This document shows, piece after piece, positions 1 through 64,000 of a stretch of DNA of 64,000 bases; the first letter of the stretch is position 1; each line of letters begins with the position of its first letter. Position numbers and translations under genes: made by a program. Source of the stretch: Falsiroseomonas tokyonensis (GTDB lineage Bacteria; Pseudomonadota; Alphaproteobacteria; Acetobacterales; Acetobacteraceae); the NCBI RefSeq assembly GCF_019024325.1, contig NZ_JAFNJS010000001.1:1116001-1180000 (forward strand). The letters run 5' to 3'. A model generated the notes under the pieces. It made no database searches. It saw only the letters and a program-made list of their open reading frames with translations, and was not told the DNA's origin.

Positions 1-2
1 TG

Positions 3-1196
3 GCGGCGGTCTTCGTGCCGGTGGTGATCGTCCTCGCCGCGCTGACGCTGCTCTATTGGCTGCTGGCCGGGGCGGGGGCGGAGGCAGCGCTGCTGCATGC
101 CGTGGCGGTGCTGGTCATCGCCTGCCCCTGCGCGCTGGGGCTGGCCACCCCCGCCGCCATCATGGCCGGCACCGGCGCCGCCGCCCGCGCCGGCATCCTG
201 GTCCGCGATGCGGAGGCGATCGAGCGTGCCCAGGGCATCACCCTGGTCGCCTTCGACAAGACCGGGACTTTGACGGAAGGCCGCCCGCGGCTGGCCGCGC
301 TGCATCCGGCCGAGGGGCTCACGGCCGAGGCCGTGCTGGCCCAGGCCGCCGCCCTGCAGTCGGGCAGCGAGCATCCGCTCGCCCGCGCCGTGCTGGCCGC
401 GGCGGGCAACCAGCCGGCCGCGGCCGAAAGCTTCCGCGCCCTGCCGGGCCGCGGCGTGGAAGGCGTGGTGGGCGGGGAGCGCCTGGTGCTCGGCAGCCCG
501 CGCCTGCTGGCCGAATCGGGGCTGGAGCCCGGCCCGCTCGCCGCGCTGGCGGAGGCCGAGGCGGCGCAGGGCCGCAGCCTCGCCTGGCTGCTGGCGCCGG
601 GCGCCGGGCAGGTGCGCGGCCTGCTGGCCTTCGAGGATGCGCTGAAGCCCAGCGCCGCCGGGGCCGTCGCCGCCCTGCGCGGCATGGGCGTCGATGTCGC
701 GATGCTGTCCGGCGACAGCCCCGCCGCCGCCCGCGCGGTGGCGGAGACGCTGGGCTTGGACCGCGTGGCCGCCGAGATGCTGCCGCGCCAGAAGCTGGAG
801 ACCATCGCCGCCTGGCGCAAGGAAGGCGCGCGCATCGCCATGGTGGGCGATGGTGTGAACGATGCCCCCGCGCTGGCCGCGGCCGATCTCGGCATCGCAA
901 TGGGCACCGGCACGGACGTGGCCATGGCGGCCGCGGGCGTCACGCTGATGCGGGGGGATCCGGCGCTGGTGCCGGCGGCCCTCGAGATTACCCGTCGGAC
1001 ATACCGCAAGCTGCAGGAGAATCTGGCATGGGCCTTCGCGTACAACCTGCTCGGCCTGCCGCTGGCAGCGGCCGGGCTTCTTTCGCCGCCCTTCGCGGGG
1101 GCGGCGATGGCGCTGTCCTCGGTCTCGGTGCTGACCAACGCCCTGCTGCTGGCGCGCTGGCGCCCGGCCGCCCCGGCCCCGCGCCCAGGCGCGTGA
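3..1196 (+). CDS. copA: Copper-translocating P-type ATPase, C-terminal part (5' end outside window)
   Basis: Inner-membrane ATPase that exports Cu(I). The window cuts off the N-terminus; the open frame enters at base 3 with AAVFVPVV, a familiar segment between membrane helices. Visible in order are the CPC ion-binding motif, the phosphorylation motif DKTGT, the SEHPLA nucleotide-binding motif, GDGVNDAP, and the last two helices with YN and MxxSS. CPC, YN and MxxSS together are the Cu(I) site signature of the PIB-1 subfamily. The gene heads copA-cueR-copZ, with cueR starting 8 bases after its stop. About half of the usual ~800 residues is present. Confidence 0.95.
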
Positions 1197-1204
1197 AGGC
1201 TGGC

Positions 1205-1597
1205 ATGAATATCGGTGAGGCCGCCGCCGGCTCCGGCGTCTCGGCCAAGATGATCCGGCATTACGAGGCGATCGGGCTGATCGAGGCCGAGCGTCGGCCG
1301 AACGGCTATCGCAGCTACGGCCCGCAGGATGTCGCCGTGCTGCGCTTCATCCGCCATGCGCGGGACCTGGCCTTCCCGCTGGAGGATATCCGCAAGCTGC
1401 TGGCGCTGTGGCGTGACCGTTCCCGCGCCAGTGCCGATGTGAAGCAGATGGCGCTGGCGCATGTGGCAGCGCTGGAGACCAAGGCGGCCTCGCTGCAGGC
1501 GGTGGCTGACAGCCTGCGCCACCTGGCGCAGCATTGCAGCGGCGACGATCGGCCGAATTGTCCGATCCTGGCGGAGCTGGAGGGAGGCGCGCGGTGA
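1205..1597 (+). CDS. cueR: CueR-like MerR-family copper-responsive regulator
   Basis: 130 residues, the usual size for CueR. The N-terminal winged helix (MNIGEAAAGSGVSAKMIRHY) is typical of MerR proteins, followed by a dimerisation helix. Near the C-terminus two cysteines lie in C-x7-C (HCSGDDRPNCP), the Cu(I)-binding loop of CueR. ATG 1205 is chosen because family members begin MNI; an in-frame GTG at 1193 overlaps the copA stop but adds four atypical residues. The regulator sits inside the operon it probably controls. A CueR-type promoter with long spacer would lie upstream of the window. Confidence 0.93.
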   Translation: MNIGEAAAGSGVSAKMIRHYEAIGLIEAERRPNGYRSYGPQDVAVLRFIRHARDLAFPLEDIRKLLALWRDRSRASADVKQMALAHVAALETKAASLQAVADSLRHLAQHCSGDDRPNCPILAELEGGAR

Positions 1598-1791
1598 CGG
1601 AAGCGTTGAAGGTCGACGGCATGACCTGCGGCCATTGCGTGCGCGCGGTGACCAAGGCGATCCAGGCGCGCGACCCGCAGGCGAAGGTCGAGGTCGACCT
1701 CGTCGCCGGGCAGGTGCGGGCCGAGAGCCGGCTGAGCCGCGCGGAACTGGCCGCGGCGGTCGCCTCGGAAGGCTATTCGGTCACCGTCTGA
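1594..1791 (+). CDS. copZ: CopZ-like copper chaperone (heavy-metal-associated domain)
   Basis: A 65-residue single HMA domain with the metal-binding loop MTCGHC near residue 10. Such proteins carry Cu(I) in the cytoplasm and pass it to CopA. The start is GTG 1594, which shares GTGA with the cueR stop, indicating translational coupling. A longer in-frame reading from 1534 only adds sequence inside cueR. The 3' end overlaps the convergent glycosyltransferase gene by 19 bases. Confidence 0.92.
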   Translation: MTEALKVDGMTCGHCVRAVTKAIQARDPQAKVEVDLVAGQVRAESRLSRAELAAAVASEGYSVTV

Positions 1792-2957
1792 GACGGGTTC
1801 AGGCCGTTCAGCGCGGCGGGCGCGGCGGCGGCGAGGGGCGGTGCGGTCAGGCGCTGATAGAGGCGCACCAGCCGCGCCGCCTCCGCCGTCCAGCCATAGC
1901 GGCTGAGCGCCGCCTGCCGGCCGCTTGCCCCCAGCCGCGCGCGCTGCGCCGGGTCCGCCAGGGCCTCGACCGCGGCGGCGATGGCGCCGGGATCGGTCAC
2001 ATCCACCGCCAGGCCGCAGCCGGCATCGCGCACCACCGCGGCCACTTCCGTCGCGAAATCCGGCACGATCACGGGCAGGCCGGCCAGCATGCAGTCGAAC
2101 AGCTTGTGCGGCAGGGCCAGGCGGTGGTTCTCGACGCCCGGCTGGAACAGCACCAGGCCGATGTCGCAGCCGGCCGCCACCGCCAGCGCCTCCTCCCGCG
2201 GCATCCAGCCCAGGGACTCGATGCGCCCGGCGACGCCCAGCCGGCGGGCCTCGGCGCGGAAGGCGGCCTCGCTGGCATCGGTGAAGCGGCCGACCAGCTG
2301 CAGCCGGGCCTGCGGCAGCTGCGCCAGCAGACGCGGCATCAGCAGCGCGCCGCGGCTGGCGGTCAGCGCGCCCAGGTGCAGCAGTTTTGGCGGGCCGGGC
2401 GCGTGCCGGCGGGGCGCGATGGCGACCGGCGTGGCGTAGTTGCGCACCGGGATGCAGCGCGCCTCGCCGCCATAATCCCCGGCCAGCCCATCCTTCGCCA
2501 CCACCACCGCATCCGCCCGCCCCGCCACCGCCCGGCAGAGCAGCCGCAGCGCCAGCCGCGCCGGTGGCCGCAGCGGCGCCGGCAGCACGGGATCGAGGCG
2601 CGAGGGATAGTGTTCGTGCACATCCAGCACCACCCGCGCGCCGCAGCGCCGGGCGGCGAGCAGGGCGGCCAGCCAGCTGTCGGGCTCATGCGCATGGATC
2701 ACCCGGGGCTGCAGCGCCGCGGCGCGGCGGGCCAGCGCCGGGATGCCGCGCAGCCGGCCCAGCCAGCCGCGCGGCGCCGGGAAGGTCCGCAGCGCCACGC
2801 CATGCAGCCGATCCGGCGGCGCCGGCCCCCCCAGCCGCGGCGCCAGGTGCAGCAGGCGGAAGCCGGCCTCGGCCAGGGCCGCGCCCTCCTTGCCCACGAT
2901 CCGCACATCGGCGGCCGGATGGGCGGCGGAGAGCATCAGCACCAGGGCTTCGTTCAC
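1773..2957 (-). CDS. Glycosyltransferase family 4-like protein
   Basis: 394 residues with a two-domain GT-B layout. The C-terminal half has VGRF, then SLGWMPREEAL, the acceptor/donor loop GVENHRLALPHKLFDCM and AGLPVIVPDF, as in GT4 retaining transferases. Predicted role: adding a sugar to the lipid-linked polysaccharide repeat on the cytoplasmic face. Start GTG 2957 overlaps the upstream glycosyltransferase stop as GTGA; upstream in-frame sequence back to 3284 is antisense to that gene and is rejected. It is last of the minus-strand cluster. Donor and acceptor are unknown. Confidence 0.85.
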   Translation of the reverse strand: MNEALVLMLSAAHPAADVRIVGKEGAALAEAGFRLLHLAPRLGGPAPPDRLHGVALRTFPAPRGWLGRLRGIPALARRAAALQPRVIHAHEPDSWLAALLAARRCGARVVLDVHEHYPSRLDPVLPAPLRPPARLALRLLCRAVAGRADAVVVAKDGLAGDYGGEARCIPVRNYATPVAIAPRRHAPGPPKLLHLGALTASRGALLMPRLLAQLPQARLQLVGRFTDASEAAFRAEARRLGVAGRIESLGWMPREEALAVAAGCDIGLVLFQPGVENHRLALPHKLFDCMLAGLPVIVPDFATEVAAVVRDAGCGLAVDVTDPGAIAAAVEALADPAQRARLGASGRQAALSRYGWTAEAARLVRLYQRLTAPPLAAAAPAALNGLNPSQTVTE

Positions 2958-4354
2958 TCGGCCTCGGCCCGGTCCCGGCGCGGCGTGGTGCGGCGGGGCA
3001 CGTGGCCAGCCACCGCCTCCACCACCGCGACCAGCCGGGCGGCGATGCGGCGGGTGTCCAGGTGCCGCTCGGCCACGATGCGCGCGGCGCGGGCCATGGC
3101 GGCGCGGCGCGGCGGGTCCGTCGCCAGGGCCAGCAGGGCGCCGGCGAGCGCATCCGGATCGCCGGGCGGCACGGTCAGGCCGCAGCCGCCCTCGGCCAGC
3201 AGCCGCGCCGTGCGGCCCGGCGTATTGGTGACCATGGGCAGGCCGGAGGCCAGGCCCTCCGCCAGCTTGTTGGGCGCCGTCCATTCGGCGAATTCGGGCA
3301 CCGGCGCCAGGCAGAGCAGGCCGATCTCGGCGCCGGCCAGCAGCCGCGCCAGATGCGCCTTCGGCATCGGGTCCAGGAAGGTGACGGGCAGCCGTTCCGC
3401 CGCGGCGCGGGCCACCAGGCCGGGCTTTTCCGAACCCTCCCCCACCAGGACCAGGTGCAGGCCGGTGCGGCGCAGCCGGGCCGCGGCATCCAGCAGCTGG
3501 TGCAGGCCATTGGCCGGGCCATGCGCGCCGGCATAGACGGCCAGGGTCTCCTCCGCCGCCACTTCCGGCGGGCGCCAGGGGGCGACGGCGGGGTGGAACA
3601 GCACCAGGTCCGCGCCCTGCGGCAGCACCCGCAGCCGGTCCGGATCGGCGCCGCGTTCCAGCGCCAGGCGGGCCATGCCCTCGGTCAGCGCCACCACGGC
3701 GGCGGCCTGGCGGCAGGCGGCATCGGCCAGCCGGCCGAGCGCGGCCAGCACCGGCGCCGGCACTGCGGCCCGGGGCGGGGCGCTGGCGGCCTCCTGCGCG
3801 CGTAGGTCGGCGGACGCCGCCCCGGCGCGGCGGGACAGCGCGGCGGGCAGTTCGGGCCAGGGGTCGCGGATCTCGAAGATGAAGGGCGTGCCGCGCAGCC
3901 GCCGCGCCAGCAGCGCCGGCAGCGCCACGGTGGGCGGGGTGGAGGAGGCGAGGATCAGGTCCCAGGGGCCGGTGGGAACCCCGGCCAGCGCCAGCCGCGT
4001 GGTGGCGGCGGCGAAGCGCAGGAAGGCGCCGGTGCGGGCCATCAGCTTCTGGCTGTTGCCGCAGCGGATGTCATACTCCACCACCTCGAAATTCCCGACC
4101 CGCCCCTGGCGGCGGCCCTGGCGGAAGGGGCCCGACAGGCCCGTGACGGCCCCATCGTAGCGGCCGCAGGCCAGCGTCACCCGGTGCCCGGCCGCGGCCA
4201 GCGCCCCGGCGTGGTGGAAGGCGCGCGTGGCGGTGCTGCCGGCGGGGGTGGAGAAGTGCTGGTGCAGGTAGAGGATGCGCAGGCCCTCGGCCCGGCCTTC
4301 CGGCGGCCCGGCCTGGCCGGTGCCGGTCGTGCAGCCGTTGTCAGCGCTGCGCAC
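2954..4354 (-). CDS. Glycosyltransferase family 4, WbuB-like
   Basis: 466 residues. The N-terminus contains LYLHQHFSTPAGSTATRAFH, the opening of WbuB-like transferases that act on N-acetylated deoxy-amino sugars. Further on are FEIRDPWPELP, VALTEGM and a C-terminal PNKLAEGLASGLPMV donor-site loop. The gene overlaps the aminotransferase by 14 bases and the next glycosyltransferase by 4. Neighbouring a nucleotide-sugar aminotransferase, it may use the amino sugar that enzyme makes (inference). The first ~25 residues before GLRILYL look non-conserved, so the true start may be slightly downstream. Confidence 0.85.
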   Translation of the reverse strand: MRSADNGCTTGTGQAGPPEGRAEGLRILYLHQHFSTPAGSTATRAFHHAGALAAAGHRVTLACGRYDGAVTGLSGPFRQGRRQGRVGNFEVVEYDIRCGNSQKLMARTGAFLRFAAATTRLALAGVPTGPWDLILASSTPPTVALPALLARRLRGTPFIFEIRDPWPELPAALSRRAGAASADLRAQEAASAPPRAAVPAPVLAALGRLADAACRQAAAVVALTEGMARLALERGADPDRLRVLPQGADLVLFHPAVAPWRPPEVAAEETLAVYAGAHGPANGLHQLLDAAARLRRTGLHLVLVGEGSEKPGLVARAAAERLPVTFLDPMPKAHLARLLAGAEIGLLCLAPVPEFAEWTAPNKLAEGLASGLPMVTNTPGRTARLLAEGGCGLTVPPGDPDALAGALLALATDPPRRAAMARAARIVAERHLDTRRIAARLVAVVEAVAGHVPRRTTPRRDRAEAE

Positions 4355-5549
4355 AGCGGATCACCGCGTCGATGACGCGGACCTGATCATCCTCGCTCAT
4401 CCCGCTGCCGGAGGGCAGGCAGAGCCCGCGCTCGAACAGCGCGGCGGCCACCGCGCCACCGGCCTGGGGCGCGCCGCGGAAGGCCGGCTGCAGGTGCAGC
4501 GGCTTCCAGGCCGGGCGGCTTTCCACGCCCGCGGCCTCCAGCGCCCGGCGCAGTTCCTCCCGGTCCGCGCCGAAGCGGGCGGGGTCCACCTGCAGCACCG
4601 TCAGCCAGCGATTGGCGCGGCCCCAGGCGGGCTCCGGGATGAAGCCGAGGCCCGGCAGCTCGCCCAGCGACTCCACGTAGTTGGCGAAGATGGCGCGGCG
4701 GCGCTGCACCCGCGCCTCCAGCACCGGCAGCTGCGCCAGGCCGACGGCGGCGAGGACGGAGGAGATCCCATAGGTATAGCCGGTGGTCTCATGCTCGTAA
4801 TGCGGCCAGGCCTCCTTCGCCTGGCCGGCCAGGTGGCGGGCGCGGGCGATCAGCGCCGGATCGTCGCTGGCCAGCGCGCCGCCGCCCGCGGCGGTGACGA
4901 TCTTGTTGCCGTTGAAGGAGAAGACGGCCAGCGTCGCGCCGCGCCCGGCATGCCGGCCGCCGCGCTGCAGGGCACCCATGGCGGCGGCGCTGTCGCACAG
5001 CACCGGCACGCCCCAGCGGTCGCAGGCGGCGACGATGGCCGGCAGGTCGCAGCACTGGCCATAGAGATCGACCGGCACCACCACCCGCGGCAACCGGCCG
5101 CGCCGGGCGGCCAGCGCCAGTTCCTCGGCCAGCAAGCCGGGGTCCATGGTCCAGCCGGCCGGGGTCACGTCCAGGAAGCGGGGCACCGCGCCCATCTGCA
5201 CGGCGGGCGCCACGGTGGCGACGAAGGTCATGCCGGGGGCCCAGACCTCGTCGCCCGGCTGCACGCCCAGCACGCGATAGCCCAGATGCAGCGCCGCGGT
5301 GCCGGAGGTGGTGGCCAACGTGGCGGCGAAGCCGGTGGCGGTGCCGATCGCAGCCTCGAAGGCCGCGGGGGTGGGGCCTGCGGGGGCCAGCCAGCCGGCA
5401 TGCAGGGTGGCGCGCAGCGCCTCGATCTCCCCACCCGCCAGGTGCGGCGGGGAGAGCGCAAGGCGGGCCGGCGGCTGGCATCCCGGTGGCTGGCGACCCG
5501 GGAAGGGCAGCAGAGCGGCGGCGACGGGGGTGGGCCTCAGATGTCCCAT
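4341..5549 (-). CDS. DegT/DnrJ/EryC1/StrS-family sugar aminotransferase
   Basis: 402 residues; PLP enzyme that aminates keto-sugar nucleotides. The segment FSFNGNKIVTAAGGGAL holds the Schiff-base lysine and matches the PglE/LegC-like branch acting on UDP-4-keto-6-deoxy sugars. TSGTAALHLGY and VPVDLYGQCCDL are further family blocks. ATG 5549 (MGHLRPT) is chosen over 5657 because the extra 36 residues are atypical and cover an AT-rich promoter-like stretch. It is the first gene of an aminotransferase-GT-GT unit with overlapping ends. Confidence 0.88.
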   Translation of the reverse strand: MGHLRPTPVAAALLPFPGRQPPGCQPPARLALSPPHLAGGEIEALRATLHAGWLAPAGPTPAAFEAAIGTATGFAATLATTSGTAALHLGYRVLGVQPGDEVWAPGMTFVATVAPAVQMGAVPRFLDVTPAGWTMDPGLLAEELALAARRGRLPRVVVPVDLYGQCCDLPAIVAACDRWGVPVLCDSAAAMGALQRGGRHAGRGATLAVFSFNGNKIVTAAGGGALASDDPALIARARHLAGQAKEAWPHYEHETTGYTYGISSVLAAVGLAQLPVLEARVQRRRAIFANYVESLGELPGLGFIPEPAWGRANRWLTVLQVDPARFGADREELRRALEAAGVESRPAWKPLHLQPAFRGAPQAGGAVAAALFERGLCLPSGSGMSEDDQVRVIDAVIRCAQR

Positions 5550-5583
5550 ATGAACCAGCAAATTGAATGTTGGCTTAATGATT

Positions 5584-5612
5584 CTTATACTGGTTGATGA
5601 CTTTGCCCAAAA
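5584..5612 (-). promoter_or_regulatory. Possible sigma70-type promoter of the aminotransferase-glycosyltransferase unit
   Basis: On the minus strand, TTTTGG and TATAAG are separated by 17 bases within an AT-rich patch that is unusual here. The -10 ends about 35 bases before ATG 5549. Support is sequence resemblance only. Confidence 0.35.
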
Positions 5613-5699
5613 GCAAGCATTCCCTGCGCGTTTTCGGCGGGCCGCAACCGGTTGCATGACGATTTCGGGAAGGGTCCGGCGGTGGGAAGGGGTGGGCGG

Positions 5700-6314
5700 T
5701 CAGCCCTTGTCGCCACGTCGCGGATGATCCGAGGGGGCGAAGGCCGGCATGGTGGCGTGGCCGGGCGCGGAAACGCCCTGGCCGCGCAGCAGCACCAGCA
5801 GGCTGCGGAAGGCCAGCGCCAGGTCCCGGCCCAGCCGGGCGGGCCGGCTGGCATAGTCCGCGCTGAGCTCGAGCCGCTGCGGCCAGGCCACTTCATTGCG
5901 CCCGGCCGCCACCCCCGGCCCCAGCAGCCCGGGCCGCACCCGCAGCCCCTGCGCCTGCCGGGCCGAGTAATGCGCCAGATAGGACAGCGGCAGCGGCCGC
6001 GGGCCGACCAGGCTCATTTCCCCGCGCAGCACATGGACCAGCTGCGGCAGCTCATCCAACCCGCTGGCGCGCAGCGCGCGGCCGAAGCCCGAGAGGCGTT
6101 CCGCATCCGGCGCCCGGCCCTCTGCCATCGACCGGAATTTTATCAGCGTGAAGGGCCGGCCGTGGCGGCCGGCGCGGGGCTGCACGAACAGGATCGGGCG
6201 GCCGAGTCGCCACCAGACGGCCAGCGCCACGGCGGCGAAGACCGGCGCCAGCATCCCGAGCAGCAGCGCCGCCAGCACCGCATCCAGCAGCCGCTTGCCG
6301 AAGCGGTCATACAT
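5700..6314 (-). CDS. PglC-type sugar transferase (initiating phosphoglycosyl transferase)
   Basis: 204 residues, the short monotopic type with one N-terminal membrane helix. Motifs are KFRSM, DELPQL and GEMSLVGPRPL, the catalytic core of bacterial sugar transferases (Pfam Bac_transf). It would move a phospho-sugar from a nucleotide sugar to undecaprenyl phosphate to start the repeat unit. The usual GITGWAQVNGR-like block reads GLLGPGVAAGR here, a mild variant. Start overlaps the polymerase gene by 8 bases. Confidence 0.9.
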   Translation of the reverse strand: MYDRFGKRLLDAVLAALLLGMLAPVFAAVALAVWWRLGRPILFVQPRAGRHGRPFTLIKFRSMAEGRAPDAERLSGFGRALRASGLDELPQLVHVLRGEMSLVGPRPLPLSYLAHYSARQAQGLRVRPGLLGPGVAAGRNEVAWPQRLELSADYASRPARLGRDLALAFRSLLVLLRGQGVSAPGHATMPAFAPSDHPRRGDKG

Positions 6315-7548
6315 GGTTGTTGCCCCGCGCCTGCGGCGCCCGCGCCCCCAGGCCGAGGCTGAGCGCCAGGCCCAGCGCGAACCAGGCCATGCGATTGCCG
6401 AGGTCGGTGGAGACCATCACGGTCAGCGCCACCGGCAGCACCAGCGCCGCGATCCGCGCCAGCCGCGCCGGCGGCAGCCCGGGCGCCAGCCGCGCCATGG
6501 CGAGGGCGGCGCCGCCGAAGGCGCCAAGCCACAGCAGCAGCCCGGGCAGCCCGCCCTCGGCCAGCGCCTCCAGCGCATGATTGTGGGGATAGAGGCCGCG
6601 CCATTCGCCGTGCCCGGCGGCGATGGTGAAGCCGCCGGTGCCAAGGCCCCAGGGCGCGGATTGCCCCGCCCAGTGCAGCGCCGCCTGCCACAGGGTCTGC
6701 CGCGCCTCCAGCCCCGCGGGTTCCGCCGTCAGCCGTTCCAGGGTGCGCAGCCCTTCCGCCCAGTCCGGGTGCAGCAGCAGCCAGGTGAGGAAGGCGGCCA
6801 GGGCCAGCAGCACCGCCAGCAGCCAGCCGAGGCCGCCGCGCCAGCCCAGCCGCAGCGCCGGCGTCAGGGCGACGCCCGCGATCAGCGCCGCCAGGGCGGT
6901 GCGTCCGCCCGGCAGCAGCGCCGCGGCGGCCAGGCCCAGCACGGCCAGCATCCAGCCGAGGCGCAGCAGCCAATGCCGCGCCTCCACCGCCGCCAGCGCG
7001 GCCAGGGCGGCGGCGGTGGCCAGCGCCAGGCCGGCCAGCTGGTGGTGCACCCTGGCCTGGTCCAGGTCCTGCGCCACCGCCTGCCAGCCGCGCAGCGCGC
7101 CCAGGCCGATCACCACGGCCAGCAGCATTCCGATGCCCAGCGTGAAGCGGCACAGCGCCCGCCGTGCCGCCGGCTCCGCCCCCACCAGCAGCCCGGCGGC
7201 CAGCATGAAGGGCCCGGCCAGCGCCAGCTCCGGCAGTTTCTGCGCCAGCACGAGGCGGGAGGGGGACCATGCGCCGGCCACCACCAGCCAGAGCCAGAGC
7301 AGCGCGGCGGCGGCCAGCGGCAGCGCCAGTTCCGGCGCAACCACCCAGCGCCGGGTGGCCAGCAGCAGCGCGAGCAGCGGCAGCAGGCCGACCAGGCTGG
7401 CGAGCGTCAGGTCGAAGGGCAGGGCGCCGGCCAGGGCCGGGGCGGTCTTCAGCGCGCCGGCCAGCTGCAGCACCGCCGCGAGACCCCCGGCCAGGCTGGC
7501 CAGCAGGAAGGAGCCGAAGGTCGGCGGCACGGCCGGCGCGGCGGTCAT
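6307..7548 (-). CDS. O-antigen ligase/polymerase (Wzy_C-like) membrane protein
   Basis: 413 residues with about a dozen hydrophobic helices. A periplasmic loop carries GLGTGGF and YPHNHALEALAEGGLPG, the histidine-containing block shared by O-antigen ligases and Wzy polymerases. It probably joins or transfers repeat units on the periplasmic face. Start ATG 7548 overlaps the Wzz-like gene by four bases (ATGA). Sequence alone does not separate polymerase from ligase; the adjacent Wzz-like gene favours polymerase. Confidence 0.8.
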   Translation of the reverse strand: MTAAPAVPPTFGSFLLASLAGGLAAVLQLAGALKTAPALAGALPFDLTLASLVGLLPLLALLLATRRWVVAPELALPLAAAALLWLWLVVAGAWSPSRLVLAQKLPELALAGPFMLAAGLLVGAEPAARRALCRFTLGIGMLLAVVIGLGALRGWQAVAQDLDQARVHHQLAGLALATAAALAALAAVEARHWLLRLGWMLAVLGLAAAALLPGGRTALAALIAGVALTPALRLGWRGGLGWLLAVLLALAAFLTWLLLHPDWAEGLRTLERLTAEPAGLEARQTLWQAALHWAGQSAPWGLGTGGFTIAAGHGEWRGLYPHNHALEALAEGGLPGLLLWLGAFGGAALAMARLAPGLPPARLARIAALVLPVALTVMVSTDLGNRMAWFALGLALSLGLGARAPQARGNNHV

Positions 7549-8414
7549 TCGGCGGCCTCCAGCCGATAGGCCGGATGCACCGCCACCGGTCCCGGGCCGG
7601 CCAGCAGGATGCCCGCCGCCACCAGCCCCAGCGCCGCCATCGGTGCCACTACCAGCAGCAGCGCCAGCAGCAGCGGCCGGTTGGGCAGGGAGGGGCGCTG
7701 GTCGACGATCGGCGCGGAGACCAGCCGCGCCGCCACCGCCTCATCCGCCGCCACCACCAGGCCGACGCGCTGCTGCTGGGCCAGCATCTCGTAGAGGGAT
7801 TGCCGGATATAGAGGTCCGATTCCCGCGCCAGCCGCGCCTCCAGCGCCGCGATTCGGCGCCGCGCCATGTCGGCGAGATCGGCGCGCACCTTGGCCTCGG
7901 CGAAGGCATGCAGCCGGCGCAGCGCGTCCAGCGCCCGTTCGCGATCGGGATGGGCGAGTTGCAGGGTCCAGGTGACGGCGCCCAGCGTCTGGGTCACCGC
8001 CAGGTTGCGCTCCAGCCAGGCGCGGGCGTCGTCCAGGTCGGTTTCCATGCGCAGGCCGAGCAGCCGGCGGAGCGCCCCCGCCGGCCCTTCCGCCCGCCGC
8101 GCCGCCAGGTCGGCCAGCAGCGGCGTCGACTCCGCCAGCAGCATCGCGGCCTCTGCCGAGCGCAGCGCGCCCAGGTAGATGGCGAAATTGCCGGTCGGCC
8201 GCGGATCCAGCAGACCGGAAAAGGCCGGGGAGGGCGAGAGCAGGGAGGAGGTGGCGATGCCCGTTGTCTCGGACGGGGCGACCAGCGCCTCCGCCACATG
8301 GCTGCGGGGCCAGGCGAGCACGATGGCAGCGCCGGCGGAAAGCAGCAGGACGGCCAGCAGCACGACGCGCCAGCGTAGCCTCCATAGCCGACCGACCAGG
8401 AACTCGAGCGGCAT
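7545..8414 (-). CDS. Wzz-like chain-length determinant protein
   Basis: 289 residues with a membrane helix at about 11-33 and another near the C-terminus (LLLALLLVVAPMAALGLV), with a long helical periplasmic segment between. That is the polysaccharide co-polymerase topology. PNRP precedes the second helix, as in Wzz proteins. No tyrosine kinase domain follows. ATG 8414 is chosen because GCGGAGG lies 7 bases upstream; an in-frame reading to 8432 lacks such a site. It probably sets chain length with the overlapping polymerase. Confidence 0.75.
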   Translation of the reverse strand: MPLEFLVGRLWRLRWRVVLLAVLLLSAGAAIVLAWPRSHVAEALVAPSETTGIATSSLLSPSPAFSGLLDPRPTGNFAIYLGALRSAEAAMLLAESTPLLADLAARRAEGPAGALRRLLGLRMETDLDDARAWLERNLAVTQTLGAVTWTLQLAHPDRERALDALRRLHAFAEAKVRADLADMARRRIAALEARLARESDLYIRQSLYEMLAQQQRVGLVVAADEAVAARLVSAPIVDQRPSLPNRPLLLALLLVVAPMAALGLVAAGILLAGPGPVAVHPAYRLEAAE

Positions 8415-8452
8415 TCCGGCGCCTCCGCACACAGGATGTTGATGAACTGGAG

Positions 8453-8464
8453 GGATTGCAATCC
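8453..8464. repeat. 12-bp perfect palindrome upstream of the Wzz-like gene
   Basis: GGATTGCAATCC lies in the 57-base gap between the heparinase stop (8472) and the Wzz-like start (8414). It could be a regulator site or chance. No second copy was noticed. Confidence 0.3.
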
Positions 8465-8471
8465 GTCTTTG

Positions 8472-10310
8472 TTAGGAGAGGCGAATTTCCGTCACCAGCC
8501 GCGTCACCGGTGCCTCGGCGCGGATGCGCAGCAGGGTGCAGCGGGCGATCCGCCCGTAGGCCGGGCTTTCCCAGCCGGGTTCGAGGGCCAGCTGCAGCGC
8601 GCCCGGCGCCGCATCGCTGGCAATGGCCAGGTGCAGCCGGCCATCGGTGGCGCCCTGTCCGCCCTCCACCAGCCGCCAGTCGCCCGGCGGCAGGCGCCAG
8701 CGCAGACTGGCCTGGCGGAAGCGTCCGGCGAGGCGGTCCGTGACGGTCCAGACCCGGCCCTGCACCGCCAGGCTGCGGGCATGGCAATGGCCGGCGGCAT
8801 CCCGGCGGGCCGCGCCCTCCGGCAGGTCCCGCAGCCGCGGCCAGCGGGCGAAGAGGAAGCGGCCGAGGCGGGGCATCGGCTCGGCCTCGTCGAAGAGCAC
8901 CGCGTTATGGGCCGCGCCGCTGGCCAGCGCCGCCCACCACCAGCCGGCGGGGGGGTTGTAGGCCCCGGTGCCGGCATCCCGCAGCACGCAGCGCGCGCCA
9001 TCCCGCAGGGTCAGGTGCAGCAGGTCCGCCTGGGCGGGCCGGAAGCGCAGCGGGCCGCAGCGCAGCAGGGCGGTGGCGCCGGCCTCGGCCCAGCCCTGGC
9101 TGCCGGCCGCCCGCCAGCGCGCAGGCCGCGCCAGCCGCGCCTCCGGGCGGGCCAGGCCCAGCCAGGCGCAGCCCGGATCCTGCGGCAGGTCGCCCCCGGC
9201 CCCCGCAAAAAGCCGCGCCGCGCGCTCCACGCTGCCGCGCGCATCCGCCGGCCCATGCAGGCCGAGATCGGCGAAGGCGGAGCCATCCTCCACGCCGAGG
9301 CCCGGGCCGCTGCCATCCTCCGCCGCCGTCACCCGGTGCAGCCAGGTGGCGAGCGCCGCGGCGCGGGCGGCGAGCGGTGCGGGGAAGGGGGCCGCGCCAT
9401 GCCGGCGGCGCAGCCATTCGGCGATGGAGAGCACATCCAGCGCCAGCCGCGCATAGCCGGCCGAGACCTGGGCGAAGCCGCCATCGGGTGCCACCAGCCG
9501 CGCGACGGCCGCCGCCAGCGCCCGCGCCGCCCTTGCCGCGCCGGGCGCATCGCCCAACAGCAGGGCACAGGCGAAGGCGCCGGCGGGTTCGGAGATGGCG
9601 TGGTTGTTGTCCTGCGCCGCGGCATAGGCGCGGGTCGCCGCGATTCGCCGGGCGCAGAGGGCCAGCAGCGCGCGGGCGGCCGGCGGCGGGTCGCGATCCG
9701 CCTCCAGCAGCGCCAGGGCCAGGGCGAGGGACAGCGCCCGCAGCGCCGCCTCCTGCCCGCAGGCCCAGGCGGGGCCGCGGAAGGCGGGGTTCGCGGCGCA
9801 CCATTCGGCCAGCAGCCGCTCTGCCCGGGCCAGATGCCCGGCGCCCGGACCGGCCTGCGGGTCCAGCCGCGCGGCCTGGGCCAGCAGCAGCAGGTCCGCG
9901 AATCGGCTGGCCTCCCAGACCGGGCGGATATCGCCACGGTCGAAGAGCTTGAGGCCGAGGGCAGGCGCCGCGGGATCATAGCCGCCATGCCAGTCCGGCT
10001 GGCGTGGCAGGGCGGCCGCGGCCTGTAGCAGCCGGGCGGCCTCCGCCGCATCCAGCGGCGGCGGGGCGGGTGCGACATTCGGCAGGAAGCGCCCCTGCGG
10101 CGCCAGCGGCCGCGCCAGTTCCCGCTGCGGCAGTCGCAGCGCCAGCCGGGCGCGGTGCCAGAGCATCAGCGCCACGGGGCGCGGGCCCAGCCGCCAGGCG
10201 GCATCGGCGGCGAGGGCCAGCCAGGCGGCATCCAGGCGTCGCCGGTGGCGCATTTCCGCGGTCGCGAGGCCCGTCGCGCCTTCACCGATGAATGGGGCTT
10301 GGTCAGACAT
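8472..10310 (-). CDS. Heparinase II/III family protein
   Basis: 612 residues. The arrangement is an alpha-helical toroid domain (about 90-320, with NNHAISEPAGAFACALLL) followed by a beta-rich heparinase II/III-like domain containing SQGWAEAGATALLRCGPL and AHNAVLFDEAEP. Family members cleave uronic-acid polysaccharides by elimination. Similar proteins occur in exopolysaccharide clusters, where they may trim or modify the polymer. No signal peptide is evident. ATG 10310 leaves only 34 bases to the divergent export gene; ATG 10253 (MRHRRRLD) is an alternative. Confidence 0.83.
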   Translation of the reverse strand: MSDQAPFIGEGATGLATAEMRHRRRLDAAWLALAADAAWRLGPRPVALMLWHRARLALRLPQRELARPLAPQGRFLPNVAPAPPPLDAAEAARLLQAAAALPRQPDWHGGYDPAAPALGLKLFDRGDIRPVWEASRFADLLLLAQAARLDPQAGPGAGHLARAERLLAEWCAANPAFRGPAWACGQEAALRALSLALALALLEADRDPPPAARALLALCARRIAATRAYAAAQDNNHAISEPAGAFACALLLGDAPGAARAARALAAAVARLVAPDGGFAQVSAGYARLALDVLSIAEWLRRRHGAAPFPAPLAARAAALATWLHRVTAAEDGSGPGLGVEDGSAFADLGLHGPADARGSVERAARLFAGAGGDLPQDPGCAWLGLARPEARLARPARWRAAGSQGWAEAGATALLRCGPLRFRPAQADLLHLTLRDGARCVLRDAGTGAYNPPAGWWWAALASGAAHNAVLFDEAEPMPRLGRFLFARWPRLRDLPEGAARRDAAGHCHARSLAVQGRVWTVTDRLAGRFRQASLRWRLPPGDWRLVEGGQGATDGRLHLAIASDAAPGALQLALEPGWESPAYGRIARCTLLRIRAEAPVTRLVTEIRLS

Positions 10311-10344
10311 GAACCAGGTGGCTATGCTCCATTCGAGCTAAACA

Positions 10345-13050
10345 ATGAAGATGAAATTCATCCTACGGTTGGGTTCCTTGCGCGTCGCCTGGTTTCTGCT
10401 CGCCCTGCTGGCGGTCGGCGCGCCCGTCCTCGCGCAGACGCCCTTCTCAGGCCCCGGCTCGGAAGGCGCGACCCTGGCGCCACCCTCCCTGCCCTCCCTG
10501 CTGCCGAACGGCCTGCCGGTGCCGACCCTGCCGCCGGCGGCGCAGCAGGACATCCTGCAGCGGATGCGCGACGCCGCCGCGGGCCGCACCCCGACCCAAG
10601 CTGGGCCCCAAGCTGGGCCCCAGGTCGGGCCGCTGCCCGCCCCCAGCGCTCCCGCCCCGCCACCCGTGGCCGCCAGTGCCCCGTCCGCCCTTGCGGAAAA
10701 CCTGTCCCAGATCGAGGCCTTCTTCGCCGAGAGGCTCGGCCTGCCGCTGCGCCAGTTCGGCTATGACAGCTTCGCTGGCGGCGCCCGCACGCCGCCCGCG
10801 ATCGGCGCGCTGCCCGGCGACTATGTGATCGGCCGCGACGACGAGCTGGTGCTGGCGCTGCGCGGCCGCACCCGCGCCACGCTGAACCTGCGCGTGCAGC
10901 GCGACGGCACCATCCTGACCCCGGACCTGCCGCCCATCCCCGCCGCCGGCCGCACCCTGTCCGAGTTGCGCGCGGACCTCGAGGCGCGCGCGGCGCGCGA
11001 CCTGCCGGGCACCGAAACCTACGTCTCCATCGGCCAGGTGCGGCAGATCTCGGTCTTCGTGGCCGGGGAAGTGCAGCGGCCCGGGATGCAGACCGTCACC
11101 GCGCTGTCCTCCGTGCTCGATGCGCTGATGCAGGCGGGCGGGCCGCGCCGCACCGGCAGCCTGCGCGCCATCCGCGTCGAAGGCCCCGCGGGCCGCCGCA
11201 GCATCGACCTCTACGCCGTCATCACCGGGGAGGGCGGCGAGGCCGACCTGACGCTGCGCGAGGGCGAGCGCATCATCGTGCCGCCGCTCGGCAGCGTGGT
11301 GGCCGTGGCCGGCGAGGTCACGCGGCCCGGCATCTACGAACTGCCCGCCCGCGCCACCAGCGCGCCGCTGGCCACCGTGCTGCGCCTGGCCGGCGACCCG
11401 CTGCGGCCGGCCGGCAACCGCTTCCTGGTGCAGGGCACCGATGCCGGCGGCCGGCGCAGCTTCGCGGAGATCAGCCCGCGCGAGACGGTGCGGCGCGGCG
11501 ACAGCGTGCTGGTGCAGCCCGGCGCCGATGTGGTGGCGAACCAGCTGCGCCTGGCTGGCCACGTCACCGCCCCCGTCACCCGCGCCGCCGGCCGCAACGG
11601 CACCTCCCTGCGCGCCCTGCTGAACGATGCCCGCCTGGTGCGAGCCGACCCCTACCCGCGCATGGCCGTGGTGCTGCGGCTGGACCCGGCGACGCGCGGC
11701 CGCCGCTTCCTCCCCTTCGACCTGTCCCGCAGCCTGCGCGGCGAAATCGACCTTCCCCTGGCCGAGGGCGACGAGGTGATCGTGCTCGGCCAGTCCGACA
11801 TCGCCTGGCTCGCCAGCCCGCCCGTGCAGCGCGCGCTGCGCGGCGAGGCGCCGGCCGAGGACGCCTGCCCGGCCCTGACCCAGCTCGCCATCGCCACCCG
11901 CAGCGCCCCGGCCCGCTTCGCCCATGCCCGCGGCGCCGGCTTCCCCGAGATCGGCACACCCGGCTGCCCGCCCGTCTTCCGCGAGTACCCGCAGCTTCTG
12001 GGCTTCCTGCTCGACACCTCCGTGCTGCTCAGCGGCGAAGTGCGCCAACCGGGGCTCTTCCCGCTGCTCGACGACACCGGGCTCGACCTGCTGCTGGCGG
12101 CCGCCGGCGGCGCCACCGACGGCGCCGACCTCTCCGCCATCGAACTCGCGCGCGAACCCACCGACCAGTCCGGCGCCCACCCGCTGTCCCGCCTGCTGCT
12201 CGATCTCCGCTCCGGCAACTTCCGGGCCGTGCGCCTTTCGCCCCGCGACGTCATCCGCATCCCGCGCGGCTTCTCGGACCGCGAATCCGGGCCCGTGGTG
12301 CTGGCCGGCGAAGCGGTGCGGCCGGGGACCTACGACATCCGGCGCGGCGAACGCCTCTCCGAACTCCTCGCCCGCGCCGGCGGCCTCACCCCGCAAGCCT
12401 ACCCCTACGGCGCCGTCTTCACCCGCGACAGCGTCCGCCGCCGCCAGCAGGAAGGCTTCGCCCGCACCGCACGCGACCTGGAAACCTCCCTGGTGCAAGT
12501 CGCCGCCGGCCAGGCGGTTGCCGGCGGGCGCGCCCAGGGCGTCGACGTCGGCAGCGCCATCACCGCCGGCCGCGAACTCGCCGCCTCCCTCCGCCAGGCC
12601 CAGGCCGCGGGACGCATGGTGGTGGAAGCCGACCCCGTGCAACTCGCCGCCCACCCGGAACGCGACGTCCTTCTGGAACCGGGCGACCTCATCGTCATCC
12701 CGAAACGCCCCAACGAAGTCACCGTCGTCGGCGCCGTCCTCAACCCCGGCAGCCTGCAATTCCAGTCCGGCTGGCGCGCCAGCGACTACACCCGCGCCGC
12801 CGGCGGCCCCCAACGCTTCGCCGACACCGCCCGCGCCTTCGTCGTCCTGCCCAACGGCCAGGCCACCCCCGCCGGCCTCTCCGCCTGGCAAGCCGGCAAT
12901 ACTCCCATCCCCCCCGGCAGCCTGATCGTCATCCCCCAAGACCCCTCCCCCTACGAAACCTGGGGCTTCATCCGCGACCTCACCCAAGTGCTGAGCCAAG
13001 TCACCATCTCCTCCGCCGCCCTCGCCGTGATCGCGCGGGAGCTGCGTTGA
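10345..13050 (+). CDS. Wza-like polysaccharide export protein with multiple SLBB domains
   Basis: 901 residues. A signal peptide (hydrophobic core about 14-28, ending VLAQ) is followed by a low-complexity Pro/Ala/Gln linker with AGPQ repeats. Next comes a polysaccharide-export domain (GDYVIGRDDELVLALRG) and about five SLBB modules, each opening with a xPG turn (QRPGMQ, TRPGIYE, RQPGLF, VRPGTYD, LNPGSLQ). It would form the outer-membrane exit channel. There is no lipobox cysteine, unlike E. coli Wza. Codons in the last ~700 bases are strongly C-ending. Confidence 0.9.
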   Translation: MKMKFILRLGSLRVAWFLLALLAVGAPVLAQTPFSGPGSEGATLAPPSLPSLLPNGLPVPTLPPAAQQDILQRMRDAAAGRTPTQAGPQAGPQVGPLPAPSAPAPPPVAASAPSALAENLSQIEAFFAERLGLPLRQFGYDSFAGGARTPPAIGALPGDYVIGRDDELVLALRGRTRATLNLRVQRDGTILTPDLPPIPAAGRTLSELRADLEARAARDLPGTETYVSIGQVRQISVFVAGEVQRPGMQTVTALSSVLDALMQAGGPRRTGSLRAIRVEGPAGRRSIDLYAVITGEGGEADLTLREGERIIVPPLGSVVAVAGEVTRPGIYELPARATSAPLATVLRLAGDPLRPAGNRFLVQGTDAGGRRSFAEISPRETVRRGDSVLVQPGADVVANQLRLAGHVTAPVTRAAGRNGTSLRALLNDARLVRADPYPRMAVVLRLDPATRGRRFLPFDLSRSLRGEIDLPLAEGDEVIVLGQSDIAWLASPPVQRALRGEAPAEDACPALTQLAIATRSAPARFAHARGAGFPEIGTPGCPPVFREYPQLLGFLLDTSVLLSGEVRQPGLFPLLDDTGLDLLLAAAGGATDGADLSAIELAREPTDQSGAHPLSRLLLDLRSGNFRAVRLSPRDVIRIPRGFSDRESGPVVLAGEAVRPGTYDIRRGERLSELLARAGGLTPQAYPYGAVFTRDSVRRRQQEGFARTARDLETSLVQVAAGQAVAGGRAQGVDVGSAITAGRELAASLRQAQAAGRMVVEADPVQLAAHPERDVLLEPGDLIVIPKRPNEVTVVGAVLNPGSLQFQSGWRASDYTRAAGGPQRFADTARAFVVLPNGQATPAGLSAWQAGNTPIPPGSLIVIPQDPSPYETWGFIRDLTQVLSQVTISSAALAVIARELR

Positions 13051-13054
13051 GGGG

Positions 13055-13304
13055 GAGGGTGGTTGGCGCGGGCGGCCTTGCAGGGGGACGCTGTCCCCCT
13101 GCACCCCCTGCCAAGGGGCAGTGGCCCCTTGGAACCCTTCGAGTCATGTGCGGGAAGGGCGAGGGGCCGGAGCAACCGCATGTTCGGCGGTCCCGCAGGC
13201 CCCTCGCCCTTCCTGCACAAGGTCCCGTGGTCCAGGAGGCCACTGCCTCCTGGTGGGGGGTGCAGGGGGGCAAAGCCCCCTCGCAGACCACCTGCGCCGC
13301 CCTC
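13055..13304. repeat. Composite palindromic element, copy 1
   Basis: About 250 bp with imperfect terminal inverted repeats (GAGGGT... on the left, the reverse complement of ...CCCTC on the right). It contains five hairpins in order. A (13079-13103) has 11-base arms TGCAGGGGGAC. B (13111-13132) has arms CCAAGGGGC. The central stem has 16-base arms 13153-13168 and 13198-13213. D (13232-13253) has arms CCAGGAGGC. E is at 13261-13285. Copy 2 has the same outer hairpins but the B-stem-D core inverted. The left end follows the export gene stop; the right end overlaps the first 15 codons of the YjbH-like gene. Confidence 0.85.
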
Positions 13305-15371
13305 CTCCTCCTCCTCACGCTGTTCCTGCCCGTCGCCGCCGGCGCGCAGGAGGTGCCGGGGACCGGGTCCAGCTTTGGCGGGGTGGGGCTGGTCGAGGTG
13401 CGGAATGCGCGGTTTCGGCCCGATGGGGTGGTGGAGGCGGGGTCGTCGGTGCGGCACCAGCGGCGGTTTCATTTCCTGAATTGGCAGGCTTTGCCGTGGT
13501 TGGAGACGACGTTTCGCCTGGCGGAGCGGTTGGATGGGACGACGGGGGCCGGGATGACGACGGACCGGTCCTTCGATGTGAAGATCCGGCTGGTGGAGGA
13601 GAGTGATTGGCTGCCGGCGGTGGCGGTGGGGCTGCAGGATTTCATCGGGACTGGGTTGTATTCGGCCGAGTATCTGGTGGCGTCGAAGCGGTGGGGGAAT
13701 TGGGATGCGACGCTGGGGGTTGGCTGGGGTCGGATGGGGACGGGGGATGATTTCGGCAATCCGCTGGCGGTGATTTCGCCCCGTTTCGAGGAGCGGCCGC
13801 GGGAGGTGGGGCAGGGCGGGTCGGTGAATACCTTTCCCTTTTTTCGCGGCGATCAGGCGGCCTTGTTCGGCGGGCTGGAATATTCGCTGCCGCCCTTGTG
13901 GACGCCGCTCGGGACTGTGGAGGGGTTGCGGGGGAAGGTGGAGTGGTCCGGGGATGCCTTGCGGGATGAGCGGGGCGGCTGGCCGGCGCGGACCACCGGG
14001 TTGCGGGGGGAGGCGCGGAGCCGGCTGAACTACGGGCTGCACTGGTCGAACGGCTGGTTGGATGCCGGGCTGGACTGGGTGCATGGCACGGATCTGCTGT
14101 TCCGGATCTCGGCGCGGCTGGACCCGGGCCGGGTGCCGGAGCGGGAGCGGTTGCCCGCCTTGGGGGCGCGGCCGGTGGCGGTTGTGGAGCCCGAGGCGGC
14201 GGTGCGGGCGGCGTTGCGCGAGGCGGGCTTTCGCCCGGTGGCGGTGGAGATCCGGGGCGCCGAGGTGCGGATTGCCGTCGCTGGCGGCCGGCAGCGGCGC
14301 CTGGCGGGGGCGGCGGGGCGAGTGTTGCGCGCGGTGCAGCCGCATCTGCCGCGCGAGGTGGAGCGGCTGGTCCTGTCCTGGCGCCAGGCCGGGGTGGAGG
14401 TGGCGCGGCTGGTCCTGCCGCGGCGGGCGATGGAGGCGGCGAGCCGTGGCGATGGCAGTGCGGAGGAGGTGTTCTTCGCCAGCGCGCTGGGGGCTGCGGG
14501 CGCCGATGACTTCGGGCTGATCGATGGCGGCAGCGGCCTCGCCTGGGGGGCGGAGCCGCGGCTTTCGGTGTTGCTGGGCGATCCGTCCCGCACGCTGCGC
14601 TGGCAGGCGGCGGCGGTGGTGGGCGCGCGGTGGGAGGTGGGGCGGGGCTTCGCCATGGCTGGCAGCCTGTCGCGCAGCCTGGCGGGCAATCTCGCGGATG
14701 CGCCGCCTTCCGACAGCCTGCTGCCGCGCGTGCGCAGCGAGGCGGGGCGCTATGCGCGGGAGGGGGAGACGGCGATCCCGGCGCTCTACGGCGAGCGGAT
14801 CTGGAGCCTGGCGCCGGACGTCTTTGCGCGGGCCACGGCGGGCTATCTGGAGCCGATGTTTGCGGGGGTCTCGGCGGAGGTGCTGTGGCGGCCGCATGAC
14901 CGGCCTTACGCGCTGGGTGTCGATATCGCGCAGGTGGCGCAGCGGGACTATGACCAGCGCTTCGGCGTGCTCGGCTATCACGTCACCACGGGCCATGTCT
15001 CGGCCTATGCCGACCTGCCCTGGTACAATCTGCAGGGCGTGGTGCGGGCGGGGCGGTATCTGGCGGGGGATTGGGGGGCGACGGTGGAACTGTCGCGCCG
15101 CTTCGCCAGCGGCATCGAGATCGGTGGCTTCGCGACCATCACCGACGTGCCCTTCAGCCGCTTCGGTGAGGGCAGTTTTGACCGCGGCATCTTCATCCGC
15201 ATTCCGCTCGACCTGCTGGGGACCGAGACGCGCACGGTGGCGCCGGTGGTGGTGCGCGGCGTGACGCGCGATGGCGGCGCGCGGTTGTCGGTCGACAACC
15301 CGCTCTGGGAGGTGACGCGGGAGGGGCGGCAGCGCGCGCTGCAGGATGGCTTCTTCGAGTTCCTGCGCTGA
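13260..15371 (+). CDS. YjbH-like outer-membrane exopolysaccharide protein
   Basis: 703 residues, the usual size for YjbH (PF06082-type) proteins. After the signal peptide the pattern FGGVGLVEVRNARF, RFHFLNWQALPWLETTFRL and GLQDFIGTGLYSAEYLVASKR is characteristic. The C-terminus repeats beta-barrel-like strands. Role: outer-membrane lipoprotein or porin-like part of polysaccharide secretion. GTG 13260 gives MQGGKAPSQTTCAALLLL then AGAQ, a good signal peptide; no ATG fits. The start and n-region come from the palindromic element. The coding strand is markedly G-rich at first, unlike the preceding gene. Confidence 0.82.
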   Translation: MQGGKAPSQTTCAALLLLLTLFLPVAAGAQEVPGTGSSFGGVGLVEVRNARFRPDGVVEAGSSVRHQRRFHFLNWQALPWLETTFRLAERLDGTTGAGMTTDRSFDVKIRLVEESDWLPAVAVGLQDFIGTGLYSAEYLVASKRWGNWDATLGVGWGRMGTGDDFGNPLAVISPRFEERPREVGQGGSVNTFPFFRGDQAALFGGLEYSLPPLWTPLGTVEGLRGKVEWSGDALRDERGGWPARTTGLRGEARSRLNYGLHWSNGWLDAGLDWVHGTDLLFRISARLDPGRVPERERLPALGARPVAVVEPEAAVRAALREAGFRPVAVEIRGAEVRIAVAGGRQRRLAGAAGRVLRAVQPHLPREVERLVLSWRQAGVEVARLVLPRRAMEAASRGDGSAEEVFFASALGAAGADDFGLIDGGSGLAWGAEPRLSVLLGDPSRTLRWQAAAVVGARWEVGRGFAMAGSLSRSLAGNLADAPPSDSLLPRVRSEAGRYAREGETAIPALYGERIWSLAPDVFARATAGYLEPMFAGVSAEVLWRPHDRPYALGVDIAQVAQRDYDQRFGVLGYHVTTGHVSAYADLPWYNLQGVVRAGRYLAGDWGATVELSRRFASGIEIGGFATITDVPFSRFGEGSFDRGIFIRIPLDLLGTETRTVAPVVVRGVTRDGGARLSVDNPLWEVTREGRQRALQDGFFEFLR

Positions 15372-15451
15372 GCGCAGACCCATTGCCAAGCGGCGCAACC
15401 GGGCGAAGCATGCCGGTCGCAAGGCGCAGCAAGCGCGGCCGGAGGGACGGG

Positions 15452-17413
15452 ATGGGCAAGGTGCAGGCAAGCCTGGCGCGCTGGGGCGCGCTGGCATTGA
15501 TGATGGGCGTCGCGCTGCCGGCGGCGGCCGAGGTGACGCGCTTCGAGATTCTCTCGCGTGACGCGCCGGCCTTGGGCGGGCGCGAATTCGGCGCGCGTGG
15601 GCAGGCGGAAAAGATCACGGCGCGGGCGACGCTGGCGCTGGATCCGGCCGACCCGCGCAATGCGGTGATCGTCGACCTGGACCGCGCGCCGCGCAATGCG
15701 CAGGGCCGCGTGGAGGCGACGACGGATGTGGTGATCCTGCGCCCCGCGCGGCCCAATGGCACGCTGCTGTTCGAGGTGCTGAACCGCGGCCGCAAGCTGC
15801 TGCCCGGCTGGACGCAGGACACGGATGGCACGGCCGGCATCCGCCTGGCGCAGCCGGGCGATGCGGGCAACGGCTTCTTGCTCGACCAGGGTTTTACGCT
15901 CGTCTGGGCAGGCTGGCAGCATGACAGCCCGCAGGGGGCGGATCTGCTGCGCATCGCGCTGCCGACCGTGCCGGGCCTCACCGGCCCCTCCCGCGAGGAA
16001 TGGACATTTTCAAATGCTACCAGCCCCCAGCGGGTGACGCTGAGCTATCCGGTGGCAGATCGCGCGAGCGCGCGGCTGACGGTGCGGGCGCGGACCGACA
16101 TGGAGCGGCAGACGCCGGCCGGGCTTGGCTTCAGCTTCATCGATGACAGCACGATCGAGATCACGCGGCCCGCAGGGATGGATGCCGGCGCGCTGTATGA
16201 GCTGAGCTATACGGCGCGGGATCCGAAGGTGACGGGCATCGGGCTCGCGGCGATCCGCGACGTCACCGCCTTCCTGCGCCGCGTGACGGGCCCCGAGAAT
16301 CCGCTGGCGGTACAGGGGCGGCCCACGGTGGATCGCGCCATCGGCCTCGGCATTTCGCAATCCGGCCGCGTGCTGCGGGATTTTCTCTATTTCGGCATGA
16401 ACCAGGACGAGGCCGGGCGGCTGGTCTTCGAGGGCATGATGCCGGTGATCCCCGGCGCGCGCCGCAGTTTCACCAATGCGCGCTTCGGGCAGCCGGGCCG
16501 CAATCCCGGGCCGCAATATGACCGGCTGTTCCCGGTGCTCGGCTTTCCCTTCACCTATGCCGTGATGGAGGATGCGGTCAGCGGCCGGCGCGACGGCATC
16601 CTGCTGCGCTGCAGCCTGACGAATACCTGCCCCGCCATCATGCAGATGGATTCGGAATTCGAATTCTGGGGATCGCAGGCCAGCCTGCTGGTGACGGACA
16701 CCGCCGGCAACCATCACGACCTGCCGGCCAATGTGCGCGCCTACATGGTCGCAGGCGCCCCGCATGGCAATCCGTGGAACGCCGTGGCGCGGCGCAGCGC
16801 AGCCTGCGCGATGCCGCTGAACCCGGTGAGCCAGGGCACGGCGCTGCGGGCGCTGATCGTCGCCATGGAAGCCTGGGTGCGTGAGGGTGTGGAGCCGCCG
16901 GCGACCCGCTTCCCGACACTTGCCGCCGGCACGCTGACGCGGCCCGAGATGGTCTATCCGGCGATCCCGGGCCTGCCCTATCGCGGGCAGTATGTGCGGG
17001 CGGAATTCATCGAGCAGACGGCGCCGCTGCCGAGCGTGCGCGGATCCTATCCGCTCTTCCTGCCGCGCGCGGGGCTGGACGGCAATGCGGTGGCCGGCAT
17101 CCGCCTGCCGCTCATCGAGGCGCCGCGCGCCACCTATGTCGGCTGGAATGCGCAGGCGGGGGCGGATGGGCCACAGGAGATCTGCACCCAGGTCGGCGGC
17201 GTGGTGCCGCTCGCCGAAACGCGCGCCGCGGGCCAGGCGGCGGGCGATCCGCGGCCCTCGATCGAGGAGCTGTATCCGACGCCGGAATCCTACGTGACGG
17301 CGGTGCGCCAGGCGAGCGCACGGCTGGTGGCGGCGCGGCTGCTGCTGCCGGCGGATGCGGAAGCCGCGGTGGCGGCGGCGCAGGCTGGGCAGCTGGCGCG
17401 GCTGGCGCCTTAA
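15452..17413 (+). CDS. Secreted alpha/beta-hydrolase domain protein (Abhydrolase_10-like)
   Basis: 653 residues with a signal peptide ending PAAAE. The body matches long periplasmic hydrolases of the Abhydrolase_10 type: VLNRGRKLLPGW, a nucleophile elbow GISQSGRVLRDFLYFGMN and later VAGAPHGN holding a likely catalytic histidine. Substrate unknown. ATG 15452 is supported by GGAGGG 6-9 bases upstream; the frame opens at 15383. Its stop shares TTAA with the stop of the convergent OpgH-like gene. It may act on the polysaccharide or on an unrelated ester. Confidence 0.78.
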   Translation: MGKVQASLARWGALALMMGVALPAAAEVTRFEILSRDAPALGGREFGARGQAEKITARATLALDPADPRNAVIVDLDRAPRNAQGRVEATTDVVILRPARPNGTLLFEVLNRGRKLLPGWTQDTDGTAGIRLAQPGDAGNGFLLDQGFTLVWAGWQHDSPQGADLLRIALPTVPGLTGPSREEWTFSNATSPQRVTLSYPVADRASARLTVRARTDMERQTPAGLGFSFIDDSTIEITRPAGMDAGALYELSYTARDPKVTGIGLAAIRDVTAFLRRVTGPENPLAVQGRPTVDRAIGLGISQSGRVLRDFLYFGMNQDEAGRLVFEGMMPVIPGARRSFTNARFGQPGRNPGPQYDRLFPVLGFPFTYAVMEDAVSGRRDGILLRCSLTNTCPAIMQMDSEFEFWGSQASLLVTDTAGNHHDLPANVRAYMVAGAPHGNPWNAVARRSAACAMPLNPVSQGTALRALIVAMEAWVREGVEPPATRFPTLAAGTLTRPEMVYPAIPGLPYRGQYVRAEFIEQTAPLPSVRGSYPLFLPRAGLDGNAVAGIRLPLIEAPRATYVGWNAQAGADGPQEICTQVGGVVPLAETRAAGQAAGDPRPSIEELYPTPESYVTAVRQASARLVAARLLLPADAEAAVAAAQAGQLARLAP

Positions 17414-19074
17414 GTCGCCAGCTCCTCCGGCACCGCGGCGATGCGGTGCCGGCGCAGCCAGGCGGAGAGGCCGGGATCGGCGGTGGCCACGCACAGCGGC
17501 ACGGCCAGGATCATCCCGGCCGTGAAGGGCAGGGCCAGTAGCAGGGCCGGCGCGGAGACCAAAGCGAAGGCCGCCGTCAGCAGCAGGCCGATGGTGCTGT
17601 GCGGCCAGAGCAGGCGGGTGGCGTCGCGCCAGGAGACGCCGCGATCGGTGCGGTTCTGCGGCAGCCAGCCGGGGCGCGCGCCGAAGGGCAGCCGGGCCAG
17701 GAAGAGCGCCTTGTTCAGGTTTGACAGCGGCTCGAACAACTGCATGAAGACCAGCTCCGCCAGCGCCCCGCGCGCGAAGGCCGCGCGCCCGCCATAGGTC
17801 TGCGCAACGCGGCCTTGCAGCAGCACCTGCGCATAACCCGCCAGCTTCGGCGCGAAGTAGCAGAGCCAATGCGCGAAGACGGCCAGCGCCAGTGCGCCCA
17901 TCGGCGTCGCGGCACCACCGCCCGTCAGGCCGTTTGCGGCGGCCAGCAGCAGCGCCAGGGCGTAGAGCGGCGCGCCCAGGAACAGCAGGATCGCCTGCAA
18001 CAACTGCAGCCGCCCGAGCCAGGTCATCCCCGGCAGGCGGAACAGCCACAGGTACTGCATGTTGCCGGCACCCCAGCGTTCGTCGCGGCGCAGGAATTCC
18101 GGCAAGGCGGGGGGATTGGCCTCCTGGCTGCCGTCTTCCGCCGGCAGGCAGCGCACGGCCCAGCCGGCGGATTGCAGCCGCACCGATTCCACCATGTCGT
18201 GGCTGAGGATGCGGCTGCCATCCGGCAGCGCCTCCAGCTTCGCATGGTCGCGGAAGGGGGCGACGCGCAGGATGGCGTTGTGGCCCCAATAGGGGCCGGC
18301 ATCCATTTGCCACCAGGCCTGCCCCGTGGCCCAGGCGCGCATGCCGGCGCGCATGCCGAACTGGAACAGGCGCGGGAAGGCCGCGGTGGCGGGCCGGCCG
18401 ACGATCAGCTGCTGCACGATGCCGAGTTTCGGATCGGCCTCCATGACGGAAACCAAACGCAGCACGGCGCTGGCGCTCATCACGCTGTCGGCGTCGAGGG
18501 TGAGGAAGAAGGCCTCGTCCGTCAGCTGGTGGTCCAGCGCCTCCATCACATTGCCGGCCTTGTAGCCGGCATTGTCAGCGCGGCGGCGGTAGCGGGCGGT
18601 GGGATGCGCGGCGAGGAAGCTTTGCACGGCCGCTTCCTCGGCCGCGACGGCCTGCGGGTCCTGGGTGTCGGAGAGCAGCCAGAGGCGAAAGCGGTCGCCG
18701 GCCCCTTCCGCCTCCAGCTCGCGCAGCAGCCGGGACAGCGGCGGCAGGACCGCTGACATGTCCTCGTTGCGCAGGCAGACGAAAAGTGCGGTGACGGAGT
18801 CGGGCGGGCCGGGGCGCGCGCGGGCCAGCGCCGGCAGCACGGCGGCGGGCGGGTCCGGCGCGCGCAGCAGGATCACCAGCCCCACCAGCGCATTCGCCGC
18901 GGACAGCGCCGCCCAGGGGGTGGTCAGCGCGAGACAGCCAAAGATCGCCCATTCCAGCGCGCCGATGCCCCCGGGCCACAGCGCGCGCAGCGTGAGGACC
19001 AGCAGCAGCGCCGCGATCGCTGCGACCAGCAGGGCAAAGAGGCTTCGGCGGAGCAGGGGCGATTCGGCAGTCAT
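17410..19074 (-). CDS. opgH: OpgH/MdoH-like glucan biosynthesis glucosyltransferase
   Basis: 554 residues. Two N-terminal membrane helices precede a GT2 domain with VCLRNED, NAGYKAGNV, TLDADSVM (metal-binding DAD) and RDERWGAGNMQ, then several C-terminal helices. This is the inner-membrane beta-glucosyltransferase that makes osmoregulated periplasmic glucans. It is shorter than enterobacterial OpgH (~850), which is common in alphaproteobacteria. No opgG or opgD partner is adjacent. It is convergent with the hydrolase gene. Confidence 0.85.
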   Translation of the reverse strand: MTAESPLLRRSLFALLVAAIAALLLVLTLRALWPGGIGALEWAIFGCLALTTPWAALSAANALVGLVILLRAPDPPAAVLPALARARPGPPDSVTALFVCLRNEDMSAVLPPLSRLLRELEAEGAGDRFRLWLLSDTQDPQAVAAEEAAVQSFLAAHPTARYRRRADNAGYKAGNVMEALDHQLTDEAFFLTLDADSVMSASAVLRLVSVMEADPKLGIVQQLIVGRPATAAFPRLFQFGMRAGMRAWATGQAWWQMDAGPYWGHNAILRVAPFRDHAKLEALPDGSRILSHDMVESVRLQSAGWAVRCLPAEDGSQEANPPALPEFLRRDERWGAGNMQYLWLFRLPGMTWLGRLQLLQAILLFLGAPLYALALLLAAANGLTGGGAATPMGALALAVFAHWLCYFAPKLAGYAQVLLQGRVAQTYGGRAAFARGALAELVFMQLFEPLSNLNKALFLARLPFGARPGWLPQNRTDRGVSWRDATRLLWPHSTIGLLLTAAFALVSAPALLLALPFTAGMILAVPLCVATADPGLSAWLRRHRIAAVPEELAT

Positions 19075-19105
19075 CCCCCAGTCCTGTCGCCCGATGATGG
19101 CGCCG

Positions 19106-19879
19106 TTACGGCGAGAGCGGCAGCCCCGCCTGCGCCAGCCGCAGCGCCGCCACCGAAAGCCCCGCCCAGGCGAGGCTGGCGGCCGTCACCGGCCAGGCTC
19201 CGGCGCGGGTCAGCAGCCAGAAGCCGGGCAGGGCCTGCATGGCGTGGATCGCGAGGAAATGCGCCACCCGCAGGTCGCCGCCATCGCGCGCCCAGAAGAA
19301 GGGCGGCAGGCCCGGCGTGCCGCTGCCGCCGACCAGCGGGCTGCCGGCGCCGCCCATGGCGAAGCCGGTGACGCCGCCCAGCACCCCCGCCACCAGCAGC
19401 CCGAGCCCCACCGCCAGCCGCCAGGCCCGCGGCTGGCCCGCATCCCCGCGCCACAGCACCAGCAGGCCGAGCAGCGCGGCCATGGCCACCAGCAGCGCCG
19501 CGCCCAGCCCCATCAGGCTGAACATCAACTGGCCGAGGGGATCCTCGGCAAAATGGCTGGGCAGGCCGGCCGCCGCGCGCCAGGTGATCCAGACCTGCTC
19601 GAAACCCGCCGCCCCCAGCGTCACCCATAGCACCAGCCCCGCCAGCACGCCGCGCCGCGCCGCCGGCGCCAGCACGCCCCAGGCCCAGGCGAGCGTCCAG
19701 AACCAGGGGATGAAGGAGGCGGCGAATTTGGCCGGCTTGGTCCAGACGGAGACGCCATGGATCTGCCGCCCGTCCAGCGCCATGGCGGCCAGGCTGAAGG
19801 CCAGGAACCCCAGCGCCACCCAGCCGGCCCAGGCCAGCAGCCTATGGCGGCGGTGCAGCTCCGCGACCAGCGCCCTCAT
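19106..19879 (-). CDS. Conserved membrane protein of unknown function
   Basis: 257 residues with about seven hydrophobic helices and no recognised catalytic motif. Notable polar patches are DGRQIHGVSVWTKPAKFAAS after the first helix and GSPLVGGSGTPGLPPFFW. ATG 19879 overlaps the ABA4-like stop (ATGA), so the two are co-translated. I do not recognise the family. Linkage to the ABA4-like gene and to a TetR regulator suggests a small membrane or pigment-related function, which is speculative. Confidence 0.7.
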   Translation of the reverse strand: MRALVAELHRRHRLLAWAGWVALGFLAFSLAAMALDGRQIHGVSVWTKPAKFAASFIPWFWTLAWAWGVLAPAARRGVLAGLVLWVTLGAAGFEQVWITWRAAAGLPSHFAEDPLGQLMFSLMGLGAALLVAMAALLGLLVLWRGDAGQPRAWRLAVGLGLLVAGVLGGVTGFAMGGAGSPLVGGSGTPGLPPFFWARDGGDLRVAHFLAIHAMQALPGFWLLTRAGAWPVTAASLAWAGLSVAALRLAQAGLPLSP

Positions 19880-20286
19880 CGCCGCACCAGGCGCAGGCCG
19901 AGGAACAGCAGCAGCCCCGCCGGCCCGGCCAGGAAGGTGGGCGGCAGGCAGAGGCGGATCACCCAGGGGTTCATCCCCTCCGCCGTGCCGCGGCGGCAGA
20001 TCCAGGCGCCGAGGAACAGGTCGAAGGCCAGGTAATGCACCCAGCCGGCCAGCAGCAGGCCCGGGTTGCGGAACAGCGCCGCGACCTCCGCCAGCGATCC
20101 GAAGCCGCCTTCCGCCCCGCCCCAATGGCTGGCCAGCAGCAGGACATAAAGCGCGGCCAGCAGGGCGGGCAAAGCGAGCCCGGCGAGCAGCCAGTTCGCC
20201 CAGCGCCGCCCCGGCGCCAGCAGCAGGGCCAGCCAGCCGGCCATGGCCAAGCTGCCGGCGGCGGAGAAGAGGGTTTCGAGGGGCAC
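19876..20286 (-). CDS. ABA4-like (DUF4281) membrane protein
   Basis: 136 residues with four hydrophobic helices. The block LLAGWVHYLAFDLFLGAWICRR and the later PPTFLAGPAGLLLFLGL are the signature of ABA4-like proteins, named for the plant factor in neoxanthin synthesis; bacterial function is unsettled. GTG 20286 is chosen since GGGAG lies 6 bases upstream; TTG 20301 is also in frame but lies inside the regulatory dyad. First gene of a two-gene operon divergent from the TetR gene. Confidence 0.75.
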   Translation of the reverse strand: MPLETLFSAAGSLAMAGWLALLLAPGRRWANWLLAGLALPALLAALYVLLLASHWGGAEGGFGSLAEVAALFRNPGLLLAGWVHYLAFDLFLGAWICRRGTAEGMNPWVIRLCLPPTFLAGPAGLLLFLGLRLVRR

Positions 20287-20298
20287 GTCCGGCTCCCG

Positions 20299-20348
20299 CA
20301 ACTTGACGTTGGTCAGTCTCTGACTTGGATCTGACCATTGTCAAGTTG
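20299..20348. promoter_or_regulatory. Large dyad (probable TetR operator) between the ABA4-like operon and the TetR gene
   Basis: Left arm 20299-20316 reads CAACTTGAC, two bases, TGGTCAG. The right arm 20331-20348 is its inverted copy; 16 of 18 positions match, around a 14-base centre. The reverse strand of the right arm contains TTGACA, a perfect -35 hexamer pointing to the ABA4-like gene, so occupancy would block transcription. Position and symmetry fit autoregulation by the adjacent TetR protein. Confidence 0.7.
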
Positions 20349-20373
20349 AATCGCCCGGCGCAGAGTTCGCCGC

Positions 20374-21006
20374 ATGTCCGTCACCCCCAAAGCCCGCGGC
20401 CGCCACCACCATGGCGACCTGCGCCGCGCCCTGCTGGATGCGGTGGCCGAGATCGTCCAGGAATCGGGGCCGGAGGCAGTGACGCTGCGCGAATGCGCCC
20501 GCCGCGCCGGCGTTTCCCATTCCGCCGCCACGCCACATTTCGGCGACAAGCGTGGGCTGATGACGGCCTTCGCCACGGAACAGTCGCAGCGGCTGCGCGA
20601 AGCCATGGAGGCCGCCGTGGCGGCGCTGCCGGCGGAAGCCCACCCGGCGGAGCATCTGGCCGCCACCGGCCGCGGCTACATGGCCTTCGTCCGCGACAAT
20701 CCGGCGCATTTCCGCCTGATGTTCCGCACCGACCTGATCGACACGGCGGATCCGGCCTGGGCGGAAGCCTCCAGCCGGGCGCGGGACCCGCTGGATACGG
20801 CGATGCGCGCCTTGGTGCCCGGGGCGGATGACCGCGCCATGCGGGCGCGGCTGGCGCTGGCCTGGGCCGGGGTGCATGGCTTCTGCACCCTGCGGGCGGA
20901 GGCCCCGCGAAGCGACCTCTGGTATCCGCCGCCGCGCGAGGCTGAGGTGGCGGAGGATCTGCTGGCGCTGCTGCTCGCGGCCTGCGCAACGGATCCCTGC
21001 GCTTAG
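20374..21006 (+). CDS. TetR-family transcriptional regulator (WHG-type C-terminal domain)
   Basis: 210 residues. The N-terminal HTH is clear (RRALLDAVAEIV, then TLRECARRAGVSHSAATPHF). The C-terminal part with HPAEHLAATGRGYMAFVRDN and HFRLMFR matches the TetR_C_33/WHG type. It starts 26 bases after the dyad and is divergent from the ABA4-like operon, so autoregulation and control of that operon are likely. The PQQ dehydrogenase follows 54 bases downstream on the same strand and could be co-transcribed. The ligand is unknown. Confidence 0.88.
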   Translation: MSVTPKARGRHHHGDLRRALLDAVAEIVQESGPEAVTLRECARRAGVSHSAATPHFGDKRGLMTAFATEQSQRLREAMEAAVAALPAEAHPAEHLAATGRGYMAFVRDNPAHFRLMFRTDLIDTADPAWAEASSRARDPLDTAMRALVPGADDRAMRARLALAWAGVHGFCTLRAEAPRSDLWYPPPREAEVAEDLLALLLAACATDPCA

Positions 21007-21060
21007 GAAACCTGCGCGGATTGAAGCGTTGGCACCGGGACAGGTCCGGAGGCCACTTTC

Positions 21061-23514
21061 ATGCCACAATCCCCCTCGCTGCTCCTGCCGCGCCTGGTCT
21101 CGGCGATCCTGCTGCTGACCGGCCTGGCCCTGGCGGGCGGCGGCGCCTGGCTGGCGCTGCTCGGCGGGTCCTGGTTCTACCTGCTGGCGGGCCTCGCCCT
21201 GCTGGCCAGCGGCGCCCTGCTCTGGCGTGGCCGGGCCGAGGCGCTGGTGGTCTTCGCGCTGCTCCTGCTCGGAACGCTCGGCTGGGCGATCTGGGAGGTC
21301 GGGCTGGACTGGTGGGCGCTGGCGCCGCGCGGCGGCATGCTGGTGGTGCTGGGCCTGGTCCTGCTGACGCCCTGGGTCACCCGCCCGCTCGGCACCCGCG
21401 CGCGGGCCGGCAGCGGCCTGGCGCTGGGCCTGGTGGTGCTGGCCACCGGCGTCACCGCCGGCATCGCCATGCTGCGCGACCCGCATGCGATCGAGGGCAA
21501 CCTGCCGGACCGCCGCATCGCCGCGGCCCCCGATGGGGTGCCGCCTGGCGAGTGGCACGCCTATGGCCGCAGCGGCCTGGGCCAGCGCTTCTCGCCGCTC
21601 GACCAGATCACGCCGCAGAACATCGCCCGGCTGGAGGTCGCCTGGCAGTATCGCACCGGCGATACGCGCGGCCAGCCGGGGGAACCGCAGGAAACGACCT
21701 TCGAGGTCACCCCCCTGAAGATCGACAACCGCCTGTTCCTCTGCACCCCGCACCAGGCGGTGATCGCGCTGGATGCCACCACAGGCGCCGAGATCTGGCG
21801 CTACCGCCCCACCATCCTGAACGACCTGGCGCTGCAGCACCTGACCTGCCGCGGCCTGTCCTGGCTTTCGGCCGCCGAGGCCGCGGCCCCCGCCACGCCG
21901 CCCCGGCCGCTGGACCCCGCGCGCCAGGCCGACGCCCGCGCCGCCGTGCCGAACCTGCCCATCGCCACCGGCGGCGGCACGCCGAGCGTCGATTGCGGCG
22001 CCCGCCTGTTCATGCCGACGGCCGATGGCCGCGTCATCGCGCTGGACCCCGCCACCGGCGCCGTCTGCCGCAACTTCGGCGATGGCACGGGGCAGATCAA
22101 TCTCTGGGCCAACATGCCCAACCCGCGGCCGGGCGGGTACTACTCCACCTCCCCGCCCGTGGTGGCCAATGGCGTGCTCGTCATCGGCGGCACCGTGCTC
22201 GACAACGTCTCCACCACCGAGCAGTCCGGCGTCATCCGCGGCTACGACGCGCGCAGCGGCGCCCTGGTCTGGAACTGGGATTCCGGCGCGCCGGACACGA
22301 CCGCGCCGATCCCGCCGGAGGCGACCTACACCGCCAATTCGCCCAATGCCTGGTCGATCCTCAGCGTCGATGCGACGCTCGGCCTCGTCTACGTCCCGCT
22401 CGGCAACCAGCCACCGGACCAGTTCGGCGGCAACCGCAGCCCGGCGGTGGAGCGCTTCTCCTCCTCCGTCGTGGCACTGGACCTGACGGATGGCAGCCTG
22501 CGCTGGGTCTTCCAGACCGTGCACCACGACCTCTGGGACTACGACGTCCCCTCCCAGCCGACGCTGGTCGACCTGACCATCGGTGGCCAGACGGTGCCGG
22601 CCCTGGTGCAGCCGACCAAGCAGGGCGAGCTCTACGTCCTCGACCGTCGCACCGGCGCGCCCCTGCTGCCGGTGCGCGAGGTGCCCGCCCCGCAGGGCGC
22701 CGCGCCGGGCGACACCACCGCCCCCACCCAGCCCGTCTCCACCCTGTCCTTCGACCCGCCGATGCTGCGCGGGCGGGACATGTGGGGGGCCACGCTGGTC
22801 GACCAACTGGCCTGCCGCATCCAGCTGCGTCGCCTGCGCTACGAGGGCCGCTACACGCCGCCCTCGCTGCAGGGCTCCATCGTCTACCCCGGCAATTTCG
22901 GCGTCTTCAACTGGGGCGGCATCGCCGTGGACCCGGAACGACAGATCGCCTTCACCACGCCAGCCTACCTCGCCTTCGTCTCCCGCCTCATCCCGCGCGA
23001 GAACGCCACGGAGCTCTACGTCCAGGGCGGCAGCCCGCCGCCGGGCGCACTGCCCGCACTGAATGAGAATTTCGGCACACCCTATGCCGTGGAACTCAAG
23101 CCCTTCCTGTCACCCATCGGCCTGCCCTGCCAGCAGCCGCCCTGGGGCTATGTCGCGGGGGCGGACCTGACGGATGGCCGGATCGCCTGGAAGCACCGCA
23201 ACGGCACCGTGCGCGACCTGACGCCCCTGCCGCTGCCCTTCCGCATGGGCGTGCCCGATCTCGGCGGCCCGATCATGACCCGCGGCGGCGTTGCCTTCGC
23301 CTCCGGCACGCTGGACAACTTCGTGCGCGGCTACGACGTGACGACCGGCGCACAGATCTGGGAATCCCGCCTGCCAGCCGGCGGCCAGGCCACCCCCATG
23401 ACCTACACCGGCACCGACAACCGCCAATACCTGCTCGTCATCGCCGGCGGCCACGGCTCCCTCGGCACCACCGCAGGCGACTACGTCATCGCCTATGCGC
23501 TGCCGGGGCGGTGA
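21061..23514 (+). CDS. Membrane-bound PQQ-dependent dehydrogenase (glucose/quinate/shikimate family)
   Basis: 817 residues. Five N-terminal helices (about 8-140) anchor the protein; an eight-bladed quinoprotein propeller follows, starting WHAYGRSGLGQRFSPLDQI. Later blocks include VFQTVHHDLWDYDVPSQP, a hallmark of this family, and FNWGGIAVD. Such enzymes oxidise sugars or cyclic polyols in the periplasm and pass electrons to ubiquinone. Glucose versus quinate or shikimate cannot be decided. GGAGG lies 8 bases before ATG 21061. PQQ synthesis genes are not in the window. Confidence 0.9.
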   Translation: MPQSPSLLLPRLVSAILLLTGLALAGGGAWLALLGGSWFYLLAGLALLASGALLWRGRAEALVVFALLLLGTLGWAIWEVGLDWWALAPRGGMLVVLGLVLLTPWVTRPLGTRARAGSGLALGLVVLATGVTAGIAMLRDPHAIEGNLPDRRIAAAPDGVPPGEWHAYGRSGLGQRFSPLDQITPQNIARLEVAWQYRTGDTRGQPGEPQETTFEVTPLKIDNRLFLCTPHQAVIALDATTGAEIWRYRPTILNDLALQHLTCRGLSWLSAAEAAAPATPPRPLDPARQADARAAVPNLPIATGGGTPSVDCGARLFMPTADGRVIALDPATGAVCRNFGDGTGQINLWANMPNPRPGGYYSTSPPVVANGVLVIGGTVLDNVSTTEQSGVIRGYDARSGALVWNWDSGAPDTTAPIPPEATYTANSPNAWSILSVDATLGLVYVPLGNQPPDQFGGNRSPAVERFSSSVVALDLTDGSLRWVFQTVHHDLWDYDVPSQPTLVDLTIGGQTVPALVQPTKQGELYVLDRRTGAPLLPVREVPAPQGAAPGDTTAPTQPVSTLSFDPPMLRGRDMWGATLVDQLACRIQLRRLRYEGRYTPPSLQGSIVYPGNFGVFNWGGIAVDPERQIAFTTPAYLAFVSRLIPRENATELYVQGGSPPPGALPALNENFGTPYAVELKPFLSPIGLPCQQPPWGYVAGADLTDGRIAWKHRNGTVRDLTPLPLPFRMGVPDLGGPIMTRGGVAFASGTLDNFVRGYDVTTGAQIWESRLPAGGQATPMTYTGTDNRQYLLVIAGGHGSLGTTAGDYVIAYALPGR

Positions 23515-23762
23515 GAGGGTGCGCGGGTGATTGCAGGGGGACGCTGTCCCCCTGCACCCCCTGCCAGGAGGCAGAGGCCTCCTGGACCTCAGGACCTTTG
23601 AGCAGGAATGGAGAGGGGGCCAGCGGTACCGCAGATCATGCGGTCGCTCCGGCCCCCTCTCCATTCCTGCTCATGATTCAAGGGTTCCAAGGGGCCACTG
23701 CCCCTTGGCGGGAGGGTGCAGGGAGGGCGGAGCCCTCCTTGCAAACCACCCGCGGCACCCTC
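23515..23762. repeat. Composite palindromic element, copy 2
   Basis: 248 bp between two convergent stop codons, touching both. Terminal inverted repeats begin GAGGGTG on the left and, reversed, TGAGGGTG on the right. Hairpin A (23532-23556) is identical to copy 1 over 25 bases. Next are arms CCAGGAGGC (23564-23585), a central stem with perfect 22-base arms (23600-23621 and 23651-23672), arms CCAAGGGGC (23687-23708) and a last hairpin (23722-23738). The order of the second and fourth hairpins, with their linkers, is reversed relative to copy 1. It may act as a two-way terminator. Confidence 0.87.
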
Positions 23763-25257
23763 ACGCCATCCGGCGCAGCCAGGCGGCGTAGAGGCGGGGG
23801 CCGGCGAGGGCGGCGATGGCGATGAGCAGGATGACCAGGCTGATGGGGCGGGTGACGAAGACGGTCCAGTCGCCTTGGCTGATGGTGAGCGCCTGGCGCA
23901 TGGCTTGTTCGGCCATCGGGCCCAGGATCATGCCGATGACCACGGGCGCCACCGGGAAGTCGAAGCGGCGCATGAACATGGCGATGATGCCGATGCCGTA
24001 GAGCAGCACGAGGTCGATGACGGAGTTGCTGATGCCGTAGGTGCCGATCGTCGCGAAGACGAGGATGCCGGCGTAGAGCTGGGGTTGTGGGATTTTCAGG
24101 ATGCGCGCCCAGAGGCCGACGAGGGGCAGGTTCAGCACCACCAGCATGACGTTGGCGATGAACAGGCTGGCGATCAGGGTCCAGACCAGGTCGGCCTGGG
24201 TGGTGAAGAGCAGGGGGCCGGGCTGGATGCCGTAGGATTGGAAGGCGGAGAGCATGATGGCGGCGGTGGCGCTGGTCGGCAGGCCGAGGGTGAGCATCGG
24301 CACCAGCACGCCGGCGGCGGCGGCGTTGTTGGCGGCTTCCGGGCCGGCCACGCCTTCGATGGCGCCGGTGGTGCCGAATTCCTTTTCATGTTCCGGGCGC
24401 ACCAGCTTCCGTTCCATGAAGTAGCTCAGCATGGTCGGCATTTCGGTGCCGCCGGCGGGCATGACGCCGAAGGGAAAGCCCAGGCCGGCGCCGCGGATCC
24501 AGGGCCAGAAGGAGCGTTTCCAGTCGGACTTGCTCATCATGATGCTGCCGACGTGGCGCACTTCGACGGGGCCTTCGACGTAGCGCCAGGCGAGGTAGAG
24601 GGTCTCGCCCACGGCAAAGAGGGCGACGGCGACGAGGACGACGTTCACCCCGTCCAGCAGTTCGGGCACGCCGAAGGTCAGGCGCGGCTGGCCGGTCTGC
24701 AGGTCGACGCCGACGAGGCCGAGCAGTAGGCCGAAGCCGAGGCTGGTGAGGCCGCGCAGCGCGGAGCCGCCGAGCACGGCGGAGACGGTGACGAAGCAGA
24801 GCACCATCAGCATGAAGTACTCGGCCGGACCGAGCTTCAGCGCGAGCTCGACGACGATGGGCCCGAGGAAGGCGATGCCGATGGTGCCCACCGTGCCGGC
24901 CACGAAGCTGCCGATGGCGGAGGTGGCCAGCGCCGGGCCGGCGCGCCCGTTCCGCGCCATCTTCGCCCCTTCGAGCGCGGTGATGATGGAGCCCGACTCA
25001 CCCGGCGTGTTCAGCAGGATGGAGGTGGTGGAGCCGCCATACATCGCGCCGTAGAAGATGCCGCAGAACAGGATGAAGGCGCCGGTGGCGGAGACGCTGA
25101 AGGTGATCGGCAGCAGCAGCGCGATGGTCAGCGCCGGGCCGATGCCGGGCAGCACGCCGATGGCGGTGCCGAGGAAGCAGCCGAGCAGCGCCCAGCCGAG
25201 GTTGGACAGCGACAGCGCATGGCTGAAGCCGAGTGTCAGGCCCTCGATCGCACCCAT
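23761..25257 (-). CDS. tctA: Tripartite tricarboxylate transporter, large permease TctA
   Basis: 498 residues with about twelve helices. The family signatures [17 protein letters not shown] near residue 40 and [15 protein letters not shown] near residue 80 are intact, as is [13 protein letters not shown] in the second half. With TctB and the receptor TctC it moves carboxylates across the inner membrane by ion gradient. TctA shares one base with the tctB stop (TGATG). Its own stop codon lies at the end of the palindromic element. Confidence 0.95.
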
Positions 25258-25772
25258 CAGCCGGGGTCTCCGAAGACCAGCGTTTCCACCACGCCCGCGC
25301 CGATGTTCACGCCGAGCCCTTTCACGAAAAGCCCGTAGGCGGACAGCGCGACGATGAAGGCGATGACCAGGTTGCGCAGGAAGGCGCGCGACCCGAAGGC
25401 GGCGGCGACCAGCACGAATTGCGCGGTGGCGGCGATGGTGAAGCCCAGCGGCTCGATCAGCACCAGGTTGGCCAGCAGGCCCGCCAGCAGCAGGCCGAGC
25501 GCGCGCGGGTTCAGCGGCGCCGCGTCCTGCAGCTCCTCGATATCCTGCGACCAGCCGCCGCGGATCGCGACGGTGGTCAGCCCGATGCCGAGGCCGACGA
25601 GGCAGGCGGAGACCAGGTAGGGCACCACCTTCGGCCCGACCTGCGCGTAGATGGGCGAGGTCGGGATGATGACGGTCTGCCAGAGGGAGAGCAGACCGAC
25701 GCCCAGCACGAACAGCGCCGCGGCAAGATCGGGGCCCGAATGGAGGCCGCGGCGGGCCGTGCTGGCGTTCAT
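25257..25772 (-). CDS. tctB: Tripartite tricarboxylate transporter, small permease TctB
   Basis: 171 residues with four helices, typical of TctB: an N-terminal helix ([20 protein letters not shown]), then [21 protein letters not shown] and a hydrophobic C-terminal half. It is the small membrane partner of TctA. Stop and start overlap with tctA by one base, and it follows tctC with a one-base gap, so the three genes form one operon in the order C-B-A. Confidence 0.93.
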
Positions 25773-25773
25773 G

Positions 25774-26757
25774 TCAGCTCGCCAGGCCGATGTCGCGCAG
25801 AACCTGCTCGGTCTCGGCGTGGTCGCGGGTCAGGAACTGGGCGAAGGCGTCGCCGGTCAGAAAGGCGTCGTCCCAGCCGCGGGTGGTCAGGATCTCGCGC
25901 CAGGCCGGGCTGGCATGCACGGCGGTGACGTAGTCGACCAGCGCGCGGGTCTGCGCGGCATTGATGCCGGGGGCGCCGAACAGGCCGCGCCAATTGCCCA
26001 TGACGATGTCGATGCCGCTTTCCTTCAGCGTCGGCACGCCGTCCAGGCTGCGCGTCTCGCCGGTGGTGGCCAACGCCCGCATGCGGCCGGCCTTCACCTG
26101 CTCGGCGAATTCGGAGACGCCGGAAATGCCGGCCTTCACCTGCGCGCCCAGGATCGCCGCCTGGGCCGGACCGCCGCCGGCAAACGCCACGTAGCTGGCT
26201 TCCCGCGCGTTGCGGCCCAGCGACTTCAGCATCAGGCCGAGGATGATGTGGTCGATGCCGCCGGCGCTGCCGCCGGCCACCGAGGTGCCGCCGGGATTCG
26301 CCTTCAGCGCATCGGTGAAGTCGGACAGCTTCTGGAACTCGCTGCTGGCGGGCACCACGATGATGCCGGGCTCCGTCGTCATGCGCGCCACCGGCACCAC
26401 GTCGCGGATGCTGACCGGGGTGCGGTTGGTGATGCCGGCGCCGACCATCACGGCGCCGCCCACCATCAGGGCGTTCGGGCGGCCGCGGCGCTGGCTGATG
26501 AAGCGGGGCAGGCCCACCATGCCGCCGGCGCCGCCGACATTCTCGAACTGGAAGCTGCCGACCAGGTTCGCGGCGCGGGAGGCCTGTTCCAGCGCCCGGC
26601 CCAGCCCGTCCCAGCCGCCGCCGGGGCCGGCGGGGACGAAGACGAACAGGCTCTCGAAGCGCTGCTGCGCCAAGGCGGGGCGGCCGAGCAGGCCGGCCCC
26701 AAGGCCCGATGCAGCCAGGCCGGCGGTGGCGGCGATCAGGGTACGGCGGCTTGTCAT
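25774..26757 (-). CDS. tctC: Tripartite tricarboxylate transporter substrate-binding protein TctC
   Basis: 327 residues with a Tat-like signal (TSRRTLIAATAG, ending ALAQ). The periplasmic receptor shows VFVPAGPGGGWD, the ligand-loop block near the mature N-terminus, and VAGGSAGGIDHIILGLM. It is the only Bug/TctC protein in the window encoded with its own TctA and TctB. GGAGG lies 5 bases before the ATG. Substrate is probably a carboxylate such as a tricarboxylate; specificity cannot be read. Confidence 0.93.
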   Translation of the reverse strand: MTSRRTLIAATAGLAASGLGAGLLGRPALAQQRFESLFVFVPAGPGGGWDGLGRALEQASRAANLVGSFQFENVGGAGGMVGLPRFISQRRGRPNALMVGGAVMVGAGITNRTPVSIRDVVPVARMTTEPGIIVVPASSEFQKLSDFTDALKANPGGTSVAGGSAGGIDHIILGLMLKSLGRNAREASYVAFAGGGPAQAAILGAQVKAGISGVSEFAEQVKAGRMRALATTGETRSLDGVPTLKESGIDIVMGNWRGLFGAPGINAAQTRALVDYVTAVHASPAWREILTTRGWDDAFLTGDAFAQFLTRDHAETEQVLRDIGLAS

Positions 26758-26914
26758 GTTTCCTCCAATGGGCGCATTCCGAAGGCCACCTTAATCAGCC
26801 GCCCGCCGCGCCGGAAGTCCGGCGACCGGGGCGGTGGCCGCGGCCGAGGAACCTTGCCTATTCGTCACGCGTCCTGCTGCTGCCGCCGCTGATTTCGCGC
26901 AAGGAGCCGCCTTG

Positions 26915-28270
26915 ATGAGTGCTTCGACCGTCCCGGCCAGCCAGGCCCCCGCCGCGGAGGGACCGACGCTGGCGCGCAGCATCGGGCCCTTCCAGCTCTT
27001 CGCCTATACGCTGGGCGGCATGCTGGGCGCCGGCATCTACGGCCTGGTGGGGCGCGCGGCCGGGGAGCTGGGCTCGGCCGTGTGGCTCGGCTTCCTGGTG
27101 GCGATGGTGGCGGCGCTGCTGACCGGCCTGTCCTATGCCTCGCTCGGCAGCCGCTATCCGCATGCGGGGGGCGCCGCGACCATCGCCCAGCGCGCCTTCG
27201 CCCGGCCGCTGCTGACCTGGGTGGTGGGGCTGGCGGTCATGGCCTCCGGCCTCTCCTCCGTCGCCACCCAGTCCCGCGTGGTGGCGGAGAACCTGCTGCG
27301 GCTGGCGGGGCTGGAGGGCGTGCCCACCCTCGTCCTGGCGCTGGGCTTCCTGCTGATCATCTGCGGCATCGTGCTGCGCGGCATCCAGGAAAGCATGTGG
27401 GTGAACATCCTCTGCACCACGGTCGAGGCCATCGGGCTGGTGCTGGTGATCATCGTGGGCATTCCCTATTGGGGCAGCGCCGACCTGCTGGAGACGCCGG
27501 GGAATGAGGGCATCGGCCTGTCCTTCCTGATGACCGGCGCGATCCTGACCTTCTTCGCCTTCATCGGATTCGAGGACACGATCAATGTGGCGGAGGAGGC
27601 GCGCGACCCGCGCCGCACCCTGCCCTTCGGCATCATCGGCGCCATGCTGGCCGCCACCGTGCTGTATATCGCGGTGGCGATCACCGCCGTTTCCGTCGTG
27701 CCCTGGCAGGAGCTGTCGGCGGCGCCGGGGCCGCTGGCGGAGGTGATGGCCCGCGCCGCGCCCTGGCTGCCGGGCTGGTTCTACGTCGCCATCACCGTCT
27801 TCGCCGTCGCGAATACCGCGCTGCTGAACTATGTCACCGCGTCCCGCCTGGTGTTCGGCATGGCCCGGCAGGGGCTGCTGCCGAAGCCGCTGGCCAGCGT
27901 CCATGCCGGTCGGCGCACGCCGCATGTGGCAACGCTGGCGCTGCTGCCGGTGCTGGTGGCGCTGGTGCTGGCCGGCGATATCAGCCAGCTGGCGGCGGCC
28001 ACCGTGCTGCTGCTGCTGGCGGTCTTCACCGTGGTGAATGTGGCGCTGCTGGTGCTGCAGCGCCGGCCGGGCGAGCGGAAGGGCGGCTTCGAGGTGCCCT
28101 GGCCGGTGCCGGCGGCCGGCGCCCTGGTCTGCGCCGCGCTGCTGCTCAACCGCCTGGGCACCGGCGACTGGCGGGCCCCGGCGCTGGCCGGCGCGCTGCT
28201 GGCGGCGATCCTGCTGGGCTATGCCGTGCTGCGCCCGAAAGTGACGGAGGAGACACTGCCCGCAGCATAG
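26915..28270 (+). CDS. APC-family amino acid permease
   Basis: 451 residues with about twelve helices. TLGGMLGAGIYGLVGRAAGE is the substrate-site loop in helix 1 of APC transporters, and FAFIGFEDTINVAEEARDP is the conserved helix 6 block. ATG 26915 (MSAST) is preceded by AAGGAG 9 bases upstream; the frame opens at 26834 but without such a site. It is divergent from tctC. The substrate is probably an amino acid or amine. Confidence 0.88.
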   Translation: MSASTVPASQAPAAEGPTLARSIGPFQLFAYTLGGMLGAGIYGLVGRAAGELGSAVWLGFLVAMVAALLTGLSYASLGSRYPHAGGAATIAQRAFARPLLTWVVGLAVMASGLSSVATQSRVVAENLLRLAGLEGVPTLVLALGFLLIICGIVLRGIQESMWVNILCTTVEAIGLVLVIIVGIPYWGSADLLETPGNEGIGLSFLMTGAILTFFAFIGFEDTINVAEEARDPRRTLPFGIIGAMLAATVLYIAVAITAVSVVPWQELSAAPGPLAEVMARAAPWLPGWFYVAITVFAVANTALLNYVTASRLVFGMARQGLLPKPLASVHAGRRTPHVATLALLPVLVALVLAGDISQLAAATVLLLLAVFTVVNVALLVLQRRPGERKGGFEVPWPVPAAGALVCAALLLNRLGTGDWRAPALAGALLAAILLGYAVLRPKVTEETLPAA

Positions 28271-28360
28271 TGCGCCGCGAAACCGCGTGAAGCGGCTGCG
28301 CCCTTGCAGGACGCGGCCACGCTCCGCATGGTGATGCTTCCACAAGGGAATCGGTCTTCC

Positions 28361-29605
28361 ATGCGCGCTGTTCCGGCCTTCCGGCCGAAGCTGGCCCTCT
28401 CCGCGCTGCGGCAGGCGCGCCGCATTCTGCTGGCCCTGGTGTTCTGCACGCTGGGGGCCGCCGTGGCGGACGCGCAGCAATCGCAGCCGGCCAACCGCCA
28501 GGTGACGGTGCAGAACGAGACCGACCTGACGCTCAACTTCCTCTACGTCTTTCCGCGCGGTTCTGCCGATCGTGGCCCGGACCGGCTGGGCGACGAGATG
28601 GTGGCGCCCGGCACCACCTTCCGCGCGCGGCTCGGCCGGCAGTCCGGCTGCAGCTTCGACATCGTGGCGGTCTGGCAGGATGGGCGGGAGGAGACGCGCA
28701 ACGGCGTCGATATCTGCCGCAACCCGCGCCTGGTCTTCGGCGACCCCGCCATGCCGACGCTGGAAGTGGCGGTGGCCAATCGCAGCGAGGTGGTGCTGCG
28801 CGAGCTCTATGCCAGCAGCGATGGCGGCGCCGAATGGGGGCCGGACCGGCTGGGCAGCCAGGTGGTGGAGCCGGGCGGCGGCTTCCGCCTGCGCATGCGC
28901 ACCCGCGCCTGCCGCTTCGACCTGCGCGCCGTCTATGCCGATGACCGGGAGGAGGTGAAGTCCCAGCTCGACCTCTGCGCGGAGCGCGGCGTGGTCTTCG
29001 ACCGCAGCGGCGTTCCGCCCTTGCCGCGCCACAGCCTGGTGCTGGTGAACCGTCACCTGGCCACGGTGCAGGAGGTCTATGTCTCCGCCAGCACCGACAG
29101 CGACTGGGGCCCGGAACGCCTGGGCACCACCACCCTGCTGCCGGTGGGGGAGGAGGCGATGGTGGAGCTGGAAGGCGAATGCGAGGCGGATATCCGCATC
29201 GTCTTCCCCAATGGCGGCGCCGAGGAGCGGCGCGAGGTGAATATCTGCGACATGCCCCGCATCGTGCTGACGCCCGGCTGGGTGCTGGGGGTGGAGCCGG
29301 CGGCCGAGGCGCCCCGCGTCAGTGCCGGCCCACCCGGCGCGGCCACGGAAGCCGAGCCCGGCCCGCTGCGCCTGCGCAATGCCGGCCCGCTGCCAATCGT
29401 CGAGATCTATGCCGCGCCGCCCGGCGAACCGCGCGGGCCGGACCGGCTGGGCGCCGATGTGCTGGGGGTGGGGGAGACGCTGGAGCTGGAGGCGCCCGAT
29501 GCCGATGCCTGCGCGGCGGATCTGGTGGTGGTGTTCCGCGATGGGCGGGAGGTGAGCCGGCCGGGCCTCGACCTCTGCCAGGGCGAGGAGATCGAGATCC
29601 GATGA
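28361..29605 (+). CDS. Secreted protein with four tandem Cys-pair repeats (unknown function)
   Basis: 414 residues. A basic n-region and hydrophobic core end at ADAQ near residue 39. Four repeats of ~82 residues follow (about 46-127, 133-213, 223-303, 334-414). Each has a W/R-G-P-D/E-R-L-G block and two cysteines exactly 22 apart (C97/C119, C184/C206, C274/C296, C384/C406), which probably form one disulphide per repeat. Between them lies a D-I/L-x-x-V-x-x-D/N-G/D pattern. A Pro/Ala linker separates repeats 3 and 4. The family has no function known to me. It is translationally coupled to the EF-hand gene. Confidence 0.75.
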   Translation: MRAVPAFRPKLALSALRQARRILLALVFCTLGAAVADAQQSQPANRQVTVQNETDLTLNFLYVFPRGSADRGPDRLGDEMVAPGTTFRARLGRQSGCSFDIVAVWQDGREETRNGVDICRNPRLVFGDPAMPTLEVAVANRSEVVLRELYASSDGGAEWGPDRLGSQVVEPGGGFRLRMRTRACRFDLRAVYADDREEVKSQLDLCAERGVVFDRSGVPPLPRHSLVLVNRHLATVQEVYVSASTDSDWGPERLGTTTLLPVGEEAMVELEGECEADIRIVFPNGGAEERREVNICDMPRIVLTPGWVLGVEPAAEAPRVSAGPPGAATEAEPGPLRLRNAGPLPIVEIYAAPPGEPRGPDRLGADVLGVGETLELEAPDADACAADLVVVFRDGREVSRPGLDLCQGEEIEIR

Positions 29606-30471
29606 TGCAGGCCCGCAGCTGGCTGGGCGCTGCCCTGCTGTTCCTCGCGCTGCCCTTCGCGGCCCAGGCGCAATCCGAGACGGGGGCGGGCGTGCCGGAG
29701 GCGCTGCGCGGCGCCTGGTTCGCCGGCGAATGCACCGATCCGGAGGCGATGCTGCTGGTCACCGCGCGCGCCGCCGCGCGGGTGGAGGCGGAGGCACCCT
29801 CCCGCCTGTTCCGCTTCCGCCAGCTGCGCAGCGCCGCCGGCTGGACCATCGGCACCGGCGGCGGGGCGGAGGCGCCGCGGCTGATGCTGCGCCCCGGCGG
29901 CGAAGCCGGGGCCGCGGGGCTGGAGACGGCGGAGCCCGAGGCCAAGCTGCGCGACGACCGCCTGCCGGGGGAGACCGAGCTGGCCAGCTGGCGCCGCTGC
30001 CCCGCACCGCCGGTGGCGCTGGCCGCGCTGCATGGCGAAGGCGCTGCCTTCCTGGCCGCGCTGGAACACCTGGAGGCCGGCTGCGGCAGCGGCACGCCGG
30101 GCGCCTGCGCCGCGGCCATCGTGGCCCAGGCGGATGTCAGCGGCGACGGCGTGCTGACGGTGGCCGAGCTCGCCCGGCTGCTGCGCGGCGCCGCCTGGCT
30201 GGCGGCGGTGGAGGGCGGGGCGACGCAGGATGCGGTGGCGATCAGCCTCGGCGCCGGCAGCCTGGCCGGCATCCTCTCCGCCCGGCTGCTGATGGAAAGC
30301 CTGGATTATGACGGCGATGGCCGGATCTCGGCCGGGGAGCTGACGCAGGACCGCGTCGGCTTCGCCACCGCGCCGGGCACCGCCGCCGGCCGGCCGCTGC
30401 GCCTGGATGGCGTGGCGGAGGGTGCGGGCATGCTGCGCGGGCTGATGGAGGGGCTGGCGAACTGGCGCTGA
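29602..30471 (+). CDS. Secreted EF-hand domain protein
   Basis: 289 residues with a signal peptide (LLFLALPFAAQAQ). Two EF-hand calcium loops are present: DVSGDGVLTVAEL near residue 180 and DYDGDGRISAGEL near residue 234. The first ~150 residues, with cysteines near 43 and 133, are unassigned. Start ATG 29602 overlaps the preceding stop (ATGA), so the repeat protein and this one are probably made together and may interact in the periplasm. Its stop is 18 bases from that of the convergent adhesin. Confidence 0.8.
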   Translation: MMQARSWLGAALLFLALPFAAQAQSETGAGVPEALRGAWFAGECTDPEAMLLVTARAAARVEAEAPSRLFRFRQLRSAAGWTIGTGGGAEAPRLMLRPGGEAGAAGLETAEPEAKLRDDRLPGETELASWRRCPAPPVALAALHGEGAAFLAALEHLEAGCGSGTPGACAAAIVAQADVSGDGVLTVAELARLLRGAAWLAAVEGGATQDAVAISLGAGSLAGILSARLLMESLDYDGDGRISAGELTQDRVGFATAPGTAAGRPLRLDGVAEGAGMLRGLMEGLANWR

Positions 30472-30489
30472 GCGCCGGGGCTACTCCTC

Positions 30490-33400
30490 CTACTCCTCCT
30501 CATCCTCGGGCCGCCGCAGGCCTGGCACCAGCACGGTCGGCACGCCGCGGCGAAGGTCCCATTCGGCCAGCCGCGGCGCCGTATCATTGGCCGGCAGCGC
30601 CACCCGCAGCAGCGGGCCGGGGTCCGGCACCACCACCACCGGGGGCAGGACGGGCGGGTCCACCACGGGCGGCACCACCGGGGGGGCGATGACCGGTGGA
30701 TCCACCGGCGGCGTCACCGGCGGCGGCAGGCCGCTGCAGGTGCTGGCCGCCATGACGCAGTTGTTGAACTGGTAGCCGGGGGAGGCCGCCGGCACCGCCA
30801 CCAGCCGGGCCGCCGCCTCTCCGCCTACGCCGCCCAGCGTGCCCAGCAGGAAGGCGGACCCGCCCTGGCCCAGCACGCCGAGCCGCCCGGCCTCCAGTGT
30901 GCCCAGCACGGCCGCACGGTCCAGCAGCAGGAAGACCGGCGCCGCCCCGGCCTCCAGCGCGAAGACCGCCGGCCCCGCGGGTGCCGCCTGCGCCGGGCCG
31001 AAGCTGGCCAGCTGCGTCGGCTGCTGCGCCGGGGCCAGGCCCGGCCGGTCCGCCGCCAGGCCGACGGGAATGGCGGTGAGGCCGCCGGTGCGGCTGTCCA
31101 TCAGCAGTACCGGCAGCGCCGCCGCGTCGCGCGCCACCAGCCGGCTGGCGGCGCCGGCGCCGAAACCCTGGGGGCTGGCCAGCAGCACGGCGCGATCGGC
31201 CTGCAGCACCGCGCCATCCAGCCGCATCGGCCCGGCCGAGCGCAGCACCACATCGGCGCCGCTGGCGGTGCCGGAGACGGTCATCGCCCCCGTCGACAGC
31301 AGGCCGAGCGAACCCTGCGCGCTGGCGCCCCGCAGCAGCGGCACGGCATTGCCCGCCCCTTCCAGCGCGATGTTTCCGGTGGCCGAAAGCCGCAGCCCGC
31401 CGCTGCCGATGCGGAGCCCCGCGCCGCTGGCCTCCTGGAAAATGTCGCCGGACAGGGCCTGCAGCGTCGCGCCTCCGGCGGAGACGGGTGCGGCGAAGCG
31501 CAGCGAGGCGGCGGAGAGGTTCAGCGCCCCGATGAGATCCAGCGCCTCCTCCACCGCCAGGGCGTCGCTGCTGGACAGCGTCAGCGCGCCCAGCTGGCCG
31601 CCGAGCAGCGCCACGTCATGCACCTGGCCGAACTGCGCCGCGCCCGGCGTGTCCAGGCGCAGCAGCCCGGTGGAAAGCCGCGCCCCCGGGCCGTCCTGGA
31701 TGCCGGTCTCGGCGCGCAGATAGATGGTGCCGGCGGCGATCCCGCCCGTCAGCAGCAGCGGCGCGCTGCCTTCCTGGGCGATGGCGAAGCCGCCGGAGGC
31801 GCCGCCCGCGCCCAGCGCCGCCACGCGGTTGCCCTGCCCATCCAGCAGCACCTGCCCGGCCATGGCGCGGGCCGTCAGGATGGTGGCGGAAAGCCCGGCG
31901 CCGCGCAGCGTCTGGGTGATGTCGCCCGCGGTCGCCTCCAGCTGCGCCGTGCCGGCGGCGACCGGGGCCAGCAGGCCGAGCTGGGCGGCGGAGAGCGTCA
32001 GCGCGCCGGGCGCGGCCAACGCTTCCGTCACCTGCAACGACCCGTCCACCGCGAGCGCCAGGCTGCCGGCGCGGCCGCCCACGGAATCGACGGCATGCCG
32101 TCCGGCGGCATCCAGCCGCACCGGCCCGGCGGTCTCCAGCCGCAGCGTCGCCCCGCGCAGGGCGCCGCCAGCCACGTCCGTCAGGCCGTTCTCGGTCCGG
32201 AAGAACAGGGTGGGCGCGGCGATCGGCCCCTCCAGCCCCAGCGCCAGCGGCCCCTGCTGCGCCAGGGCGAAATCTCCCGCCGCCCCGCTGGCGCCGAGCG
32301 CGCCGAAACTGTTGCCGGACCCCAGCAGCGTGACATTGCCGAAGACGGATCGCGCCAGCAGCCGGGGCGCGGCGATGCCGGCGCCGCTCGTGGCCTGGTC
32401 CAGGCTGTCCGCGGCGAGGAGGGAGACGGTATCGCCCGCGCTCAGCGCGCCTTCCAGCGTCATGGTGCCGCTGGTGGCGACGCGGAACTGGCCGGTGGCG
32501 CTGCCGGGGCCGAGGCGCGGCAGGCTGTTCGCCGCATCCTCCAGCAGCACGTCGCCGGCGCTGGCCCGGGCCAGCAGCCGGCTGGCGGAGAGGCTGGCGC
32601 CGGCAGATTGGGTGAGGGCGGTGCCGGCCAGGTCCAGCTCCCCGCCCGTGCTCAGCGGCGCGGCGAGGTTCAGCGCCTGGCTGCTGTGCAGCGCCAGCCC
32701 GCCGGGCGCGCTGCTGGCGCCGAGCTCCGCCACCGCATTGGCTGGGCCGCGCAGCTCCACCGAACCGCCCGCCTGGATGAGGAGGCGCGGCGTGGAAAGG
32801 CCGGCGGCGGCGGTGGGGCTCTGCCGGAAACTGCCGCCGAATTCCAGCAGCAGCCGGGCGCCGGCCAAGCCGGCCAGCGGGTCCGGCGCCGCATCGCCGC
32901 TGCCGCGGAAGGCGAAATCGCCGAGCGCCGTGCCGCCGATCTGCGCGACGTCATTCGCCGCCGCGGCCAGCAGCACCTGCCCGGCCGGCGCTTCCGCCAC
33001 CAGCCGTCCGGCGCGGATCGCGCCCACGACATCCTGGGTGACATCGCCCAGCCGGGCGCGCAGGCGGGCGCTGCCGGCGGTGACGGGGGCTTCCAGTGAC
33101 AGCGCGGCGGCTTCCAGCGCCAGGGCGCCGCCCACCGTCAACGCCCCATCCAGCCGCAGGTCGCCGTCCAGCTCCAGGCGGAAATCCCCCGTCGCGCCGC
33201 CGCCGGCCAGGACGCCAAAGGCATGGCCGCCGCCATTCACCCCCACGCTGCCGCCGGTCAGCCGGGCGCGATCCGTCACCAGGGCGGAGCCCGCCCCCGC
33301 CCGCAGCGCGCCGCCGGCCGCAAGCGTCACGCTGGGCGCGGTGACGCTGCCCAGCAGGTCCAGCGCGCCGGAGGTGGCGAGGCTGATCGCGCCATCGCTG

Positions 33401-35640
33401 CGCAGCGTGCCGAGCGTGGCGATGGCATTGCTCGGATCCGCCAGCGTCACGGCGCCCAGCGCATCCAGGTCCAGCCGGATGGTGGACAGCCGCGCGCCCT
33501 GATCCTGCGTCAGCCCGCCGCCCAGGCGCAGCGCGATCTCCGGCGCGCTCAGCGGCGCGGACAGCAGCAGGTCCCCGGCGGTGGCGACCAGCAGCCGGTC
33601 GCCGGCCTCGCCATAGAGCTGGGCAATGCCGTTCAGCGCGGCATCGAGCCGCACCTGGCCGTCCGGCACACGCAATTGCAGCGTCTCTGCCACCAGGCGC
33701 GAATTGGCGGCCTGGGTGAGGTCGCCCTGGCGCACCTCCAGCGTCACCAGCCCGGCATTGACTCCGCCGGCCACCTCCAGCGGCCCCGTGGTGGTCAGCG
33801 CCAGGCCCTGGGGCACGAAGGCGTCGCCGAGGCGGGCGATGCCATTGCCCTCCCCGGCCAGGGCCACCGGGCCGAGGGCCGAATCCAGCCGCAGCAGCCC
33901 GGCCGTCACCCCGGCGCCGCTGGCCTGCTGGCTGACGCCGCGCAGGGCGAAGAGGTCCAGCCCATTGGTCGCCGTGAGGGGCGCGAAGAGGCTGAGGGTC
34001 TGCGGCGTCTCCAGCGCGATATCGGCCGCGGTCACCGGACCGTCGATGGACATGGCCAGGCGGCTGGTGACGTCGAAGCGGGTGGCGGCGCTGCCGCCGG
34101 CGATGGCGCGGATGGTATTGGCCGCGGCATTCAGCCGCACCGCGCCAGCGCTGCTCTGCGCCTCCAGCGTGCCGAGATCGAGCGCCGCGCCGCTGGCCGA
34201 CTGGGTGATGTCCCCGGCCGAGCGCAGCACCAGGTCGCCGGTCACGCTGATGTCGCGGCGGATCTCGATGCCCTGGGCGGTGGGGCTGGTGGTTTCCAGC
34301 GTCAGCCGGCCTGTGGGTTTCTGGATCGCGGCCTCCACCCGGATGGCCTGTTCGGCCTGCAGGGTCAGCGCACCGGTGGTGGCGCCGATGCTGGCGGCGG
34401 TGATTTCCGCCGGTTCGGTGGCGCCGCTGAGCGTGGTGACCACGCGGAGCGTGACGGGGTCCACCAGCACGGTGCCGTTCGCACCGGCCTGCATCACCCC
34501 GTCCAGCGCCAGCGCGCCGCGGGACGAAACCTCGATGGCGCCGCCTTCCGCCGTGATGGCGCCGCGCATCTCCGTGCGCTCCGCCGCATGGACGATGACG
34601 GTGCCGCCCGGGGCCGAGATTTCGGCGCCCCGCGCCACCGTGGTGCGGGCGGAAAGGCGGCGCGGCTGGCCGATGCGGCTTTCCGCGCCGGCGCCCAGCG
34701 TCACCTGCCCGCCGGGGCTGGCCGTGATGCGGGCGGTGCCGCTGGCCTGGACGGTGCCGCTGGCCGTCGCCTCGATGCTGCGGGCGGCCAGCGCGCCGTC
34801 GATCCGCACGCCGCCGCCTTCCGCACGCAGCGCCACCTGCGCCGCGCTGGTGCTGCCGCCGGCCTGGACCAGGTTTTCCAGCACGCCGGAGGCGGCGCGG
34901 GCGCTGAGCAGCACGCTGCCGCCCTCGGCCTCGATCGTGCCGGACTGGGTGACCAGGGCGGTGGCGCCGGAGGGCGCGGTGGCGACCTGGCGCGTCACAT
35001 CCAACGCCAGCAGCCCATCGCCAGCGAGGTCGAGCGCGAAAGCCTCCCCCGCCGCCAGCGCCACGCGGCCGAGCCGGGCGCGGATGGTGCCGGAATTTGC
35101 CACCTGCGGCCCGACCAGCGCGGCCAGCCCCTGCTGCGCCACGGTGACCTGGCCGCGGTTCTCCACCCGCGCGCCGGGCCGCGGCGCCCCGTCGAAGACC
35201 ATGCGGCCGGCCACGAAGTTCTGGTTGGTGATGTCGGAGGTGGTGGCGATCAGCGCCCCCACATCCACCTGCGCCCCCTGGTGAAAGACCACCCCCGCCG
35301 GATTGACCAGCGCCACCCCGCCATTGGAGGTGACGCGCCCGGCGATGGCCGAGGGGTCGCCCCCCGTCACCCGGTTCAGCGACCAGGAGGTGGCGGCCGG
35401 CTGGCGGATATCCACCTGGTGGTTCCGGCCCACATCGAAGCGCTGCCATTCGATCACCGCGCGGTCGCTGGCCTGGTTCACCTGGGTGCGGCTGGCGGTC
35501 TGGCTGATGCTGGCCTGGCCGGCCACCACCGCGCCGCCCGAGGGCCGCGCATCCGGCGCCTGGCCGGCGGCGGGCGCGGCGGCGAGGCCGGATGCGGCCG
35601 CGAGAAGGCCGGGGGCAAGAAAAGTGGGTCTGCGGCGCAT
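30490..35640 (-). CDS. Filamentous haemagglutinin-like adhesin with N-terminal TPS domain
   Basis: 1716 residues. After a signal peptide (MRRRPTFLAPG... ending AAGQ) comes a two-partner-secretion domain: VIEWQRFDVG, SWSLNRVTGGDPSAIAGR and NGGVALVNPAGVVFHQGA. About 1300 residues of Ala/Gly/Leu-rich beta-helix repeats follow, with recurring G-D-I-T-Q and N-x-x-A-x-L-G patterns. Near the end are a cysteine pair (FNNCVMAASTCSG), a PPV-rich stretch and an acidic tail EDEEE. ATG 35640 is chosen because the extra 32 residues from 35736 precede the signal. No TpsB transporter is adjacent. Confidence 0.88.
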   Translation of the reverse strand: MRRRPTFLAPGLLAAASGLAAAPAAGQAPDARPSGGAVVAGQASISQTASRTQVNQASDRAVIEWQRFDVGRNHQVDIRQPAATSWSLNRVTGGDPSAIAGRVTSNGGVALVNPAGVVFHQGAQVDVGALIATTSDITNQNFVAGRMVFDGAPRPGARVENRGQVTVAQQGLAALVGPQVANSGTIRARLGRVALAAGEAFALDLAGDGLLALDVTRQVATAPSGATALVTQSGTIEAEGGSVLLSARAASGVLENLVQAGGSTSAAQVALRAEGGGVRIDGALAARSIEATASGTVQASGTARITASPGGQVTLGAGAESRIGQPRRLSARTTVARGAEISAPGGTVIVHAAERTEMRGAITAEGGAIEVSSRGALALDGVMQAGANGTVLVDPVTLRVVTTLSGATEPAEITAASIGATTGALTLQAEQAIRVEAAIQKPTGRLTLETTSPTAQGIEIRRDISVTGDLVLRSAGDITQSASGAALDLGTLEAQSSAGAVRLNAAANTIRAIAGGSAATRFDVTSRLAMSIDGPVTAADIALETPQTLSLFAPLTATNGLDLFALRGVSQQASGAGVTAGLLRLDSALGPVALAGEGNGIARLGDAFVPQGLALTTTGPLEVAGGVNAGLVTLEVRQGDLTQAANSRLVAETLQLRVPDGQVRLDAALNGIAQLYGEAGDRLLVATAGDLLLSAPLSAPEIALRLGGGLTQDQGARLSTIRLDLDALGAVTLADPSNAIATLGTLRSDGAISLATSGALDLLGSVTAPSVTLAAGGALRAGAGSALVTDRARLTGGSVGVNGGGHAFGVLAGGGATGDFRLELDGDLRLDGALTVGGALALEAAALSLEAPVTAGSARLRARLGDVTQDVVGAIRAGRLVAEAPAGQVLLAAAANDVAQIGGTALGDFAFRGSGDAAPDPLAGLAGARLLLEFGGSFRQSPTAAAGLSTPRLLIQAGGSVELRGPANAVAELGASSAPGGLALHSSQALNLAAPLSTGGELDLAGTALTQSAGASLSASRLLARASAGDVLLEDAANSLPRLGPGSATGQFRVATSGTMTLEGALSAGDTVSLLAADSLDQATSGAGIAAPRLLARSVFGNVTLLGSGNSFGALGASGAAGDFALAQQGPLALGLEGPIAAPTLFFRTENGLTDVAGGALRGATLRLETAGPVRLDAAGRHAVDSVGGRAGSLALAVDGSLQVTEALAAPGALTLSAAQLGLLAPVAAGTAQLEATAGDITQTLRGAGLSATILTARAMAGQVLLDGQGNRVAALGAGGASGGFAIAQEGSAPLLLTGGIAAGTIYLRAETGIQDGPGARLSTGLLRLDTPGAAQFGQVHDVALLGGQLGALTLSSSDALAVEEALDLIGALNLSAASLRFAAPVSAGGATLQALSGDIFQEASGAGLRIGSGGLRLSATGNIALEGAGNAVPLLRGASAQGSLGLLSTGAMTVSGTASGADVVLRSAGPMRLDGAVLQADRAVLLASPQGFGAGAASRLVARDAAALPVLLMDSRTGGLTAIPVGLAADRPGLAPAQQPTQLASFGPAQAAPAGPAVFALEAGAAPVFLLLDRAAVLGTLEAGRLGVLGQGGSAFLLGTLGGVGGEAAARLVAVPAASPGYQFNNCVMAASTCSGLPPPVTPPVDPPVIAPPVVPPVVDPPVLPPVVVVPDPGPLLRVALPANDTAPRLAEWDLRRGVPTVLVPGLRRPEDEEE

Positions 35641-35784
35641 GCGGCCGCATCCTGCGTCAATCCTCACCCAACCATGAAGCGAATTTTCCACCCACCATGC
35701 ACGCGGGCTTACCCACCCGCGGCGAATTGCCTGCAACCGCCCGGCAGGACAGGATGGCGCGCAGACGGAGGGCGTTGGTCAACA
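35641..35784. promoter_or_regulatory. Divergent promoter region between the adhesin and nitroreductase
   Basis: 144 bases without a gene. It holds an inverted repeat CGCGGG (35702-35707) / CCCGCG (35716-35721) with an 8-base loop, and GCGAATT occurs twice, at about 35679 and 35722. No convincing -35/-10 pair was found. Function is inferred from position only. Confidence 0.35.
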
Positions 35785-36456
35785 ATGGATGTATTCGAGG
35801 CGCTGGCCACGCGGCGCAGCCTGCGCGGCTTCCGGCCGGATCCGGTGCCGCGCGCAAGCCTGGAGCGGATCCTGGCCGCCGCCGCCCGCGCCCCCTCCGG
35901 CTCCAATATCCAGCCCTGGAAGGTCCGGGTGACGCAAGGGGCGGAAAAGGCGCGGCTGAGTGCCGAGGTGCGCGCCGCGCATGACGCCGGCGCCACCGTG
36001 AAGCGGGACTACGAATACTATCCGACCCATTGGCGGGAGCCCTATCTGGCGCGCCGCCGCAAGGTGGGCTGGGGTCTGTATCAGCTGGCCGGGGTGGCGC
36101 GCGGCGATGCGGCGGCGGGGCATGCCCAGCGGGCGCGCAACTTCGATTTCTTCGGCGCGCCGGTCGGGCTGTTCTTCACCATCGACCGCGACCTGAACCA
36201 GGGGTCCTGGCTGGACTACGGCATGTTCCTGCAATCCATCATGCTGGCCGCGCGCGGCCTCGGCCTCGACAGCTGCGCCCAGGCGGCCTGGTGCGACCAC
36301 CATGACGTGGTGCGGCGCGTGCTGGGCCTGGCGGATGACCAGGCGCTGGTCTGCGGCATGTCCCTTGGCTTCGCCGACCCGGACGAGCCCACCAACCGGC
36401 TGGAGACGGAGCGCGCGCCGCTGGCGGATTTCGTCACCTTCGGTCCGGAGGCGTGA
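35785..36456 (+). CDS. Nitroreductase family protein
   Basis: 223 residues. The N-terminal FMN block ATRRSLRGFRPDPVP and APSGSNIQPWKV is typical, with a later SWLDYGMFLQSIMLAARGLGLDSC dimer/FMN block and GMSLGFADPDEPTN near the end. Such FMN enzymes reduce nitroaromatics, quinones or enones with NAD(P)H. The coding region ends in GTGA overlap with the MFS gene, so the two are probably one operon. Confidence 0.9.
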   Translation: MDVFEALATRRSLRGFRPDPVPRASLERILAAAARAPSGSNIQPWKVRVTQGAEKARLSAEVRAAHDAGATVKRDYEYYPTHWREPYLARRRKVGWGLYQLAGVARGDAAAGHAQRARNFDFFGAPVGLFFTIDRDLNQGSWLDYGMFLQSIMLAARGLGLDSCAQAAWCDHHDVVRRVLGLADDQALVCGMSLGFADPDEPTNRLETERAPLADFVTFGPEA

Positions 36457-37688
36457 GCCCGGACCCCGCGGCCGCGGTTCTCGACAGCCGGCAGAGCTGG
36501 ATCCGCCTGGCGGCCATCGTCGGCCTGGCCACGCTGGGCGGCGCCGGCATGTGGTCCGTGGTGGTGGCGCTGCCCTATGTGCAGGCGGAATTCGGCGCGA
36601 CGCGGGGCGAGGCCTCGCTGCCCTACACGTTGACCATGATCGGCTTCGCGACGGGCGGCATCCTGATGGGACGGCTGGCCGACCGCTTCGGCATCATGGT
36701 GCCGGTGCTGTTCGGCACGGTGATGCTGGCGGGTGGCTATGTGCTGGCCGCCATGGCGCCGAGCCTGACGGCCTTTGCGCTGGCGCAGGGCGTGCTGATC
36801 GGCGCGCTGGGGTCGTCCGCCGCCTTCGGGCCGCTGATGGCCGATGCCTCCCTCTGGTTCCGGCGGCGGCGCGGCATCGCGGTGGCGCTGGCGGCCTCGG
36901 GGAACTACCTGGCCGGCACGGTCTGGCCGCCCATCCTGCAGGCGCTGATCGTGGCGCAGGGCTGGCGCATGGCGCATCTGCTGGTGGGGATCGCACTGCT
37001 GGTCACCATGCTGCCGCTGGCCCTGCTGCTGCGGGCCCGGGCGCCGGTGCTGCGGGTGGCGCCCGTGGTGGCGGGGGCGCCGCCGCTGGCGACCGACCGG
37101 CCGCTGGGGATGGCGCCCAACAGCCTGACCGCGCTGCTCTGCTTCGCCGGCATCGGCTGCTGCGTCGCCATGGCCATGCCGCAGGTCCATATCGTGGCTT
37201 ACTGCGGCGACCTCGGCTACGGCGTGGCGCGGGGGACGGAGATGCTGTCCCTGATGCTGGCCTGCGGCATCGTCTCCCGCATCGTCTCGGGCTTCATCGC
37301 GGACCGCATCGGCGGCCTGGCCACGCTGCTGCTGGGATCCGTGCTGCAGGCGGTGGCGCTGGCCTTCTACCTGTTCTTCGACAGCCTGGTGTCGCTGTAC
37401 CTGATCTCGGCGCTGTTCGGCCTGTTCCAGGGCGGCATCGTGCCGAGCTATGCGGTGATCGTGCGCGAGTATTTCCCGGCGCGGCAGGCGGGCACGCGGG
37501 TCGGCATCGTGCTGATGGCCACCCTGCTGGGCATGGCGCTGGGCGGCTGGCTTTCGGGCCTCGTCTTCGACTGGACCGGCAGCTATGCCATGGCCTTCCT
37601 GAACGGCATGGCCTGGAATGCGGTGAATGTCGCGATCGTGGGCGCGCTGCTGTGGCGGGCGCGGCGGCTGCGGCGCGCGCCGGGCTGA
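36453..37688 (+). CDS. MFS transporter (oxalate/formate antiporter-like)
   Basis: 411 residues with twelve predicted helices. The cytoplasmic loop after helix 2 reads GRLADRFG, the classic MFS signature, and SRIVSGFIADRIGG occupies the equivalent place in the second half. The general pattern resembles OxlT-like monocarboxylate carriers. Start GTG 36453 overlaps the nitroreductase stop. Export or import of the product or substrate of the nitroreductase is possible but unproven. Confidence 0.87.
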   Translation: MSPDPAAAVLDSRQSWIRLAAIVGLATLGGAGMWSVVVALPYVQAEFGATRGEASLPYTLTMIGFATGGILMGRLADRFGIMVPVLFGTVMLAGGYVLAAMAPSLTAFALAQGVLIGALGSSAAFGPLMADASLWFRRRRGIAVALAASGNYLAGTVWPPILQALIVAQGWRMAHLLVGIALLVTMLPLALLLRARAPVLRVAPVVAGAPPLATDRPLGMAPNSLTALLCFAGIGCCVAMAMPQVHIVAYCGDLGYGVARGTEMLSLMLACGIVSRIVSGFIADRIGGLATLLLGSVLQAVALAFYLFFDSLVSLYLISALFGLFQGGIVPSYAVIVREYFPARQAGTRVGIVLMATLLGMALGGWLSGLVFDWTGSYAMAFLNGMAWNAVNVAIVGALLWRARRLRRAPG

Positions 37689-37719
37689 GCTGTCAGGCGG
37701 CAACGGTCAGGCGGGGCGA

Positions 37720-39576
37720 TCAGGCGGGGCGGTCCGCCGCTTCCATCGCCCGGGCCTGGCGCGCCATACCGGCGCGGGCGACGGCGGCCAGCAGCGCCTG
37801 GCGTTCCACGGGCTTGGAGAGGTGGCCGTCGAAGCCGGACTGCAGCATGGCCTGCACCTGTTCCGGCAGGGCATCCGCCGTCAGGGCCAGGATCGGCAGC
37901 CGCGCCGCCGGGCCCGGCAAGGCGCGGATGCGGGCGGTGGTGGCGCTGCCGGTCAGGCCGGGCATCTGCTCATCCATCAGGATCAGGTCCGGCAGCAGGC
38001 CGGTCTGCAGCATGGCGAGCGCGGCCTCCCCGCTCTCGGCCTCGATCACCTGGTGGCCGGACGGGCCGAGCAGGGCCATGGCGACGAAGCGGTTCGCGGC
38101 GACATCGTCCACCACCAGGATGCGCAGCGCCGCAGCAGGGGCAGCGGGCGCGACCATGGGTGGTCCCTCCGCCGCCGGGGCCTCTGCCGCTGTCGCCGGC
38201 AGCGGCAGCGTCAGGGTGAAGCAGCTGCCGCGACCCTGCGGCCCATCCGCATGCGCCAGGCTGCCGCCGAGAGCGCGCGCCAGGGCCGCGCTGATCGCCA
38301 GGCCGAGCCCGCTGCCGGTGCGGGATTCGGCGGCATGGCCCTGGGCGAATTCCTCGAAGAGATGCGGCCGCATGGCGGGGGCGACGCCGCTGCCGGCATC
38401 GGTGACGGCGAATTCCACCTGATCCCCGGCCGCGGCCACGCGCAGCGTCACCTGGCTGCCCTGCGGGCTGAAGCGGATGGCATTGGCCAGCAGGTTCATC
38501 AGGATCTGGCGAAGCCGCAGCCCATCCCCCATCACCGTCCGCGGCAGGCCGGGATCGAGCTGCAGCTCCAGCGTCACGCCCTTGGCCTGGGCGGAGTCCT
38601 GCATCATCGCCAGGCTGGTGCGCAGGAAGCCCTCCAGCTGCAGCGGTCGCGGCAGGGCGACGAAGCGCCCGGCCTCGATGCGGGAGATGTCCAGCACCTC
38701 GTTCAGGATGGCGAGCAGGTGGCGCCCGGCCTGTTCCAGCGTCACCGCCTGCAGTCGCTGCGTGGGCCCCATGGTCGGGTCATGCGCCAGCGCCTGGGCC
38801 AGGCCCATCACGCCATTCAGCGAGGTGCGCAGCTCATGGCTCATGCGCGACAGGAAGCGGGTCTTGTGCGCGCTGGCATGGTCTGCCGCATCGCGCGCCG
38901 CGGCCATGGCGGCGGTGGCGCGGGCCGCCGCTTTTTCCTTGCTCAGCGCCACCAGCAGCACCGTGCCGCCGGCCAGGAAGACGACGTTCAGGAAGACTAG
39001 CGCGCCGAACATGAAGCCCGCCGGCAGCTGGTTGCCGACCGGCCGCGGCGCGAAGGCGAGCGTGATGGCGGCGATCGCCAGGTAGGTGATGGTGACGCCC
39101 GTCAGCAGCATGATGAACAGCGGACGGGATGGCAGCGGCGCCGCGCGCTGGCCGCGCACCAGCTCGCGCAGCGCCAGGCCGTTATAGACCAGCATCACCA
39201 GCCCCATCAGCGCCACCCGCATGTCGATGCTGGCATGGAAGGCGGGCACCTGGTTGGCGGCGAGCCAGGCAATGGCGCCGATTGGCATCACCCAGGGCAG
39301 GGCTTGCCGGCCCTCGAACTGCCGCGCGCCGGTCCAGTGCAGGCTGAAGCCGATGCAGATCAGCGTATTCGCGAGGTCGATCGAGACCCAGTCCGGCATC
39401 ACGCCACGGGCGCCGATCAGCACCGTGCCGCCGGAACCCAGCAGCCGCGCCAGGCCCCAGCAGGCCAGCGCCGGCTCGGCGCGATCCTGCGTCCACAGCC
39501 AGAGCATCGCCAGGCCGAGAAATCCGCTCAGGACTGCGGAGAAGACGAAGACCGTCGGTAGATGAATCTCAGGCAA
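37720..39576 (-). CDS. Hybrid sensor histidine kinase with receiver domain
   Basis: 618 residues. About seven N-terminal helices form a membrane sensor, then a HisKA domain with SRMSHELRTSLNGVMG (phospho-His), an ATPase domain with NLLANAIRFS and GSGLGLAIS, and a C-terminal receiver with ILVVDDVAANRF and LILMDEQMPG holding the phospho-Asp. Output must go through another protein, as none is adjacent. TTG 39576 is chosen because a strong promoter ends at 39625; ATG 39675 would precede it. Confidence 0.83.
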   Translation of the reverse strand: MPEIHLPTVFVFSAVLSGFLGLAMLWLWTQDRAEPALACWGLARLLGSGGTVLIGARGVMPDWVSIDLANTLICIGFSLHWTGARQFEGRQALPWVMPIGAIAWLAANQVPAFHASIDMRVALMGLVMLVYNGLALRELVRGQRAAPLPSRPLFIMLLTGVTITYLAIAAITLAFAPRPVGNQLPAGFMFGALVFLNVVFLAGGTVLLVALSKEKAAARATAAMAAARDAADHASAHKTRFLSRMSHELRTSLNGVMGLAQALAHDPTMGPTQRLQAVTLEQAGRHLLAILNEVLDISRIEAGRFVALPRPLQLEGFLRTSLAMMQDSAQAKGVTLELQLDPGLPRTVMGDGLRLRQILMNLLANAIRFSPQGSQVTLRVAAAGDQVEFAVTDAGSGVAPAMRPHLFEEFAQGHAAESRTGSGLGLAISAALARALGGSLAHADGPQGRGSCFTLTLPLPATAAEAPAAEGPPMVAPAAPAAALRILVVDDVAANRFVAMALLGPSGHQVIEAESGEAALAMLQTGLLPDLILMDEQMPGLTGSATTARIRALPGPAARLPILALTADALPEQVQAMLQSGFDGHLSKPVERQALLAAVARAGMARQARAMEAADRPA

Positions 39577-39624
39577 CCCGGTTCCGCCCCGCAGGCTTGG
39601 GGGCGCCTCGTCATGTTGCCTTGA

Positions 39625-39654
39625 AGTATAGCGCGACCTTTTGCGCACGCTCAA
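39625..39654 (-). promoter_or_regulatory. Sigma70-type promoter of the histidine kinase
   Basis: On the minus strand, TTGAGC (39654-39649) and TATACT (39630-39625) are 18 bases apart, the best -35/-10 pair noticed in the window. The -10 ends 49 bases before TTG 39576, which supports that start. Confidence 0.55.
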
Positions 39655-39712
39655 CCGGCGGTTGCCGCACCGCATCTGGCGGCCGCCTTGGCCGCATCGC
39701 GCGGCTTCGACT

Positions 39713-40594
39713 CTAGGGAAAGTCGTAGAGCCGCCTTGCATTGTCGGACAGGATGCGGTTGCGGACCGCTTCCTCCGGCGTCCAGTCCAGCATCAGGTCC
39801 AGCAGGTCGCCGTCATTCGGCATGACGCGGCCCTGCATGTTCACATGCGGCCAGTCCGATCCCCAGATCAGCCGCTCCGGCGCATGCGCGACCAGGGTGC
39901 GGGCCAGCGGGGTGACGGAGGCATAGGGGAAGTCCTCCTTGGTGCAGCGCATGGGGCCGGAAAGCCGTACCCAGACCCGGCCGCTGTCCAGCATCCGCAG
40001 CAGGGTGCGGAAGGCGGGCTGCCCCGTGCCGCCGGCGGCCGGCACCGCGCCGAAATGGTCCAGCACCACGGGGCCGGGCAGCGCCATCAGCCGGTCCGCG
40101 AAATCCTCGAGGTCGCGCGGGGAGGGGTAGAACTGCACCACCCAGCCGAGCTCCGCCGCCATTGCCGCCGCATCCTCCGACAGATACGGCAGATGCGCGC
40201 CGTGATGCGGGCTGACGAAGCGCAGGCCGCGCACGCCGAGGGCATGCAGCCGCGCCATCTCGGCCTGGGTCGTGCCGGGCTTCAGCAGCGCCACGCCGCG
40301 GAAATGCTCCGGGAAGCGCGCCAGGGTGTGTTCGAGATGGGTGGTGTCCATGCCGTAGCCGCCGCCGCTGACGATCACGCCATGGTCGATACCCAGCGCC
40401 TTGTGCATCGCGATGCAGGTCTCCGGCAGCGCATCCTCCGAGATGTATTTGCTGCCGGGATCGAAGGTGTACTGCGCGGCCGGGCCGAACAGGTGCACCT
40501 GGCCATCCACCGATCCGGGCGGGCAGACCAGCCGCGGCGTCTTCGGATTCGGATCGGGCGGCGGTGTCATGGGTGGCATGCGGTGGCCTTTCAT
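39713..40594 (-). CDS. Amidohydrolase_2 family protein (lactonase / LigI-like)
   Basis: 293 residues; TIM-barrel hydrolase. CPPGSVDGQVHLFGPA replaces the usual H-x-H by Q-V-H, VVLDHFGAVP holds a histidine, and LIWGSDWPHVNMQG ends with the catalytic aspartate. This is the COG3618 group, which includes 2-pyrone-4,6-dicarboxylate hydrolase and sugar lactonases. ATG 40594 overlaps the Bug gene stop (ATGA). It is the last gene of Bug-Bug-hydrolase, probably acting on a compound captured by one of those receptors. Confidence 0.85.
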   Translation of the reverse strand: MKGHRMPPMTPPPDPNPKTPRLVCPPGSVDGQVHLFGPAAQYTFDPGSKYISEDALPETCIAMHKALGIDHGVIVSGGGYGMDTTHLEHTLARFPEHFRGVALLKPGTTQAEMARLHALGVRGLRFVSPHHGAHLPYLSEDAAAMAAELGWVVQFYPSPRDLEDFADRLMALPGPVVLDHFGAVPAAGGTGQPAFRTLLRMLDSGRVWVRLSGPMRCTKEDFPYASVTPLARTLVAHAPERLIWGSDWPHVNMQGRVMPNDGDLLDLMLDWTPEEAVRNRILSDNARRLYDFP

Positions 40595-41571
40595 TCGGCG
40601 CGGATATTGGCGTCGCGGATCACCTGCCGCCAAAGCGGGATTTCCCGCGCGATCAGGGCCCGAAAGTCCTCGGGCGTATTGCCGACGGGCTCGACGCCGG
40701 CGCGGTCGAGCCGCGCCATCACCTCCGGGTCGCGGGCGGCGGCCATCAGGGCGCGGGACAGGGTGGCGATGGCCTCCGGCGGTGTGCCGGTCGGCGCCAC
40801 CACACCCATCCACAGGATCCCCTCGAAGCCCGGCAGGCCCATCTCGGCGATGGTCGGCACATCCGGCAGCTTGGGCGAGCGTTCGCGGCTGGCGATGGCC
40901 AGCGCGCGGATCGAACCCTCCGCCAGGCTTGCGGCGGAGGTGGCCAGGCTGTCCAGCTTCAGCTGCACGCGGCCGGCGACGAGGTCGGTGAAGGCGGGCG
41001 CGGCGCCGCGATAGGGCACGTGCAGCACCTCCAGCCCCAGCCGACGCAGCATCAGCTCCATGGTCACATGCGGATGGGATCCGATGCCGGCGGAGGAGTA
41101 GGTCAGCTTGCCGGGATTGGCCCGCGCATAAGCCACGAATTCCGCGAAGGTCGCGAAGGGCGCCGAGCGCGGCGCGATCAGCAATTCGGCGATCTGCGCC
41201 ACCAGGGAGATGGGCGCGAAATCACGCTCCGGCTCGAAGCCGCTGTTCGGCGTCAGGCTGGGATTGATGGTGTGGTTCGGCGCGGTGAAGAGCAGCGTAT
41301 AGCCATCCGGCGTGGCACGCGCCACGCGCTGGGTGCCGACATTGCCGCCGGCGCCCGGCGCGCTGTCGATGATGACGGCGCTGCCCAGCAGCTCCGCCAC
41401 CTTGCCCATCACCAGCCGCGCCGTGACGTCCACGGTGCCGCCGGGCGGGAAGGGGACGATCAGGCGGATCGGCTGGTTCGGATAATCCGCCGCGCGCGCC
41501 CGCGACGAAAGCAAGCCGAGGCTGCCGCCGGCGGCCAGCAGGCCGCGGCGGGTGATGGTGGCGATGGGCAT
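40591..41571 (-). CDS. Bug-family tripartite tricarboxylate transporter receptor
   Basis: 326 residues with a Tat-like signal (TRRGLLAAGG ending ARAA). The mature N-terminus reads YPNQPIRLIVPFPPGGTVDVTAR, the Bug ligand-binding loop, and PGAGGNVGTQRVA follows. It is a periplasmic binding protein for small carboxylates. No TctA/TctB is adjacent, so it must borrow permeases (the tct set at 23761-25772 is one candidate) or act as a sensor. AAGGGGA is upstream of the ATG. Confidence 0.92.
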   Translation of the reverse strand: MPIATITRRGLLAAGGSLGLLSSRARAADYPNQPIRLIVPFPPGGTVDVTARLVMGKVAELLGSAVIIDSAPGAGGNVGTQRVARATPDGYTLLFTAPNHTINPSLTPNSGFEPERDFAPISLVAQIAELLIAPRSAPFATFAEFVAYARANPGKLTYSSAGIGSHPHVTMELMLRRLGLEVLHVPYRGAAPAFTDLVAGRVQLKLDSLATSAASLAEGSIRALAIASRERSPKLPDVPTIAEMGLPGFEGILWMGVVAPTGTPPEAIATLSRALMAAARDPEVMARLDRAGVEPVGNTPEDFRALIAREIPLWRQVIRDANIRAE

Positions 41572-41585
41572 GGCGGGGTTCCCCT

Positions 41586-42578
41586 TCACTGCCGCTCGAT
41601 GGCGGCACGCTCGATCACCTGCGCCCAGGTCGCGATGTCGCGCTGCAGCAGCGACGCCATCTCGGCCGGCGTATTGGGTGCGGGCTCCACGCCCAGCGCC
41701 AGCAGCCGCGCGCGCATCGCCGGCATCGCCAGGATCTCCCGCAGATGGCCGTTCAGCAGCGCGATGATGGAGGCCGGGGTGCGGGCGGGAGCAAACAGGC
41801 CGTTCCAGCCGGTGACGGCATAGTCCGTGAGGCCGGCCTCGCGCAGCGTCGGCAATTCGGGCAGCAGCTGGGACCGCTGTTCCCCGGTGCTGGCGATGGC
41901 GCGCACCTGCCCGCCTTCCAGCGCGCCGCGTGCGGCGGCGTAGGATTCGAAGGCCAGCTGCACATCGCCGCGCTGCGCCGCGGTCAGCACCTCCGGCGTG
42001 GTGCGATAGGGGATGACGGTGGCATCCAGCCCGGCGGCGACGCGCAGCCATTCGGCGGCCAGGTTCTGCGTGCTGCCCGGGCTGATGGTGCCGATCGCCA
42101 GGCTGCGCCCGCCGCGCCCGGCCGCCAGCACATCCGGCACGGAGCGCAGCGCGGATTCGGCGCCCGTCAGCAGCAGCAGGTCGAAGGAGACCAAAGCGGA
42201 GATGGCGGTGAAATCCGCCACCGGATCGTAGGGCAGCGACTTGAACAGGGACTTGTTGATGGCATTGCCGGTGCTGAGGATCATCAGCGTCTGGCCATCC
42301 GGCGGGGCGGTGGCGCCGAGGCGCGCGGCGACGGCGCCGCCGGCGCCGGGGCGGTTGTCCACCACCACCTGCTGGCCGAGGCGCTGGGACAGCTGCTCCC
42401 CCACCAGCCGCGCCGTCAGATCCGCCAGGCCGCCGGGGCCGAAGCCGATGACGATGCGGATGGGGCCGCTGGGATAGGACTGGGCGCGGGCCCCTGCCGA
42501 GGGCAGCAACCCGGCGCCGAGCAGGGCGGTGCCGAGCAGCCGGCGGCGACCGGTGCTTGCGGTTGCGGATGGCGTCAT
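41586..42578 (-). CDS. Bug-family tripartite tricarboxylate transporter receptor
   Basis: 330 residues with a signal peptide (GRRRLLGTALLGAG ending ARAQ). YPSGPIRIVIGFGPGGLADLTARL and PGAGGAVAARL mark the Bug family. It is the first gene of the minus-strand unit 42578-39713 and divergent from an IclR regulator. An IclR-type box begins 73 bases before its ATG. GGGGG lies about 11 bases upstream of the start. It differs clearly from the next Bug protein, so the two probably bind different ligands. Confidence 0.92.
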   Translation of the reverse strand: MTPSATASTGRRRLLGTALLGAGLLPSAGARAQSYPSGPIRIVIGFGPGGLADLTARLVGEQLSQRLGQQVVVDNRPGAGGAVAARLGATAPPDGQTLMILSTGNAINKSLFKSLPYDPVADFTAISALVSFDLLLLTGAESALRSVPDVLAAGRGGRSLAIGTISPGSTQNLAAEWLRVAAGLDATVIPYRTTPEVLTAAQRGDVQLAFESYAAARGALEGGQVRAIASTGEQRSQLLPELPTLREAGLTDYAVTGWNGLFAPARTPASIIALLNGHLREILAMPAMRARLLALGVEPAPNTPAEMASLLQRDIATWAQVIERAAIERQ

Positions 42579-42650
42579 GGGCCGTTTCCCCCTTTGTCCG
42601 GCCGGACCCTGTTCAGGCGGGGGCGGGGAGGCAAGCGGCAGCTGGGCCCA

Positions 42651-42665
42651 TTCCGGCAGGCGGAA
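42651..42665. promoter_or_regulatory. IclR-type box 1 (TTCCG-N5-CGGAA)
   Basis: TTCCGGCAGGCGGAA, perfect 5-base arms. It lies 73 bases upstream of the Bug start at 42578 and 41 bases from box 2 in the same divergent gap. Confidence 0.7.
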
Positions 42666-42691
42666 AAGCCGGCCGGCTTGACCCGGCGCCA

Positions 42692-42706
42692 TTCCAGGAG
42701 GCGGAA
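42692..42706. promoter_or_regulatory. IclR-type box 2, overlapping the ribosome-binding site of the first IclR gene
   Basis: TTCCAGGAGGCGGAA. One arm base departs from TTCCG; the changed spacer holds AGGAGG, which serves the IclR start codon at 42706. Binding here could repress the regulator's own expression. Confidence 0.6.
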
Positions 42707-43584
42707 TGCGCGCCGAGGCGGCTGCAGCACCGCTCCGGCCCGGCGCCGGCATGGGGGAAGACGAGGATGACGCATCTGGCGATCCGCCGGAGATGAGCGG
42801 CCCGCCCGTGAATTCCGTGCTGCGCGCCCTCGCCCTGCTGAAGGAGCTGAACCGGCAGCGCCACACCACGGTGGACCAGCTGCACCGCGCCACCGGCCTT
42901 CCCAAGCCCACCATCATGCGGCTGCTGAATACGCTGATCACCTCCGGCCTGGTGGTGAAGGGGGAGCGGGGGCTGGGCTATCGCATCACCTCCCAGGTCG
43001 CGGCGCTGAGCTCCGGCTTCCATGGCGGGCCGCTGGTGGCGGAGGCGGGGCGCGCCTGGGCGGCGGACCTGACGCGGCGGCTGAAATGGCCGGCGGCCAT
43101 CGCGGTGCCGGACCAGGGGCGCGTTGTGGTCGCCGTCAGCACCATGGCGGACAGCGCCGTCTCGCCCTTCCACGCGACGGTCGGCGTGCGCTTCAGCATG
43201 GTGACGCGCGCGATCGGCCGCGCCTACCTCGCCTTCTGCCCAGAGGATGAGCAGCGCATCCTGCTCAGCCTGCTCGCCGCCAGCCCGGATCCGGAGGACA
43301 ATCCGCCGAACCTGGAACGCGTGGTGCAGCGGATGATCGCGATGGTGCGGCGGGAAGGCTATGCGCAGCGCGACCCCAAGGTGGAGCCGCGCAATTCCAA
43401 TACGGTCGCGGTGCCGATCATGCAGGGCGAGTCCGTCGCCGGCACGCTTGGCCTCAGCTATTTCCGCTCTGTCGTCAGCCATGCCGCATTGACCGGGGAA
43501 CTGGTGCCGGCACTGCAGGAGGCGAGCCGGCAGATCACCGCCTCCATGGAACGCCTGCAGCAGGGCCTGGCGCGGGCCGGGTAG
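42706..43584 (+). CDS. IclR-family transcriptional regulator (first of two paralogues)
   Basis: 292 residues. The winged helix lies at about 35-90 (TTVDQLHRATGLPKPTIMRLLNTL) and an effector-binding domain with FHATVGVRFSMVTRAIGRAYLAF and EPRNSNTVAVPI follows. It is closely similar to the protein at 51689, including almost the same recognition helix. ATG 42706 has AGGAGG upstream, but gives a 29-residue Asp/Glu-rich leader; ATG 42793 matches the paralogue's start. Divergent from the Bug operon with two boxes between. Confidence 0.9.
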   Translation: MRAEAAAAPLRPGAGMGEDEDDASGDPPEMSGPPVNSVLRALALLKELNRQRHTTVDQLHRATGLPKPTIMRLLNTLITSGLVVKGERGLGYRITSQVAALSSGFHGGPLVAEAGRAWAADLTRRLKWPAAIAVPDQGRVVVAVSTMADSAVSPFHATVGVRFSMVTRAIGRAYLAFCPEDEQRILLSLLAASPDPEDNPPNLERVVQRMIAMVRREGYAQRDPKVEPRNSNTVAVPIMQGESVAGTLGLSYFRSVVSHAALTGELVPALQEASRQITASMERLQQGLARAG

Positions 43585-43585
43585 T

Positions 43586-44962
43586 TCAGGTGGCCAGCGC
43601 GTCGAAGACCGGCGCCACATCCTCCAGCGCCTCCAGCCGCAGCAGGCGCTCCACCGCCGCCTCGGCCCGCGCCGGTTCCAGCACGTCCTTCGTATTGGCT
43701 CGGAACTTCGCCACGATGTCGTCGCGCGACATGGGGTTGCTGCGGGTGCCGCGCATGTCGTCGATGCGATGCCGCAGCACGCGACCGTCCCGCATGCGCA
43801 GCGTGACGGTGCCGCCGGAGCGCGTGGGCTCCGTCGCCGGATCGTCCTCGTAGAGCACGCGGTCGGCCAGCGCATTGATGACGGGGTCGCGCAGGCTGGA
43901 TTCCTCGTAGGCGTCCTTGTCCATGCGGCCGCGCACCAGCGCCTCCGCCACCGTGTGCTGCAGGCTGATGCGGCCGTGCCAGGTGGTGGCGGGGCGGCGC
44001 TTGTCTTCCACCGGCTCGCACATGGTGGCGAAGGACCGCTTGCCGATCTGGCAGACCACCTCCGCGATGTCTTCGGGCTTCACGCCGTGCGTGCGGCGCA
44101 GGGCGATGGCGGCCTCGATATGCGGCATCATGGTGAAGGCGCAGGGATGCACTTTTGATGCGATGTTCAGCACCTCCCAGTTTTCGCCGAGGCCGTCGCA
44201 AAGCGCCTCGAAGCGCAAATCGTCGCGGCCCTGCACATGGCTGCGGAACCAGCCGAAGCGGCCGTCGAAGACCGGGGCAGGGCCCGAAATGCCGGCCTCG
44301 GCCAGCGCCACGGCGCGCAGCGCGCCGCTGGCGGCGAAGCCCACATGCATCATCTTGGTGGAGCTGCCATCCTCGAAGGAGGCATTCAGCCCGGCCGAAA
44401 GGCTGCCCGCCGCACCGATCGCATCCGCGATGACCGGCGCCGCCAGCCCGCGCAGTTTTGCCAGCGCATAGACGCCGCCAAAGACGCCGAAGACGGCGGT
44501 GGGATGGAATCCGAGATTGTGCAGCCGCACCGGCGTGATGCGACCGAGGCGGCAGGTCAGCTCGCTGCCCACCAGCACGGCCTCGATCAGCGCCTCGCCG
44601 GAGAGGTGGCGGCGTTGGCTTTCCGGGAAGGCGACGGCGACGCAGGGCGCGGTGGGATGGATGAAGCTCTCGATGTGGGTATCGTCGAATTCCAGAACTG
44701 CGGTCATCACGCCATTGACGAAGGCCGCGGTCATCGGCGCGACGGGCGCCGCCTCGCCCAGGATGCGCGCGCCGGTGCCGCTCTCCAGCGCCAGGGCGGC
44801 ACGGCGCGCGGCGGCGACGAGGGGCAGCGGCTTGGCGGCCAGCATCCCGCCGACCAGGTCGAGGATGCGCAGTTTTGTCGACTCCACCACCTCCGCCGGC
44901 ACCTGGGACAGCGTCAGGCCGGCAGCCCAGGCGGCGGCGCGGTGGTTCAGGCTGTCGCTCAT
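43586..44962 (-). CDS. MmgE/PrpD family protein
   Basis: 458 residues, the usual length. EFDDTHIESFIHPTAPCVAVAF is the active-site block and KVHPCAFTMMPHIEAAIAL a later one. The family includes 2-methylcitrate dehydratase and cis-aconitate decarboxylase. No other methylcitrate gene is near, so a different hydroxy-acid substrate is likely. It is co-translated with the Bug gene upstream (ATGA overlap), linking uptake with dehydration or decarboxylation. Confidence 0.9.
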   Translation of the reverse strand: MSDSLNHRAAAWAAGLTLSQVPAEVVESTKLRILDLVGGMLAAKPLPLVAAARRAALALESGTGARILGEAAPVAPMTAAFVNGVMTAVLEFDDTHIESFIHPTAPCVAVAFPESQRRHLSGEALIEAVLVGSELTCRLGRITPVRLHNLGFHPTAVFGVFGGVYALAKLRGLAAPVIADAIGAAGSLSAGLNASFEDGSSTKMMHVGFAASGALRAVALAEAGISGPAPVFDGRFGWFRSHVQGRDDLRFEALCDGLGENWEVLNIASKVHPCAFTMMPHIEAAIALRRTHGVKPEDIAEVVCQIGKRSFATMCEPVEDKRRPATTWHGRISLQHTVAEALVRGRMDKDAYEESSLRDPVINALADRVLYEDDPATEPTRSGGTVTLRMRDGRVLRHRIDDMRGTRSNPMSRDDIVAKFRANTKDVLEPARAEAAVERLLRLEALEDVAPVFDALAT

Positions 44963-45945
44963 TCGGCCGAAATTCCGGCGCTGCGGATGATGGCGCCGAA
45001 TTGCCGTGTATCCTCGGCCAGATCCTCGGCGAGCTGGCTCGGCGAGCGAAAACTGGGCACCACGCCGATGCGGCCAAGCCGGTCGAGGAAGGCGGGTTCC
45101 TGCAGCATCGCCTCGACATGCCGCGCGAGGGTGGCGACGATCTCGGGTGGCATCCCCGCCGGACCCATCAGCGCCTGCCAGCCGGAGGTGCGGACATTGG
45201 GAAAGCCCTGCTCGGCCAAAGTGGGGATCTGCGGCAGCTGCGGCAGGCGGCGGTCGCCGACGGCGGCCAGGCCACGCAGCCTTCCCTGCTGCACATGCTG
45301 GATCACGACGGTGTCGATCAGGAAATCAATGTCGCCGCCGAGCATCGCCTGCACCGCGGGGGCGGAACCGCGGAAGGGAATGTGCACCGCCTCGAACCCC
45401 GCCTCACGCCGGAACATCTCCGTCATCACATGCAGCGTGGAGCCGATGCCGGAGGAACCGTAGTTCAGCTTGCCGGGGTTGCGTTTGCCGTATTCCACCA
45501 GCTCCGCCAGCGTGTTCACCGGCAGGGTCGGCCGCACCGCCAGCAGGCGCTGCGATTCGCTGATATTGGCAACCGTCGAAAAGTCCCGCACCGGGTCGAA
45601 GCCGACCTGCGTCATATGCGGCAGGATGGCGAAGATGGCATTGCCGGCGAGCAGCAGCGTGGTGCCGTCCGGTGCCGCGCGCGCCACCGCCCGCGCCGCG
45701 ATGGCGCCGCCGGCCCCACCCTGGTTCTCCACCACCACCGGCACGCCGAGCCGCGCCGAAAGCTGTTCCCCCACCAGGCGCCCGACCAGATCGCCGGTGC
45801 CGCCGGCGGCGTAGGCGACCACCAGGCGGATCGGCCGGTCCGGGAAGGAAGCGAAGGCGGGCCCTGCGGCCAGCAGCGGCGCCAGGGCCAGCGCGCCCAG
45901 CAGGGCCCGCCGGGACGGCTGCGGCGGTGGATCGAGCTTCGGCAT
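44959..45945 (-). CDS. Bug-family tripartite tricarboxylate transporter receptor
   Basis: 328 residues with a signal peptide (SRRALLGALALAPLL ending AFAS). FPDRPIRLVVAYAAGGTGDLVGRL and GGAGGAIAARAVA identify the family. It starts a two-gene unit with MmgE/PrpD and is divergent from an enolase-superfamily gene; a box for the IclR regulators lies in the gap, 91 bases from this start and 74 from the other. No permease is adjacent. Confidence 0.92.
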   Translation of the reverse strand: MPKLDPPPQPSRRALLGALALAPLLAAGPAFASFPDRPIRLVVAYAAGGTGDLVGRLVGEQLSARLGVPVVVENQGGAGGAIAARAVARAAPDGTTLLLAGNAIFAILPHMTQVGFDPVRDFSTVANISESQRLLAVRPTLPVNTLAELVEYGKRNPGKLNYGSSGIGSTLHVMTEMFRREAGFEAVHIPFRGSAPAVQAMLGGDIDFLIDTVVIQHVQQGRLRGLAAVGDRRLPQLPQIPTLAEQGFPNVRTSGWQALMGPAGMPPEIVATLARHVEAMLQEPAFLDRLGRIGVVPSFRSPSQLAEDLAEDTRQFGAIIRSAGISAE

Positions 45946-46035
45946 TCCTGGGGCTCCCTTGGCGGCGGCCATGGCATGGCATTGGCCGGCAGCCTACCGC
46001 GCCGCCGGCGGCGCCGCGCGGCGATCTCGAAGCCG

Positions 46036-46050
46036 TTCCGCATGCCGGAA
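46036..46050. promoter_or_regulatory. IclR-type box 3
   Basis: TTCCGCATGCCGGAA, perfect 5-base arms, in the divergent gap between the Bug gene at 45945 and the enolase-superfamily gene, 74 bases before ATG 46124. Confidence 0.7.
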
Positions 46051-46123
46051 AGCCACCCATTCCGCGGCGCGCCTTCCCGGCCTTCATGGCAAGGAAGGCG
46101 CGCGCGTTTCACGGAGGATCCGC

Positions 46124-47188
46124 ATGCCCATCGTCACCGCCGAACTGCGTCCCTGCACCCAGCGGCAGGCGGATGCCGGCTGGAAATTCGCCCGCGCCAC
46201 GGTGCCGGAGCTGCAGGGCTGGGTGCTGGTGCTGACCGATACGGACGGTGTGGTGGGCCTCGGCTACGCGCATGCGATACCCGCCATCACCACGCATGGC
46301 GCGGGGGCGGAGGCGGCGCTGCATTTCCTGCGTCCGCTGCTGATCGGCCGCGACCCGGCGGAGGCCGGCGCCATCATGGACCTGGTGGAGGCCACGCTGG
46401 TCGGCAACCGATCCGTGAAGGCCGCCATCGACATGGCGCTGCACGACCTGCTGGCGCGGCGCGCCGGGCTGCCGCTGTCCGCGCTGATGGGCGGCCGCTT
46501 CCGCGACCGCATCCCGCAATCGCGCATCCTGCCGATCAAGGCGCCGGCCGATATGGCGGCCTCCGCCGCCGCGCTGGTGGCCAAGGGCTATCGCACGCTG
46601 AAGCTGAAGCTGGCGGGGGAGGCTGCGCTGGATGCGCAGCGCGTGGCGGAGGTGCGTGCGGCGGTGGGCGCCGCCGTCACGCTGACGCTGGACCCGAACC
46701 AGTCCTACAGCGCCAAGGGCTTTCTCACGGCCTGGCGGCACATGGAGCGGCACGACATCGCGCTGGTGGAGCAGCCGGTGCCGGCGGGGGACTGGGCGGG
46801 CCTCGCGCTGGTGACGCGCACGCTGCCGGTGCCGATCGAGGCCGATGAAAGCGTCGAGACCATCGCCGACGTGCTCCGAGTTGTCGAAGGCCGCGTGGCG
46901 GATGTGGTGAACCTGAAACTCACCAAGCTCGGCGGGGTGCGCAACTTCGTGACCGCGGCGCGGATCCTGGAGGCGGGGCAGATCGCGGCGCGCGTCGGCG
47001 CCGCCTTCGGCCCGGCGCTGCTGCAGGGCGCCGCCGCCCATGCTGCGGCGTCCCTGCGGCAGCTGCCCTTCGCCTGCGAACTGTCGGAGCACGACCACAT
47101 CCTGGACGACCCCTTCACGCCGCTGCCGATCGAGGACGGCATGATCGCCGTGCCCGCGGGGCCAGGCTGCGGCGTCGTCTATGCCTGA
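46124..47188 (+). CDS. Enolase-superfamily enzyme (mandelate racemase/muconate lactonizing type)
   Basis: 354 residues with an N-terminal capping domain and a C-terminal barrel. The K-x-K pair is K160/K162 (TLKLKLAG), metal ligands are probably D190, E216 and D241, and K265 lies in VVNLKLTKLGG. A lysine in that last place is a feature of the muconate-lactonizing subgroup rather than mandelate racemase. Such enzymes abstract a proton alpha to a carboxylate. GGAGG is 5-9 bases before ATG 46124. Confidence 0.9.
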   Translation: MPIVTAELRPCTQRQADAGWKFARATVPELQGWVLVLTDTDGVVGLGYAHAIPAITTHGAGAEAALHFLRPLLIGRDPAEAGAIMDLVEATLVGNRSVKAAIDMALHDLLARRAGLPLSALMGGRFRDRIPQSRILPIKAPADMAASAAALVAKGYRTLKLKLAGEAALDAQRVAEVRAAVGAAVTLTLDPNQSYSAKGFLTAWRHMERHDIALVEQPVPAGDWAGLALVTRTLPVPIEADESVETIADVLRVVEGRVADVVNLKLTKLGGVRNFVTAARILEAGQIAARVGAAFGPALLQGAAAHAAASLRQLPFACELSEHDHILDDPFTPLPIEDGMIAVPAGPGCGVVYA

Positions 47189-47194
47189 TGGGGA

Positions 47195-48148
47195 TCAGCG
47201 CAAGGCGAGCTGCTCTATCAGCCGCGCCATGGCGCGATCCTCCTCGGCCAGGGCGCGGCCGAATTGCGCGCGGTCCTGCAACTGCACCTCGTTGAAGGCG
47301 CGGCGCATCGCCTGGGCATAGTCGGGCGTGGCCGCGGCGGCGCGGAAGGTGCGGTCGAGCTGGTCCAGGATCGGCTCCGGCGTCTGCTTCGGCGCGAAGA
47401 AGCCGAAGCGCGTCACCAGGTCCACATCCAGCCCCAGCTCCTTCAGCGCCACCAGATCCGGCAGCGCGGCGCTGCGCGTGGCACCGGTCTGCGCCAGCGG
47501 AATGGTGCCGTGCGATTCGACGGTGGGCATGATGATGCCGGGCGCGCCCACCACCAGGTCGATATCGCCGGCCAGCAGCGCCGTCATCGCCGGCGCGATG
47601 CCGGCATAGGGCACGTGCAGCAGCTTCACGCCGGCGGCGCGCGCCATCGCCTCGCCGGCCAGGTGCGGGGAACTGCCGATGCCGGGGGAGCCGAAGGAGA
47701 TGCTCTCGGGCTGTGCGCGTGCCGCGGCCAGCATCTCCTGCGCCGTGCGATGCCGAAAGCCGCGCTTCGCCGCGACCATGATGGGCAGCGCCACCAGCTG
47801 GCAGACCGGCGCGAAATCCGCCGTCGTATAGGGCTGGTTCTGGATGCGCGGCACTACGGTGAGCGCGGCGGTGCCGCCAAACAGCAGCGTATAGCCATCC
47901 GGCGTGCTGGTGCGGACGCGGTTGGCGCCGATGCCGCCGCCGCCGCCGACCACGGATTCGATCACCACCGGCTGGCCCAGCCGCTGCGCGAAATCGTTCT
48001 GCAACAGCCGGATATACTGGTCCGTGCCGCCCGCGGCATAGGGCACGATCACGCGGATCGGCCGATTCGGGAAGTCCTGTGCCGCGGCGGGGCGGGCCAG
48101 CAGGGCGGTGGCCGCGGCGGTGAGCGTGTGGCGGCGCGTGATGGGCAT
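47195..48148 (-). CDS. Bug-family tripartite tricarboxylate transporter receptor
   Basis: 317 residues with a signal peptide (TRRHTLTAAATALLA ending AAAQ). FPNRPIRVIVPYAAGGTDQYIRLL and GGGGGIGANRVR define it. It closely resembles the Bug protein at 48956-49912, sharing VDLVTRFGFFAPK and RRAFNEV/QRAFNEV near the end; the two flank an SDR gene and look like a tandem duplication. It is the last gene of the minus-strand unit that begins at 51592. Confidence 0.92.
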   Translation of the reverse strand: MPITRRHTLTAAATALLARPAAAQDFPNRPIRVIVPYAAGGTDQYIRLLQNDFAQRLGQPVVIESVVGGGGGIGANRVRTSTPDGYTLLFGGTAALTVVPRIQNQPYTTADFAPVCQLVALPIMVAAKRGFRHRTAQEMLAAARAQPESISFGSPGIGSSPHLAGEAMARAAGVKLLHVPYAGIAPAMTALLAGDIDLVVGAPGIIMPTVESHGTIPLAQTGATRSAALPDLVALKELGLDVDLVTRFGFFAPKQTPEPILDQLDRTFRAAAATPDYAQAMRRAFNEVQLQDRAQFGRALAEEDRAMARLIEQLALR

Positions 48149-48160
48149 CAGCCTGTCCTC

Positions 48161-48934
48161 CTAGAGATGCCGGCCGCCATCCACCAGCAGCGACGTGCCG
48201 GTGGTGAGGCGTAGATGCGTGACGGCGGAGACCACCGCGAGCGCCACGTCATCCGCCTGGCAGACGATCTTCAGCGGCGTCAGCGCCGCCTGCTTCAGCA
48301 CGGCCTCGCGGCTGCGGCCCGGCACGAAGCCGGTGTCGACGGCGGCGGGGGAGATGCCGATGACACGGATCTCCGGCCCCAGCACGCGAGCCAGCGAAAC
48401 GCCCATCACATCTAGCGCGGCTTTGGAGGCGCAATAGGCGATGCTGCTGCCGAGCCCGTTCACCGCGGCAAGGGAGGAGATATTCACCACCACCGCATCG
48501 CCACTGCGCTTCAGCAGCGGCGCGAAGGCGCGGATGGTGGAATAGGGGCCGCGCACATTGGTGATCAGGATGCGGTCGAAGGTCTCGTCGTCCAGCGCCT
48601 CCAGATCCGCATGCGGCACGGCGCGGGTGGTGCCGGCGGAATTCACCAGCACATCGGCGCGGCCGAGTTTTGTCTCGACCTCCGCCGCCGCGGCGCGGAT
48701 CGCGGCGGTATCCGCCATGGGCAGATGCAGCGGCAGATGGCCGCTGCCCGGCAGCTCCGCCGCCAGCGCCTCCGCCCGCTCGCGCCCGCTGTTGTAGCCG
48801 ATGGCGATGGTGGCGCCGAGCGCGGCCAGCCGGCGGGCGGAGGCAGCGCCGATGCCGCTGCTGCCGCCGGTGATGACGACGACCTTGCCCGCCAGGTCAT
48901 AGGGGCCGAGGGCGCCTGGATTCACGTCGCTCAT
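48161..48934 (-). CDS. Short-chain dehydrogenase/reductase
   Basis: 257 residues. VITGGSSGIGAASARR is the NAD(P) binding turn, VNSAGTTR the NxAG block, and S-x12-YCASK the catalytic serine, tyrosine and lysine. GISPAAVDTGF follows. It would oxidise or reduce an alcohol or keto group. Flanked on both sides by paralogous Bug receptors in one operon, it may act on their shared substrate class. Confidence 0.92.
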   Translation of the reverse strand: MSDVNPGALGPYDLAGKVVVITGGSSGIGAASARRLAALGATIAIGYNSGRERAEALAAELPGSGHLPLHLPMADTAAIRAAAAEVETKLGRADVLVNSAGTTRAVPHADLEALDDETFDRILITNVRGPYSTIRAFAPLLKRSGDAVVVNISSLAAVNGLGSSIAYCASKAALDVMGVSLARVLGPEIRVIGISPAAVDTGFVPGRSREAVLKQAALTPLKIVCQADDVALAVVSAVTHLRLTTGTSLLVDGGRHL

Positions 48935-48955
48935 GCGCTTTGTCCTTCTGCTGTC

Positions 48956-49912
48956 TCAGCCGGTCGTCAGGTTCAGCGCGGCCAGGAGCTGCGCCGTCGC
49001 GGCATCCTCCGCGGCGAGGAAGTCCTGGAACTGCGCGGGGGCGAGCAGCTCCACCTCGTTGAAGGCGCGCTGCATCGCCTGCGCATAGGCGGGGTCGGCG
49101 CCGCCCTCCAGCAGCAGCCGCGACCAGCGCTCGATCACCGCGGCATCGGTGCCCTTCGGCGCGAAGAAGCCGAAGCGGGTGACCAGATCCACCTCCAGCC
49201 CCGCCTCGCGCAGCGTCGGCAGGTCGCGCAGCACGGCGATGCGCCGCGTGCCGGTCTGCGCCAGCGGCACCACGCCACGCTCCACCAGCGGCATGATATT
49301 GCCGGGCGCGCCCATCACCAGGTCGATTTCGCCGGCCAGCAGCGCCACCACCGCGGTCGCCACGCCGGAATAGGGCACGTGCAGCAGCTTCACGCCGGCG
49401 GCTTTGGCCATCGCCTCCGCCACCAGGTGCGGCGTGCTGCCGATGCCGGGCGTGCCGTAGCTCAGCCCCTCCGGCTTCGCACGGGCCGCGCGCAGGAAGC
49501 CGGCGAAGTCCGTGAAGGGCGCGCCCTGGCGCGCCGCCAGCACATAGGGGATGGCGATGAGATTCGCGATCGGCGCGAAATCGGCGATGGAATAGTTCAG
49601 CTTCTGCAGCCGCGGCACCGCCGTCAGCGCCCCGGTGCCGGCGAAGAGCAGGGTATAGCCATCCGCCGGCGCCTGACGCACGCGATTGGCGCCGATGGAG
49701 CCGCCGCCGCCGGTGACGGAATCGATCACCACGGGCTGGCCGAGCGCCTGGTTCAGCCCCGCCTGCAGCGGCCGGATGAACTGGTCCGCGCCGCCCGCCG
49801 CATAGGGGACGATCACGCGGATGGTGCGGTTGGGATAGGCCTGCGCGCGCGCCGCTCGCGCGCCCAGCATCAGCCCCGCCGCGGCCAGGGCGCTGCGCCG
49901 TGTGGTTCTCAT
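48956..49912 (-). CDS. Bug-family tripartite tricarboxylate transporter receptor
   Basis: 318 residues with a Tat-like signal (TTRRSALAAAGLMLG ending ARAQ). YPNRTIRVIVPYAAGGADQFIRPL and GGGGSIGANRVR are the family marks. Paralogue of the 47195 protein. ATG 49912 overlaps the amidohydrolase stop (ATGA), so receptor and hydrolase are coupled. A longer frame to 49957 adds non-signal sequence and is rejected. Confidence 0.92.
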   Translation of the reverse strand: MRTTRRSALAAAGLMLGARAARAQAYPNRTIRVIVPYAAGGADQFIRPLQAGLNQALGQPVVIDSVTGGGGSIGANRVRQAPADGYTLLFAGTGALTAVPRLQKLNYSIADFAPIANLIAIPYVLAARQGAPFTDFAGFLRAARAKPEGLSYGTPGIGSTPHLVAEAMAKAAGVKLLHVPYSGVATAVVALLAGEIDLVMGAPGNIMPLVERGVVPLAQTGTRRIAVLRDLPTLREAGLEVDLVTRFGFFAPKGTDAAVIERWSRLLLEGGADPAYAQAMQRAFNEVELLAPAQFQDFLAAEDAATAQLLAALNLTTG

Positions 49913-50730
49913 CTGCTTTCCTCCTGCATGCGGAACAGCCGCGCCGGATTGCGCCACAGGATCTTCTCCCGCGCCGCCGCATTCGGCACGACGCGATGCA
50001 GCGCCGCCAGCAGCGGGCCGAAATCGGTGCGGGCCTTGGCGCGCAGGAAGGGCCAGTCGGAGCCCCAGATGCAGCGGTCGATGCCGAAGGCCTCGATCAG
50101 CGCGGCGATGTAGGGATCCGTATCGGCATAGGGCGACCCCGCCTCGGTGAAGCGGAAGATGCCCGAAAGCTTGATCACCGCAGCGCTGCCGCGGCCGAAT
50201 TCCAGCAGGGCCTGGAAGGCCGGCTGCTGCAGCCCGCCCGGCAGCTCCGGCCGCCCCGAATGATCGATGACGACGGGCAGGCGCGCCGCGCGCAGCAGCG
50301 GCAGCGCGGCGAGGAAGGACTCGCCGTGGTGGTAATGGATCTGCGCGAACCAGCCGGCCTCGCGCGCCCGCGCCAGGGCCCGCGCGTGCAGCGGCGGGCT
50401 GGTGGGGAAATCCAGGTTGAAGCGGATGCCGACGATGCCGCCTTCCACCAAGCGGTAGATCTCCGCCTCCGGCGTCGCATCCGGCAGCAGCGCCACGCCC
50501 TTCAGCCTGCCGGCGGAGGCGGCGATGGCCTCGAGCATATAGGTATTATCGGCGCCGTAGCCGCCGAGCGGATTGATCAGCACGCCATGGGTGAAGCCGT
50601 GGCTTGCCAGCATCTGCAGGAATTGCGGCGCGGTGCCCAGCTCATTCGGCTGGATATCGAAGCCGCGATCGCCGCCCCAGCCCTGGCGGGTGAGGTCGAA
50701 GGCATGCGCGTGGGAATCGACGGCGGGCAT
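49909..50730 (-). CDS. Amidohydrolase_2 family protein
   Basis: 273 residues. AVDSHAHAFD keeps the metal-binding H-x-H near the N-terminus, GIRFNLDFP and VVIDHSGRPELPGG occupy middle strands, and CIWGSDWPFLRA ends with the catalytic aspartate. Same COG3618-like group as the neighbour at 50741. It is the second gene of the operon starting at 51592 and is coupled to the Bug gene after it. Likely a lactone or ester-like hydrolase; substrate unknown. Confidence 0.87.
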   Translation of the reverse strand: MPAVDSHAHAFDLTRQGWGGDRGFDIQPNELGTAPQFLQMLASHGFTHGVLINPLGGYGADNTYMLEAIAASAGRLKGVALLPDATPEAEIYRLVEGGIVGIRFNLDFPTSPPLHARALARAREAGWFAQIHYHHGESFLAALPLLRAARLPVVIDHSGRPELPGGLQQPAFQALLEFGRGSAAVIKLSGIFRFTEAGSPYADTDPYIAALIEAFGIDRCIWGSDWPFLRAKARTDFGPLLAALHRVVPNAAAREKILWRNPARLFRMQEESR

Positions 50731-50740
50731 GGCGCGTCCT

Positions 50741-51592
50741 TCAGAAGCCGTAGAGGCGGGCGGGGTTGTCCACCAGCAGGCGTTGGCGATCCGCCTGCGT
50801 CGGCGCGAAGTCCGGCACCAGGTTCAGCAGCTCCATCTCATCCACCGGCGTGGTCAGGTTCGGATGCGGGAAGTCGGTGCCCCAGAGCACCCGATCCGGC
50901 GCGGCGCGCAGAAGGGCGCGCGCGAAGGGCAGCGCGGCCGTGAAGGGGGACAGAGTCATCCGCTCCGCGCCGCTCAGCTTCACCCAGATGCGCTCGTCCT
51001 CCAGCAGTTTGAGCAGCATGCGGAAGGCCGGGCCGTCCACGCCCAGGGCGGGATCGACGCGGCCCATATGGTCGATCACCACGGGCATGCGCAGCGTGCG
51101 GATCAGCGGCGCCATCTCCGTCACGCCATCGCCCTGCAGCTGCATCACCATGTGCCAGCCGAGCGGCCGCACGCGATCCGCCGCGCGGCGCACCAGGTCC
51201 AGATCCGGCGCGCCGCCCAGCGACTTGATGAAGTTGAAGCGGATGCCGCGCACGCCGGCCGCCTGCATCTCCTGCAGCTCGGCCTCCGTCGTCGCATCGT
51301 CGATCATTGCGACGCCGCGATAGCGCGCGGGGTCGCTGCGCAGCGCATCGACCATGGCGCGATTGTCCGTGCCGTGGCAGCTGGCCTGCACGATGACGGC
51401 GCGGCCGAGGCCGAGGCGACGGTGCAGCGCGGCCAGCACCTCCTTCGGCCGATCCTCCGGCGTGTAGCGGCGGCTGGGCGCATAGGGGAAGCGGTCGGCA
51501 GGGCCGAAGACGTGGCAATGCGAATCGCAGGCCAGCGGCGGCACCTCGCATCGCGCCACGCGCCGGACAGCGTCCATTCCCTCGGCCTGCAT
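50741..51592 (-). CDS. Amidohydrolase_2 family protein
   Basis: 283 residues. CDSHCHVFGPADRFPYAP, VVIDHMGRVDPALGV and VLWGTDFPHPNLTT give the H-x-H, the middle histidine and the catalytic aspartate. It resembles the protein at 39713 (FGPA..., PEDRPKE/EDALPE). It is the first gene of the operon running to 47195, 96 bases after the second IclR gene, with an IclR-type box 72 bases before its ATG. ATG 51577 is an alternative start. Confidence 0.87.
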   Translation of the reverse strand: MQAEGMDAVRRVARCEVPPLACDSHCHVFGPADRFPYAPSRRYTPEDRPKEVLAALHRRLGLGRAVIVQASCHGTDNRAMVDALRSDPARYRGVAMIDDATTEAELQEMQAAGVRGIRFNFIKSLGGAPDLDLVRRAADRVRPLGWHMVMQLQGDGVTEMAPLIRTLRMPVVIDHMGRVDPALGVDGPAFRMLLKLLEDERIWVKLSGAERMTLSPFTAALPFARALLRAAPDRVLWGTDFPHPNLTTPVDEMELLNLVPDFAPTQADRQRLLVDNPARLYGF

Positions 51593-51640
51593 GGCTTTCC
51601 CCCGACTTCTGCGCGGCAGGCTAATGCCCGGCCGCGGCAC

Positions 51641-51659
51641 GGCAGAAGGAGGTTCTGCC
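51641..51659. repeat. Inverted repeat GGCAGAA-N5-TTCTGCC next to IclR-type box 4
   Basis: Perfect 7-base arms with spacer GGAGG, between the IclR box and the amidohydrolase start. It could be a second operator or a hairpin in the leader. No other copy was seen. Confidence 0.4.
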
Positions 51660-51663
51660 CGCT

Positions 51664-51678
51664 TTCCGCATCGCGGAA
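51664..51678. promoter_or_regulatory. IclR-type box 4
   Basis: TTCCGCATCGCGGAA, perfect arms, between the second IclR gene and the amidohydrolase operon, 72 bases before ATG 51592. A TTAGCC hexamer on the minus strand about 38 bases closer to the gene could be the -10. Confidence 0.7.
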
Positions 51679-51688
51679 TTGTGGACGG

Positions 51689-52480
51689 TCAGGGCGGCGC
51701 CGGCGCCTGGCCCTGCAGGCGGTCCATGGCGGCGGTGATCTCGCGGCTGGCCTGCTGAAGCGCCGGCACCAGCTCCTCCACCAGCATGCGGTGGCTGACG
51801 GCGGAGCGGAAGAAGCTGAGACCGATGGTGCCGGCCACCGATGCGCCCTGCAGGATCGGCACCGCGACGGTGTTGGAGGAGCGCGGCTCCACCTTCGGGT
51901 CGCGCAGCGCGTAGCCCTGGCGCCGCACCGTCGCGACGATGGCGCGCACCACGCGGTCCAGCTTCGGCGGATTGTCCTCGTGGTTGGGTGAGGCCGCGAG
52001 CAGGCGCAGCAGGATGCGGCGCTCCGCCTCCGGGCAGCAGGCGAGATAGGCGCGGCCGAGGGCGCGCGTCACCAGGCTGTGGCGCACGCCGACGGTCGCG
52101 TGGAAGGGCGAGACGGTGCTGCTGGCCGCGGTGCTGGCCGCGATCAGGATGCGCCCGCCATCCGGCACCGCGATGGCCGCCGGCCAGCGCAGCCGGCGCG
52201 TGAGGTCCGCCGCCCAGGGCCGCCCGGCCTCCGCCACCAATGGCCCGCCATGGAAGCCGGCGCTGAGCGTCTGCACATCCGAGGTGACGCGATAGCCGAT
52301 GCCACGCTCCCCCTTCGCCACCAGCCCAGCGGCGGCCAGCGTGCCGAGCAGCCGCATCACCGTCGGCTTCGGCAGCGCGGTGACGCGGTGCAGCTGGTCC
52401 ACGGTCGTGGTCTGCTGCCTGTTCAGCTCCCGCAGGATGGACAGGGCGCGCAGCACGGATTGGACCGGCGGTTCGTTCAG
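51689..52480 (-). CDS. IclR-family transcriptional regulator (second paralogue, probable CTG start)
   Basis: 263 residues from CTG 52480. The HTH (TTVDQLHRVTALPKPTVMRLLGTL) and effector domain (FHATVGVRHSLVTRALGRAYLAC, EPRSSNTVAVPI) parallel the 42706 protein closely. From CTG 52480 it reads (M)NEPPVQSVLRALSIL, aligning exactly with MSGPPVNSVLRALALL of the paralogue, and overlaps the oxidoreductase stop as CTGA with GGAG just upstream. The nearest conventional start, GTG 52456, would cut eight aligned residues. Confidence 0.88.
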   Translation of the reverse strand: MNEPPVQSVLRALSILRELNRQQTTTVDQLHRVTALPKPTVMRLLGTLAAAGLVAKGERGIGYRVTSDVQTLSAGFHGGPLVAEAGRPWAADLTRRLRWPAAIAVPDGGRILIAASTAASSTVSPFHATVGVRHSLVTRALGRAYLACCPEAERRILLRLLAASPNHEDNPPKLDRVVRAIVATVRRQGYALRDPKVEPRSSNTVAVPILQGASVAGTIGLSFFRSAVSHRMLVEELVPALQQASREITAAMDRLQGQAPAPP

Positions 52481-53508
52481 CGGCTCGGCTCCGCCTGGAG
52501 GTTTGGTTCCGGCACGGTCTCCGCAAGATCGGAGACGGTCAGCACCAGCTTGCCGATCTGCGCATTGGCGTCCAGCACGGATTGCGCCTGCCCCGCCTCC
52601 TCCAGCGGGTGGATGCCGCAGATATGCGTGCGGATGCGGCCTGCCTCCAGCAGCGGCCAGACCTGGTCCACCAATTCGCGCGCGATGCGGCCCTTATAGG
52701 CGGGCGGGCGTGACCGCAGGGTGGAGCCGGTGAGGGTGAGGCGGCGGATGTAGATGTCGCGCGTGCTGATCTCCGCCTTGGGCGCGCGGTGGCTGGCGAT
52801 CAGCACCAGGCGGCCATCGGGCGCCAGCAGGCTCATCTCCGGCGCGGTGTAGTCGCCGCCCTGCGAGTCCAGGATCACGTCAATGCCGGCGGGCGCCAGG
52901 GCGCGCAGCTGCTCCGCCCAATCCGCCGCGCGATAATCCACCACGCCGCTCGCGCCCATCTCCCGGCACAGCGCCTGCTTGTCGGCGCTGCTGCTGGTGG
53001 CGAGCACGGTGGCGCCGCGCAGCTGCACGCCGATTTGCATAGCGGCGAGGCCCACGCCGCTGGTGCCGCCCTGCACCAGCAGCGTTTCGCCCTCCGCCAG
53101 TCGCCCGAGCCAGATCACGTTGTTCCAGGCGGTGAAGAACACTTCGGGCAGCGTCGCCGCCTGCGCGAAGCTGAAGCCGCGCGGCACCGGCATGCATTGC
53201 GGCGCCGGCACCAGGCAGAACTCGGAATAACCACCGCCGGAGACGAGCGCGCAGACGGCATCGCCGACGCGCGGCCAAATGACATCCGGCGCCACCGCCT
53301 CCACCACGCCGGCGACGTCCAAGCCGGGGATATCCGTGACGCCGGGCGGCGGCGGGTAGAGGCCCTTGCGCTGCTGCACATCCGGCCGGTTCACGCCGGC
53401 GGCGGCGACGCGCACCAGCACCTCTCCCGGGCCGCAGGCGGGCACGGGGCGGTCCGCCAGCGCCAGCACCTCCGGCCCGCCCTGGCCCCTGATCTCAATC
53501 ACGCGCAT
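52477..53508 (-). CDS. NAD(P)H:quinone oxidoreductase, PIG3-like zinc-free MDR family
   Basis: 343 residues. GVNRPDVQQRKGLYPPPPG and IPGLDVAGVVEAV are typical of the PIG3-type quinone reductases; VQGGTSGVGLAAMQIG is the nucleotide-binding turn. The zinc-binding residues of alcohol dehydrogenases are absent. ATG 53508 is preceded by GGAGG. It forms a unit with the second IclR gene through CTGA overlap, and box 5 lies 72 bases upstream. It probably reduces a quinone or an enone intermediate. Confidence 0.9.
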   Translation of the reverse strand: MRVIEIRGQGGPEVLALADRPVPACGPGEVLVRVAAAGVNRPDVQQRKGLYPPPPGVTDIPGLDVAGVVEAVAPDVIWPRVGDAVCALVSGGGYSEFCLVPAPQCMPVPRGFSFAQAATLPEVFFTAWNNVIWLGRLAEGETLLVQGGTSGVGLAAMQIGVQLRGATVLATSSSADKQALCREMGASGVVDYRAADWAEQLRALAPAGIDVILDSQGGDYTAPEMSLLAPDGRLVLIASHRAPKAEISTRDIYIRRLTLTGSTLRSRPPAYKGRIARELVDQVWPLLEAGRIRTHICGIHPLEEAGQAQSVLDANAQIGKLVLTVSDLAETVPEPNLQAEPSR

Positions 53509-53579
53509 GCCCTGGCCTCCCTCCGGATCGGCTGCCCCTAGCATGGCGGCGCGGCGAGCAGGCCGGCCGTGGCGGCCTG

Positions 53580-53594
53580 TTCCGGCATGCGGAA
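53580..53594. promoter_or_regulatory. IclR-type box 5
   Basis: TTCCGGCATGCGGAA, perfect arms, in the divergent gap between the quinone oxidoreductase (72 bases to ATG 53508) and the Bug gene (85 bases to ATG 53679). A GGCGCG/CGCGCC hairpin (53648-53665) lies just before the Bug gene's GGAGGA. Confidence 0.7.
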
Positions 53595-53678
53595 TTCACC
53601 GCCGATTCGCTGGATGGGCCGGGCGGAGCGTCTAGGCTGCATCGCAAGGCGCGGCGTGACGCGCCGTGGAGGAAATGC

Positions 53679-54683
53679 ATGCTGTCCGGCCCCCAAGCGG
53701 CAGCCGATCGATGCGCTGTCGCGATCCGACGCCGCGCGCTGCTGGGCGCGGGCCTCGCCGCCTTCGCCACGCCGCTGGCCGCGCAGGAGGCCTGGCCGAG
53801 CCGGCCGGCGCGCATCCTGGTGCCCTTCGCCCCCGGCGGCACCACCGACATTCCCGCGCGCATCATCGCCGAGCATCTGGCGCGCAAGCTGGGCAAACCC
53901 TTCGTGGTGGAGAATCGCTCCGGCGCCGGCGGCGCGCTCGGCATCCGCACCGTGGCGCAGGCGAATGACCGGCACACGCTGCTGCACACCACCTCCGCCG
54001 TCGCCATCCTGCCGGCGCTGCAGCGCGACCCGGGCTTCGATCCGCTGGTGGACCTGGTGCCGATCACCATGACCACCGCCTCGCCCATCCTGCTGGTGGT
54101 GCGCGGCGATTCGCCGATCAAGGACCTGCCGGACTACCTGGCGCGGGCACGGGCCGCGCCGGGGCGGATCAGCTTCGGCACCGCCGGCATCGGCACCACC
54201 GTGCACCTGGCCGGGGAACTGCTGAAGCTGCGCGCGGGGCTCGATCTGCTGCACGTGCCCTATCGCGGCTCCTCGCCCTCCGCCACCGCGCTGCTGGCGG
54301 GTGAGGTCGATAGCGGCTTTCTCAGCCCCATCGAGGTGCTGGCGCATATCCGCGGCGGACGGCTGCGCGCTTTGGCGAATTGCGCGGCGACGCGCAGCGC
54401 CCTGCTGCCGGAAACGCCGGCGATGCCGGAGGCCGTGCCCAACTACGAAGGCGTGCAGCTCTGGTTCGGCCTTTTCGGCCCGCGCGACCTGCCGGCCGAG
54501 GCGGTGGCGACGGTGATGCGCGAGCTGGCGCCGCTGCGCCAGGGCGCGCCGCTGGCGGAGCGCATGGCGGAGCTCGGCGCCGAGACATTGCTGGATGGGC
54601 CGGAGGTGCTGGCGGCGCGGATGCGCGCCGAGGTGCCGCTCTGGCAAGCCATGGTCGCAGCCGCAGGAATCCCGCGCGAATGA
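53679..54683 (+). CDS. Bug-family tripartite tricarboxylate transporter receptor
   Basis: 334 residues. Signal IRRRALLGAGLAAFATPLAAQ; then WPSRPARILVPFAPGGTTDIPARI and SGAGGALGIRTVA. GGAGGA is 6-11 bases before ATG 53679. It heads a plus-strand unit with an amidohydrolase (ATGA overlap), another Bug gene and an NTF2-like gene. Box 5 lies upstream. It lacks an adjacent permease. Confidence 0.92.
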   Translation: MLSGPQAAADRCAVAIRRRALLGAGLAAFATPLAAQEAWPSRPARILVPFAPGGTTDIPARIIAEHLARKLGKPFVVENRSGAGGALGIRTVAQANDRHTLLHTTSAVAILPALQRDPGFDPLVDLVPITMTTASPILLVVRGDSPIKDLPDYLARARAAPGRISFGTAGIGTTVHLAGELLKLRAGLDLLHVPYRGSSPSATALLAGEVDSGFLSPIEVLAHIRGGRLRALANCAATRSALLPETPAMPEAVPNYEGVQLWFGLFGPRDLPAEAVATVMRELAPLRQGAPLAERMAELGAETLLDGPEVLAARMRAEVPLWQAMVAAAGIPRE

Positions 54684-55471
54684 ACGACACACCTTTGGTC
54701 GACACGCATTTCCACGTCTATCTGAAGGACATGCCGCTGACCTCCTGGGCCTGGCACCACCCGCCTGAGGATGCTTCCGCCGAGCGCTTCATCGAGGTGA
54801 TGGACCAGCACGGCATCGGCTTCGGCGTGATCGCGGCGGCCAGCCTGCATGGCCAGTACAACGACTACGTCATCCGGTCGCTGCGCCGCCACAAGCGGCT
54901 GCGCGGCACGGTCTTCGTGCAGCCGGAGACGGATATGTACACGCTGGAGCGGATGAAGGCCGATGGCGTGGTCGGCATCCGCCTGTTCTTCCGCCGCGTG
55001 CCGAATCCGCCGGACCTCACCAGCCCCGAATACCGTCTGCTGCTGCGCCGCGTGCGGGACCTGGACTGGCACGTGCACACGCTGGTCAGCAGCCCGATGC
55101 TGCCCGAGGTGATCCAGGCAGTGGAAGGCGCCGGCGTGAAGCTGGTGATCGACCATTTCGGCAAGCCGGACGAGGCGCTCGGCGTGAACTGCCCCGGCTT
55201 CAAGGCGCTGCTGGCGGCGGTGGAGCGTGGCCGCACCTGGGTGAAGATGTCCGGTGGCTTCCGGATGCCATCAAAGGACTCCGCGCGCAGCTATGCGCAG
55301 GCGCTGCTGCGCGTGTCCGGTGGCGAGAGGCTGATGTGGGCCAGCGACTGGCCCTTCGCCGCCTTCGAGGATCGCGTCAGCTATGCGCAGACCATCGCGG
55401 ATCTGCACGACTGGGTGCCGGATGCGGCAACGCGCCGGCTGATCGGCGGCGAGACGCCGATGCGCCTGTAG
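54680..55471 (+). CDS. Amidohydrolase_2 family protein
   Basis: 263 residues. VDTHFHVYLKDMP gives H-x-H, VVGIRLFFRRVP and LVIDHFGKPDEALGV the middle strands, and LMWASDWPFAAFEDRV the catalytic aspartate. Metal-dependent hydrolase of the COG3618-like group. The start overlaps the Bug stop as ATGA, the third Bug/amidohydrolase coupling in the island. Length matches family members. Confidence 0.87.
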   Translation: MNDTPLVDTHFHVYLKDMPLTSWAWHHPPEDASAERFIEVMDQHGIGFGVIAAASLHGQYNDYVIRSLRRHKRLRGTVFVQPETDMYTLERMKADGVVGIRLFFRRVPNPPDLTSPEYRLLLRRVRDLDWHVHTLVSSPMLPEVIQAVEGAGVKLVIDHFGKPDEALGVNCPGFKALLAAVERGRTWVKMSGGFRMPSKDSARSYAQALLRVSGGERLMWASDWPFAAFEDRVSYAQTIADLHDWVPDAATRRLIGGETPMRL

Positions 55472-55500
55472 TTCGACCAATGACAAGAAGGAGAAACGCC

Positions 55501-56484
55501 ATGACCAGCATCACAAGGCGGCATTTCGGCGCACTCGCCGGCGGCGCCGTGCTCGCCGCCGCCGCGCGCCCGGCCGCCGCCCAGGCCTGGCCGAGCCGGC
55601 CGGTGACGGTGGTGGTTCCCTGGCCGGCCGGCGGGTCGACCGATGTGCTGGCGCGCTCCGTCTCGCGCCATTTCTCCGAACGCTTCGGCCAACCCTTCGT
55701 GGTGGAGAATCGCTCCGGCGCCAATGGCAATATCGGCGCGGCCTCCGTCGCCCGTGCCGCGGCGGATGGCCAGACGCTGATGGTCACGACCAACGGCCCC
55801 ATCACCAACAACACGCTGCTGTTCAAGTCGATGCCCTTCAACCCCAGCACCGACCTGACGCCGATCGCGCTGCTGGCGGAACTGCCGATCGTGATCGCGG
55901 CGCGCGCTCAGATGCCCTATCGCACGGTGCAGGAACTGGTGGCCTATGCGAAGGCGAATCCGGACAAGGTGAATTGCGGCACGCCGCCACTGGGCTCCGC
56001 CGCTCATCTCGCCATCGAGCTGCTGATGCATCGCGCCGGCATTCGGCTGAACCTGGTGCCCTATCGCGGCTCCGCGCCGCTGACCAACGACCTGCTGGCG
56101 GGCGCGGTGGATATGGGGATCGATCTGGTCACCACCTACCTGCCGCATATCGAGGCCGGCACGCTGCGCGCGCTGGGCGTCACCTCCCTGGCGCCGATCC
56201 CGCAGCTGCCGGGCGTGCCGCCGGTGCAGGCGCAGGGCGTGGCGGATTACCAGGCCACCGGCTGGATCTCGCTGCTCGGCCCCGCGAATATGCAGGAGGA
56301 GACGATCGGCAGGCTGAACCAGGCGAGCAATGCCTATCTCGGCCTCGACCAGACCAAGGCGCTGCTGCCGCCGCTCGGCCTGACGCCGCTGGGCGGCACG
56401 CCGATGGACCTGACGCGCCGCATGGCGGCGGAGGTCGAACAATGGCGGCCGATCATCGCTGCCGCGAATATCTCGGTTGAATAG
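55501..56484 (+). CDS. Bug-family tripartite tricarboxylate transporter receptor
   Basis: 327 residues with a Tat-like signal (TRRHFGALAGGAVLAAAARPAAAQ). WPSRPVTVVVPWPAGGSTDVLAR and SGANGNIGAASVA are the family marks. AGAAGGAGA lies just before ATG 55501. It is third in the plus-strand unit. Its mature N-terminal half is closer to the 53679 protein (PFVVENRSGA) than to the minus-strand receptors. Confidence 0.92.
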   Translation: MTSITRRHFGALAGGAVLAAAARPAAAQAWPSRPVTVVVPWPAGGSTDVLARSVSRHFSERFGQPFVVENRSGANGNIGAASVARAAADGQTLMVTTNGPITNNTLLFKSMPFNPSTDLTPIALLAELPIVIAARAQMPYRTVQELVAYAKANPDKVNCGTPPLGSAAHLAIELLMHRAGIRLNLVPYRGSAPLTNDLLAGAVDMGIDLVTTYLPHIEAGTLRALGVTSLAPIPQLPGVPPVQAQGVADYQATGWISLLGPANMQEETIGRLNQASNAYLGLDQTKALLPPLGLTPLGGTPMDLTRRMAAEVEQWRPIIAAANISVE

Positions 56485-56512
56485 CGCACCACGAAAACGA
56501 GGATCGGACTGC

Positions 56513-56950
56513 ATGACCTACGATGCGCTGCGCATCCGGCAGGAGCTGGAGATGCTCAACATCGCCTTCTGGCGCGACGTGGATTCCAACTGGGGCCGCG
56601 AAGCGCATGAGCACTTCACGGAGGACGGCGTCTATACCACCAGCCACAAGGCGCGCGTTGGCCGCGAGGCGATCCGCGGCTTCTACGCCGAGCGCGAGGG
56701 GCGCGGAGAGCGCGTGGCGCGACACCTGATCCACAACTTCCACGTCATCGTGCGGGATGCGGACCATGCCACGGCGGAATGGACCATGTGCCTCTATGCC
56801 GAGGATGGCGTGGCGCCGCTGATGTCGGAGCCGCCGATCCTGATCGGCGCGGTGACCGACGAATGCGTGCGGGGCGCGGATGGCCGCTGGCGCTATGCCT
56901 CCCGCACCACGCGGCCGCTGTTCAAGGGCAGCCGGCCGACCTCCGGCTGA
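56513..56950 (+). CDS. NTF2-like (SnoaL-type) protein
   Basis: 145 residues with the pattern of SnoaL-like cone folds: an N-terminal helix (IRQELEMLNIAFWRDVD), HFTEDGVYTTSHKARVGREAIRGFY, then HLIHNFHVIV and WRYASRTTRPLFKG. Such proteins are isomerases, hydrolases or dehydratases acting in small-molecule routes. ATG 56513 has GAGGA upstream; TTG 56477 is less likely. It ends the plus-strand unit, convergent with the bicupin gene. Confidence 0.78.
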   Translation: MTYDALRIRQELEMLNIAFWRDVDSNWGREAHEHFTEDGVYTTSHKARVGREAIRGFYAEREGRGERVARHLIHNFHVIVRDADHATAEWTMCLYAEDGVAPLMSEPPILIGAVTDECVRGADGRWRYASRTTRPLFKGSRPTSG

Positions 56951-56961
56951 TGCCGCGGCCT

Positions 56962-57864
56962 TCAGCCCTTCGGCATCGGGTAGTCGTCGGCATTCAGCAC
57001 CCAGCCCGGCTTGTTGGAGAAATCCACGCGCGGCGGGCAGAAGATGTCGACCATCTGGCCGGCCTCCTCGGCGCGGGAGGTGTGGATGCTGGGCGGCGGG
57101 ATGACGGTGACGGAGGGCGCGCCGCAGAGCTCGTGCTCATCCTCCCGCCAATGGGTCTGGTCCGGCGTCCAGGGCCAGCGGATGTGGTGGGTATAGGAGC
57201 CGTTCAGCACCAGCGAGCATTGCTCGAAATCGTCGTGGTGGTGCGGCGAGAGCTTGCGGATGTCGCGCGGGCCGGCGGCGGGGTCCAGGTAGTTCACCAT
57301 GAAGGTGGTGCAGCGCCAGATACGGCCGAAGCGCCCGGGCGTCTTCGGCACGTCCAGCGTATAGCTGCGGATGCGGAAGCCATCCGGCGGCGTCGGCCAA
57401 TCCTGGATCGGCGGGATGCGCGGATCGGGCTGCAGGTAGTTCGCGGCATTGCTGCACTGGGCGGCGAGATCCTCGGCGCGCGGCGTGAAGAGGCGGGTGA
57501 TGCGGCCCTTGCCCTGCAGGGTGATGCGGCTGTCGCCGGGCGGGATGAAGGCCAGGGAATGGCCCTCCACCGTCTTCGTCTCACCGCCCGCGGTGATGGT
57601 GGCGGACAGCCCGGGGTCCGGCAGCAGCAGCACGTATTCGTCCGGCTGGCCCTGGCGCGAAAGCACCGCGCCGTCCTCCACTTCGGAATAGACGACGACG
57701 AAATTTCGGCCGCGCACCAGCCAGGTGCGGGCGCCATCGGCCTGCAGCTGCGGCTGGGTCTCGTAGAACTTCGCGTAGTCGGCGGGGGCGTAGGGGCCCT
57801 CGGTCGGCTTGGCGCCGCTGGCCGGGGCGAGGGCCGCGCGGGGGTCGGAGGCGTGATAGGCCAT
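56962..57864 (-). CDS. Bicupin-type protein of unknown function
   Basis: 300 residues with two beta-rich halves. The second holds SPHHHDDFEQCSLVLNGSY, a metal-binding cupin motif with H-x-H and glutamate, and later PPSIHTSRAE with another histidine. The first half (VYSEVEDGAVLSR, YVLLLPD, FIPPGDSRI) looks like a degenerate cupin without the histidines. It might be a dioxygenase or isomerase. It is downstream of the third IclR gene on the same strand, separated by 69 bases with a quasi-palindrome. Confidence 0.7.
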   Translation of the reverse strand: MAYHASDPRAALAPASGAKPTEGPYAPADYAKFYETQPQLQADGARTWLVRGRNFVVVYSEVEDGAVLSRQGQPDEYVLLLPDPGLSATITAGGETKTVEGHSLAFIPPGDSRITLQGKGRITRLFTPRAEDLAAQCSNAANYLQPDPRIPPIQDWPTPPDGFRIRSYTLDVPKTPGRFGRIWRCTTFMVNYLDPAAGPRDIRKLSPHHHDDFEQCSLVLNGSYTHHIRWPWTPDQTHWREDEHELCGAPSVTVIPPPSIHTSRAEEAGQMVDIFCPPRVDFSNKPGWVLNADDYPMPKG

Positions 57865-57898
57865 GGCGTCTGCTCCAGCCCGTCTTGTTCTGTTGAAC

Positions 57899-57911
57899 GA
57901 GACAGTGTTTC
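57899..57911. promoter_or_regulatory. Quasi-palindrome upstream of the bicupin gene (possible IclR operator)
   Basis: GAGACAGTGTTTC has 6-base arms with one mismatch around a central G, similar in form to known IclR-family operators. The heptamer CGAGACA here also occurs on the minus strand at 58790-58796, in the gap before the third IclR gene and the aldolase gene. Confidence 0.35.
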
Positions 57912-57933
57912 TTTTGATGGAGCAGTCTTGTTG

Positions 57934-58725
57934 TCAGCCCCTGGCGCTGTCAAGCACCCAGCCGAGGCGCGTGGAAATGCGCGCCGCCGCCTGCTGCACC
58001 TGGCGGATCTGCTCCGCCGCCGGGTCCCGCCGGATGAACTGGATGGAGCCGAGCAGCGCGATGGCGCCCACCATGCCGCCGCCGCCCTCGAAGATCGGCG
58101 CGGCCAGCGCGTTGACGCCGACGAGGCTTTCCTCCGCCGCCGTGGCCCAGCCCCTTTCTCGAATCCGCTCCAACTCCGTTCGCAGAAGGTCGGGATCGGT
58201 GATGGTGTGCGGCGTGCGCAGGTCGAGGCGCGAGAGCAACACGCGCTCCCGCAGCGCGGGCTCGGCATGCGCCAGGGCGAGCTTGCCCTGCGCCGTGCAA
58301 TGCGGCGCCATCAGCGCGCCGGACTTGGCCGAGATCTCGATGGTGTCGTCGCCCGGCAGCGTCGCCAGCACCACGGCGCCCAGCGGCTCCGCACGGCTCA
58401 GCACCACGGTCTGGCCGACGCGGTCGCGCAGCGCACGCATCTCCTCCCGCGCCATGGTGGCCAGGTCAAAATTCTCCGCCACCGCGCGGCCCAGCGTCAC
58501 CAGCCGGTGGCCGATGCGATAGCGGTCCTGCACCTGCACGATATAGCCGGCCTCCAGCAGCGTGCGCAGATGGCGGTGGATGCGGCTCTTCGTCGTCTCC
58601 AGCGCGCGAGCGAGCTCCGTGACGCCGGCATCGCCGCGGTGGCGGGCCAGATGCTCCAGGATCAGGAAGGCCATGGCCACGGCCTGCAGCCCCTCGCCCC
58701 GGCTCGGCCCGTCGATGCGCGGCAT
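57934..58725 (-). CDS. IclR-family transcriptional regulator (third, distinct)
   Basis: 263 residues. HTH at about 15-75 (AVAMAFLILEHLARHRG, then TELARALETTKSRIHRHLRTLLEAGY) and an effector domain with LMAPHCTAQGKLALAHA and INPIF-like VNALAAPIFEG. The recognition helix (TTKSRIHRHL) differs fully from the two paralogues (PKPTIMRLL), so it should read another site. ATG 58725 is preceded by GGGAG. It is divergent from the aldolase gene and upstream of the bicupin gene. Confidence 0.9.
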   Translation of the reverse strand: MPRIDGPSRGEGLQAVAMAFLILEHLARHRGDAGVTELARALETTKSRIHRHLRTLLEAGYIVQVQDRYRIGHRLVTLGRAVAENFDLATMAREEMRALRDRVGQTVVLSRAEPLGAVVLATLPGDDTIEISAKSGALMAPHCTAQGKLALAHAEPALRERVLLSRLDLRTPHTITDPDLLRTELERIRERGWATAAEESLVGVNALAAPIFEGGGGMVGAIALLGSIQFIRRDPAAEQIRQVQQAAARISTRLGWVLDSARG

Positions 58726-58776
58726 ATGCGTGCTCCCTGCCGCTTGACAGCCCCCGCTGCGTCGGCACAAGTTGCT

Positions 58777-58790
58777 ATCATCAAGATGAT
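58777..58790. repeat. Palindrome ATCATC-AA-GATGAT in the IclR/aldolase gap
   Basis: Perfect 6-base arms, central in the 121-base divergent gap, and followed at once by TGTCTCG. Position fits an operator; nothing else supports it. Confidence 0.35.
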
Positions 58791-58846
58791 GTCTCGACTA
58801 ACGGAACGTCAGTTGTCCGTCAACGCCGGTTCTCCAGGATCCCGCC

Positions 58847-59614
58847 ATGCCCAATGAAGAGAATTTCCGCACGCGGCTGGCGCGCGGCGACCGGCTGGTC
58901 GGCAGCTTCATCAAGACGCCGACGCTGCATGCGACGGAAATCCTCGGCAGCATCGGCTTCGACTTCGTGGTGGTGGATGAGGAGCATTCGCCCTTCGACC
59001 GCGCCGCGACCGATGCCGCGCTGTTTGCCGCCCGCGCCACCGGCGCCGCTGGCCTGGTGCGCGTGCCGAGCCCGGCGCCGCACCACCTGCTCTCGGTGCT
59101 GGATTGCGGCGCCGCCGGCGTGCTGGTGCCGCATGTCGCCAGCGCCGCGCTGGCCGCCCAGGTCGCAGCCGCCTGCCGCTATCGTGGCGGCAAGCGCGGC
59201 TATTCCGGCAGCGTCCGCGCCGCCGGCTATGGCGGCGGCAGGATGTGGGACTACATCGATGCCGCCGATGCCGCGACCACCATCGTCGCGCAGATCGAGG
59301 ATCCGGAGGCGCTGGACGAGATCGACGCCATCGCGGCGACGCCCGGCATCGATGCGCTGTTCATCGGCCGCGGCGACCTGACCGCGGCGATGGGCGCCGC
59401 CACCAATGACGCGCCGCCGATCCGCGATGCGGTTGAACGCATCGCCGCCGCCGCGAAGCGCGCCGGCAAGCCGGTGATGGTCTTCGTGGGTGGGATGAAG
59501 GAGGCGGAGTGGCTGGCCGGAATCGGCGCCACCGCCTTCGTCTATGCCTCCGACCAGGGCTTTTTGAAATCGGCCGCCAGCAGGGCGCTCGCCGAGATGC
59601 GCGCGCTGGCCTGA
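58847..59614 (+). CDS. HpcH/HpaI-family aldolase
   Basis: 255 residues. GFDFVVVDEEHSPFD carries the acid/base and metal-site blocks; GVLVPHVASA, GYSGSVRAAGYG and VAQIEDPEAL (metal-binding glutamate) follow. Family members make retro-aldol cleavage of 2-keto-hydroxy acids, giving pyruvate and an aldehyde. It is divergent from the third IclR gene and 15 bases upstream of the DUF6282 gene, so these two form an operon. Confidence 0.9.
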   Translation: MPNEENFRTRLARGDRLVGSFIKTPTLHATEILGSIGFDFVVVDEEHSPFDRAATDAALFAARATGAAGLVRVPSPAPHHLLSVLDCGAAGVLVPHVASAALAAQVAAACRYRGGKRGYSGSVRAAGYGGGRMWDYIDAADAATTIVAQIEDPEALDEIDAIAATPGIDALFIGRGDLTAAMGAATNDAPPIRDAVERIAAAAKRAGKPVMVFVGGMKEAEWLAGIGATAFVYASDQGFLKSAASRALAEMRALA

Positions 59615-59629
59615 GAGAGGGAACGAATC

Positions 59630-60541
59630 ATGTCACACGCCGATGCCGCCCAGATCGACCGCCTGATGCAGGGCGCCATCGACCTGCATTGCCACAGCGG
59701 GCCTTCCGTCATGGCGCGCGCGCTGAACCATGAGCAGGCGCTGGAACAGGCCGCCGCCGCGGGCATGCGCGCCGTGCTGTTCAAGGACCACTACTACCCC
59801 ACCGGCCCTTTCGTCGACGTGCTGAAGGAAGGCGGCAGGGCCACCAAGGCCGAGCCGATCGGCAGCATTGTGCTGAACAACTCGGTCGGCGGCATCAACC
59901 CCTTCGCGGTGGAGCCCGCGGTGAAGTGCGGTGCCAAGGTGGTCTGGATGCCCACCGTCTCCGCCGCCAACCATATCCGCGAAGGCCACCGCAAGTCGCT
60001 GCTGCCGACCAAGGGCAAGATGCTGAAGCAGGTGGCGCTGACGGTGCTGGACGCGCGAGGCGATCTGCTAGATCCGGTGAAGCAGGTGCTGGACATCATC
60101 GCGGAACACGACGTGGTGCTGTCCTGCGGCCATCTGCATATCAGCGAGGTCTGGCCGCTGTTCGAGGAGGCGAAGAAGCGCGGCTGCAACCGGCTTCTGG
60201 TGAACCATCCGAGCTATACGGTCGGCGCCTCGCTCTCCGACATGAAGGAGCTGGTGGGCATGGGCGCCTGGATCGAGCATTCGATCTGCATGTTCATCCC
60301 CAACCGCATGAAGGTCTATGACGAGGCCTTCCTGAAGGCGATGATCGAGGCCGCCGGCGTGGATCGCACCTTCTTCGGCTCCGACCTCGGCCAGACCAAT
60401 GCGCCGCTGCCGGTGGAGGGCTTCCGGCAGATCATCGGCCTGTGCCTGTCCATCGGCTATTCCGAGGAGGATGTGCGCAAGATGGTCAGCACCAATGCGG
60501 CGCAGCTGGCGGGGCTCGGCGCCAATACGCCGGCTCAGTAG
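59630..60541 (+). CDS. DUF6282-type amidohydrolase-like protein
   Basis: 303 residues. AIDLHCHSGPSVMARA has the H-x-H start of amidohydrolases; VLSCGHLHISEV, LLVNHPSYTVG and FFGSDLGQTNAPLP keep later histidines and the terminal aspartate. It is set apart from the COG3618 proteins in this window. Function is unknown; a hydrolytic role is inferred from the residues. It follows the aldolase and overlaps the convergent SDR gene by 7 bases. Confidence 0.82.
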   Translation: MSHADAAQIDRLMQGAIDLHCHSGPSVMARALNHEQALEQAAAAGMRAVLFKDHYYPTGPFVDVLKEGGRATKAEPIGSIVLNNSVGGINPFAVEPAVKCGAKVVWMPTVSAANHIREGHRKSLLPTKGKMLKQVALTVLDARGDLLDPVKQVLDIIAEHDVVLSCGHLHISEVWPLFEEAKKRGCNRLLVNHPSYTVGASLSDMKELVGMGAWIEHSICMFIPNRMKVYDEAFLKAMIEAAGVDRTFFGSDLGQTNAPLPVEGFRQIIGLCLSIGYSEEDVRKMVSTNAAQLAGLGANTPAQ

Positions 60542-61308
60542 GCCATCCAGCCGCCATCGACCATCAGGTTGTGGCCGGTGATGTAGCTGGCCTCCTCGCT
60601 GGCCAGGAACAGGGCCGCGCTGGCGATGTCGCCGGGGCGGCCGAGGCGCGGCATCGGCGTGCGGGCATGGGAGTATTCCAGCGCGTCGGAGCCCGGCCCA
60701 CCGAGCGGCTTGCCGGTGAGGATGCGGCCTGGTGCCACCGCATTGCAGATGATGCCCTGCTCGGCATAGTCCACCGCCACCTGCTTGGTGATATAGGCTG
60801 CGGCCGCCTTGCCGGTGCCATAGGCGATCTTGCCCGGCGCGCAGACCATGCCGTGCTGGGAGGAGATATTGACGATGCGCCCGCGCGCATCGCCGACCAG
60901 CGGTTGGGTGAGGAACTGCTGCACCGCGCGCTTGCAGCCGAAGAACACGCCCTTTGCGTTCACCGCCATCACCTGGTCCCAGTCCTCCTCCGTCGTCTCC
61001 AGCAGCGGCCGCGCCTGGCCGAGCGTCGCGGCATTGTTGACGATGACGTCGAGCCGGCCGAATTCGGCGACGGTCGCCGTGACCAGCGCATCCACATCGG
61101 CCCAGACGGAGACATCGCAGCGATGGAAGCGGGCGATGCCACCTGCGGCCGCGATCACCTCCCGCGTCGGGGCGCCGCCTTCCTTCACCGTCTCCGTCAC
61201 ATCGCCGATGGCGACGCGCGCCCCCTCCTTCGCGAAGAGGATGGCAATGGCGCGGCCGATGCCGGAGGCGCCGCCGGTGACCACGACAACCTTGTCCTTC
61301 AGGCGCAT
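60535..61308 (-). CDS. Short-chain dehydrogenase/reductase
   Basis: 257 residues. VVVTGGASGIGRAIAILF is the cofactor turn, VNNAATLG the NNAx block and NISSQHG with YGTGK the catalytic residues. VAPGRILTGKP and ASYITGHNLMVDGGW complete the family marks. ATG 61308 is supported by AGGAGA 9 bases upstream; ATG 61341 lacks such a site. Single gene, divergent from the deacetylase. Substrate unknown. Confidence 0.92.
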   Translation of the reverse strand: MRLKDKVVVVTGGASGIGRAIAILFAKEGARVAIGDVTETVKEGGAPTREVIAAAGGIARFHRCDVSVWADVDALVTATVAEFGRLDVIVNNAATLGQARPLLETTEEDWDQVMAVNAKGVFFGCKRAVQQFLTQPLVGDARGRIVNISSQHGMVCAPGKIAYGTGKAAAAYITKQVAVDYAEQGIICNAVAPGRILTGKPLGGPGSDALEYSHARTPMPRLGRPGDIASAALFLASEEASYITGHNLMVDGGWMAY

Positions 61309-61342
61309 GCGGCGGGTCTCCTGTTCCCTGGGAAGAGCCATT

Positions 61343-61372
61343 TTGCCCACGACATCGGAATGGAGCTAGGCT
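61343..61372 (+). promoter_or_regulatory. Possible promoter of the PuuE-like deacetylase
   Basis: TTGCCC and TAGGCT are 18 bases apart; the -10 ends 34 bases before ATG 61407. TAGGCT preceded by C also occurs at 53631, upstream of the Bug gene at 53679. A TTCCC-T-GGGAA palindrome lies at 61324-61334. Confidence 0.35.
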
Positions 61373-61406
61373 GAACCCGCCCCCAATGCCCGATCGGAGA
61401 CCCGGC

Positions 61407-62330
61407 ATGCCCTATGAGGTGAAGCGCGACTATGTCGGCTACGGCGCCAACCCGCCCGATCCGCAATGGCCCGGCGGCGCGCGGCTCGCGGTGAACTTCG
61501 TCATCAACTACGAGGAGGGCTCGGAGCCCTCGATCCAGAATGGCGAGGCGCATACCGAGACCGGCCACACCGAATCCCACGGCGGCGCGCCGATCCCGAA
61601 GGGCCGCGACCTGGCGGCGGAGGGCATGTTCGAATATGGCAGCCGCGTCGGCTTCTGGCGGCTGCACCGGCTGTTCCAGGAACGCGGCCTGCCGGTGACC
61701 ATCTTCGCCTGCGCCCTGGCGCTGGAGCAGAACCCGGAAGCCGCCGCCGCCATCCGCGCCGCCGGCTATGACATCTGCTGCCATGGCTGGCGCTGGGTGA
61801 AGCATTACGAGCTGAGCGAGGCGGAGGAGCGCGAGCATATCGCGCGTGCCGTCACCAGCCTGGAGCGCACGCTCGGCCGCAAGCCGGATGGCTGGTACTG
61901 CCGCTACTCGCCTTCCGTGAACACCCGCCGCCTGGTGAACGAACACGGCGGCTTTCTCTATGACAGCGACTATTACGGCGAGGAACTGCCTTTCTGGGTG
62001 ACGGTGGAGGGCAAGGGCCATCTGGTGGTGCCCTATTCGCTGACCAACAATGACGGCAAGTACAATATGCAGACCGGCAATGCGGAGCAGTGGTTCGGCT
62101 TCGTCCGCGATGCCTTCGACATGCTGTATGAGGAAGGCGCGCGCACGCCGAAGATGATGTCGGTCGGCCTGCATATGCGCCTGATCGGTCACCCGGCCCG
62201 CGCCGCTGGGCTGAAGCGGCTGCTGGACCATATGATGCAGCGGCGCGATGTCTGGATCGCGAAGCGGGTGGATATCGCGCGGCACTGGATGGCGACGCAT
62301 CCCTATCCGGGCCGCGGGTTGAACGAATAG
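61407..62330 (+). CDS. Polysaccharide deacetylase family, PuuE allantoinase-like
   Basis: 307 residues. LAVNFVINYEEGSEPSI, ETGHTESHGG and EYGSRVGFWRLHRLF are typical of PuuE-like cofactor-free allantoinases. Further on are CCHGWRWVKHY and CRYSPSVNTRRL. The family hydrolyses ureide-type amides as well as N-acetyl groups. GGAGA is 6-10 bases before ATG 61407. No other purine-degradation gene is near, so allantoin is not certain. Confidence 0.85.
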   Translation: MPYEVKRDYVGYGANPPDPQWPGGARLAVNFVINYEEGSEPSIQNGEAHTETGHTESHGGAPIPKGRDLAAEGMFEYGSRVGFWRLHRLFQERGLPVTIFACALALEQNPEAAAAIRAAGYDICCHGWRWVKHYELSEAEEREHIARAVTSLERTLGRKPDGWYCRYSPSVNTRRLVNEHGGFLYDSDYYGEELPFWVTVEGKGHLVVPYSLTNNDGKYNMQTGNAEQWFGFVRDAFDMLYEEGARTPKMMSVGLHMRLIGHPARAAGLKRLLDHMMQRRDVWIAKRVDIARHWMATHPYPGRGLNE

Positions 62331-62334
62331 CGGT

Positions 62335-63813
62335 TCAGTGCGGCGCCGCCAGCGCGGCGCCCGCCTTATCGTGGGTGGCGAGCTGGTCCACCAGCGTCGC
62401 GCTGGCGGCGTTCATTCCATGCAACGTCACCGCCACGCCCTGGCCGCGGAACTTCAGCACCACGCGGTCCAGCGCCGCGATCGCCGTCAGGTCCCAGATA
62501 TGCGCGCCGGTGACATCGATCACCACGCGCGCCACCGCCTCCCGCAGGTCGAAGGCCTGGGCGAAGGCCTCGGCGGAGGCGAAGAAGACCTGGCCGGTGA
62601 CGGTGTAGCGCCGTTCCGTGCCATCGGCCGAAAGCGCAGACTCCACGCGGAACAGCCGCGCCACCTTGCGGGCGAAGAAGATGCCGGAGAGCAGCACGCC
62701 CACCAGCACGCCCTGCGCCAGGTCATGGGTCGCCACCGTCATGGCCACCGTCGCCAGCATGACCACGGAGGAGCTTTTCGGATGCACCCGCAGATCCCGC
62801 AGCGACTTCCACGAGAAGGTGCCGATCGAGACCATGATCATCACCGCGACCAGCGCCGGCATCGGGATCTGCCGCACCAGGTCGGCCAGCACCAGGATGA
62901 GGAACAGCAGGAACAGCCCCGCCCAGAGCGTGGACAAGCGCCCGCGGCCGCCCGACTTCACGTTGATGACGGACTGCCCGATCATCGCGCAGCCCGCCAT
63001 GCCGCCGAAGCAGCCGGCGACGAGATTGGCGAAGCCCTGGCCATAGCTCTCGCGGATCTTGTCGGAGCCGGTGTCGGTCATGTCGTCGACGATCTGCGCC
63101 GTCATCAGCGATTCGAGCAGGCCGACCACGGCGAGCGTCGCCGAATAGGGCAGGATGATGCGCAGCGTCTCCCAGCTCAGCGGCACATCCGGCAGCAGGA
63201 AGGCCGGCAGCTCCGAAGGCAGGGCGCCCATGTCGCCCACCGTCCGCACATCGAGGCCGAGCCAGATGGCGGCCGCCGTCATGACGACGATGGCGACGAG
63301 CGGGGAGGGCACGGCGGTGGTGACGCGCGGCAGCAGGTAGATGATGGCCAGCGCCGCCGCGCACATGGCGTAGGTCACCCAGGTCACGCCGATCAGCTCC
63401 GGCAGCTGGGCCAGGAAGATCAGGATGGCCAGCGCATTGACGAAGCCGGTCATGACGGAGCGCGAGACGAAGCGCATCAGCACGCCGAGCTTCAGCGCGC
63501 CGGCGCCGATCTGCAGCAGGCCACAAAGCAGCGTCGCCGCCAGCAGGTACTGAAGCCCATGCTCCCGCACCAGCGTCACCATCACCAGCGCCATGGCCCC
63601 GGTGGCGGCGGAGATCATCGCCGGCCGGCCGCCGGCGAAGGCGATGACCACGGCGATGCAGAAGGAGGCATAGAGCCCGACCTTGGGATCGACGCCGGCG
63701 ATGATGGAGAAGGCGATCGCCTCCGGAATCAGCGCGAGGGCCACGACGGTGCCGGCCAAAATATCGGCGCGGATATTGGAAAGCCATTCGGCGCGCAGCC
63801 GGGCGAGGGACAT
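62335..63813 (-). CDS. SulP-family anion transporter with STAS domain
   Basis: 492 residues. About eleven helices begin with [25 protein letters not shown], the SulP signature; [17 protein letters not shown] is in the middle. A C-terminal STAS domain runs from about 400 ([36 protein letters not shown]). Members carry sulphate, bicarbonate or organic anions. It is convergent with the deacetylase, 4 bases apart. Sequence does not tell the anion. Confidence 0.92.
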
Positions 63814-64000
63814 GAGGCAACTCCGGGAACATCGCCCCGCGCAGGAAAGCTGCGAAAGGGGGCTTGGGCATGATGGGCGCGGCAGGGATCACGCGCGGCG
63901 GCAGGACTGCCGCCGGCCGGGCCGGACAAATGCGGCCTGCCGCTCAGGGCGGGCCGGCGTCAGGCGTCAGGGCGGCGCGTTCGTCATCATGCCCTCGCTG
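63814..64000. other. Gene-free end of window with a hairpin
   Basis: 187 bases upstream of the SulP gene with no supportable gene. A perfect inverted repeat CGGCGGCA / TGCCGCCG with a 4-base loop lies at 63896-63915. There is no T-run, so a terminator cannot be claimed. Confidence 0.4.

What the first reader, a model, noticed from the sequence alone, without database searches (positions are those of the whole stretch)
13055..13304. Two ~250-bp composite palindromic elements whose core is inverted relative to the ends
Copies at 13055-13304 and 23515-23762 have the same outer parts in the same orientation, including an identical 25-base first hairpin and terminal repeats beginning (T)GAGGGTG. 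The inner part, hairpin CCAAGGGGC, linker, long stem, linker, hairpin CCAGGAGGC, runs forward in one and reverse in the other. The linkers confirm this: AACCCTTCGAGTCATG in copy 1 matches AACCCTTGAATCATG read from the other strand of copy 2. The outer parts are themselves inverted repeats, so recombination or folding-driven inversion of the core is possible. This could be a REP/BIME-like mobile family or an invertible structured terminator; I cannot tie it to a named family.
Basis: partly seen in the sequence, partly recalled or inferred. Interest (0 to 1): 0.82.

Follow-up and report, generated by a model that had tools for sequence, protein, structure and literature searches.

The report
Nested palindromes that keep flipping
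A family of roughly 250-base, multi-hairpin DNA elements sits at the ends of genes in Falsiroseomonas and relatives, and at the same gene in related species its inner parts are found turned round while the hairpins stay almost perfectly paired, a natural record of how DNA palindromes may flip and repair themselves.

Summary
The two window copies (13048-13312, 23512-23763) belong to a family of at least 33 copies in this genome, present in all 15 genus genomes searched. A full copy is A hairpin, B hairpin, central stem-loop, B hairpin, A hairpin. 32 of 33 copies abut a stop codon; 5 of 198 shifted controls do. At 25 orthologous loci with collinear flanks, orientation differs between species for A hairpins at 15 of 25, core at 13 of 23 and central loop at 8 of 18 scored. 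One 117-nt core is identical but inverted at the same locus in two species; at three loci the core flipped while the A hairpins stayed. Stems are 2261 of 2280 Watson-Crick, 3 G-T, with 76 distinct arms; in the close clade they diverge about twice as much as flanks, nearly always on both arms. Best reading: REP/BIME-like gene-end palindromes evolving largely by replication template switching, with copying among copies as a second process. The enzyme, flipping within a strain, and any terminator function are untested.

The parts
13048..13312 (.). Element copy 1 (whole), starting at the stop codon (13048-13050) of the polysaccharide-export-type gene 10345-13050 and upstream of a co-directional gene
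   Evidence: element after the orthologous gene in other genus genomes
13079..13103 (.). A hairpin, left (type GGGGGAC), followed by a C-run at 13104-13110
13111..13132 (.). B1 hairpin CCAAGGGGC-AGTG-GCCCCTTGG; linker AACCCTTCGAGTCA follows
13147..13168 (.). Central stem, 5' (purine-rich) arm
13169..13197 (.). Central loop (29 nt)
13198..13219 (.). Central stem, 3' arm (one G-T mismatch in 22 pairs)
13232..13253 (.). B2 hairpin CCAGGAGGC-CACT-GCCTCCTGG
13263..13285 (.). A hairpin, right (type GGGGGC; perfectly paired part 13266-13280)
23512..23763 (.). Element copy 2 (whole), between convergent genes 21061-23514 (+) and 23761-25257 (-); its ends overlap both stop codons
23532..23556 (.). A hairpin, left (type GGGGGAC, identical to copy 1)
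23564..23585 (.). B2 hairpin (on the left here)
23599..23621 (.). Central stem, 5' arm (23 pairs, no mismatch)
23622..23650 (.). Central loop (29 nt)
23651..23673 (.). Central stem, 3' arm
23687..23708 (.). B1 hairpin (on the right here); linker TGATTCAAGGGTT (23674-23686) precedes it
23717..23743 (.). A hairpin, right (type GGGAGGGC)

Best explanation
This is a dispersed family of gene-end elements, retained at the same loci between species: two A-B twin-hairpin units in inverted order around a central stem-loop. SHOWN: the architecture; placement at stop codons; retention at orthologous loci; near-perfect stems with both-arm covariation; differences in orientation, between related species at the same locus, of the loop, of the core (B-stem-B) and of the whole element. 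INFERRED: the motor is DNA polymerase strand (template) switching at the hairpins during replication. Copying one arm from the other makes both arms match in one event, which gives stems that change fast yet stay Watson-Crick. When the switch spans the spacer, it inverts loop, core or whole element. Copying among the dispersed copies is a second, homogenising process. The likely reason for retention is a strong structure at mRNA 3' ends (termination, 3'-end protection or insulation of convergent genes).
For: Orientation differences at orthologous loci: A 15 of 25, core 13 of 23, loop 8 of 18 scored groups, each judged against one reference copy (counting any pair within the 25 groups gives 15, 14 and 11). 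L148/L168/L189/L208 show all four core-by-loop combinations in four species with 89-91% identical flanks. L170 against L194: 117 nt identical after inversion, flanks 90% (their A hairpins are inverted too). In situ rather than imported: L152/L191 similarity 0.74 against at most 0.39 for other sampled copies; L173/L191 0.66 against 0.40; L157/L179 0.61 against 0.46; more weakly L154/L181 0.58 against 0.50. Stems: 2261 of 2280 Watson-Crick, 3 G-T, 7 A-C, 9 other; between-element control 59% Watson-Crick. In the close clade 179 of 188 differing stem pairs changed on both arms; stem-pair divergence 18.5% against 9.4% for flanks. No G-T excess and fast double changes fit one-step arm copying better than two-step compensation. 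Template switching is described as causing arm homogenisation and spacer inversion (PMC8604942, passages) and as creating and maintaining stems, with loop inversions (PMC8794818, passages). Left and right halves share at most 15 nt, short for ordinary homologous recombination (established knowledge).
Against: Inverted spacers here include cores of 113-163 nt and whole elements of about 200 nt or more, longer than the template-switch examples I saw (yeast spacers with 2-5 substitutions; rRNA loops of about 4-8 nt). A chloroplast paper attributes 5-50 bp hairpin inversions, and some much larger ones, to recombination at short inverted repeats (passages). The short segments flanking the core do not match left to right better than chance (4.83 against 5.21), which one might not expect if they served as switch arms. 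In 13 of 29 core-inverted pairs the orthologue is not the best hit in the other genome, and in 17 of 29 it is not closer than the best paralogue; in G000 against G001 orthologous cores are often less alike than paralogues (L001/L093 0.58 against 0.87). Among nearest-neighbour stems 25 of 165 differing pairs are one-sided. The stem finder favours well-paired, purine-armed stems: 38 of 157 loci gave none, including four with degraded stems in G007 and at least one good stem without the required AGGGG word (L200). Flanks include coding sequence under selection, so the flank rate is not a neutral rate. No reads, no mutant, no expression data.
Confidence: 0.55

Rival explanations
1. Ectopic gene conversion or copying between dispersed family members. 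A copy elsewhere, aligned through a shared palindromic A or B hairpin, overwrites the local core; because the anchor is a palindrome, the import can land in either orientation. No in-situ inversion is needed.
For: In G000 against G001 paralogous cores are often closer than orthologues; in 17 of 29 core-inverted pairs the orthologue is not closer than the best paralogue. One core subfamily (arm AACGACGAAGGGGGAGGGGGC) occurs at several loci. The window's two copies share an identical 36-nt A hairpin region.
Against: Some inverted orthologues are clearly closer to each other than to any other sampled copy (L152/L191, L173/L191, L157/L179). In 124 of 154 directed orthologue comparisons with a different arm, the inner 12 nt of that arm were not found at another sampled locus of the same genome (sampling is incomplete). 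It does not explain how new perfectly paired stems arise.
Confidence: 0.22
2. Enzyme-driven mobility or inversion: a transposase or site-specific recombinase recognises the hairpins, and the core is a REPIN-like unit excised and reinserted, or inverted, between the A hairpins.
For: Nested modular forms exist: half-units A-B, A-B-B-A without central stem, full five-hairpin forms, and small palindromes inserted in or beside hairpins. Inverted A-B dimers resemble REP dimers, some of which lie within palindromes (PMC3733652, passages). In the L155 group the flipped block ends, by eye, at the outer ends of the B hairpins.
Against: The Y1/RAYT family PF01797 is absent from 15 of 15 genus genomes. 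There is no conserved crossover word: the segments between A and B vary (ACCCCCTG, ACCCTCCCG, ACCCCCCA, GCTCCCC). No clean empty-core orthologue was seen; three G007 losses leave remnants. Other recombinase families were not searched.
Confidence: 0.15
3. Selection on an RNA structure alone: ordinary two-step compensatory mutations maintain a transcribed multi-hairpin terminator, and inversions are neutral because both strands fold alike.
For: 32 of 33 copies at gene ends; strong folds.
Against: Only 3 G-T pairs in 2280, although G-U is the usual intermediate; stem divergence exceeds flank divergence with 179 of 188 differing pairs changed on both arms. It gives no mechanism for inversion. No Rfam family reaches its gathering score and no U-run terminator was found.
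Confidence: 0.05
4. Assembly artefact: assemblers join palindromic stretches in the wrong orientation.
For: Contigs of G002 end inside elements, so these repeats do disturb assembly.
Against: Left and right halves share at most 15 nt, shorter than usual assembly words, and elements are about 250 bp with unique flanks. Linkers, B hairpins and loops flip as consistent nested blocks across genomes of 30-90 contigs (G003, G005, G012, G013).
Confidence: 0.03

Closest known systems
REP/BIME and REPIN families (GTAG- and CGTC-tagged repeats, PMC3733652, passages)
   Same: Short hairpins, often as inverted dimers, near 3' ends and between convergent genes; some inserted within larger palindromes
   Different: No GTAG or CGTC tag (1 and 3 of 451 hairpins); no Y1 transposase in the genus; five-hairpin architecture; nested inversions. 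The paper says CGTC repeats are missing in Acetobacteraceae
RIME / ABC mosaic intergenic elements of rhizobia (recalled; the term only as a search hit)
   Same: Alphaproteobacterial, modular, palindromic, intergenic
   Different: No sequence comparison was made here; I recall no inversion of modules for them
Quasipalindrome correction and spacer inversion by template switching (PMC8604942, PMC8794818, passages)
   Same: Both hallmarks: arms made identical and spacer inverted
   Different: In the passages read, inverted yeast spacers carry 2-5 substitutions and rRNA loops are about 4-8 nt; here nested spacers reach 113-163 nt (core) and more, at many loci of one family
Small hairpin inversions of chloroplast genomes (PMC12928735, passages, citing Kim and Lee 2005)
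   Same: 5-50 bp inversions bounded by 11-24 bp inverted repeats forming stem-loops; larger ones at short repeats are mentioned too
   Different: Organellar, ascribed there to recombination, not a dispersed mosaic family
Site-specific invertible DNA (PMC5903667, search listing and abstract start only)
   Same: Inverting segment between inverted repeats
   Different: No conserved inverted-repeat site seen; recombinase genes other than Y1 were not searched

Membership tests
REP (GTAG/CGTC) / REPIN | GTAG or CGTC tetranucleotide at one end of the hairpin | tested here: not met
   GTAG within 6 nt of 1, CGTC of 3, of 451 hairpins
REP (GTAG/CGTC) / REPIN | associated RAYT (Y1_Tnp) transposase in the genome (GTAG type) | tested here: not met
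   PF01797: 0 of 15 genus genomes; control found it in 5 of 14 named genomes
REP/BIME-like (broad sense) | extragenic palindromes next to gene 3' ends, dispersed in many copies | tested here: met
   at least 33 copies; 32 of 33 abut a stop codon, 5 of 198 controls
MITE | terminal inverted repeats and target-site duplication | tested here: inconclusive
   imperfect outer inverted repeats seen; one element-free orthologous site (G011), too diverged to define a duplication
Template-switch evolved inverted repeat | arm homogenisation with few one-arm intermediates | tested here: met
   179 of 188 differing pairs changed on both arms in the close clade; nearest neighbours 139 both-arm Watson-Crick, 25 one-sided, 1 other
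Template-switch evolved inverted repeat | spacer inversion between otherwise unchanged surroundings | tested here: met
   7 orthologous pairs (5 loci) with A and core in the same orientation and only the loop inverted
Template-switch evolved inverted repeat | occurs during replication, independent of a recombinase | not testable with these tools
   needs strains and reads
Intrinsic terminator | GC stem followed by a U run | tested here: not met
   0 sites at both copies
Rfam RNA family | gathering-score match | tested here: not met
   0 in the window; sub-threshold hits are mostly microRNA hairpins, chance-like

The most novel reading that the evidence does not exclude
A new class of self-inverting nested palindromic element: a mosaic hairpin family whose dominant mode of evolution is replication strand switching at three nested levels (loop, core, whole). 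Each copy is a repeatedly flipped, continually re-perfected structure, while its left and right halves are kept dissimilar so that only local hairpins form (A words alike in 8 of 110 elements against 23.2 expected, B words in 0 against 21.3).
Probability: 0.4. Interest if true: 0.85.

Novelty: new variant of a known kind. Interest (0 to 1): 0.72.

Why it matters
Template switching at palindromes is usually inferred from isolated small mutation clusters. Here one family gives many loci in related species where stem perfection, loop inversion, core inversion and whole-element inversion can be counted together, and where strongly covarying stems carry almost no G-U intermediates. That makes it directly testable how bacterial palindromes flip and how covariation can arise by mutation rather than selection, and it warns that covariation alone need not prove selected RNA structure.

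Tried and rejected
Named RNA family: Rfam, 0 at gathering score; the weak, mostly microRNA matches are long-hairpin chance and were dropped. RAYT mobilisation: PF01797 absent. Plasmid relatives: no blastn match to copy 1 in PLSDB. Intrinsic terminator: no U run. Flipping by homologous recombination of the ends: halves share at most 15 nt. A conserved stem between the segments that link A and B, suggested by the folds: each segment resembles its own A hairpin slightly more than a random one (5.95 against 5.02) and the opposite segment no more than chance (4.83 against 5.21), so I dropped it.

Rows dropped before counts: of 114 candidate pairs, 25 with flanks on one side only or under 75% identity were left out (89 kept). 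Of 157 loci, 38 gave no central stem; of the 119 left, 5 (L020, L141, L204, L211, L222) failed hairpin parsing. I printed 31 of the 38: most are half-units, four-hairpin forms or fragments; L139, L140, L144, L145 look degraded and L142, L146 deleted (with L095). L114's element lay outside the searched span and L200 lacks the AGGGG word that the finder demanded, so both were missed. The purine-rich 5' arm of the central stem is therefore partly by construction. Left-right dissimilarity of B hairpins may simply be inherited. One search counts each palindrome on both strands.

Literature searches; their lists are capped and hold only an open-licence library; no listed title or abstract start described this family. 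Papers seen: passages of PMC8794818, PMC3733652, PMC12928735, PMC8604942; outline and abstract of PMC6060812; search listing of PMC5903667. RIME/ABC elements are recalled.

Full report
OBSERVATION. The hairpins CCAAGGGGC-N4-GCCCCTTGG and CCAGGAGGC-N4-GCCTCCTGG each occur twice in the window, 0 expected in 100 shuffles, in swapped order in the two copies. Both copies fold with z-scores of -10.98 and -15.13. The left A hairpin region is identical over 36 nt, but the right A hairpins differ. So, for these two paralogues alone, 'core flipped' and 'whole element flipped with other A hairpins' cannot be told apart.

FAMILY. In the window's own genome (G000, 6.16 Mb) a search with copy 1 gives 61 matches that I collapsed by hand to 33 places; only 40 of 94 first-look candidates were scored, so 33 is a lower bound. 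In the wider search 16 of 39 genomes match at 1e-10: all 15 of the genus (own genome included), 1 of 8 in other genera of the family, and 0 of 16 further away. By eye, elements of the same architecture occur in Rubritepida flocculans and a Roseococcus MAG, apparently after the same gene.

ANATOMY. Parsing 119 stem-bearing loci shows a fixed plan with variable letters: a central stem mostly of about 20-24 pairs, a B hairpin mostly 9-20 nt outside each end, an A hairpin usually about 39-50 nt outside. The finder demanded a purine run with AGGGG in the 5' arm of the central stem, so that feature is partly by construction. Core length (B to B) is 113-163 nt in 114 elements. Simpler forms exist: single A-B units, and A-B-B-A without central stem. 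Small palindromes such as TCGGACGCATGCGTCCGA sit in or beside hairpins in a few copies.

POSITION. A codon-usage test puts a stop codon 100-190 nt from the element centre on at least one side in 32 of 33 G000 copies and on both sides in 15; shifted centres in the same loci give 5 and 0 of 198. None was scored divergent, but 17 of 33 had an undetermined side. At locus 1, by eye, the element follows the orthologous gene in 11 of 15 genus genomes (cut by a contig end in G002), has lost its core in G007, and is not seen in G004, G010 and G011; in G011 the stop codon is followed almost directly by an ATG.

INVERSION AT ORTHOLOGOUS LOCI. I fetched further loci from six genus genomes and compared copies with collinear flanks on both sides at 75% identity or more (89 pairs, 73 loci, 25 groups). 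Judged against one reference copy per group, orientation relative to the flanks differs for A hairpins in 15 of 25, core in 13 of 23 and loop in 8 of 18 scored groups; counting any pair within a group gives 15, 14 and 11 of 25. In the close clade (G003, G005, G012, G013; 55 pairs), A hairpins are inverted in 16, cores in 19 and loops in 15, with 4, 2 and 16 undecided. At one locus four species show all four core-by-loop combinations (L148, L168, L189, L208). In five pairs at three loci the core is inverted while the A hairpins keep their orientation; in three pairs the reverse holds; in seven pairs at five loci only the loop is inverted. The clearest case is L170 against L194: 117 nt identical after inversion of the whole element, with flanks 90% identical.

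IN SITU OR IMPORTED. For core-inverted pairs the orthologue is the best hit in the other genome in 16 of 29 and closer than the best paralogue in 12 of 29; for same-orientation pairs 34 and 31 of 44; for 16 undecided pairs 0 and 0. L152/L191, L173/L191 and L157/L179 are clearly closer to each other than to any other sampled copy, L154/L181 modestly; these argue for in-situ inversion. In G000 against G001 paralogues are often closer than orthologues, so homogenisation among copies also acts.

STEMS. Over the outer 20 pairs of 114 central stems, 2261 of 2280 are Watson-Crick, 3 G-T, 7 A-C and 9 other, with 76 distinct arms; arms paired between elements of the same genome give 59% Watson-Crick and 11% G-T. 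B hairpins: 2084 of 2091 Watson-Crick; A hairpins: 2211 of 2265, with 17 G-T and 27 A-C (both found by a program that seeks pairing). Between nearest-neighbour stems 139 differing pairs are Watson-Crick to Watson-Crick on both arms, 25 one-sided, 1 other; at 42 orthologous comparisons with at most 6 differing pairs the counts are 82 both-arm Watson-Crick, 7 one-sided and 3 other. In the close clade (53 pairs) stems differ at 18.5% of pairs against 9.4% for flanks, and 179 of 188 differing pairs changed on both arms. Two-step compensation under strong selection should be slow and should leave G-U intermediates, so a one-step copying process is more likely (inference; flanks include coding sequence, and some cores may be imported whole).

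LEFT AND RIGHT KEPT DIFFERENT. In 110 elements the inner 6-nt A word is the same on both sides in 8 (23.2 expected) and the B word in 0 (21.3 expected), 0 of 5000 shuffles as low. The longest word shared by left half and reverse-complemented right half is 15 nt, while 18% of random pairings reach 20. Long perfect palindromes are unstable in bacteria (established knowledge), which may explain the avoidance; inherited B1/B2 asymmetry may explain part of it.

MECHANISM. Template switching is described as homogenising arms and inverting spacers (PMC8604942) and as creating and maintaining hairpins with loop inversions (PMC8794818). Both hallmarks are met here, at longer spacers than in those passages. 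A chloroplast paper ascribes 5-50 bp and some far larger inversions at short inverted repeats to recombination, so recombination at short repeats cannot be excluded. Copying among copies is the main rival and probably co-acts; a dedicated recombinase is possible but has no candidate. Function at gene ends (termination, 3'-end protection or insulation) is inferred from position only.

CLASSIFICATION. It works like a REP/BIME-type gene-end palindrome but is not a tagged REP: tags absent, RAYT absent. A paper says CGTC repeats are missing in Acetobacteraceae. No Rfam match at gathering score, no PLSDB match, and no listed paper in eight searches of the open library described it. I rate it a new variant of a known kind.

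Noticed in passing
L020, L022 (G000), L123 (G001): An 18-nt perfect palindrome TCGGAC(G/A)CATG(C/T)GTCCGA lies within or beside hairpins of three elements; exact matches at 3 sites in G000 and 2 in G001, two of the five outside the elements I fetched.
   Followed up: partly
L004 (G000), L131 (G001): Another small palindrome with arm GTCGCGGC and loop AGT sits between the A and B hairpins.
   Followed up: no
L006 (G000): By eye, the inverted repeat continues well beyond the outer stem into the flanks, longer than in other copies.
   Followed up: no
13047-15371: An open frame runs through the whole of copy 1 into the downstream gene; the real start, perhaps near the right A hairpin, is uncertain and the sequence there differs among species.
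   Followed up: partly
G002 contigs C32, C51, C158: Contigs of this MAG end in or at elements, so the family breaks assemblies.
   Followed up: no
42794-43481 and 51792-52479: Inverted repeat with 688-nt arms, 80% complementary, in a region with several similar direct repeats (41-50 kb), probably paralogous genes.
   Followed up: no
L078: A contig titled Frigidibacter MAG carries the motif; its isolate label comes from the same series as a Falsiroseomonas MAG, so mis-binning is possible.
   Followed up: no
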